Position numbers and translations under genes: made by a program. DNA of 32,016 bases from Lachnospiraceae bacterium (GTDB lineage Bacteria > Bacillota > Clostridia > Lachnospirales > Lachnospiraceae): NCBI GenBank assembly GCA_014804785.1, contig JAAUZD010000016.1, positions 5,281-37,296 on the forward strand, read 5' to 3'. This document shows, piece after piece, positions 1-32,016 of this stretch (position 1 is its first letter; the number at the start of each line of letters is the position of its first letter). Under the pieces are notes generated by a model. It was not told where the DNA came from, searched no databases, and was given only the letters and a program-made list of their open reading frames with translations.

Positions 1-1289
1 GTATTATCCTCTGGCTGGGAAAGTATCTCTAATGTTTTTGTCAGTTCTCCCTCTTCATAGTAATACCATCTTATCCATGAATCATCCATTCGCGATGACC
101 TGACTTCAAGCTTTTTTTCTACAAATCCACCATCTTTATATTCATAAATATAATAGTCATCTTCAAATACCGAAGAACTCATACTTTCTGTCAGCCTTTT
201 TCGATCTGCATCAATATACGAAAAATATCGGGGGACAGTCTCGTTAATCTTGAACTTTTTTTCTTCCTCATCCCAAAGAAAGCCAATGCATTGATTATAG
301 ACTTCTAATGTATCATTATCACAAACAAAAATGATATCATCATATCCATCAAAATTAATATCATTTATATGAATCCGACAACCTCTATGCTGGCATAAAT
401 CTGAAAGGCTTTCTGATGGAATACTTAAAATATCATAATACTGCTCTCCCTGGCTTTCTCTGTCTTTTACGCAAACGTACACCTCCCAATTCTCTGCTTC
501 ACTCTCTCCAAAAAACTCATAGCTGATGTAACTGTAATCTTCAAAGTTTAGCTTGTAGATTCCTTTGAGGCATTTATTCTTTCCAGTCAATACGGAATCG
601 AAATAATCCCATTCTTTCAGATTCCCCCTACTTATTTCCGGCTCATAAATCATATCCGTTTTCTCATTGATATAATCCCATAATATAGCAATATCCGTAC
701 ACTCTGAATTATTTAATAACTCTTTCAACGCAAAATCCCCCTCATACCGTTCATCCAAATAGATTCGGATTTTGTTTGTCACAGGTATATTTTGTAATAC
801 TCCCTTCTCTATTGCTGATACGTGATATAACTCAATACTAATCAGGGTTTGCTCCGCAAATTTATCCATATTTCTTACTGCTATAATACCGCCATTTTTT
901 ATATCTATATATTCAAAATTGCTATACGCCAAGATTTCATCCAGAAAAATAACAGTATTAGTTTCGGACAAATCTAAATAAAGAGCAGGATAATCTGCAT
1001 AATTATCTAATTGGTTCATTAATTCTTTATACATATCCTCATTTTCTATCTTGACCTTGACGCTAAATTCTCCACTCAATTCCACTTGCAAAACACTTTG
1101 TGGTTCTTCTTCAATTGTTACTTGCTGTTCAATATCCTGCTGTGTAGGTTCATCATTAGCTGCTTGCTGTTCAACCGGTTGCATAAGTTCATCATCAGCT
1201 GCCCGCCTTCTACACCCAGCAAAACCTGCTACATATAAAATAATGATTCCTGTCAGTATTATTCTTTTCTTCCATGTATAACTACACAT
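1..1289 (-). CDS. Putative lipoprotein with FG-GAP-like repeat, 3' end outside window
   Basis: Reading leftward from ATG at 1289 gives 429 codons without a stop, so the C-terminus lies beyond the left edge. The start follows a strong Shine-Dalgarno site (GGGAGG, 1298-1303 region). The N-terminus has basic residues, a hydrophobic stretch and a lipobox ending GFAGC (Cys26), so it should be an exported, lipid-anchored protein. A short acidic, Gln-rich linker with two imperfect copies of a VEQQA-like segment follows. Around nt 330-370 there is a D-x-N-x-D-G-x-x-D-D motif, like the calcium-binding loops of FG-GAP/XAC2610-type proteins. The rest is rich in Tyr, Asp and Glu. The function is unknown; I infer an extracytoplasmic binding or structural role. 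A possible promoter lies at 1325-1352. Confidence 0.8.
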   Translation of the reverse strand, partial: MCSYTWKKRIILTGIIILYVAGFAGCRRRAADDELMQPVEQQAANDEPTQQDIEQQVTIEEEPQSVLQVELSGEFSVKVKIENEDMYKELMNQLDNYADYPALYLDLSETNTVIFLDEILAYSNFEYIDIKNGGIIAVRNMDKFAEQTLISIELYHVSAIEKGVLQNIPVTNKIRIYLDERYEGDFALKELLNNSECTDIAILWDYINEKTDMIYEPEISRGNLKEWDYFDSVLTGKNKCLKGIYKLNFEDYSYISYEFFGESEAENWEVYVCVKDRESQGEQYYDILSIPSESLSDLCQHRGCRIHINDINFDGYDDIIFVCDNDTLEVYNQCIGFLWDEEEKKFKINETVPRYFSYIDADRKRLTESMSSSVFEDDYYIYEYKDGGFVEKKLEVRSSRMDDSWIRWYYYEEGELTKTLEILSQPEDN

Positions 1290-1324
1290 TCTGCTTCCTC
1301 CCTTCATAGCAAATAGAAAAAGCT

Positions 1325-1352
1325 ATAGTATTTTTTAACTTTTCTGTCCCAA
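1325..1352 (-). promoter_or_regulatory. Possible promoter of the left-edge lipoprotein gene
   Basis: On the minus strand TTGGGA (1352-1347) and TACTAT (1330-1325) are separated by 16 bp. Neither box is a strong match, so this is a tentative sigma-A type call. It sits about 36 bp upstream of the ATG at 1289. Confidence 0.35.
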
Positions 1353-1473
1353 TAATATTTAATCATATCCATGCATCATTTTTGCATCATAATGTTTTCC
1401 CAACCACAAAAAGATAACTCTGGCAACACTGATATAGCTGCTTCAGATTCCTTTAACTTTGAAACTATCCAAT

Positions 1474-1509
1474 AAAAAAAAGCATACCAGATATCTCTAT
1501 CTGATATGC
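1474..1509 (-). terminator. Rho-independent terminator of the amino-acid ABC operon
   Basis: The minus strand has a 12-bp stem (arms 1498-1509 and 1482-1493, one G-U pair), a 4-nt loop and a run of eight T. It lies 26 bp after the ATPase stop codon, so it closes the importer operon. Confidence 0.9.
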
Positions 1510-1535
1510 CCTAATAAAAAATCACTCCAAATTAT

Positions 1536-2258
1536 CTACAAAACCTTAGACAAGAAATCCTGCAGCCGCTCGCATTTAGGATTATTAAAGAATTCCGCCG
1601 GTTCGTTTTCTTCCATGATGATTCCCTCGTCCATAAACAGAACCTTGGTTCCCACTTCTCTTGCAAATCCCATTTCGTGGGTTACGACCACCATGGTCAT
1701 GCCGCTTTCTGCAAGTTCCTTCATAACGTCCAAAACCTCGCCCACCATTTCAGGATCAAGGGCGGAGGTGGGTTCATCAAAAAGCATGACCCTGGGATTC
1801 ATTGCAAGGGATCTCACAATGGCAATCCTCTGTTTTTGTCCGCCGGAAAGCTGGCTTGGATAAGCATCCGCTTTTTCACGAAGGCCTACTCTTGCAAGAA
1901 GCTTCAATGCATTCTCGCTCGCTTCCTCTTTGCTCATCAATTTCAGTTTTACAGGCGCCAGCGTAATATTATCCATGATGGACAGGTTATTGAACAGATT
2001 GAAGTTCTGAAATACCATTCCCATATGTTCCCTGATTTTATCAATATTTACTTTGGGATCCGTAATCAGCTGTCCATCAAACCAGATTTCGCCGTCAGTG
2101 GGCGTCTCTAAAAGATTCAGGCAGCGTAAAAAGGTACTTTTTCCTGAGCCGGAAGGTCCCACAATGACGATTTTCTCTCCTTGATGGATATGGTAACTCA
2201 CTCCGCGCAGTACATGATTGTATTCAAACTTCTTATGCAGGTCTTTAACGATTATCAC
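1536..2258 (-). CDS. Polar amino-acid ABC transporter, ATP-binding protein (GlnQ/HisP family)
   Basis: This 240-residue protein is the ATPase that powers uptake of a polar amino acid through the permease encoded just upstream. Visible motifs are Walker [10 protein letters not shown] (residues 34-42), the Q-loop at FQNFN, the signature LSGGQKQR, Walker B VMLFDEP and the switch His in VVTHEMGFA. Length and motif order are those of full-length GlnQ/HisP/ArtP proteins. The start is a GTG at 2258, with AGGAGG 10 nt upstream inside the end of the permease gene. The two frames overlap by 14 bp, suggesting translational coupling. It is the last gene of the operon, followed by a terminator. The substrate cannot be read from this subunit. 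Confidence 0.95.
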
Positions 2259-2946
2259 TTTTACGCAGCCTCCTCTCCAGTCTGTCCAGTAAGATGGTCA
2301 GTATTTTAATAATGACAAAGTATATAACAGCTGCCCCAATTAACGGCATGAACGCCTCGTAAGTTCTTGAGGAAATCTGGTTCGCCACTCTGGTAAGATC
2401 TGTCAGGCTCACATAACCTACAATTGCCGTTTCCTTAAGCAGAACGATAAACTCGTTTCCGATGGGGGGAAGCACGTTTTTGACTGCTTGGGGAATCACA
2501 ATATAAATCATGGTCTGTGCCTTGGATAAGCCTAAGGAGCGTCCCGCCTCTGTCTGTCCTTTGTCTACTGCCATAATACCGGCACGGACAATCTCCGCCA
2601 CATAAGCGCCGCTGTTAATGCCGAAGGATAAGATGGCAACCAGCATCCCGTTTTTGCAGTTTGCCATGATGATAAACCACATGATCAAAAGCTGCAGTAC
2701 CGAAGGCGTTCCTCTGATAATGTCGATATAAGCATTGGCAATTCTCGCCCATATAGTCTTTTTGCCATTTCTTTTTGTGGACAGCTTCATAAGTGCAAGT
2801 ACTGTACCGATCAGGAGACCTAAAATTGCTGCAAAAAGAGCAATCTTAAGAGTGACTCCCAGACCATTTATGTATAGCTTCCACCTATCGCCTTCAATGA
2901 ATGCCGTCTCGAACATCCCGCCAACTTTTTCCAACCATGCCCGCAT
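2245..2946 (-). CDS. Polar amino-acid ABC transporter, permease protein (HisM/GlnP family)
   Basis: This 233-residue integral membrane protein is the single permease of the importer and would act as a homodimer. It has an N-terminal helix near [19 protein letters not shown], four further hydrophobic segments, and the ABC-ATPase contact (EAA) region around [21 protein letters not shown]. That loop is the hallmark of binding-protein-dependent permeases. The ATG at 2946 is preceded by AAAGGA. A 100-bp gap carrying a strong hairpin separates it from the binding-protein gene, and the 3' end overlaps the ATPase gene by 14 bp. Length is typical for the His/Glu/Gln/Arg/Lys permease subfamily. Confidence 0.95.
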
Positions 2947-2970
2947 ATCATCTGTTCCTTTCTCTTTCTA

Positions 2971-3006
2971 AAAGAGGATAGCATGTATTTTTATGCTATC
3001 CCCTTT
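2971..3006 (-). terminator. Inter-cistronic stem-loop (partial terminator) between binding protein and permease
   Basis: Minus-strand arms at 3006-2993 and 2984-2971 form a 14-bp stem with one G-U pair and an 8-nt loop. The 3' side of the stem ends in a short T stretch. It lies between the binding-protein stop (3047) and the permease start (2946). In ABC operons such hairpins often stop or stabilise part of the transcripts so that more binding protein than permease is made; that role is inferred here. Confidence 0.7.
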
Positions 3007-3046
3007 ACCTGTCTTTTATATCACGGATGCAAGCCTCTTTAATTTC

Positions 3047-3943
3047 TTACTCGGCTTCGATATAAGTCTTTACTAATTCATCAAAAGTTCCGTCTGCCTT
3101 GATTTCTGCCAAAGCTGCGTTGATCTGCTCTGCCAAATCTGCATCTCCCTTAGGCATTGCGATTGCATATTCTTCTGTGCTAAAATCAAACTGTGCACCG
3201 TCAAGGGCAATTAGCTGACCTTCAAATTTACTTGCAAATACAAGTGCAGGGTTCTTATCAATGATTACACAGTCAACTCTGCCATTGATCAAATCGTTTA
3301 CGGCATCTACGCCCTTATTGTACTGGCTTACAGTGGTATCTGCAATATCATCAGTTGCAATGAAATCCCCTGTTGTTCCTAACTGAACACCGATTGTCTT
3401 GCCCTCAAGATCCTGTGCTGTTGCAATTTCAGAATCTGCAGGAAGGATTACATACTGAACTGCTTCATAATATGCATCAGAAAAATCAACGGACTGCTGT
3501 CTTTCTTCTGTCACTGTCATACCGGCAATAGCAACATCGATCTTGCTTCCGATAGAAGATACCAGTGAAGCAAATTCCATATTCTCCACTTCAACCTCTA
3601 CACCAAGTTTTTCACCGATTGCTTTAATCAGCGCGATGTCAAATCCGTCCGGTTCACCATTGTCATCAACATACTCAAAAGGCGGGAACTCTGCGTTTGT
3701 GCCCACTGTAAGTACTCCATCAGACAGCGCTGCTGTCTCTGCGCTTGCTGCATCGGCTGCCTCTTCTGCATTTGCTTCTGCATCTGCCTGTGCTTCTTCA
3801 TTTCCTGCATCTGCTTCTTCGCTTCCTGCTTCAGCCTGTGTCTCTTCATTTCCGGCATCCGCAGTAGTCTCACTGCTTCCGCAGGCTGTGAGCAGACTCA
3901 TCGTCATTACTGCTGCCAGTAATAATGCTAATAATTTTTTCAT
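3047..3943 (-). CDS. Amino-acid ABC transporter substrate-binding lipoprotein (SBP_bac_3 family)
   Basis: This 298-residue protein is an extracellular, lipid-anchored solute-binding protein that delivers a polar amino acid to the permease. Signal peptide MKKLLALLLAAVMTMS leads to lipobox LLTAC (Cys21). An unusually long linker of about 50 residues follows, almost only Ala, Glu, Asp, Gln and Asn, with an ADAGNEE(T/A)QA unit repeated. The family 3 binding domain then begins near VLTVGTNAEFPPFEY and contains typical segments DVAIAGMTVTEER, GKTIGVQLGTTGD and GRVDCVIID. The ATG at 3943 is chosen over an upstream ATG because AAGGAGGAG lies just before it. The upstream ATG would translate a palindrome and the Shine-Dalgarno itself. 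It is the first gene of the importer operon. Confidence 0.93.
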   Translation of the reverse strand: MKKLLALLLAAVMTMSLLTACGSSETTADAGNEETQAEAGSEEADAGNEEAQADAEANAEEAADAASAETAALSDGVLTVGTNAEFPPFEYVDDNGEPDGFDIALIKAIGEKLGVEVEVENMEFASLVSSIGSKIDVAIAGMTVTEERQQSVDFSDAYYEAVQYVILPADSEIATAQDLEGKTIGVQLGTTGDFIATDDIADTTVSQYNKGVDAVNDLINGRVDCVIIDKNPALVFASKFEGQLIALDGAQFDFSTEEYAIAMPKGDADLAEQINAALAEIKADGTFDELVKTYIEAE

Positions 3944-3959
3944 AATACTCTCCTCCTTA

Positions 3960-3973
3960 TGCATAATTATGCA
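3960..3973. promoter_or_regulatory. 14-bp perfect palindrome in the importer leader (possible operator)
   Basis: TGCATAATTATGCA lies between the promoter (3994-4022) and the Shine-Dalgarno of the binding-protein gene. Its shape, TG-x-AT around an A/T core, resembles ArgR/AhrC boxes. A bound repressor here would block transcription just downstream of the start site. The regulator identity is an inference from motif shape only. Confidence 0.5.
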
Positions 3974-3993
3974 CAAACTTAATAAACACTACG

Positions 3994-4022
3994 AGTCTAT
4001 CACGTTCGCCATGCAAAATCAA
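3994..4022 (-). promoter_or_regulatory. Promoter of the amino-acid importer operon
   Basis: Minus-strand TTGATT (4022-4017), a 17-bp spacer and TAGACT (3999-3994), with TG one base upstream of the -10 box. It predicts a start near 3987 and a leader of about 44 nt containing the palindrome at 3960-3973. Confidence 0.65.
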
Positions 4023-4029
4023 GATTTTA

Positions 4030-4058
4030 AACTGAAAATAAATGCATTTTTTTCAGTT
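4030..4058. repeat. AT-rich 29-bp inverted repeat downstream of the His/Cys-repeat protein gene
   Basis: The arms AACTGAAAA and TTTTCAGTT flank an ATGCAT core, making an almost complete palindrome. It lies 17 bp after the stop of the gene ending at 4075 and 8 bp before the -35 box of the importer promoter. It may be a weak terminator, though no clear T-run follows, or an operator. Confidence 0.5.
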
Positions 4059-4074
4059 CAATCCCAAGATGCTG

Positions 4075-5883
4075 TTACAGTATTACGATCATCTCTTTCC
4101 CCAGACAAACAGCAACCCGCTTTGCTTCTTTATGCACGATCAATTCCTCGCCTTCTTTCTTTCCAAGAAAGAACAGTCCAGGCTTGATGCAATAACGATT
4201 GGTGTATGCTTTTTCCACCATGGAATCTGTAATCGTGACAGTATATGCATCCTCTTCCTCTTCAACCATGCATCTTCCCAGATAAACCATCCTGCCTTTT
4301 CCATCATCATTATATACCTTGACACTGTTCCTTAAATACAACAAGAGTAAAAAAATGCCCAGAAGCAACAATACCAGACCTGCCGTGATAGAAATCACCC
4401 TGACTGCCGGAGAGTGAAAAAAGCTGCTGTCTTTTGCTTCCTGTCCTACCTTATACTGTTCTTCTCCTGCCGCTTTCTTTTCTGGGACAGTTACTTCTTT
4501 CGTCTCCTTTCGCACTGGCTTTGTGGGTGATGGGGATGGACTTGGTATATTTTCGGGTGCACGTTCTGCAAATTTCTTTATGACACTGCCGGATTGATTA
4601 CCACCTTTTCCGTCATCCGTAAGCATATCTGCTTCCTCTCTTTTTTCCTCCTGGACATTCTGATTATCCCAACCTGCATCATTGCCGCCTTCTTCATCTC
4701 CCTTTGATCCAGAATTTCCTGAATCATCCGCTTTTTTACCTTCGAAACCAGGCTCCGGCGTGCCAGATGGTGACGGAGCAGCTGTCTGGGCTTTGTATAT
4801 ATTATCTACCAGGATTTTGCTGTTAAGCCCCTTTTCATCCACATCTTTATTTTCCAGTTTTACCGAAACATAATAGGTACCATTTTGATCTACCTGAATC
4901 CGCTCGCCCTCTCCCAACTGATTTCCGCTTTCATCCTTCCATACATAGGGATTATCGCTAAGTTTTAGTTTTCCGCCGGTCAGGTCTTCCAGTTTTACGC
5001 TTAGGGTAACCTGCTCTTCCTTTCCTGTCGTTTCATTTGTCACAATTAGTCTGCCGCATAACTCATTTTCTTTAAATCCGCATCCTGTCTCATATCCATC
5101 TACTTCCTTTTTGCAGCTAAGTCGATAAGAATCAATATCCGTATCCTCTTTTCCACAGCCCTTTTCATATCGCTCTACCTCCTTAAGACAGACTTTCTCA
5201 TAACGGGTCACCTGCCCGTCTTCCATTCCGCAGACCTTCTCCCGAAAATCATGAATGGCAGGCGAATGAGGACCACAAATCTGGCAATAAGTCCACTCAT
5301 TGCTCGTAGTTCCTTTGGGACAACTGTCATGTGTTTCACTTCCCCTTACTACTACAAAAGTTGTTTTCTGATGCTGAAAACATTCCCCCTGTTCCGTTCT
5401 AATAATCTCTTCCGGTGTAAAAGAAATCATGCACTCGCCTTCCACAAAACAATCGTCTGTATGGGTATGTGTCTCTGCAGGTTCATAACATGGTCCTCCA
5501 TTTATCTCATCTCCCAGATGATCATGGGGAACTTCCACCACGTAACATCCGCCTCCTTCATTTTCATTGCCTTGGTGCTCATGGTACACCGGTATCTGAT
5601 AGCATTCGCCTCCTGTCTTCTCGTTTCCGATATGTTCATGCCAAATAGGGATGCTGTAACATCCTCCCTGCACAGACGCATTTCCTATGTGTCTATGGTT
5701 GATATCTGTGATAACCGTCTTAGGCGCCTGCCCGGATGATGATTCTGGTTCTTTCCCCCATACCGGCACTGCTGCCATTAAAAACAGGCAGATTGCGGCT
5801 GCAAGGGTGAATGCTCTTCCTGCACCTTTTCGTTTTTTGTATACAATTATTTTCTTTTTCCGCTTCAAAATCCTTTTTTTCAT
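4075..5883 (-). CDS. Membrane-anchored surface protein with His/Cys 19-residue repeats
   Basis: I do not recognise a named family. The 602-residue protein starts with a very basic stretch and a hydrophobic signal segment (about residues 24-42). Four tandem 19-residue repeats follow (63-138), each of the form H-x-H-x-G-(N/D)-x4-GG-x-CY, then HTHTDDC. Next is a Cys-rich part with CQICG and a second repeat type (Y-E-x2-C-x-K-E, about 235-285), a beta-rich Ig-like segment, and a long Pro/Ser/Glu-rich linker. A transmembrane helix (about 494-517) leads to an 85-residue cytoplasmic tail. Most of it should lie outside the cell. The regular His and Cys spacing suggests metal binding or disulfides (inference). 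Start 5883 has AAAGGAG 9 nt upstream; upstream ATGs lie in or next to the terminator at 5921-5953. Confidence 0.85.
   Translation of the reverse strand: MKKRILKRKKKIIVYKKRKGAGRAFTLAAAICLFLMAAVPVWGKEPESSSGQAPKTVITDINHRHIGNASVQGGCYSIPIWHEHIGNEKTGGECYQIPVYHEHQGNENEGGGCYVVEVPHDHLGDEINGGPCYEPAETHTHTDDCFVEGECMISFTPEEIIRTEQGECFQHQKTTFVVVRGSETHDSCPKGTTSNEWTYCQICGPHSPAIHDFREKVCGMEDGQVTRYEKVCLKEVERYEKGCGKEDTDIDSYRLSCKKEVDGYETGCGFKENELCGRLIVTNETTGKEEQVTLSVKLEDLTGGKLKLSDNPYVWKDESGNQLGEGERIQVDQNGTYYVSVKLENKDVDEKGLNSKILVDNIYKAQTAAPSPSGTPEPGFEGKKADDSGNSGSKGDEEGGNDAGWDNQNVQEEKREEADMLTDDGKGGNQSGSVIKKFAERAPENIPSPSPSPTKPVRKETKEVTVPEKKAAGEEQYKVGQEAKDSSFFHSPAVRVISITAGLVLLLLGIFLLLLYLRNSVKVYNDDGKGRMVYLGRCMVEEEEDAYTVTITDSMVEKAYTNRYCIKPGLFFLGKKEGEELIVHKEAKRVAVCLGKEMIVIL
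5470..5697 (-). repeat. Four tandem 57-bp coding repeats (19 residues each)
   Basis: The segments beginning HRHIGN, HEHIGN, HEHQGN and HDHLGD are each exactly 19 residues and share two His, a Gly, a GG-x-CY core and an aromatic or Pro end. A degenerate fifth unit (HTHTDDC) follows. The DNA copies have diverged, so the repeat is mostly kept at protein level. Confidence 0.9.
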
Positions 5884-5920
5884 TTCGTGATTCTCCTTTT
5901 CTGTTGCCATTGGCAGCGCA

Positions 5921-5953
5921 AAAAACCTGCCCATGGAATTTCCATAGACAGGT
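5921..5953 (-). terminator. Rho-independent terminator after the acyltransferase gene
   Basis: On the minus strand ACCTGTCTATGGAA pairs with TTCCATGGGCAGGT (two G-U pairs, almost no loop) and is followed by five T. It ends only about 30 bp before the Shine-Dalgarno of the downstream gene (start 5883). That gene therefore depends on read-through or on a promoter placed before this hairpin. Confidence 0.85.
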
Positions 5954-6010
5954 CAACTGTACATAATAACTTATAATTCACTTGATTAGATTTCTAAGCG
6001 GTAAGTGGGT

Positions 6011-7147
6011 TTAGTTTATCATAGATGTAGAGGCTTTGTCAAATACTTTTATTTTTTCCCTTATCCCTTTCCCCGCGCGATACTGTAACTCTGCAATGAC
6101 AAGCGGCAGCGCAATCCCTACAAAAAGATAAATCCATTTGCTCGCCTCGGCTCCTCCTGCAAGGTAGACAAATCCAATTTCACTAAAGAACATTTCCTTG
6201 TCAAATTCGCTGCATAGCGGTGTGTACAGACTGCACAAGTAGAAAAATCCCTTCACCAGCATAAAACATGCTGCATGATGCATCATGATCGAATAGGTGT
6301 TTCTTCCTATGTAAACCATCTTTCCCGCCAGATAAGGGATATCACTTATGATTCTGGCAATCCTGATCCAAAAGGCAATTCCAGTCATAACGGTAAGGTA
6401 TGGAACGATTGGTCCGTTTGCAAAGCTGCTGACCCATACCGCGCTGAATGCCAGCCCGCCGCACAAAATCGTGATCAGAATCTGTATTCCCATCACAATC
6501 AGGAAATAACGACCGTCCTCCAATGTATCATGTACCTCCAGCTTCTCCCGATAAATCCTGCCCATCTGGAAGCCCGGCATCATGAAAAGCAACCTGCCCG
6601 GCAGTTTATAATAGCCCCACACATGCCCTCCCACAGCCAGCCACACAGTCAGTATGCCTGCCGCAAGACATCCCGCAAAAATCAGCCACTCAAAATTCAG
6701 GCGGATCAGGGACAATACCTTTCGCATCAGAACATTGATGACCTCCAGCATAAACAGTACCGGAACAAACCATGCCGGAAAGTTATACATGAACTGATGA
6801 CCATCCAGAAAAGGCGATAAAAACAGAGTCCTTAAGGACAGCGACTCCCCGATGGAAAATCCTGCGCCATGCAGCACATTGGTAAGGATTCCATAAAAAA
6901 GATTCCACAAAAAATAGGGTACAAGAAGCGTCACACATTTTCCAATAATATAGCTTCCAACTCTCTCTTCTGCTTCCTTCTTATAAAAATACCCTGAGAC
7001 AAACAGGAAAATAAAGACATGAAAAGAGTAGTAAGGAAATAAGTCTCCTATCTCGAAAAGATTATATCCCAGATGCCCCGCTACCACAAGGATGATGCCA
7101 ATCGCCGATAAGATACGGAAGGTTTTATTTTCTTTGTAAGCCGTCAT
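6011..7147 (-). CDS. Membrane acyltransferase, acyltransferase_3 family
   Basis: This 378-residue polytopic membrane protein resembles the OafA/WecH-type acyltransferase 3 family, which transfers acetyl or other acyl groups to sugars of envelope polymers. Evidence is the opening R-x-L-x-A-I-G-I-I-L-V-V-A-G-H, whose His is the family's conserved catalytic residue. About ten hydrophobic segments, the FHVFIFLFVSGYFYKK segment after the first loop, and short basic loops support the call. ATG 7147 is chosen because AAAGGA precedes it; the ATG eight codons upstream has no such site. A terminator follows at 5921-5953. The acyl acceptor is unknown. Confidence 0.85.
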   Translation of the reverse strand: MTAYKENKTFRILSAIGIILVVAGHLGYNLFEIGDLFPYYSFHVFIFLFVSGYFYKKEAEERVGSYIIGKCVTLLVPYFLWNLFYGILTNVLHGAGFSIGESLSLRTLFLSPFLDGHQFMYNFPAWFVPVLFMLEVINVLMRKVLSLIRLNFEWLIFAGCLAAGILTVWLAVGGHVWGYYKLPGRLLFMMPGFQMGRIYREKLEVHDTLEDGRYFLIVMGIQILITILCGGLAFSAVWVSSFANGPIVPYLTVMTGIAFWIRIARIISDIPYLAGKMVYIGRNTYSIMMHHAACFMLVKGFFYLCSLYTPLCSEFDKEMFFSEIGFVYLAGGAEASKWIYLFVGIALPLVIAELQYRAGKGIREKIKVFDKASTSMIN

Positions 7148-7209
7148 GATTTTTTCCTTTCTATACAACATATTTTTGACGTCTGAACGCTTATTGAAAA
7201 ATAAATCTA

Positions 7210-7239
7210 TCTATAAGTATACAAAAAAACATTGTACAA
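7210..7239 (-). promoter_or_regulatory. Possible leftward promoter for the acyltransferase gene
   Basis: Minus-strand TTGTAC (7239-7234) and TATAGA (7215-7210) are separated by 18 bp. The -35 box is the mirror half of the palindrome TTGTACAA (7232-7239), which also supplies the -35 of the rightward promoter. Confidence 0.45.
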
Positions 7240-7260
7240 TAAAAGCAAAAAAACTATAAT
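7232..7260 (+). promoter_or_regulatory. Rightward promoter of the 7267 lipoprotein gene
   Basis: TTGTAC (7232-7237), a 17-bp spacer and a perfect TATAAT (7255-7260). The expected start point is at about 7266-7268, which coincides with the ATG at 7267. No Shine-Dalgarno lies in the few bases between, so the transcript may be leaderless. Confidence 0.65.
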
Positions 7261-7266
7261 AACAAT

Positions 7267-8301
7267 ATGAATAAATTAATAAAAAAACTTACTCTTTTGT
7301 TTATGGAATGTTTTATGGCTGGTCTGCTTACAGCTTGCGGCGCATCCAGCCATGAACCGGCGGAGGATTATGTCCCGGAAAATTACCTGCTTAAGTCACA
7401 GCTTATTTCCTTTGATGTCTCCGCCTTAAACGCCATACCGAACAATCCCAATGCATCCTTAAACGTGCCCACCTATATCACAAAAGTGGCAGATACCTAT
7501 TTCATTGTGGATTGTTATAACAATCAGGTTATCTATCACGATAATCTGACCGATCCCTTATACGAATGGCAGATTATGACAAATGATATTGCCATGGGGC
7601 ACACTCTTGCAAGCGATGGACTTGTATATCTGATTGACGACACGGAAAACAACCGGGTGCTTGTCATGGAGAAGGAGCAGAATGAAAACGGACAGACTAT
7701 TTTTGTCCCCACTCAGGAATTTCTAAATATTGGCAACCGTCCGCACTATATTATTTATGATGAATATACCGATACTTTTTATGTGTGGAGTTCCCAGAAT
7801 GGGGAGATGTATTTATTCCGCCATGCCAAAGATGATTCCCGCATGTATCTGACAGAGGTACGCTCCATCCCTTCCCTGTCCGATGTATATGTGCGCTCGT
7901 TCACGATTATCGGGGACCGCATCTATTTTGTATCCGGCAATTCCAGTATCATAGAAGCTGATCTATATAGTTTTAAGGTGAAAAAGGAATATCCTGTTCC
8001 TTCTGAAATGGCTGGCATGATTCAACTTACACGGATTCAGGATTACTACTACATCACTATTTCCACCGATATAACCGGTAATCAGGATTATGCTACCATG
8101 CTCCGCGTAAAAGACTTAAACGACCTATCCTCTGGCAGCTATGAGGATGTTTACCATTACTTTATCGGAGGCGGCACTCCTTACTACATAACTATGATCG
8201 AGGATAGCTGGTATCTTACAGAACACCGTATTCCCGGTCATGCAATCTGGTGTTTTAAGGTTGCTGACAATGAAATCACCGGCGTCACTTCCGTTTACTG
8301 A
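7267..8301 (+). CDS. Putative lipoprotein with beta-propeller-like repeats
   Basis: This 344-residue protein has an N-terminal signal (MNKLIKKLTLLF) and lipobox LLTAC with Cys24, so it should be lipid-anchored outside the membrane. The mature part is built of repeating beta-strand pairs of the kind (V/I)(Y/F)-h-(V/I)-D or -G, for example TYFIVDCYNNQV, GLVYLIDDTENNRV and DRIYFVSGNSS. This suggests a propeller fold. No catalytic motif was recognised. The start is fixed by the basic signal-peptide N-terminus; no Shine-Dalgarno precedes it and a perfect -10 box ends six bases upstream. The next gene, a ParB-like/BMP fusion, lies 136 bp downstream in the same direction, so a shared role is possible. 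Function unknown. Confidence 0.85.
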   Translation: MNKLIKKLTLLFMECFMAGLLTACGASSHEPAEDYVPENYLLKSQLISFDVSALNAIPNNPNASLNVPTYITKVADTYFIVDCYNNQVIYHDNLTDPLYEWQIMTNDIAMGHTLASDGLVYLIDDTENNRVLVMEKEQNENGQTIFVPTQEFLNIGNRPHYIIYDEYTDTFYVWSSQNGEMYLFRHAKDDSRMYLTEVRSIPSLSDVYVRSFTIIGDRIYFVSGNSSIIEADLYSFKVKKEYPVPSEMAGMIQLTRIQDYYYITISTDITGNQDYATMLRVKDLNDLSSGSYEDVYHYFIGGGTPYYITMIEDSWYLTEHRIPGHAIWCFKVADNEITGVTSVY

Positions 8302-8319
8302 ACCACAAAAGTGACATGC

Positions 8320-8400
8320 ATGCATATGATTAATAGTGGAATCATAACGGCTCTCGCATTCATTACAATTATCTGTGTTTTTGGGAACGCTGGTAATTAA
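8320..8400 (+). CDS. Possible small hydrophobic peptide (26 residues)
   Basis: ATG at 8320 (or 8326) opens a 26- or 24-codon frame ending TAA at 8398-8400. The peptide has one hydrophobic span, GIITALAFITIICVFG, that could cross the membrane. No convincing Shine-Dalgarno precedes it, and an inverted repeat (TATGATT/AATCATA) overlaps its start. It could equally be chance coding in the gap between two genes. Confidence 0.25.
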   Translation: MHMINSGIITALAFITIICVFGNAGN

Positions 8401-8437
8401 CAAATAACTGTAAATATTTCAATTTTGGAGGTCAATT

Positions 8438-10348
8438 ATGGGAAGAGAAGATTACAGCAGAGCATTTAAGCTTGGAAAAAGAGATTATCAGATGCGGATG
8501 CTCCGCGGCGAAAAACCTACTTTGCCGGTTCTGGACGACATTATGCCTGAAAAGGGCGCTTACTATGAACTGCCCCTTGGTCTGGTTCAGATTCCTACCG
8601 AACAGATTGTAGGTACCAAAACAATAGGGCGAAGCAATTCCTTTTCGGGAAACTTCATGCCGATTTTAAAGGAAAACTCAGAATTTGCCAACAAATGGGC
8701 TGCATTAAGTACCAGTCATGTGAAGGAAGGCATCCGTGACCCAATCATGGCTTACGAGTATATGAACAAATTTTATGTACTGGAAGGAAACAAGCGGGTC
8801 AGTGTCATGAAATATCACGGTGCTGTCTCCATCCCGGGCACCGTCACGCGAATCGTACCCAAGCGCACTGCCGAAAAGGAAAGCAAAATTTATTACGAAT
8901 TCATGGAATTCTACCAGGCCGCCCCCATTAACTATATCTGGTTTTCCCAGGAGGGAAATTTTGCAAAGCTGCAGAAGGCGGTAGGTAAAGAGCCGGGGGA
9001 AATGTGGAGCCATGAGGATCTTCTGACCTTCAGCGCCCTGTATACACGGTTCAAATCCGAATATCTCGCAAAGGGTGGAAACAAACTGCATATCACGCCT
9101 GGGGATGCCTTTCTCGCCTTCATCACACTGCACGGATATAACGAAGTTGAAGATAAAACCACAAATGAGTTGAAAGAATTGATGGCAAAAAGCTGGAAAG
9201 AATTCGAACTTCTTCAGGAGGAAGAGGATATCGATCTGAAGATGAATCCCAGCCAGGAGAAGAAGCCTCTTCTCAGCATTCTTCTGCCGGTAAGTTCTCC
9301 AAAGCTGAAGGCGGCTTTCCTCTACGAAAAGACCTCCGGCACCTCTGCATGGACCTATGCACATGAACTGGGCAGGCTTTATCTGGAACAGACCTTCCCG
9401 GAGGAGCTGCAGACCCTCTGCTATGAAAACGGAACGCCGGAAAATGCAGATACTCTGATTGAGCAGGCAATTGCGGAAGGCTGCAATCTGATTTTTACTA
9501 CCACTCCCGCTTTTGTACAGGCAAGCGTGAAGGCTGCCATTGCCAACCCTGACATCCGTATTTTAAACTGTTCCCTGAATACCTCACATAGATATATCCG
9601 CACTTATTACTCCCGGATGCATGAGGCGAAGTTCCTGATGGGCGCTATTGCTGGCGCAATGGCGGCAAACGACCATCTGACCTATATTGCAGACTATCCT
9701 ATTTTCGGTACCATTGCCAACATCAATGCATTTGCCCTTGGTGCAAAGATGATCAATCCTAGGGCGAAAGTTTATCTGGAATGGTCCAGTATGAAGGAAG
9801 TGGATATCGACGAAAGAATACGTGAGACACAGTCCTCCTGTATCTCTGGCAGGGATATGACCATCCCCGAGGAAACCTCCCGGTTTTTCGGTCTGTACCA
9901 TATGGATGGCGAACATCCCAGAAATCTTGCCGTGCCTTTATATCACTGGGGCAAGTTTTATGAGCAGCTTCTTCGCACCATTGTTGACGGCACCTGGAAA
10001 TATGATGAAAAGTCATCCTCCTCCAAGGCAATCAACTACTGGTGGGGTATGTCCGCAGGCGTCATTGACGTAGTCTGCTCCAACCATCTGCCAATTGGCA
10101 CCAAGCGTCTGGTGGAATTGCTTAAAGCTACCATCAGTTCAGAATTATTTAATCCATTTTCGGGTATCTTATATTCTCAGACAGGTATTGTCATAGATGA
10201 TCCTGAGCGGAAGCTTACACCAGAAGAAATCATGAACATGGACTGGCTCGCAGAAAATGTAATTGGTTCCATTCCCAAAAAGGAAGACTTGAATGAGCAG
10301 GCTGCGCCTGTCATCAATCAGCAGGGAGTAATGAAAGAGGAAGGCTGA
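8438..10348 (+). CDS. ParB-like domain fused to BMP/PnrA-type ligand-binding domain, cytoplasmic
   Basis: This 636-residue protein has no signal peptide. Residues about 45-140 look like a ParB/sulfiredoxin-type domain: DPIMAYEYMNKFYVLEGNKRVSV, where EGNKR (116-120) matches the (E/D)G-(H/N)-(R/K)R box, followed by a region of unknown type. From about residue 291 the chain reads as a Med/PnrA (BMP family) binding domain. Its FLYEKTSGTSAWTYAHELGR is the family's opening strand and G-x-W-T-Y-A-H-x-x-G-R motif. BMP proteins usually bind nucleosides outside the cell as lipoproteins; here the domain is intracellular. Start ATG has GGAGG 6 nt upstream. A metallophosphoesterase gene follows after 7 bp, so the two are likely co-translated. 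I infer a cytosolic sensor of a nucleoside-like ligand. Confidence 0.85.
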   Translation: MGREDYSRAFKLGKRDYQMRMLRGEKPTLPVLDDIMPEKGAYYELPLGLVQIPTEQIVGTKTIGRSNSFSGNFMPILKENSEFANKWAALSTSHVKEGIRDPIMAYEYMNKFYVLEGNKRVSVMKYHGAVSIPGTVTRIVPKRTAEKESKIYYEFMEFYQAAPINYIWFSQEGNFAKLQKAVGKEPGEMWSHEDLLTFSALYTRFKSEYLAKGGNKLHITPGDAFLAFITLHGYNEVEDKTTNELKELMAKSWKEFELLQEEEDIDLKMNPSQEKKPLLSILLPVSSPKLKAAFLYEKTSGTSAWTYAHELGRLYLEQTFPEELQTLCYENGTPENADTLIEQAIAEGCNLIFTTTPAFVQASVKAAIANPDIRILNCSLNTSHRYIRTYYSRMHEAKFLMGAIAGAMAANDHLTYIADYPIFGTIANINAFALGAKMINPRAKVYLEWSSMKEVDIDERIRETQSSCISGRDMTIPEETSRFFGLYHMDGEHPRNLAVPLYHWGKFYEQLLRTIVDGTWKYDEKSSSSKAINYWWGMSAGVIDVVCSNHLPIGTKRLVELLKATISSELFNPFSGILYSQTGIVIDDPERKLTPEEIMNMDWLAENVIGSIPKKEDLNEQAAPVINQQGVMKEEG

Positions 10349-10355
10349 TTTACAT

Positions 10356-10976
10356 ATGAGAATACTTGCAATTGCAGACGAAGAATCGAAATATCTTTGG
10401 GATTATTACGAAAAAAGCAAGCTGGAGGGAATCGACCTTATTATCTCCTGCGGCGACTTAGATCCCCGATACCTTTCTTTCCTCGTGACTCTTTCCAATG
10501 TGCCTGTGCTATATGTGCACGGAAATCATGACGGAAAATATGAAAAAACACCGCCGGAAGGATGCATCTGTATTGAAGACCAGATTTATGTCCACAACGG
10601 CATCCGCATCCTGGGGCTTGGCGGCTCCATGCGCTATAAACAGGGACCGCACCAGTACACAGAATTGGGCATGAAAAAGAGAGTTGCACGATTGTGGCTT
10701 AAGCTGCTGCGCCACCGCGGTTTTGACATTTTAGTGACCCATTCACCCGCCTATCAGCTGAATGATGGGCGGGATCTTCCCCACCAGGGTTTTCAGGTAT
10801 TTCGGACGCTGCTTGAAAAATATAAACCCAAATTTTTTCTCCATGGGCATGTACATATGTCCTATGGGCGGACCCACAAACGATATGACAAATATATGGA
10901 TACCCACATCATCAACGCGTTTGAAAGATGTGTGTTTGATTTTGAAGATGATAATCCAAAAGAACACATCCGCTAG
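10356..10976 (+). CDS. Calcineurin-like metallophosphoesterase
   Basis: This 206-residue protein is a cytosolic metal-dependent phosphoesterase. The motifs in order are D8-E-E (where most relatives have D-x-H), GD (33-34), GNHD (56-59), H129 in THSPAY and GHVH (164-167). These are the metal ligands and general acid of the fold. Replacement of the first His by Glu may shift metal preference. The Shine-Dalgarno (GAGGAAGG) lies inside the last codons of the upstream ParB/BMP gene, pointing to translational coupling. The substrate is unknown; partner context suggests a nucleotide or a signalling phosphate. Its TAG stop shares a CTAG tetranucleotide with the stop of the convergent gene. Confidence 0.88.
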   Translation: MRILAIADEESKYLWDYYEKSKLEGIDLIISCGDLDPRYLSFLVTLSNVPVLYVHGNHDGKYEKTPPEGCICIEDQIYVHNGIRILGLGGSMRYKQGPHQYTELGMKKRVARLWLKLLRHRGFDILVTHSPAYQLNDGRDLPHQGFQVFRTLLEKYKPKFFLHGHVHMSYGRTHKRYDKYMDTHIINAFERCVFDFEDDNPKEHIR

Positions 10977-13771
10977 GAATTTTCCTCAAAGCTTTCCTTA
11001 AAGGCATCCATTTCCTTTTTTGTTTCACCGGAAAGCATATCTTCCAGCGAATTTTTCCTATCCGGATGTGCATTCTTGAAATCTTCAAGTATCTGACCGG
11101 AAACGCGTTCCATTTCTTCCTTCAGTTCCCTCGAGGAAATCAGCCTGCACCCTTCTCCTGTAATGATGATCTGTTCAAGCCCATCCGACGTGGCAACCGT
11201 CACATCAAATTTTCTGCCGTTCTCATGGGCAAATTTTTCAATATACTGATCGGCGCTCTCCGCTTCTTTCGTATAGACCACGTGTATATTGTGATAATCC
11301 AGGACTTCCGTGGAATGTCCCTCCAGACGGTAAGCATCGAACACCGCAATCAGACTGCATTTTCTGACCGCCTGATAATTGCACAGTAAATCAAGAAGCT
11401 TCCCCCTTGCCCCGTCCAAATTCTGTTTTGCCAGTTCCCGCAGTTCCTCCCATGCAAATATGACATTGTATCCATCCACCAGCAGATATTCTTCCTTTTT
11501 CTGCACAGGCTGATAGTTCCTGATCTGGGGTTGTCCCTCCGTAAAATCTGTTCTTCCTCTGGTTCTTTTCCATCCGGTCCTTATCCCTGCCTTATTTTCC
11601 TTTCGGTTGGCATAAGAAGTACGGCTTAATATCTCATTGATTTCATCCTGTCCGATCCACTTTTCTTCCCCACCATTTGCATGCTTTTCCTTAAAGCGCG
11701 CCCTGCCGCTTATGCCTGTTCCTCCTTCACCCCAATATCTTTCCCAATCTTCTTCCAGGAAATGTTTTTTATCACGAAGACAGCTCTCTAAATGCATATA
11801 GGAAGAGACCTGATCCCATTCCACAATAAAACCGGCTCCATGGGCACAAAATACAGAAGCGGATGGATTCTCGATATCACCTAACGGATCATACCCTGAT
11901 TTTTCCAGCACTTCTTCTGTATTATGGCAGGGGTAATATCCTTTCATAGTACAGTATAACTGCCCTTCCCCTTTTGTGTAGGCAAGCACCTCCTGCTGAT
12001 ATTCCTGCAAAAGCGCCATAGGCGCCATTCCCTTAAGAACCGTCGTTCCCTCTCTGCTGTGAGATATGGTAAATGTGCCATGTTTTTTATCCAGATCCGT
12101 CATAGCACGTCCTACCATATGATCCGGCACTTCCAGCGAAAAATCATAATAAGGCTCAAGCAATACACTTTCTGCCTGCATCAGCCCCTGCCGCAGCGCC
12201 CTGTATGTTGCCTGTCTGAAATCTCCTCCCTCTGTATGCTTTTGGTGGGCGCGTCCTGATTTCAATGTGATTTTCATATCTGTGATAGGAGCCCCCAACA
12301 GCACACCCAGATGCTCTTTTTCTTCAAGGTGGGTCAGCACCAGCCTCTGCCAGCTTAAGTCCAGGATATCCTCACTGCAGTCTGCCTTGATCACAAGTCC
12401 GCTGCCCGCCTCCCCTGGTTCTAAAAGAAGATGTACTTCCGCATAATGACGAAGCGGTTCAAAATGTCCAACCCCTTCCACTGTATCTGCAATAGTTTCC
12501 TTGTAAACAATGTTCCCTTTTCCAAACTCCACAGGGACGCCAAATCTCTCTTCAATCAGCTTTTGATAGATTTCTATCTGAACCTGACCCATGATCTGAA
12601 CCCTGATTTCCTGACTCTTTTCATCCCAGACAATATGAAGCTGGGGATCCTCCTCCTCAAGCTGTCTTAGTTTTGGAAGCATCCATGGTGCTTCACACCC
12701 TTCCGGCAGAAGAATACTGTAGCTAAGAACCGGTGAAAGTTCCGGATAAATAATTTCCTTTGCAATTCCCAGCCCTTGTCCTGCAAAGGTTTCTTTGAGC
12801 CCCGTGACAGCGCAGATAGCACCTGCAGACACTTCGCTCACAGACTCAAATTTTTCTCCCGAGTAAATTCTAATCTGGTTTACCTTTTCTTCCCATTCTC
12901 CTTCTTTCCCGGAATTTGCTGTAACCCCCCTTCCTCCGGTGAGAACTTCCCTCACCTTCAAGCTGCCTCCGGTAATCTTCATATGGGTGAGGCGGTTTCC
13001 CTGGGCATCCCGCGTAATCTTAAAGACTCTGGCGCCAAATTTTGCCGGATATTCTTTTTCGGGTAGATATTTCTCCAGACCGTCCAACATCTCTTCCACC
13101 CCCACTACCTTAAGGGCAGAGCCAAAAAAGCAGGGAAAGATTTTTCTTTCCCCTATCAACTTTTGTATATGTTCTTTCCCGATTCTGCCTTTTTCTAGGA
13201 ACTCATTCAAGGCATCTTCCTCGCAGACCGCGATGTTTTCGTAGAAATCTTCTGTTCCCGGTTCCGAAAAGTCCACACAGGATTCACAGAAATGATCTCT
13301 GATCTGGTGCAAAATCATCTTTTGATTTGTGTCCGGCTGATCCATTTTATTGACAAAAAGAAAAACCGGCACCCCATAGCGTTTCAGCAACCGCCACAAA
13401 GTAAGTGTATGCCCCTGCACACCATCGCTTCCGCTGATTACCAGAATTGCAGCATCCAGAACCTGCAGCGTGCGCTCCATCTCTGCCGAAAAATCCACGT
13501 GCCCCGGTGTATCTAAAAGTGTAATCTCTACCTGCCCTCTTTTCAAAATCGCCTGTTTGGAAAAAATCGTGATACCTCTCTCTCTTTCCAATCCGTGAGA
13601 ATCCAGGAATGCGTCCTTCTTATCCACCCTGCCCAGCTTGCGGATGCTGCCGCTCACATAAAGCATTGCCTCTGATAAAGTTGTCTTTCCGGCATCCACA
13701 TGGGCAAGAAGCGCAACGCTGACACGTTTTGATGGACTTCCGGATATTTTATTTTCAGACGTATCTTCCAT
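10973..13771 (-). CDS. TetM-like ribosome-associated GTPase fused to YacP/Rae1-like NYN nuclease domain
   Basis: This 932-residue protein has the order G domain, EF-G-like domains, NYN domain. G motifs are AHVDAGKTT (23-31), the switch I Thr68 in ERGIT, DTPGH (87-91), NKMD (141-144) and a later GSAL, as in tetracycline ribosomal-protection proteins. The middle matches domains III-V of that family and ends with an extra FCAHGAGFIVEWDQV segment. After a basic linker, residues 762 to about 900 form a YacP-like PIN/NYN domain with LLVDGYNVI (Asp766), VFDAY (Asp812), ESADQYIE (Asp841) and ATSDGLEQ (Asp863). Rae1/YacP cuts mRNA in the ribosomal A site, so I infer a GTPase that visits stalled or blocked ribosomes and cleaves the message. 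ATG 13771 follows AAGGGG; the longer frame begins with TTG inside the upstream gene. Confidence 0.88.
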   Translation of the reverse strand: MEDTSENKISGSPSKRVSVALLAHVDAGKTTLSEAMLYVSGSIRKLGRVDKKDAFLDSHGLERERGITIFSKQAILKRGQVEITLLDTPGHVDFSAEMERTLQVLDAAILVISGSDGVQGHTLTLWRLLKRYGVPVFLFVNKMDQPDTNQKMILHQIRDHFCESCVDFSEPGTEDFYENIAVCEEDALNEFLEKGRIGKEHIQKLIGERKIFPCFFGSALKVVGVEEMLDGLEKYLPEKEYPAKFGARVFKITRDAQGNRLTHMKITGGSLKVREVLTGGRGVTANSGKEGEWEEKVNQIRIYSGEKFESVSEVSAGAICAVTGLKETFAGQGLGIAKEIIYPELSPVLSYSILLPEGCEAPWMLPKLRQLEEEDPQLHIVWDEKSQEIRVQIMGQVQIEIYQKLIEERFGVPVEFGKGNIVYKETIADTVEGVGHFEPLRHYAEVHLLLEPGEAGSGLVIKADCSEDILDLSWQRLVLTHLEEKEHLGVLLGAPITDMKITLKSGRAHQKHTEGGDFRQATYRALRQGLMQAESVLLEPYYDFSLEVPDHMVGRAMTDLDKKHGTFTISHSREGTTVLKGMAPMALLQEYQQEVLAYTKGEGQLYCTMKGYYPCHNTEEVLEKSGYDPLGDIENPSASVFCAHGAGFIVEWDQVSSYMHLESCLRDKKHFLEEDWERYWGEGGTGISGRARFKEKHANGGEEKWIGQDEINEILSRTSYANRKENKAGIRTGWKRTRGRTDFTEGQPQIRNYQPVQKKEEYLLVDGYNVIFAWEELRELAKQNLDGARGKLLDLLCNYQAVRKCSLIAVFDAYRLEGHSTEVLDYHNIHVVYTKEAESADQYIEKFAHENGRKFDVTVATSDGLEQIIITGEGCRLISSRELKEEMERVSGQILEDFKNAHPDRKNSLEDMLSGETKKEMDAFKESFEENS

Positions 13772-13868
13772 CGAAACTATCCCCTTCTGTGATCTATAAT
13801 TCATAATTTTATTTTCAAAATTTACCTTGCTCTGCTTTTCAGATGGTAAAGGATTCGGAAACCGCTGG

Positions 13869-14756
13869 TTAAAGAAATGCACAATTGTCAGCTGAAGCTC
13901 TTCTTGCAAGTTCAAGGCATCCCATTATTCCCTGATTATCCTTAAGACTTGCCGGAACAATATATTTTTCCATATGCTCCAGTTCTCTTGTTTTAATATA
14001 TCCGTTCAATATCTCTTTTACATAATTTCTGATGATAGGAAATAGCTGTTCCTGATGCATGACCCCGCCCCCTAAGATAATCATCTCCGGTGAGAGTGTC
14101 AAAATATATCCGCTGAGCGCTTGGGAAATATAATAACCTTCCAGATCCCAGACCTCTTCTCTTTCCTTTAATACTGCCGCCTTTTGTCCCCACCTTTCCT
14201 CTATGGCGGGTCCCGCCGCAAGTCCTTCCAGGCAATTCCTATGATAAGGACATTTTCCTTGATACTGATCATTGGAACGCTTTTGAATCAGCACATGCCC
14301 CGCTTCGGGATGGAGCATTCCATGAAGCAGCTTTCCCTCAATAAATACACCTGCTCCCACACCAGTTCCTATAGTAACGTAGACCACACAATTTTTGCCT
14401 TTAGCCTGTCCAAATGTGACTTCTCCAAGGACGGAACTATTTACATCTGTATCAAATCCCACAGGGCAGGAAAGTGTCTCCTTGAACGCTCCTACGATAT
14501 TATAATCCCTCCATGCCAGCTTAGGGGTACTGGTAATATACCCATAAGTCGCAGAATTCCTGTCAGGATCGATAGGACCAAAGCATCCGATTCCCAACGC
14601 ATCTATTTTTACTTTCCTGAAATACTCAATCATTTGAGGTATTGTTTTCCCCGGTGCTACGGTAGGTATGGATATCTGCTCAAGAATCTTTCCCGTTTCA
14701 TCCCCAACAGCACATACCATCTTGGTACCGCCTGCTTCTAATGCCCCCAGTCTCAT
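13869..14756 (-). CDS. ROK-family sugar kinase, probably fructokinase
   Basis: This 295-residue cytoplasmic kinase phosphorylates a hexose with ATP. It shows the N-terminal phosphate loop EAGGTK (7-12), the likely catalytic Asp104 in TDVN, the GTGVG loop (130-134) and a complete zinc site: His154 in HPEAGH, then Cys169, His172 and Cys175. The spacing (C-P-x-H-x2-C-x-E) fits the Bacillus YdhR-type fructokinases more than glucokinases, which use CxCGxxGC. ATG 14756 is preferred because GGGGAG precedes it; the upstream ATG abuts the stop of the phosphatase gene and has no such site. It lies between the histidine phosphatase and GTPase genes in one direction. Confidence 0.9.
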   Translation of the reverse strand: MRLGALEAGGTKMVCAVGDETGKILEQISIPTVAPGKTIPQMIEYFRKVKIDALGIGCFGPIDPDRNSATYGYITSTPKLAWRDYNIVGAFKETLSCPVGFDTDVNSSVLGEVTFGQAKGKNCVVYVTIGTGVGAGVFIEGKLLHGMLHPEAGHVLIQKRSNDQYQGKCPYHRNCLEGLAAGPAIEERWGQKAAVLKEREEVWDLEGYYISQALSGYILTLSPEMIILGGGVMHQEQLFPIIRNYVKEILNGYIKTRELEHMEKYIVPASLKDNQGIMGCLELARRASADNCAFL

Positions 14757-14780
14757 ATTACTTTTCTCCCCAAAACGCAT

Positions 14781-15356
14781 TCAGTTGTTCTTGATTAAAT
14801 CCACATCAAGTTCAACAATTCCGGCATTACCGGTTTTATAATTCTTTGCCATATCCTCAAAAGGCGTGTCATACACATATGACATCAGCGTCATAATCAC
14901 AGCGCTGTGCGTCACTACCAGTACATTGCCCTTTTCCTTCCGCGTAATATCACGGATTGCCGGCAGCAGCCTGTCAAGGAGCTGCTGATACGATTCTCCC
15001 ATAGGAGGCACTTGATAACGACGGTTGTCACGCCATAACCGGTATTCCTCTCCAAACAATTCCTTTACCTGCTTCCATGTATAACCTTCCCATTTTCCAA
15101 GGCAGATTTCCTCAATTCCCGGCTGTATCCTAGGTTCTATCTTCAGCGCAGCACCAATGATCCTGGCTGTTTCCAACGCTCTTTGCTTTGAGCTGGTGTA
15201 AATGCTATCCACCTGATAGTCTCCGCCTGCAATTCTGGCGGCAAATTCTTCCGCCTGCTGCCTGCCTCTTTCATTTAACGCTATGTCCGTCTGTCCCTGA
15301 ATTTTACTTTCAATGTTCCAATCGGTCTCGCCATGCCTTACTAGATAAAGCTTCAT
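14781..15356 (-). CDS. Histidine phosphatase family protein (phosphoglycerate mutase-like)
   Basis: This 191-residue cytosolic phosphatase has the catalytic R-H-G box at residues 7-9 (LVRHGETDWN), which carries the phospho-accepting His. Other family segments are the Arg/Ser block SKQRALETARII, Glu in EICLGKWEG, and the second catalytic His in VVTHSAVIMTL. It resembles small PhoE/CobC-like phosphatases; the substrate is unknown. Start ATG 15356 follows GGAGG by 4 nt. It is the first gene of the group with the sugar kinase (24 bp spacing) and the GTPase-NYN protein, and is divergent from the CarD-type gene. Confidence 0.9.
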   Translation of the reverse strand: MKLYLVRHGETDWNIESKIQGQTDIALNERGRQQAEEFAARIAGGDYQVDSIYTSSKQRALETARIIGAALKIEPRIQPGIEEICLGKWEGYTWKQVKELFGEEYRLWRDNRRYQVPPMGESYQQLLDRLLPAIRDITRKEKGNVLVVTHSAVIMTLMSYVYDTPFEDMAKNYKTGNAGIVELDVDLIKNN

Positions 15357-15486
15357 TTTTCCTCCATTTCCAATCATTTACAATGCTGCTTATGAATTAT
15401 AATTCTGTCTTTCGTAACATTTGCACAATATATCATCTCTTTCTCCTGCGCATAACAAACAAACTTTGTCTTATTCTTGTCTTACG

Positions 15487-15516
15487 CTGACATTTTTCTT
15501 AAAAAATTGGTATAAT
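15487..15516 (+). promoter_or_regulatory. Promoter of the CarD-family gene
   Basis: CTGACA (15487-15492), an 18-bp spacer and a perfect TATAAT (15511-15516) with an extended TG-G directly before it. The predicted leader is about 27 nt and contains AAGGAGG. Confidence 0.75.
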
Positions 15517-15549
15517 AAATAATATAGTTTATTTTGAAGGAGGTACAAA

Positions 15550-16065
15550 ATGTTTCAAAAAGGAGAATATGTAATCTATGGTAACAATGGAATATGCCTC
15601 ATACAAGATATTACTACTCTGAATATTCCAGGTGTTGATAAGAATAGGCAATATTATCTGCTAAAACCGGTATATGCATCTGGCAGTACTGTATATACCC
15701 CTGTAGATACAGCAGAAACTTCTCTTCGTCATGCCTTGTCAAAGGATGAAGCAGATAGTCTGATCCGGTCAATTCCTGATATTCCTCTGATTCCGCTGGC
15801 CGATGAAAAAACATTAGAGAAAACCTATAAAGAATATATGCGTTCCAATAATTGCAAAGCGTGGGTTCAACTAATTAAAACAATTTATCTGCGGAAGGAA
15901 CGCCGCATCATGAAAGGTTATAAAGTGACTGCACTGGACAACCGTTACTTTAATCTTGCAGAAACCTCTCTCTATGGGGAACTATCCATTGCACTTGGCA
16001 AACCGCGGGATGAAGTCAAATCCTATATCTCCAGCTGTATTGATGAAGGGCATGTGGAAGGCTGA
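15550..16065 (+). CDS. CarD/CdnL-family transcriptional regulator
   Basis: This 171-residue protein belongs to the CarD_CdnL_TRCF family, which binds the RNA polymerase beta subunit and stabilises open promoter complexes. The N-terminal Tudor-like part starts MFQKGEYVIYGNNGICLIQD and runs to the PVYASGSTVYTPVD segment (about 1-60). The rest is the helical DNA-contact part, with the basic stretch IYLRKERRIMKGYKVT and a final acidic helix. Length matches family members in Clostridia. Start ATG has a strong GGAGG 7 nt upstream, and its own good promoter lies just before. It is alone in its direction. Confidence 0.92.
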   Translation: MFQKGEYVIYGNNGICLIQDITTLNIPGVDKNRQYYLLKPVYASGSTVYTPVDTAETSLRHALSKDEADSLIRSIPDIPLIPLADEKTLEKTYKEYMRSNNCKAWVQLIKTIYLRKERRIMKGYKVTALDNRYFNLAETSLYGELSIALGKPRDEVKSYISSCIDEGHVEG

Positions 16066-16154
16066 TTACTGGATTTATGTAAAAATAGTTTACTACAGAT
16101 TTCCAATAAGTTCAATTATGCCAGAAAGCATTTTGAAGGAAATCTTTCTAATGC

Positions 16155-16197
16155 TACTGTCCATCTGGGCTGATGTACTGGCAGCCTATGGACAGTA
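16155..16197. repeat. Strong two-part inverted repeat downstream of the CarD-family gene
   Basis: TACTGTCCAT (16155-16164) pairs perfectly with ATGGACAGTA (16188-16197); inside, GGCTG (16168-16172) pairs with CAGCC (16182-16186) around a 9-nt loop. It lies between convergent genes ending at 16065 and 16220. No T-run follows on either strand, so it is not a textbook terminator. Confidence 0.7.
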
Positions 16198-16219
16198 ACA
16201 GGGCATTACCGCCATTCTT

Positions 16220-16528
16220 TCAGGCTTCCGGCTTCTTATATCCGATTTCAATCTCAGGATTTCTCTCCGCAAGTTCCTCTAGCACACGCTTTACTACTTT
16301 CTGGGATGAAGCATCTATCTTAAGCATTTCTCCTGCTTTTGTTTTCACTACAAGAAAGTGCATGTCAAAGTTGCCAACGCTGCAACAAAGCTTTCCCCTT
16401 ACCTCTTCAATTCTCATATATGCATGGGTTATTTCTTCGTATGGCAGGGCATACCACTTAAAACCTCTCTTATACTCTAATTTCTGCTCCTGCATCCTTA
16501 TTTTCCTGTCCTCAAAAATCATTGTCAT
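16220..16528 (-). CDS. Conserved small cytoplasmic protein, function unknown
   Basis: This 102-residue protein has no signal or membrane segment. It has alternating strands (YEEITHAYMRIEEVRGKLCCSV, then a segment ending HFLVVKT) followed by a C-terminal helix with basic and acidic faces. The pattern recalls PH-like or YcxB-type small domains, but I cannot assign a family with confidence. Start ATG has AGGAGGG close upstream; a second ATG two codons later is equally possible. It is convergent with the CarD-type gene and 89 bp downstream of the alpha/beta hydrolase gene in the same direction. Confidence 0.75.
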   Translation of the reverse strand: MTMIFEDRKIRMQEQKLEYKRGFKWYALPYEEITHAYMRIEEVRGKLCCSVGNFDMHFLVVKTKAGEMLKIDASSQKVVKRVLEELAERNPEIEIGYKKPEA

Positions 16529-16617
16529 TAACCCTCCTTATTATTCTACATGGATTACCTGCTGCCACACAGTTCACCATTTCAAAACTTTGTCCATCAG
16601 ATTGAAAGTAAAACATT

Positions 16618-17472
16618 TTAAGAGATAGATTCAATGAATCTTTCGATAAGTGAGTTTACTAATTCAGGCTGATCAGTATTGGAATTATGCCCTGCCTTCT
16701 CTATCCATTCAATCGGAATACCCGTAGTCTTATGCCATGCCTTGTTATATCGTTTTGTGGAACCGGCCCGGTCGGATTTGCCGCATATCAGAAGAGCCGG
16801 ACAGTCAACTATGTAAGGCAGATCTGCTTCTATCGCCTCAGCCAATATTCGATATCCATGACCTGCTAATTTTGCATAATGTTCTTGGTCATATGTCATC
16901 ATGAAATCGCGCATCAGATTCCTGCCATATTCAGAAACTGCACATCCATTTGCCCCTGATTTCAAAAGAGATTTCCATGGATAGTGACGGTATACAGGCT
17001 CCGTTCTTTTGAGCATCCATATTTCCATCCCTGTTACATACCGCCTTTGAAGCGGTGCAGAGTCAATGGAAATAAATCCCCCAAGCTTCCCCAGAAACCG
17101 TTCCATAAAAGCCTGTCCCACATATCCTCCCATGGACTGTCCTATGATAATCGGTTTATCTATTCCTTCTTTTTCCAAAATCTCGCCAAGCCATCCTGCC
17201 TTGTCCATCAGGGAAAACTTTAACTCAAACGGACGGGAAGAAGCATGTCCCGGCGCATCCCATGTAAGAATTCGATATTTACCGGCAAAATACTCTGCCT
17301 GTTTGTTAAACAACCTATGATCAGCGGTCAATCCGGGCAAAAATACAAGCGTGTAATCACTGCTTAATTTCTCACTCTCTGGCTGCTCACCGTTTGTCCA
17401 ATAATGAATGTTTCCGTAAGGTGTAGCGTGCACTTTTTGTAACAAATTTATGCCCTCCTTGGTCAAATCCAT
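16618..17472 (-). CDS. Alpha/beta hydrolase
   Basis: This protein (284 residues from ATG) is a cytosolic serine hydrolase. Visible are the oxyanion strand VFLPGLTADHRLF, the W-D-A-P-G-H-A turn, the nucleophile elbow GQSMGG (Ser113), a likely acid in the LLICGKSD strand and the catalytic His in EKAGHNSNTDQP. It fits the general esterase/lactonase-like group; the substrate is unknown. The ATG at 17472 has no Shine-Dalgarno, while AAGGAGG lies inside the frame, 8 nt before a TTG at 17445. The true start may therefore be that TTG, giving 275 residues. It appears to be transcribed alone or with the 102-residue gene downstream. Confidence 0.88.
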   Translation of the reverse strand: MDLTKEGINLLQKVHATPYGNIHYWTNGEQPESEKLSSDYTLVFLPGLTADHRLFNKQAEYFAGKYRILTWDAPGHASSRPFELKFSLMDKAGWLGEILEKEGIDKPIIIGQSMGGYVGQAFMERFLGKLGGFISIDSAPLQRRYVTGMEIWMLKRTEPVYRHYPWKSLLKSGANGCAVSEYGRNLMRDFMMTYDQEHYAKLAGHGYRILAEAIEADLPYIVDCPALLICGKSDRAGSTKRYNKAWHKTTGIPIEWIEKAGHNSNTDQPELVNSLIERFIESIS

Positions 17473-17498
17473 GACTCATTTTCTACTTTCTATTATAT

Positions 17499-17515
17499 AA
17501 AAGCATACTGCTTTT
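17499..17515 (-). terminator. Short hairpin after repeat-copy-A gene (weak terminator)
   Basis: AAAAGCA and TGCTTTT form a 7-bp stem with a 3-nt loop, and the 3' arm supplies four T. It lies 24 bp after the stop at 17539. The stem is short, so the call is tentative. Confidence 0.35.
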
Positions 17516-17537
17516 CCGCTGGATATCATTCTTTATA

Positions 17538-18153
17538 CTTATATCTGATAAACAGATGCGTTCACTTTTACTTTCCAAAAAGCATTCATGAGCAACGGTA
17601 CCCTTTTCGACGAACTCGGCGCAAAATAATTCATTCTCTCCACATGCAGCAGACATGAACTCCCTTGCTCTTCAAAAGATAAATGATAATCATCCCCCGA
17701 AAACTCTCGGTTATAATACTCCTCCTCTGGATCTGCAAACTTTATTACCATGGAGCCCCTGTCAAACATATAGCACAACCTGTCTCCTGCATTTTTGTGG
17801 CTTAAGATTTCTGTAATCTGTTCTTTTGTGTGCGGTACAAAATAAACATACGTCACGCGCATACCGTCCTGAGAATATATCAAATTGTTCTTCCCATCCG
17901 TATTTTTTCTCCACTCTCTTATGTACGTGCCGAGTACAAAAATGACAAAAGACGCATAAATCACCCACGCAACAAAATATTCCATGTCCTTTGACCTCCA
18001 TAATATCATGGTTGTTGACTGTTTTGTCGTTTATAAAGCTTTTACAAGCCTTTCACACGGCAAAAGCGGAATCAATGACATTCATTTTTTTCGCATTTTC
18101 TGATTCATATTATACAAAATAATGCTCATTTTTACCACCGGATAATATGCAAC
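17538..18153 (-). repeat. Direct repeat copy A (about 616 bp) on the downstream side of the helicase gene
   Basis: This segment contains a small gene and its upstream region and is repeated in the same orientation at 21374-22003. The upstream part (17986-18153) is nearly identical to copy B: I see about four differences, including one T-run length change. It includes TATAAT (18109-18114) and a leader of roughly 115 nt. Similarity stops sharply at 18153, where a 7-bp tandem repeat (TTGCAGG on the minus strand) begins. Confidence 0.9.
17539..17985 (-). CDS. Small single-pass membrane protein, copy A of duplicated gene
   Basis: This 148-residue protein of unknown function has an N-terminal membrane helix (about residues 4-20, AWVIYASFVIFVLGTYI). 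It is followed by a basic patch and a soluble domain beginning TYVYFVPHTKEQITEILSHK. Copy B (21375-21836) has the same C-terminal domain, ending KVKVNASVYQ, but differs clearly in the helix and the linker after it. ATG 17985 is chosen because GGAGG lies 9 nt before it; the longer frame would include that site. The duplicated genes flank the helicase gene. A membrane accessory or immunity-like role is only a guess. Confidence 0.75.
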   Translation of the reverse strand: MEYFVAWVIYASFVIFVLGTYIREWRKNTDGKNNLIYSQDGMRVTYVYFVPHTKEQITEILSHKNAGDRLCYMFDRGSMVIKFADPEEEYYNREFSGDDYHLSFEEQGSSCLLHVERMNYFAPSSSKRVPLLMNAFWKVKVNASVYQI

Positions 18154-18187
18154 CTGCAACCTGCAATTGCAAGTGTGCCTGCGCATC

Positions 18188-21100
18188 CTAGTGTCTTATT
18201 GAAAAATAGTTTAACAATATCTCCTTGATATGGTTATAGCGTCTGGCATAAGAATTTTCCACACGGATAATCTGTAGATTATGTGCTTTGCATATTTCAT
18301 TCTTCTTGCAATCCCTATTCTTTACAATATCATTTTCAAAGTGTTCTTTCCCATCCAGTTCAATCGCCAGAACCGGTATCTCATGCTTCTCCAACACCTC
18401 GTATACGACAAAGTCAAAGCGCCCGTTATAAAACAAATCGCTATAATTGATGTTGTCTGTAAACACATGAGAAATCGCCACCTCTTTATATACCTTATAT
18501 GCACTTTGCGAGAGCCAGATATTTTCCAACGCATGCGTCAAGTTCTGCAAAAATGCTTCTTCCGTAGCTGTGCTAAAGGGCTTTACTCCCAACGCCCGGG
18601 AATTTGTCTGCTTCTGTGTGACCTTTGACTGTCCATTTGTCCGGACATACTGTACCAATTCAAATAAATCATCCTCCCCGTCCTTTTGGTGCAGCCTCTC
18701 CAAATTTGGGGTATTTGACAATACAATCAGCTTCTCCTTCGCCCTGGAAGTTGCTACATTAATTAATTCTTTATTGTTTTTCAACCATTCGTAAGTTCCT
18801 GCTTTTGTCTGATTCGTAATTGCTGTGGAAAACAATACCACATCCTTTTCATCCCCCTGAAAGGCATGGACTGTACCGCAGGTTACATTGGACAGGTTTT
18901 CGCTTTTCAACATTTTTTCAATCAGGTTTTTCTGATTGACGAAAGGTGTAATGACACCAATGGACTTATCCTTATTTGCTGATGCATACTTTATAATCTC
19001 CGATGCCTCTGCTGGCGCAGTATTTTTATAATCCGCCTCGTCATTTTGTACATTCACATAAATCAGTGGCTGTGCCTCTTTACTCTCTGTCATGACATGC
19101 AGCTTAGAATTATAATATTTCTTATTATTGAACTCTATTATCTGTTTATGGCAGCGATAATGATTATGTAAAAGAATTTCATCACTGACCGCATCACATG
19201 CAAGATATGTTTTATATATCGAGTTTTTCCGATAATCGTAATCATCTGAAACATTATATCTTTTCTTTAACTTCTGATTCGTCATCTCATCCAGTACGAT
19301 TACGGGATTAAGCTGCTGTGGATCCCCTACCAGCATCAAACTTTCGCCGCGGATAATAGGTACAAGAGAAATTGCTGTATTGCATTGACTTGCCTCATCG
19401 ATAATCGTCATATCAAACAGCGGTTCCGGTTTTCCCAATCGGTGTGCAGATATACAAGTGGTTGCAATAATGGGGAATATCTTTTGCAGTTTCTTTATAT
19501 TTTCTGAGTCGCTTAAGTATTTTGCAAAACTGACAGCCTGCGTCTCTTCATCCTCCGTCAGAATAATATCTCTTAAATCCTTATTTTTAGGCTCGTTCAG
19601 CTTTTGAATATATTTTGCTGACGTATAATAAAGATACTTTCCAAGTTCTTCCGGATGGTCATCCAACAGTTCTAATGCTTGTTCATCAGTAATCGCACCT
19701 GTCTTTTCTATTTCGATGTTGACCCGTCTTAACTGTCTTCCGCTTAAGTCTGTCTGGAACGGCAGCATCTGCAAAGACTGCTTTCCCTTCTTTTCATACT
19801 CCAGCAACCTGTTCAAGGTCTCGCTTCGCTCTTTCAAATCCAGCAGTTCCTCATATCGTTTTAACAAATCCGATAACTTTTTGGCGCGCTCTGCCCGGTC
19901 ATCCTTGTTTCTGTCCAGTGTCTTTTCAAACACGGTTATCTCCTGAACCTGATAGTACAATGCTTTCATGTATGATAATGCTTCTTTTACTTTCTCATTA
20001 TTTCCCAGGCGCAGGATGGGGAATGGTATCGTTCTCCCTTTGTGCTGCATGCTTGAAAGTTTTTCAAATACACTATTAATCGGGTGATTATTGTATGATG
20101 CAAACAGCACTGTTTTTTCGTTAAAAAAAGCGGTGGCGATGGTGTTGATAATCGTATTCGTCTTGCCCGTTCCCGGCGGTCCCTGAATATAAGCAACAGG
20201 ATATTTCATCCCATTGTTTATCGCCAGAAGCTGGTCCATGTTGACGCGCTGATTAATCAGCGCAATAGGATATGCCTTTTTACGAATGGGGCGATTTAGC
20301 AAATCTCCAAAAAATGCCTTAATCGGTACCGGCACCTCATTTTTATGATACATATCGACAATCGACTCATATTCCTTATGCAAGTCTAATGCAATATCCA
20401 TTCCAAGACCTATCACATAAGGCATATCATCTGTTCCAAGACTCTGTCCTCTTCTTTTCGTTATGCAGTCCTTTATTGTCTCCTGATTTTCTTCAAAATT
20501 CTTCAAAAGTTCATATTCTTCTGCATCAAGGTATCGCCGTATGTTCTCCGTTGTTCCATCCAAAGTATACTCTGTACAAATCGTGATTTCGTCATCCGGT
20601 CGCAAGACCCTTCTTTTCACATCCAATTGCAGCTTTCTATATGCAAGCACATAAAGTCCCTTCGCGGTATGAATACTAAGAACATTCATTGCAAGCTGTT
20701 GAATCTTTAGTCGTCCATCTCTGCTTCCTTTTTCTTCTGCCTTGTATTGAAAATTCTGCACAATCGTGCGGAACTGCTCCTCGCTTAATTCATAAGCATC
20801 TCCCTTAAAACTTTCCCTGTCTAAAAAACGAACCAATTCGAAATCTAAATAGTATGGAACAGCATCCATCCGATTGCACATTTCCAAATAATTTAAGATT
20901 TTCAAATTGGCTGTATTATCAAATAATCCTTTATACTTATGTGGGTTTAAATAGACATCACGGACTAATTCCCGATTGACAGGACAGTAAGAACCCTCAA
21001 TCACTTTAGATGACAGAATAGAATCAATATAAATATAATCATAGGTATCTGTTGTGTATTTGCTAAGATGAAGCCCATCTACCGCTAAGGTGCGCTTTGC

Positions 21101-21223
21101 AACGTTCAGATTGCGAATACCAATCCAATACTTCGTAATCTGATTTTCTTTGTTGCAATATTCTATCCCCAGCCATTTTCCCTCATGTATGGCACGAAAG
21201 ATATCACGGTATATTGAATTCAT
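18188..21223 (-). CDS. SF1 helicase with WYL-like N-terminus and DUF2726-type nuclease-like C-terminus
   Basis: This is a 1011-residue cytosolic protein. Residues 1-85 look like a WYL-type ligand/regulatory fold (AIHEGKWLGIEYCN, RTLAVDGLHLS). The helicase core carries Walker A GPPGTGKT (348-355), a long insertion with coiled-coil character (about 430-540), Walker B IIDEASQ (607-613), GDPQQL (633-638), HYRCHKQI (688-695), TVHAFQGDEKDVV (784-796) and VATSRAKEKL (823-832), as in UPF1-like SF1 enzymes. The end (about 885-1011) matches DUF2726, a restriction-endonuclease-like fold, with RFDFVV (Asp937) and IELDGKEH (Glu955, Asp957, Lys959). I infer a DNA- or RNA-processing defence protein. ATG follows AAAAGGGG; TATAAT on the minus strand lies at 21300-21295. 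It sits alone between direct repeats. Confidence 0.88.
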   Translation of the reverse strand: MNSIYRDIFRAIHEGKWLGIEYCNKENQITKYWIGIRNLNVAKRTLAVDGLHLSKYTTDTYDYIYIDSILSSKVIEGSYCPVNRELVRDVYLNPHKYKGLFDNTANLKILNYLEMCNRMDAVPYYLDFELVRFLDRESFKGDAYELSEEQFRTIVQNFQYKAEEKGSRDGRLKIQQLAMNVLSIHTAKGLYVLAYRKLQLDVKRRVLRPDDEITICTEYTLDGTTENIRRYLDAEEYELLKNFEENQETIKDCITKRRGQSLGTDDMPYVIGLGMDIALDLHKEYESIVDMYHKNEVPVPIKAFFGDLLNRPIRKKAYPIALINQRVNMDQLLAINNGMKYPVAYIQGPPGTGKTNTIINTIATAFFNEKTVLFASYNNHPINSVFEKLSSMQHKGRTIPFPILRLGNNEKVKEALSYMKALYYQVQEITVFEKTLDRNKDDRAERAKKLSDLLKRYEELLDLKERSETLNRLLEYEKKGKQSLQMLPFQTDLSGRQLRRVNIEIEKTGAITDEQALELLDDHPEELGKYLYYTSAKYIQKLNEPKNKDLRDIILTEDEETQAVSFAKYLSDSENIKKLQKIFPIIATTCISAHRLGKPEPLFDMTIIDEASQCNTAISLVPIIRGESLMLVGDPQQLNPVIVLDEMTNQKLKKRYNVSDDYDYRKNSIYKTYLACDAVSDEILLHNHYRCHKQIIEFNNKKYYNSKLHVMTESKEAQPLIYVNVQNDEADYKNTAPAEASEIIKYASANKDKSIGVITPFVNQKNLIEKMLKSENLSNVTCGTVHAFQGDEKDVVLFSTAITNQTKAGTYEWLKNNKELINVATSRAKEKLIVLSNTPNLERLHQKDGEDDLFELVQYVRTNGQSKVTQKQTNSRALGVKPFSTATEEAFLQNLTHALENIWLSQSAYKVYKEVAISHVFTDNINYSDLFYNGRFDFVVYEVLEKHEIPVLAIELDGKEHFENDIVKNRDCKKNEICKAHNLQIIRVENSYARRYNHIKEILLNYFSIRH

Positions 21224-21373
21224 ATTTCCCCTTTTCCAGCTTTTCTTTAGAATCCTTTTTATTCTCTGCTTTTCGTGTAGATTAGCATGGAAATATTATA
21301 CAATAGAATTCTCTCACAATAAAGATAAATCGTAGTAATTGATTTCAATTCTCTAAATTTTTTAGCTTTCACA

Positions 21374-22003
21374 CTTACTTCTGATAAACAGATGCGTTCA
21401 CCTTTACCTTCCAAAATTCATTCATGAACAGCGGTACTCTTTTCGTCCTTGTTTCCAACGAACCCGGCGCAAAGCACTTCATTCTCTCCACATACAGCAG
21501 ACATGAATTTCCCTGCTCTTCAAAAGATAAATGATAGTCATCCCCCAAAAACTCTATGTTATGAAACTCTTGCTCTGGACCTGCAAACTTTATTACCATG
21601 GAGTCCCTGTCGAACACATAGCATAACCTGTCTCCTGCATTTTTATGGCTTAAAATTTCTGTAATCTGTTCTTTTGTGTGCGGTACGAAATAAACATATG
21701 TCTTATGTATGTCATCCTGCGCATATATCACATACCTGTTCTTCTCCCCTGAATATCTTCTCCACTTCCTTATGTATATCACAAGTACAAAAATGCATAA
21801 AAAATAGAAAAACGCATCAGTAACAAAATCTTCCATGTCCTTTGACCTCCATAATATCATGGTTGTTGACTGTTTTGTCGTTTATAAAGCTTTTACAAGC
21901 CTTTCACACGGCAAAAGCGGAATCAATGACATTCATTTTTTCACATTTTCTGATTCATATTATACAAAAGAATGCCCATTTTTACCACCGGATAATATGC
22001 AAC
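21374..22003 (-). repeat. Direct repeat copy B (about 630 bp) on the upstream side of the helicase gene
   Basis: This is the same orientation and content as 17538-18153: a small membrane-protein gene plus its upstream region with TATAAT at 21959-21964. Similarity stops at 22003, next to the 3' end of the CmpB-like gene, and near 21374. Recombination between the two copies would remove the helicase gene and leave one copy. Confidence 0.9.
21375..21836 (-). CDS. Small single-pass membrane protein, copy B of duplicated gene
   Basis: This 153-residue protein is paralogous to the one at 17539-17985. It has a membrane helix near FFYFLCIFVLVIYI, then KWRRYSGEKNRYVIYAQDD, then the conserved domain from TYVYFVPHTKEQITEILSHK to KVKVNASVYQK. 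It is longer than copy A by a few residues, chiefly an ETRT-containing segment near the end. Start ATG 21836 is again set by GGAGG 9 nt upstream. The gene lies 151 bp upstream of the helicase gene in the same direction, so read-through into the helicase is possible. Function unknown. Confidence 0.75.
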   Translation of the reverse strand: MEDFVTDAFFYFLCIFVLVIYIRKWRRYSGEKNRYVIYAQDDIHKTYVYFVPHTKEQITEILSHKNAGDRLCYVFDRDSMVIKFAGPEQEFHNIEFLGDDYHLSFEEQGNSCLLYVERMKCFAPGSLETRTKRVPLFMNEFWKVKVNASVYQK

Positions 22004-22018
22004 TCTTCATTATTCGGA

Positions 22019-22561
22019 CTACAAAGAAATCCCATCCCCCATATTAGGATGCGTCGCACAATACGCTGCATCTATTACAAAAACAAGCAGGAAGACCAGG
22101 CATAGCGCAACCCTCCATTTTTTCGGTATCCTGCGGTACATTTTTTCATAGAAGGGCAAAAACAGGCACACCAGCGCAGTACCTCCAAGTCCAAAGGTCA
22201 CTGTCCCGAGCAAGCAGATTCTTCCGCTGATATTTAAAAAGTGTCCACTGTAATCCCACCATCTCACTCCAAAACGCCTTTCCAGAAAAAAGCTGGTCAG
22301 GTATTCCAGAACCGAACAGAGTAATGCAGATAAGAAGAACACCCTCACCGGCTTTTTCCTAAATGAGCGGAATAAAAAACAAAGCGAAAGCCCTCCGACA
22401 CCATAAATGGGCAGATAGGGACCTCTGTATACACCTCTGTTTATAAAAGCATGTTCCGTAAACATGTACAAAATAACTTCCCAGAGCCATCCGGCAAAGG
22501 CAAGGATAAAAAACAACAATACATAATAATCAAATTCATGGGACATTTTTTTCTTTTCCAT
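22019..22561 (-). CDS. CmpB-like multi-pass membrane protein (putative ABC_trans_CmpB family)
   Basis: This 180-residue protein has about five membrane segments. It shows the family pattern GWLWEVILY, then NRGVYRGPYLPIYGVGG, then WWDYSGHFLNISGRICL and a Gly-rich TFGLGG. This matches the PF06541-type proteins often called putative ABC transporter permeases, whose real function is not established. The conserved W-x-x-E and RG-x-x-x-GP residues are all present. Start ATG 22561 has only a weak purine-rich stretch before it; an ATG five codons later is possible. It is 61 bp downstream of the MATE gene, so the two may be co-transcribed. Confidence 0.82.
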   Translation of the reverse strand: MEKKKMSHEFDYYVLLFFILAFAGWLWEVILYMFTEHAFINRGVYRGPYLPIYGVGGLSLCFLFRSFRKKPVRVFFLSALLCSVLEYLTSFFLERRFGVRWWDYSGHFLNISGRICLLGTVTFGLGGTALVCLFLPFYEKMYRRIPKKWRVALCLVFLLVFVIDAAYCATHPNMGDGISL

Positions 22562-22622
22562 ATTCTTTAGAATGCCCTGACAATATCATTTTCTATACCT
22601 TTATCAAAAAATATGCAGATAT

Positions 22623-23945
22623 CTAACTGCGAATCAAGCTCTTTTCCTTCCATCTTCCGCTCAGCCAGCGCAGGAACATGCATACCGCCCTGACACATTC
22701 ATCCATCGCCAGACCAATATAAGCGCCTACCACCATCATTCCCAAATGTATTCCAAAAAACCATGTGCCTCCTACTGCACACAAATACATGAATACTGCT
22801 CCAATTACCGTTGTAAATATAGCATCTCCGCTGGTTTTTAGTGCATTGCCAAAGACTAAATTTGTTGTCCGTCCAATCTCAAGAAAAATATCCACCGCCA
22901 GCAGTTTCCCGACCAGTGTAATCATAGCTGGGTCATCTGTGAAAATCCGCATCAACAGGCCTGAAGTGAGCGCAAATGAACTTTCCAGAACGGCTGCTAC
23001 TATGATTCCAATTACCGCCGCCTTCTTTGTTCCTTTATCACATTCTTCATATTCTCCGGCGCCAATCCTCCACCCTGTCAGAATCGCATTTGCCTGGGCA
23101 AGGGCTGCGCCAGCGCAATAAGCAAAATTGGATATCTGCGCGGCATAAGAGCGCGCTGTCACGTTGATACCATCTGCATCCATCTGATTTAAGAAACGAA
23201 TAATCAACATCATTGCGAAATTATATAGTCCTGTTTCCATCGCAGAGGGTAAACCAATACTTACAATTTGTTTCAGCACTACTTTATTTGAAATACGCTC
23301 CGGATCCTTCCACGCATCCACTAGCCGGCGGGATGCCACTACTACAAGTACAAGGTTCAGCATCCTCGAAATCACTGTGGCAATCGCCACTCCCATTACC
23401 CCCATATGAAAACCAAATAGGAAAAGGGAGTTTAAAATCAAATTTATAACATTTCCTGCCATTGTTGCCGCCAACGGCTCTTTGGTATGCCCAAAAGCCC
23501 TGAGATAGCTGGAAAAAATCGGAATCAAGGCATTTAAAATACAGCATCCGCCCACAATCCTCAGATAGACGGCAGCATATCCATGTAACTGCTGCGCCAC
23601 TCCTACCAACGCCAGCACCTTTCCTGCCAAACAGAATAAAAGGATAGATAAAACCGCACCAATTACCGCATTAAACATCAGTCCCAGCTGTCTTGCCTGA
23701 TATGCTACCCCTTTTCGGTCTGCGCCTATGTATTGCGTCATGACGGCAATCATTCCGGAAGAAATAATGGAAAACATAATGATAAAGATTCCAATATACG
23801 TATTTGCCGTTCCCACTGCACCTACCGCTTGATCTCCAACCGAAGACAACATCATGGTATCTACCATGCCTGCCAACATGTGAAACAAAACTTCCAGACA
23901 TATTGGAATGAAAAGTTGCCTTAGAGTTTTTCTTTCGCCCTCCAT
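22623..23945 (-). CDS. MATE family efflux transporter
   Basis: This 440-residue integral membrane protein has twelve hydrophobic segments in two similar halves, as in NorM/DinF-type cation- or proton-coupled drug exporters. Family features include the opening IPICLEVLFHMLAGMVDTMMLS, the loop SSVGDQAVGAVGTANTY and the mid-protein repeat of the first half near IVSIGLPSAMETGLY. Start ATG has GGAGG 10 nt upstream. A TATAAT box on the minus strand at 23986-23981 is a likely -10, though no good -35 is seen. The 190 bp between that and the antitoxin promoter show nothing else I can name. The substrate is unknown. Confidence 0.93.
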   Translation of the reverse strand: MEGERKTLRQLFIPICLEVLFHMLAGMVDTMMLSSVGDQAVGAVGTANTYIGIFIIMFSIISSGMIAVMTQYIGADRKGVAYQARQLGLMFNAVIGAVLSILLFCLAGKVLALVGVAQQLHGYAAVYLRIVGGCCILNALIPIFSSYLRAFGHTKEPLAATMAGNVINLILNSLFLFGFHMGVMGVAIATVISRMLNLVLVVVASRRLVDAWKDPERISNKVVLKQIVSIGLPSAMETGLYNFAMMLIIRFLNQMDADGINVTARSYAAQISNFAYCAGAALAQANAILTGWRIGAGEYEECDKGTKKAAVIGIIVAAVLESSFALTSGLLMRIFTDDPAMITLVGKLLAVDIFLEIGRTTNLVFGNALKTSGDAIFTTVIGAVFMYLCAVGGTWFFGIHLGMMVVGAYIGLAMDECVRAVCMFLRWLSGRWKEKSLIRS

Positions 23946-24135
23946 GAATCATATGCCTCCATAATTTAATCTATATTGGCATTATACTATTTTTTCTTTT
24001 CCAATTCTTATAAAATACGCTTATTTTACTAGCACAAAACTATTATTTAGCTTGTCTTAAAATTATACTCCCAGCTTAACGGCTATTTTAACAGCGCAAT
24101 TACTCAAATCTTTTAATCTGCAACTTTCCCTTTGG

Positions 24136-24164
24136 TTGACAATGTAAACAAATTGGTATATATT
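24136..24164 (+). promoter_or_regulatory. Promoter of the antitoxin gene
   Basis: A perfect TTGACA (24136-24141), a 17-bp spacer and TATATT (24159-24164). The predicted leader is about 15 nt and carries AAGGTGA before the ATG at 24187. Confidence 0.7.
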
Positions 24165-24186
24165 TTAGATGAAAGAAGGTGATATT

Positions 24187-24459
24187 ATGGCCACTGTACA
24201 AACTCAGATAAGGATAGATGAAGATGTTAAAAAACAGGCGGTAGAGTTGTTTAATCAACTTGGGCTTGATATGTCCAGCGCAGTGAATATGTTTTTGAGG
24301 CAGGCTATCATGCGCGGTGGACTTCCTTTTAGCGTAGAAATTCCTAAATTTAAGCCGGAAGTGCTAGACGCTATGGAGGAAGCAAAACAAATCAGCAGAG
24401 ATCCAAATACCAAAAGATATGGCAGTTTTGCGGAAGCACTGGAGGACATCGATTTATGA
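24187..24459 (+). CDS. RelB/DinJ-family antitoxin
   Basis: This 90-residue protein has the ribbon-helix-helix start of DinJ/RelB antitoxins: TVQTQIRIDEDVKKQA, then LFNQLGLDMSSAVNMFLRQA, then the toxin-binding tail with PEVLDAMEEAKQISRDP. Such proteins bind their own promoter and neutralise a YafQ/RelE-type mRNA interferase. ATG 24187 is chosen over an ATG six codons upstream because AAGGTGA precedes it. Its TGA stop overlaps the ATG of the toxin remnant (ATGA), the standard arrangement. Because that toxin is truncated, this antitoxin appears to be an orphan here. Confidence 0.9.
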   Translation: MATVQTQIRIDEDVKKQAVELFNQLGLDMSSAVNMFLRQAIMRGGLPFSVEIPKFKPEVLDAMEEAKQISRDPNTKRYGSFAEALEDIDL

Positions 24460-24575
24460 AATATGAATTAGTCCTTACCGGGAAATTTAAGAAAAGCTTG
24501 AAACTTGCTAAAAAAGTCACCTCATCTGATTTTTTATTTGACAACTATCCATCAGTCGATTATAATTACAACTAA
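24456..24575 (+). pseudogene. Truncated YafQ-family toxin gene remnant
   Basis: The frame starts at the ATGA overlap with the antitoxin and reads MKYELVLTGKFKKSLKLAKK, the usual YafQ/RelE N-terminus. It then changes to unrelated sequence and stops after 39 residues; intact toxins have about 90 and carry catalytic His/Asp residues in the missing part. The break lies near 24515. The unrelated part holds the tyrS promoter, which suggests a deletion that joined the toxin start to the tyrS control region. Confidence 0.8.
24538..24566 (+). promoter_or_regulatory. Consensus sigma-A promoter for the T-box/tyrS transcript
   Basis: TTGACA (24538-24543), exactly 17 bp, then TATAAT (24561-24566): a perfect consensus. 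It predicts a start near 24573 and a leader of about 320 nt, fitting a T-box. Confidence 0.85.
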
Positions 24576-24876
24576 TTTCATACAAGTGATTGAATTTAAA
24601 AGCAATGATAAGAAGAAGTAGCATAAAGTGAAACATACAGAAAGCAGCCGGTTGATGAGAGGCGCATGGGAAGCTATATGTGAATACATCTTTGAGCTTC
24701 GCACCAAATAATCTTATGATTTAGTAGGCTGCGACGGTTCCTGCATCCGTTAACATGCTAGAGTATAAGCCCCAGGCGGGTCGTACTTGAAGAGGTAAGC
24801 AGCGTAAGCTGTTTATGAACATTAGGTGGTATCACGAGATTTGACTCTCGTCCTATTGAAGGACGGGAGTTTTTTA
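24573..24876 (+). promoter_or_regulatory. Tyrosine T-box leader of tyrS
   Basis: This leader senses uncharged tRNA-Tyr and controls read-through into tyrS. A stem I element has arms GAAGCT (24670-24675) and AGCTTC (24695-24700) enclosing GAATACATC, whose UAC at 24685-24687 fits a Tyr specifier codon. The conserved T-box sequence AGGTGGTATCACGAG lies at 24824-24838 and can compete with the terminator stem at 24845-24869. The boundaries are approximate; the 5' end is set by the promoter. Confidence 0.88.
24845..24876 (+). terminator. T-box regulated terminator
   Basis: CTCTCGTCC (24845-24853) pairs with GGACGGGAG (24861-24869, one G-U pair), followed by six T. Part of the 5' arm would pair with the T-box bulge region in the antiterminator form. 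Confidence 0.85.
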
Positions 24877-24894
24877 TTTAGGAGGAAAAATGAA

Positions 24895-26127
24895 ATGACA
24901 ACTAATGAAACTTTTTTAAGCCGGGAAGTCAACCGTCAGATGCGCATTATCTTAAAGGGCGCCGCACAACTTATCGGAGAAGAAGATTTAAGAGCAAAAC
25001 TAGAACGCTCGATCCGAACAGATAAGCCCCTCATCGTCAAGCTGGGTCTGGATCCCAGCGCGCCGGACATTCACTTAGGTCACGCGGTAGTTCTTCGCAA
25101 ATTGAAGCAGCTGCAGGACTTAGGACACCATATCGTAATCATCATCGGTGACTTTACCGGACGCATCGGTGACCCAACCGGAAAATCAAAGGGACGCAAA
25201 GCTCTTTCCGACAGCGAAATTCTGCTCAATGCGCAGACCTATCAGGAACAGGTTTTCCGCGTGCTCGACAAGGATAAAACAGAAGTCCGCTACAACGGAG
25301 AATGGCTGGAACTTTTAAATATGGAGGAAATACTAAAACTTGCCGCCAGTACTACCGTTGCCAGAATGCTGGAGCGGGATGATTTCCAGAACCGCTACTC
25401 CCACAATGTCCCTATCGGTCTGCATGAATTCTTTTACCCTCTCATGCAGGCTTACGATTCCGTTGCCATAAAAGCGGATATTGAACTTGGCGGCACCGAC
25501 CAGACCTTCAACATCCTAATGGGACGCTCCCTTCAAAAATCCTTAAATCAAGAGCCCCAGGCCGCACTCTTCATGCCTATATTAGAAGGACTTGACGGCG
25601 TGGAGAAAATGAGCAAAAGCCTTGGAAATTACATTGGCGTACAGGAAGAGGCAAATGTCATGTTCAAAAAGATTATGGAAGTCCCTGACTCTCTCATCAT
25701 CAGATACTTTGAACTGGCAACCGACATTCTGCCGGATGAACTGGATAAAATAAAATCCTCCCTTGATAACGGCTGTAATCCCAAAGACTGCAAACTGCTT
25801 CTGGCACGCACCATCACCGCCTTATACCACACCCCAGACGAAACCGCTGCCGCCGAAGAATTTTTCCGCCAGGCATTTACCAATAAGGGAATACCAGAAG
25901 AAGTTCCCTCACTTCCCATCCCCTCCGGAAAAGACAGCCTGCTGCAAGCAGTTCCTCTCCTTGTGCAAAGCGGTTTTACGGCAAGCAGCAATGAATTCCG
26001 CCGCCTGCTCACCCAGGGCGGCATCTCCTTAAACGGAGAAAAAATCACCTCTCTGGATACCGCTATCGTCAGTGGTGATGTGCTGAAAATCGGGAAAAAG
26101 AAGTTTGTCAGATTTGTATTTGCATAA
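24895..26127 (+). CDS. tyrS: Tyrosyl-tRNA synthetase (TyrZ-like type)
   Basis: This 410-residue cytosolic class I synthetase attaches tyrosine to tRNA-Tyr. The catalytic domain has HLGH (60-63, the HIGH motif), GDFTGRIGDPTGKS, the tyrosine-site block QAYDSVAIKADIELGGTDQ and KMSKS (238-242). The C-terminal part (about 345-410) is an S4 RNA-binding domain (SSNEFRRLLTQGGISLNGEKI). The HLGH/KMSKS combination and length fit the TyrZ branch. ATG 24895 is set by GGAGG 9 nt upstream. An out-of-frame ATG at 24890 reads only ATG-AAA-TGA. Control is by the tyrosine T-box directly upstream. It is a single-gene transcript, convergent with the AraC gene. Confidence 0.97.
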   Translation: MTTNETFLSREVNRQMRIILKGAAQLIGEEDLRAKLERSIRTDKPLIVKLGLDPSAPDIHLGHAVVLRKLKQLQDLGHHIVIIIGDFTGRIGDPTGKSKGRKALSDSEILLNAQTYQEQVFRVLDKDKTEVRYNGEWLELLNMEEILKLAASTTVARMLERDDFQNRYSHNVPIGLHEFFYPLMQAYDSVAIKADIELGGTDQTFNILMGRSLQKSLNQEPQAALFMPILEGLDGVEKMSKSLGNYIGVQEEANVMFKKIMEVPDSLIIRYFELATDILPDELDKIKSSLDNGCNPKDCKLLLARTITALYHTPDETAAAEEFFRQAFTNKGIPEEVPSLPIPSGKDSLLQAVPLLVQSGFTASSNEFRRLLTQGGISLNGEKITSLDTAIVSGDVLKIGKKKFVRFVFA

Positions 26128-26159
26128 ATGCCCATTTCCCCTCTATTCATTATCAGCCG

Positions 26160-27053
26160 CTATTCTGTACCATATTTGCGATACTCCCGAGGTGTCGTAT
26201 TATAAAAGCGCTTGAACATTTTTGCAAAATTGCTGGGACTGTCAAATCCGCACAGCCCCGCAATTTCTGAGATGCTGCTGGCAGGATTTTGCAAAAGAAG
26301 ATCTGCTCCCCGCATGATTCTGTATTTCAGCAAATATTGCATGGGCGAAAGCTGGATGGTTCTCTGGAAACAGCGCAGGCATTCTCTTTCGCCTATACCC
26401 GCTACTTTGGCAATTTCCGTCAGACTTATGTTTTCTGCAAAATGATTATGAATATAATCCAGCATTTTGGTCGTGCGCAGATGATCCTGATGGGGTCTCT
26501 TATCCTCCACCCTTATCTCAGACTCAAACTGCTGATATAAGAAAAGACATATGCGGGACAAATTTTCCCTGACAGCAAATTCAAATCCCGGCACGTCTGA
26601 TTTCAATGCATCAAACGCACTTATAAAAGCTGTCACCTGTTCTTTATGTTGCTCCGCTCTTAATAAAAATCCGTTAGGCGATGCGTCAATCAGAGGCAGT
26701 ATATATTTTTGCGCAAACACAGATTCTCTGCTCCCCGTAATCAGTGTGGGAGCAAAGACCAGAGACTGCAGTTCACATGTGGAAACAGCTTCCGCATAAT
26801 GGAGCACATTAGAATTGATGATAAAACAGTCTCCCTCTTCCAATTCATAAGTTTTTCCCGGTATCTGCAATTTCAGTTTTCCCTTTTTAGAATGCGCAAT
26901 CTCCAACTCTTCATGCCAATGCCATGGAACAATATACTTCGGCTGGCTTGTATAAATTTCCGAATACCCAGCACAAGGAAATTCCAGTGAACCATGTGCC
27001 CGTAACTCTTTGTAGTCACGATTGACACTTACACCACATTTTTGCAATCCCAT
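26160..27053 (-). CDS. AraC-family transcriptional regulator with N-terminal cupin
   Basis: This 297-residue regulator has a sugar-type sensing cupin (about 30-130) with WHWHEELEI and GDCFIINSNVLHYAE. It ends in the two-helix-turn-helix AraC domain (about 200-297), with ISLTEIAKVAGIGERECLRCF as the first helix-turn-helix and ISEIAGLCGFDSPSNFAKMF as the second. The start at 27053 follows AAAGGTG. The longer frame (ATG 27086) would leave only about 11 nt of leader after the promoter at 27104-27132 and has no Shine-Dalgarno. It is divergent from the MFS/PHP gene pair with overlapping -35 boxes, so it probably controls them and itself. Confidence 0.93.
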   Translation of the reverse strand: MGLQKCGVSVNRDYKELRAHGSLEFPCAGYSEIYTSQPKYIVPWHWHEELEIAHSKKGKLKLQIPGKTYELEEGDCFIINSNVLHYAEAVSTCELQSLVFAPTLITGSRESVFAQKYILPLIDASPNGFLLRAEQHKEQVTAFISAFDALKSDVPGFEFAVRENLSRICLFLYQQFESEIRVEDKRPHQDHLRTTKMLDYIHNHFAENISLTEIAKVAGIGERECLRCFQRTIQLSPMQYLLKYRIMRGADLLLQNPASSISEIAGLCGFDSPSNFAKMFKRFYNTTPREYRKYGTE

Positions 27054-27103
27054 TTTCCCACACCTTTCCCAAATGAGTTCTTCCATTCCGTCGTTTTTAT
27101 TAT

Positions 27104-27132
27104 ATTATACGTCCAAAATCAAGTTGCATCAA
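27104..27132 (-). promoter_or_regulatory. Promoter of the AraC-family gene
   Basis: Minus-strand TTGATG (27132-27127), 17 bp, TATAAT (27109-27104); a second overlapping TATAAT lies at 27104-27099. Its -35 box overlaps that of the divergent MFS promoter. Confidence 0.7.
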
Positions 27133-27152
27133 TTCTAATATGACGGTATTCT
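27124..27152 (+). promoter_or_regulatory. Promoter of the MFS/PHP pair
   Basis: TTGCAT (27124-27129), 17 bp, TATTCT (27147-27152). Three bases (27127-27129) are shared with the -35 of the AraC promoter on the other strand, so the two polymerases should compete and an activator could tip the balance. Confidence 0.6.
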
Positions 27153-27199
27153 TATAGCAACATCACATATTTTGCAAATGATACCAGGAGGGAAATAAA

Positions 27200-28381
27200 G
27201 TGTTTCAGTTGTTACTAACAATTATCTATCTTGCATTTATCAGCCTGGGTCTGCCCGACTCCCTTTTAGGTTCGGCATGGCCCGTCATGTATCAGGAATT
27301 AAATGTTTCCGTTTCTTATGCCGGAGGCATTTCAATGATCATCGCTCTGGGAACAATCATCTCCAGTCTGCTGAGTGACCGCCTGACTAGAAAATTCGGA
27401 ACAGGTCTGGTTACTGCCATCAGTGTACTCATGACAGCCGCTGCTCTTTTCGGCTTTTCTTTAAGCCACTCCTTCTTGCTGTTATGTATATGGGCAATTC
27501 CTTACGGTCTGGGTGCCGGAAGTGTGGATGCTTCCCTAAATAACTATGTAGCGCTTCACTATGCAAGCAGGCATATGAGCTGGCTGCACTGCATGTGGGG
27601 AATCGGTGCTTCCCTTGGACCATATATTATGGGATTTGCTCTGACAAATGGGCAGGGATGGAATATAGGCTATCGCTATATTGCCATTTTGCAGATTGTC
27701 CTGACCTGCGTTCTGCTGCTCAGCCTTCCGCTGTGGCAAAAGCGCACACTTAAGGCTTCTGATACAGATCATACCTCAGATACCGACAAACCGCTTTCCC
27801 TGGGCGCCATCCTGAAAATTCCCGGCGCAAAGGAAGTAATGATCACTTTTTTCTGCTACTGTGCCCTGGAGCAAACTGCCGGCTTATGGATCAGCAGTTA
27901 TCTTGTCCTTCATAAGAATCTGCCTACCGAGACAGCTGCCTCCTTCGCCGGATGGTTCTTTATTGGAATTACGATCGGCAGAGCCTTAAGCGGCTTTCTC
28001 ACCATGAAGCTGAATGACACACAGATGGTTCGTTTAGGACAGAGCATTATTTTGGCAGGCTGCCTCGTTTTGCTGCTGCCTTTGGGCAGTGAGATTTCTT
28101 TTGTCGGTCTGGTTTTGATCGGTCTGGGATGTGCACCCATTTATCCCTGCATCATTCACTCCACGCCGGCACATTTCGGCGCAGATAAATCCCAGGCCAT
28201 CATCGGAGTACAAATGGCTTTTGCCTATATCGGCACCTGCCTGATGCCTCCGCTGTTCGGTCTTATTGCAAACCATATCAGCATTACATTATTTCCGATA
28301 TACCTATTATTAATCTTGATTTTAATGTTCATCATGCACGAAGCGTTACTGAAAAAATGCACAAACAGGAGGATTTTATGA
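27200..28381 (+). CDS. MFS transporter
   Basis: This 393-residue membrane protein has twelve hydrophobic segments in two halves. It has the family motif A in SSLLSDRLTRKFGTG between helices 2 and 3, a weaker counterpart in the second half, and the helix 1 pattern ISLGLPDSLLGSAWPVM seen in sugar-type permeases such as FucP relatives. The start is a GTG with AGGAGGG 7 nt upstream. Its stop overlaps the start of the PHP gene (ATGA), so the two are coupled. The regulator next door is AraC-type, consistent with uptake of a small organic compound; the substrate is unknown. Confidence 0.9.
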   Translation: MFQLLLTIIYLAFISLGLPDSLLGSAWPVMYQELNVSVSYAGGISMIIALGTIISSLLSDRLTRKFGTGLVTAISVLMTAAALFGFSLSHSFLLLCIWAIPYGLGAGSVDASLNNYVALHYASRHMSWLHCMWGIGASLGPYIMGFALTNGQGWNIGYRYIAILQIVLTCVLLLSLPLWQKRTLKASDTDHTSDTDKPLSLGAILKIPGAKEVMITFFCYCALEQTAGLWISSYLVLHKNLPTETAASFAGWFFIGITIGRALSGFLTMKLNDTQMVRLGQSIILAGCLVLLLPLGSEISFVGLVLIGLGCAPIYPCIIHSTPAHFGADKSQAIIGVQMAFAYIGTCLMPPLFGLIANHISITLFPIYLLLILILMFIMHEALLKKCTNRRIL

Positions 28382-29289
28382 TCGACTTACATATGCACAG
28401 TTTCTATAGCGAAGATGGAGAGTTTTCACCTGCTGCTCTGGTAGAAAAATGCGCCGCACTGAATATTAAAAGGATGTCCATTACTGACCACAATTGTGTG
28501 CGGGCCAATTTCGAAGCCGAAAGTCTGGCAGACAAAAAGGGAATTGCATACATTCCAGGCATTGAGATTGACTGCGTTCATGAAAACAATGGCTTTCACA
28601 TATTAGGATATGGAATTGATTATCGTAGTGCGGATTTTGAAATGATTGAAAAAAATATCCGTTCCCAAAGCTTTGAAGCATCTCTCAAGATGCTTGAACT
28701 GACACAGACGCTCGGTTTTCATGTGACCGAAAATGATATGTGGCATCTATCTAAAAATTCCTATTGGTCTGAAACCTGGACCGGAGAAATGTTTGCAGAA
28801 GTGCTGCTTACCAATTCTGCATATAAAGACCATCCCCTGCTTGCACCATACCGCAGCGGCGGAGCAAGAGGGGATAATCCTTACGTAAATTTCTACTGGG
28901 ACTTTTATGCACCGGGCAAACCCTGCCACGCCACAATACACTATCCCCAAATGCGGGAAATCATTGACTTGATCCACAATAATCACGGTTTTGCTGTACT
29001 TGCCCATCCGGGTGTCAATTTAAAGGGCAGGCAGCATCTTCTCCCAGAAATCATACGCCTTGGAATTGACGGAATCGAGGCGTTCTCCAGCTATCATCTG
29101 CCTGATCAGGCTGCCGGCTTTTGCACTGCTGCAGAGCAATATCGACTCTGCATCACTTGCGGCAGCGATTTTCACGGAAAGACCAAACCAGCCATTGAGA
29201 TTGGAAATCACGGCTGTACCATTTCCGATGAAAGCCTGCCATGCATTATTTATAATGGAAAGCCCATACAAGAACAGGTACCAAAATAA
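28378..29289 (+). CDS. PHP-domain phosphoesterase
   Basis: This 303-residue cytosolic metal-dependent phosphoesterase of the PHP superfamily shows H5-x-H7 and SED (11-13) in DLHMHSFYSEDGEF, then TDHN (Asp37, His38), Glu63 in GIEID, His68, the VLAHPG block and the final D-x-H of CGSDFHG. All metal-binding positions are present. Relatives include 3',5'-nucleoside bisphosphate phosphatases of the YciV/RNase AM group, but a long insertion after residue 100 sets it apart. ATG 28378 has AGGAGG 5 nt upstream inside the MFS gene. Its last 44 bp overlap the 3' end of the convergent MerR gene. Confidence 0.9.
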   Translation: MIDLHMHSFYSEDGEFSPAALVEKCAALNIKRMSITDHNCVRANFEAESLADKKGIAYIPGIEIDCVHENNGFHILGYGIDYRSADFEMIEKNIRSQSFEASLKMLELTQTLGFHVTENDMWHLSKNSYWSETWTGEMFAEVLLTNSAYKDHPLLAPYRSGGARGDNPYVNFYWDFYAPGKPCHATIHYPQMREIIDLIHNNHGFAVLAHPGVNLKGRQHLLPEIIRLGIDGIEAFSSYHLPDQAAGFCTAAEQYRLCITCGSDFHGKTKPAIEIGNHGCTISDESLPCIIYNGKPIQEQVPK

Positions 29290-30082
29290 CCGCCGTAAGA
29301 AGACACATCCATAGGCTCTGACCAGTCGGAACTCTGGTAAGTACAATAAACAGAACCAGCATGATGGCAAGCATACTACCGGAAATAAACCTGTAAATTT
29401 TTCTCTTTCCCTGTGAAATGCTGCCATCTTCCACCATCTCGGGATGCGTCATAGTGCAATGTATCACCGCACCAAAACGCCCTATGACGCGCTCTGCCGT
29501 GTACTCTGTGCCGTCGATTTCAAAAACCGGATACATTCCTTCCTTACTGATTACCAGATTCACCTCATTCTCATCTGCATATGCCAGAAGTGCGTCTGTA
29601 AATTCCCGGGGATTCATGACCATGGTATCCGGTCTGAATGTAAAGGTCCGCATTGCTTCCTCTTTCTTCACCTGCTTATAATCATTTAAAATTGACATGA
29701 AAATTCCCCCCTTCTTCTCCATCTCATCCATTTTAAGAAGCACCGCATCTGCATCCAGCGTTTTAAGTTCTTCATGACACAAATCCTTACAGATGCTGAT
29801 ACATGACTCCAGTTCACTTTTCCTTTCCAGCAGACTGTCCAGATGCTTTTGAATTGCCTGATCAAAGGGAGTTTCTTCATCCATAATTTTCCGAATATCT
29901 TCTATCGGCATATCCAGCTTCCGCAACACCTTAATAATCTGAAGCATTTTCACATCTTCCTGTGTATACTCCCGATAATTGTTCGTTTCGTTTCTTGCCG
30001 GATGGACCAGTCCCTTTTTTTCATAGAAGCGAATATTCTGTTTGCTGATACCCGTCATGCTTTCCAGTTCATTGATATTCAC
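29246..30082 (-). CDS. Membrane-anchored MerR-family regulator
   Basis: This 278-residue protein has a MerR winged helix-turn-helix (1-70: GISKQNIRFYEKKGLV, DMPIEDIRKIM), a dimerising coiled coil (about 75-125) and an extra domain (about 145-215). Two membrane helices end the chain (about 232-249 and 256-275). Most MerR regulators are soluble. Within the coiled coil C94, C98, C102 and H103 are spaced i, i+4, i+8, on one face. The start is a GTG with GGAGG 8 nt upstream; an ATG in between runs into a stop. Its own promoter has the 19-bp spacer typical of MerR targets, so it likely controls itself. Confidence 0.9.
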   Translation of the reverse strand: MNINELESMTGISKQNIRFYEKKGLVHPARNETNNYREYTQEDVKMLQIIKVLRKLDMPIEDIRKIMDEETPFDQAIQKHLDSLLERKSELESCISICKDLCHEELKTLDADAVLLKMDEMEKKGGIFMSILNDYKQVKKEEAMRTFTFRPDTMVMNPREFTDALLAYADENEVNLVISKEGMYPVFEIDGTEYTAERVIGRFGAVIHCTMTHPEMVEDGSISQGKRKIYRFISGSMLAIMLVLFIVLTRVPTGQSLWMCLLTAVILVPVLVWAFHYK

Positions 30083-30112
30083 TGCAACATCCTCCCTGCT
30101 TCTTTTGGGTAG

Positions 30113-30143
30113 AGTATATGGGTTATAGTTGGTATAAGGTCAA
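30113..30143 (-). promoter_or_regulatory. MerR-type promoter with 19-bp spacer and operator dyad
   Basis: Minus-strand TTGACC (30143-30138) and TATACT (30118-30113) are 19 bp apart, the over-long spacing that MerR proteins correct by twisting DNA. Inside the spacer is the dyad TTATA-N5-TATAA (30123-30137), at the place where MerR dimers bind. Confidence 0.75.
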
Positions 30144-30265
30144 GAAATATTTCATGTTTGATGCATTTTTTTACTATTTATTTTATCATAATTATCGCTG
30201 TGAGTAATTATGATATTCCACACCTAAAATTCATACGGTTACATCGTCACAATTTATTCTATATA

Positions 30266-30297
30266 CAAATTTGTGCGGTTATAACCGCGCAAATTTG
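30266..30297. promoter_or_regulatory. 32-bp near-perfect palindrome upstream of the AAA_14 ATPase gene
   Basis: The central GCGGTTATAACCGC (30275-30288) is perfect. It is flanked on both sides by CAAATTTG, and only one base pair (30274/30289) breaks the symmetry. GCGGTTATAA recurs at 30315-30324 inside the promoter spacer, and a weaker half site lies near 30235-30241. The layout is that of a multi-site operator. Confidence 0.75.
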
Positions 30298-30307
30298 TTT
30301 TACAATG

Positions 30308-30336
30308 TTGTTTCGCGGTTATAAATGTATTATAAT
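30308..30336 (+). promoter_or_regulatory. Promoter of the AAA_14 ATPase gene
   Basis: TTGTTT (30308-30313), 17 bp, perfect TATAAT (30331-30336). The spacer contains a GCGGTTATAA half site, so a protein bound there would block polymerase. Confidence 0.65.
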
Positions 30337-30369
30337 GAGCATATACTATTACAGGAGGTAGTGGTCTGC

Positions 30370-31584
30370 ATGATTAAACGTGAACAATATATGAAACAAA
30401 TTCGTCCTTTTATAAACAGTGATCTGGTCAAAGTTCTGACCGGAATACGACGCTCAGGCAAGTCCGTGATGCTGGATTTGATTAAACAGGAACTTATGGA
30501 ATCCGGAATATCCAAATCTCAATTCCTAACGATCAATTTTGAGACAATGGATAATGCAAAATATTGCACTGCCCAGGCGCTTCATGATAGAATTGAGCAT
30601 TTTTTTTCATCCGTAAATGGTAAAGCCTATCTTTTCTTCGATGAAATACAGGAAGTACAGGAATGGGAACGGTGCATCAATTCCTGTCGTGTAGAATATG
30701 ATTGCGACATTTACATTACTGGTTCAAACGCCAGACTGCTTTCCGGCGAGCTTGCAACTTATCTTGCCGGACGCTATGTGGAATTTGTGATTTATCCCTT
30801 TTCATTCTCCGAATTTCTAGAGGTTCATAGGTTAGGTCATCCTTCTGCTGATACTTCGCTTATTTTCCGCGATTACATTCTAACTGGGGGGATGCCTTTT
30901 CTCACAAACCTTCTTGGAACCCCAGATGCCTGTACACAGTATTTAAAGGATATCTATAATTCTGTGGTTCTGAAAGACGTGGTGAAACGGAACAACATCC
31001 GCGATGTAGATCTGTTAGAACGGACAATCACCTATTTGCTGGCAAACGTTGGTCATTCCTTCAGCGCAAACAGCCTGAGTAAATATTTTAAAAGTGAAAA
31101 CCGTACCGTCTCTCACGAAACAATTTTGAATTATATCAAGGCATGCTCCGAAGCATTCCTTTTTTATAAAATAAACAGAGAGGATCTTATTAGAAAAAAA
31201 GTCCTCTCTGTCAATGAGAAATACTATGTTGCCGATCATGGTTTACGTGAAGCCGTCTACGGTTCCAACAATCGTGACATGGATCAAATACTTGAAAACA
31301 TTGTCTGTCTGGAATTACTTCGCCGGGGCTATTGTGTATCCGTGGGTAAATCCAATTCAAGGGAAATTGACTTTGTATCTGTCAAAAACGGGCAACGGCT
31401 TTATATTCAGGTTTCCTATCTCCTTGCCAACGCAGAAACTATTGAACGCGAATTTGGCGTTTATAAAAATATTTCAGACAATTACCCTAAATACGTACTT
31501 TCCATGGATGAATTCGACATGAGCCGAAATGGCATCAAACACTTTCATATCCGGGATTTTCTTTTAATGGAGGAATGGATCTGA
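30370..31584 (+). CDS. AAA_14 / DUF4143 family ATPase
   Basis: This 404-residue cytosolic protein is common in anaerobes and of unknown role. The AAA_14 domain has Walker A GIRRSGKS (25-32), Walker B YLFFDEIQEVQEWE (DEIQ 91-94) and sensor ITGSNARLLSGELATYLAGR. A helical winged part follows. The C-terminal DUF4143 domain has the endonuclease-like strand order E-N-I-V-x-L-E-L-L-R-R-G, REIDFV and YIQVSY, in which the usual (D/E)-x-K is replaced by Q-x-S, so it may be non-catalytic. ATG 30370 is used because the predicted transcription start lies near 30343. AGGAGG is 11 nt upstream, and a GTG at 30361 is too close to it. Confidence 0.9.
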   Translation: MIKREQYMKQIRPFINSDLVKVLTGIRRSGKSVMLDLIKQELMESGISKSQFLTINFETMDNAKYCTAQALHDRIEHFFSSVNGKAYLFFDEIQEVQEWERCINSCRVEYDCDIYITGSNARLLSGELATYLAGRYVEFVIYPFSFSEFLEVHRLGHPSADTSLIFRDYILTGGMPFLTNLLGTPDACTQYLKDIYNSVVLKDVVKRNNIRDVDLLERTITYLLANVGHSFSANSLSKYFKSENRTVSHETILNYIKACSEAFLFYKINREDLIRKKVLSVNEKYYVADHGLREAVYGSNNRDMDQILENIVCLELLRRGYCVSVGKSNSREIDFVSVKNGQRLYIQVSYLLANAETIEREFGVYKNISDNYPKYVLSMDEFDMSRNGIKHFHIRDFLLMEEWI

Positions 31585-31588
31585 AGCT

Positions 31589-32016
31589 TTAACAAAATAC
31601 AATAATCCTTGAAGGTGTTGTCTGGGGTGGAATGCTTCTGGTGGTGGCTGTGTAATAAACCAGCAGAATCTGATCCGCCGGATTACAGTTAAACCTTTGC
31701 CCATTTGCAGTCCTGATGGCAGTGTTTCCTGCAATATTTAACTGCAGTGAGCGGTCTTTTGCCAAAAGATTCCGATCAAAATAATTCAGCATCACCTGCT
31801 CGTTCCTGCCAATCACAGTAACGATCTGCGCACGATACTGGGGCGGAAAAATAAGCGGCATAGGCAGGGAAGCATCATAGAATGCCGCTATACGCATTCC
31901 CATCCGGATTTGTATATCATCAATCACCTGTGTCTGTGCATTTACTACAAAGTTTGCGATTCCATCATCCGTACGCAAAGATACCATTTGACTGCAACAG
32001 TCATTTCCTCTTGCAA
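31589..32016 (-). CDS. Conserved hypothetical protein, 5' end outside window
   Basis: The frame stays open to the right edge: nine residues precede the first Met at 31987, so the real start is probably outside. The 141 visible residues have no membrane helix. They form a strand-rich chain with the sequence PLIFPPQYRAQIVTVIG, a NYFDRNLLAKDRSLQLNI segment and a conserved-looking end SIPPQTTPSRIIVFC. I recall similar C-termini in hypothetical proteins of Clostridia but know no function. It ends 4 bp from the convergent ATPase stop with no terminator between. Confidence 0.75.
   Translation of the reverse strand, partial: ARGNDCCSQMVSLRTDDGIANFVVNAQTQVIDDIQIRMGMRIAAFYDASLPMPLIFPPQYRAQIVTVIGRNEQVMLNYFDRNLLAKDRSLQLNIAGNTAIRTANGQRFNCNPADQILLVYYTATTRSIPPQTTPSRIIVFC

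Follow-up and report, generated by a model that had tools for sequence, protein, structure and literature searches.

The window, the whole stretch of 32,016 nucleotides analysed here, encodes on its minus strand a protein of 932 residues in which an EF-G-class translational GTPase is joined to a nuclease domain of the NYN_YacP (Rae1) type (10973..13771, ATG start, stop codon included). In the fusion each module is intact and conserved, and across the family of the source genome the fusion and a stand-alone rae1 gene replace one another. On balance, the fusion probably serves as the Rae1 of this cell, a housekeeping mRNA endonuclease that is directed to ribosomes and borne by an EF-G-class GTPase of its own, acting as proposed below. 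An earlier note on this DNA had reported the fused reading frame, which proved to be real. The longest frame starts at a TTG (13915). The ATG at 13771, the start given in that note, is likely the real one because it is preceded by AGAAGGGG, a likely ribosome binding site (13781..13788, minus strand), and because of where homologues start, most of 19 doing so about 13 residues further in. An Rfam search found no element near the gene, and promoter and terminator scans gave scores near chance.

The protein consists of five domains of the EF-G type, then a flexible linker, then the nuclease domain; all its features described below lie on the minus strand. Pfam, with positions reduced by 48 to fit the 932-residue numbering, returned GTP_EFTU (2.2e-51), EF-G_D2, EFG_III, EFG_IV, EFG_C, and NYN_YacP (6.4e-51). 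The first five correspond to the G domain (about residues 15-237; 13061..13729), also defined by the conservation of its G1-G5 motifs, and to domains II (about 245-331; 12779..13039), III (about 347-418; 12518..12733), IV (about 420-533; 12173..12514), and V (about 536-617; 11921..12166). Past domain V is a conserved extension (residues 618-661; 11789..11920), inside the model that NYN-less homologues also match. The AlphaFold2 model of the fusion has a mean pLDDT of 87.9. The linker (residues 662-760; 11492..11788) is mostly of low confidence, with pLDDT below 50 at residues 682-707 and 720-754, and holds a conserved helical motif (residues 708-719; 11615..11650; majority pattern DxELxxIFxRTYG) seen in both alignment and model. 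Measured between the two profile matches, the linker is 89 residues long in the window protein, against a median of 70 in a set (n = 110) that includes a few artefacts such as negative values.

The GTPase part is an EF-G-like five-domain GTPase by Pfam, conservation, and structure comparison (the VIA-align structure list for the model covers residues 10-651, this part of the protein). The earlier note had claimed all five G motifs, and we found G1 (AHVDAGKT, 23-30), G3 (DTPGH, 87-91), G4 (NKMD, 141-144), and G5 (GSA, 217-219), together with the switch I Thr68; across 98 aligned fusions these positions are mostly invariant or more than 90% conserved. Its description of the protein as TetM-like holds only in a broad sense. 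The best PDB sequence match of the GTPase part is TetO/TetM, with EF-G scoring almost equally, but identity to Tet(O)/Tet(W) sequences in phage records is 28-31% over 64% of the query, as against about 48% over 70% to NYN-less relatives on Ligilactobacillus salivarius plasmids, and the tip of domain IV differs as well.

In TetM and TetO, the third loop of domain IV reads YYSPVSTPADFR. The tip loop of the window protein, SGRAHQKHTEGGDFR (residues 505-519; 12215..12259), aligns with GLYYSPVSTPADFR of TetM/TetO. The Tet stretch YYSPVST, which we take to be the key part for dislodging the drug, is absent from the window protein, where AHQKHTEGG stands in its place. The fusions carried HTEGGDFR at the tip in 90 of 98 cases and a different HTxGGDFR in 5, the remaining 3 having some other sequence; SPVS was present in none of the 98. 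HTxGGDFR is also common to the 17 NYN-less GTPase rows of our tree, again with no SPVS, whereas the tip of a TetM-like row (L161), YYSPVSTPSDFR, contains it. The HTxGGDFR tip is not exclusive to these groups, as one of five Tet-like rows (L162) carries HTHGGDFR. That the tip loops of Tet proteins dislodge the drug is stated in Atkinson 2015 (PMC4342817).

These comparisons bear on whether the fusion could be a TetM/TetO-type tetracycline resistance protein with an added RNase, and thus a new resistance mechanism, as Atkinson 2015 suggested. The best PDB match of the GTPase part, TetO/TetM, would fit, although EF-G is nearly equal, and a public record names an Agathobacter rectalis relative “TetM/TetW/TetO/TetS family tetracycline resistance ribosomal protection protein”. 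Against this stand the low identity and the differing tip, a score of 418.6 bits that falls below the NCBIfam tet_protect cut-off of 775, and the genomic context: the fusion is found in most sampled genomes of the family, without conserved neighbours, and just 2 of 1,291 matching plasmid records cover 80% of it. We consider resistance a very improbable function for this protein. A tetracycline-resistance label on such a gene in a gut commensal, as in that public record, could inflate resistance counts.

The immediate neighbours in the window are a ROK sugar kinase upstream (13869..14780, minus strand, identified by domain search and of contextual interest only), a histidine phosphatase, and a metallophosphoesterase, so the sugar kinase and phosphatase named in the earlier note are indeed there. 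Over 100 fusion loci (L046 and L093 are seemingly one contig, and several loci are short) we found no conserved neighbours; a conserved operon partner was rejected, as the largest neighbour cluster comprised 9 of the 100 loci. The fusion is thus not part of a cassette.

The C-terminal domain (about residues 763-924; 11000..11485) is assigned by profile to the Rae1/YacP type of NYN nuclease, in agreement with the earlier note. It scores 173.1 bits against the curated Pfam cut-off of 24.6, a profile of 20 fused NYN domains matches only YacP in the PDB (5mq9, 5mq8; best E 5.5e-39) with the four acids aligned, and the domain is modelled with high confidence in the full-length AlphaFold2 prediction. 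The putative catalytic acids are exactly the residues named earlier, Asp766 (11474..11476), Asp812 (11336..11338), Asp841 (11249..11251), and Asp863 (11183..11185), and they are invariant in 98 of 98 aligned fusions. Loss of these acids in homologues, or a C-terminus that does not model as a PIN/NYN fold, had been given as grounds for abandoning the assignment; the acids are kept, and the C-terminus matches Rae1/YacP by profile and has a high-confidence model. In separate counts, all 42 fused and all 32 stand-alone NYN domains have the four acids, which are among the positions at least 90% conserved in both sets (L145, L146, L148, L132, L157, and L169 were excluded from this count); 9 further stand-alone domains of the same family have them too.

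One position separates the two forms. The Arg of a GAxRxSAxEL segment, which we used as a Rae1 criterion (set in this analysis, not a published definition), is present in 44 of 44 stand-alone Rae1 rows, ten of them from the same family. At this position 20 of 45 fused rows have R or K, and the window protein has Leu877 (11141..11143). Since this Arg is replaced, the fused NYN domain may dock differently, and it is reasonable to suppose that a contact needed by free Rae1 would be unneeded once the GTPase delivers the domain.

We examined the distribution of the fusion by homologue search and in three genome samples (one genome per species, some incomplete). Nineteen full-length fusions from other genomes matched over 885-924 residues at 48-59% identity. 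Among the best 80 of 588 confirmed relatives in named genomes, all 80 were fused and nearly full length, an outcome favoured by the scan, whose patterns were drawn from both modules; their record titles point to Lachnospiraceae, Oscillospiraceae, and other Clostridia (two of these 80 loci, L080 and L093, were excluded from alignment A4). The sample of 120 genomes from 120 genera of the family contained a one-frame fusion in 96 and, in 3 more (G714, G767, G770), what we read as a fusion split by a frameshift or contig ends. A stand-alone Rae1 was the only form in 9 of the 120, and 12 had no NYN match. None of the family-sample fusion genomes had a clear second, stand-alone Rae1, though two (G711, G748) have an additional NYN fragment where a contig ends. 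The source genome has a single NYN_YacP match, the fused domain itself. In the phylum sample (398 genomes), NYN_YacP was found in 208 and the fusion in 23, each of the 23 with exactly one NYN match. In the class sample (291 genomes), 101 had a GTPase frame of at least 740 residues, and 4 of the 101 had two NYN matches. One of these, G519 (61% complete), has two fusions, and the other three (G522, G584, G625) belong to one genus and have the second match beside the fusion. We infer that these second matches are stand-alone Rae1, because the congeneric G451 has rae1 beside rlmB and no fusion match. The fusion thus seems to have replaced the usual separate Rae1 enzyme, a replacement that, given this genus, is not absolute. 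Since 12 of 120 genomes of the family lack either form, the function seems dispensable in some lineages.

The GTPase also occurs on its own. NYN-less homologues were found in 15 class-sample genomes, 6 of them with no NYN match at all, so this GTPase can exist without Rae1. In the family sample a separate GTPase accompanied 5 of 9 stand-alone Rae1 genomes (truncated in one, G771) and 0 of 12 genomes lacking NYN (p 0.006, kinship ignored); the corresponding figures were 9 of 85 against 6 of 101 in the class sample (p 0.29, kinship ignored) and 4 of 185 against 2 of 190 in the phylum sample (p 0.44, kinship ignored). The evidence for a strict pairing of separate GTPase and separate Rae1 is therefore mixed, the family test being the best of three. 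In the source genome, the next best match to the GTPase profile is far weaker than the fusion (134.9 against 1148 bits), and thus there is no second close GTPase relative. A tmRNA is present, so the genome does not lack this common rescue route.

Gene order and phylogeny were used to consider how the fusion arose. The stand-alone rae1 gene adjoins rlmB in 7 of the 9 same-family genomes in which it is the only form; mrnC precedes it in 7 genomes and cysS in 6, and 3 have a sigH-like gene nearby. Stand-alone Rae1 genes away from rlmB are those of L177, L180, and L132 (G626). The source genome keeps the order cysS-mrnC-rlmB-GDSL-sigH, with a GDSL-lipase gene between rlmB and sigH, and has no NYN gene in this region. 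Fission of a fused gene is an unlikely origin for the 7 of 9 that adjoin rlmB. For the trees, duplicates (L001, L014, L018, L019, L023, and in the NYN trees also L155) were dropped and every fourth or eighth remaining named fusion was used, so that the sets comprised 45, 42, and 35 fused rows. The first NYN tree did not place L145 with the fused group. The second, built without L145, L146, and L148, placed 42 fused rows with ten same-family and two same-order stand-alone rows on one side of a branch supported at 100/97, separated from 32 further stand-alone Rae1 rows. The GTPase tree unites its 35 fused rows in one clade (100/100), with 17 NYN-less homologues and 5 Tet-like rows outside it; the 17, all from other genomes, are the nearest rows to the clade. 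Together, the gene orders around rlmB and the two kinds of tree suggest that rae1 of this order joined a pre-existing GTPase, and the old copy seems to have been lost later. The second NYN tree is compatible with a single origin of the fusion without demanding it. G522, which belongs to another family, has a fusion that nests among rows of f14 and f62 in both the GTPase and the second NYN tree, which suggests some horizontal spread.

How would such a protein work? The EF-G-like half is expected to bind the factor site and to reach the A site with domain IV. We propose that the GTPase would bind the factor site of a ribosome with a vacant or slowly filled A site, that domain IV would enter or test this site, and that GTP hydrolysis would make domain IV leave it. 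Held on by a linker of some 90-100 residues, the NYN domain would then cut the mRNA in or near the vacated A site, after which the cut message would be degraded and the ribosome freed. The order, with the GTPase first and the nuclease after hydrolysis, is proposed because a single A site is unlikely to hold both domain IV and NYN together; the linker is in principle long enough for the hand-over. Ribosome binding, coupling to the GTPase, and mRNA cleavage are likewise what we infer from the two modules. Published work describes Rae1 as an endoribonuclease of the A site and proposes that it enters stalled ribosomes (PMC6613710, PMC10100781). By analogy, it is plausible that the fusion enters stalled ribosomes and cuts the message, as the earlier note had suggested. 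Its guess of a housekeeping role gains support from the presence of the fusion in most sampled genomes of the family, the lack of conserved neighbours, the replacement of Rae1, and a tip without the TetM motif. Weighing against the fusion as the cell's ribosome-directed Rae1 are the second NYN match in one genus, the 12 family genomes with neither form, the GTPases that occur without any NYN, the changed Arg, the expected competition for the A site, and the tmRNA.

Competition between domain IV and NYN for one A site could also be taken to mean that NYN acts elsewhere, either at the mRNA entry or on an adjacent ribosome that has collided, rather than in the A site occupied by its GTPase, which would make the protein a collision-type rescue nuclease. 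The conserved helix in the low-confidence linker, a possible docking motif, and the replacement of the stand-alone Rae1 Arg in 25 of 45 fused domains would suit this arrangement, but free Rae1 is believed to act within the A site (PMC6613710, PMC10100781), and we judge this arrangement unlikely. Similarly doubtful is that the GTPase is the working part, as an A-site-clearing or back-translocating EF-G paralogue, while NYN processes rRNA or tRNA rather than mRNA. NYN-less GTPase homologues do occur alone, stand-alone rae1 often adjoins rlmB, mrnC, and cysS, and a role in rRNA/tRNA maturation was proposed for the domain (Atkinson 2015, citing Anantharaman and Aravind 2006). However, Rae1 was described in later work as a translation-dependent mRNA endonuclease (PMC6613710, PMC10100781), and all four acids are retained.

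Returning to the fusion as the cell's Rae1, a bolder form is possible, and we offer it tentatively: a GTP-gated mRNA endonuclease, in which an EF-G-class factor samples open A sites and hydrolysis passes the site to the nuclease joined to it, could be the chief factor coupling mRNA decay to translation in this clostridial family. If so, a nuclease delivered by its GTPase would be recognisable from the relaxed Arg and the conserved linker helix. Because most sampled genomes of this family carry the natural fusion while a few close relatives have its halves as separate proteins, the route of Rae1 to the ribosome and a possible coupling of its cleavage to a translation factor can be tested directly here.

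The architecture itself was published in 2015: Atkinson 2015 (BMC Genomics 16:78, PMC4342817) describes “Tet” proteins with a YacP-like NYN domain from ten Clostridiales species and proposes an RNase-based resistance mechanism for them. We recognised no other paper on a GTPase-NYN fusion in the open-access literature, most subscription papers lying outside the search, and as far as we found, any function of such fusions is so far a proposal. New here are the pattern of replacement, the grouping of the fused GTPases in a clade of their own, and the change at the Arg position. By its domains, a Tet-like translational GTPase with a YacP-like NYN, the window protein resembles those Clostridiales fusions; unlike them as reported, its GTPase stands apart from Tet(M)-like rows, lacks the TetM tip, and seemingly replaces Rae1. 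With Bacillus subtilis Rae1/YacP (PDB 5mq8, 5mq9) it shares the NYN_YacP domain, the four acids, and the DGYN, FDA, TAD, and ATSD motifs. Stand-alone Rae1, in contrast, is a protein of about 170 residues often encoded beside rlmB, whereas the window NYN is fused behind a GTPase away from rlmB and has Leu877 where all 44 sampled stand-alone proteins have Arg. TetM and TetO have the same five-domain EF-G-like GTPase with its G motifs, but differ in their 28-31% identity, the domain IV tip, the extension past domain V, and the NYN domain. There are also the NYN-less “translation factor GTPase family” proteins, which share the HTxGGDFR tip in 17 tree rows (the Ligilactobacillus salivarius proteins, at about 48% identity, were compared by identity only) and which, unlike the fusion, have frames of about 650-700 residues without linker or nuclease.

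Fusion and NYN states varied within a single genus (g296, five genomes). Three of its members (G522, G584, and G625) each carried the GTPase–NYN fusion together with a second NYN match, one (G421) had the fusion only, and the remaining genome (G451) had only a stand-alone Rae1. The place between rlmB and sigH was occupied by rae1 in several relatives; in the window's own genome, a GDSL-lipase gene was found there (L154:4418-5749, on contig C28).

Elsewhere in the window, the plus-strand gene at 15550-16065 encodes a 171-residue protein, presumably CarD-like from its appearance, a relative of which lay close to the fusion at 2 further loci of the 100 surveyed. On the minus strand, 18188-21223 codes for a protein of 1011 residues in which AAA_11/AAA_12 helicase domains occur together with DUF2726. 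A plus-strand T-box leader (24596-24858; Rfam RF00230, 108.8 bits) reaches into the beginning of an ORF that spans 24826-26127.

Among public records, two unverified "Bacteriophage sp." scaffolds of faecal source held matches over 93-95% of the fusion (MT835514.1, L174:15001-17532; MT835563.1, L175:5418-7958), and these scaffolds may be bacterial contigs. A relative in Agathobacter rectalis (NZ_CP143948.1, L176:4983-7784) matched over 95% of the fusion; its protein, WP_306784676.1, is named as a TetM/TetW/TetO/TetS family tetracycline resistance protein, a name that is probably misleading.
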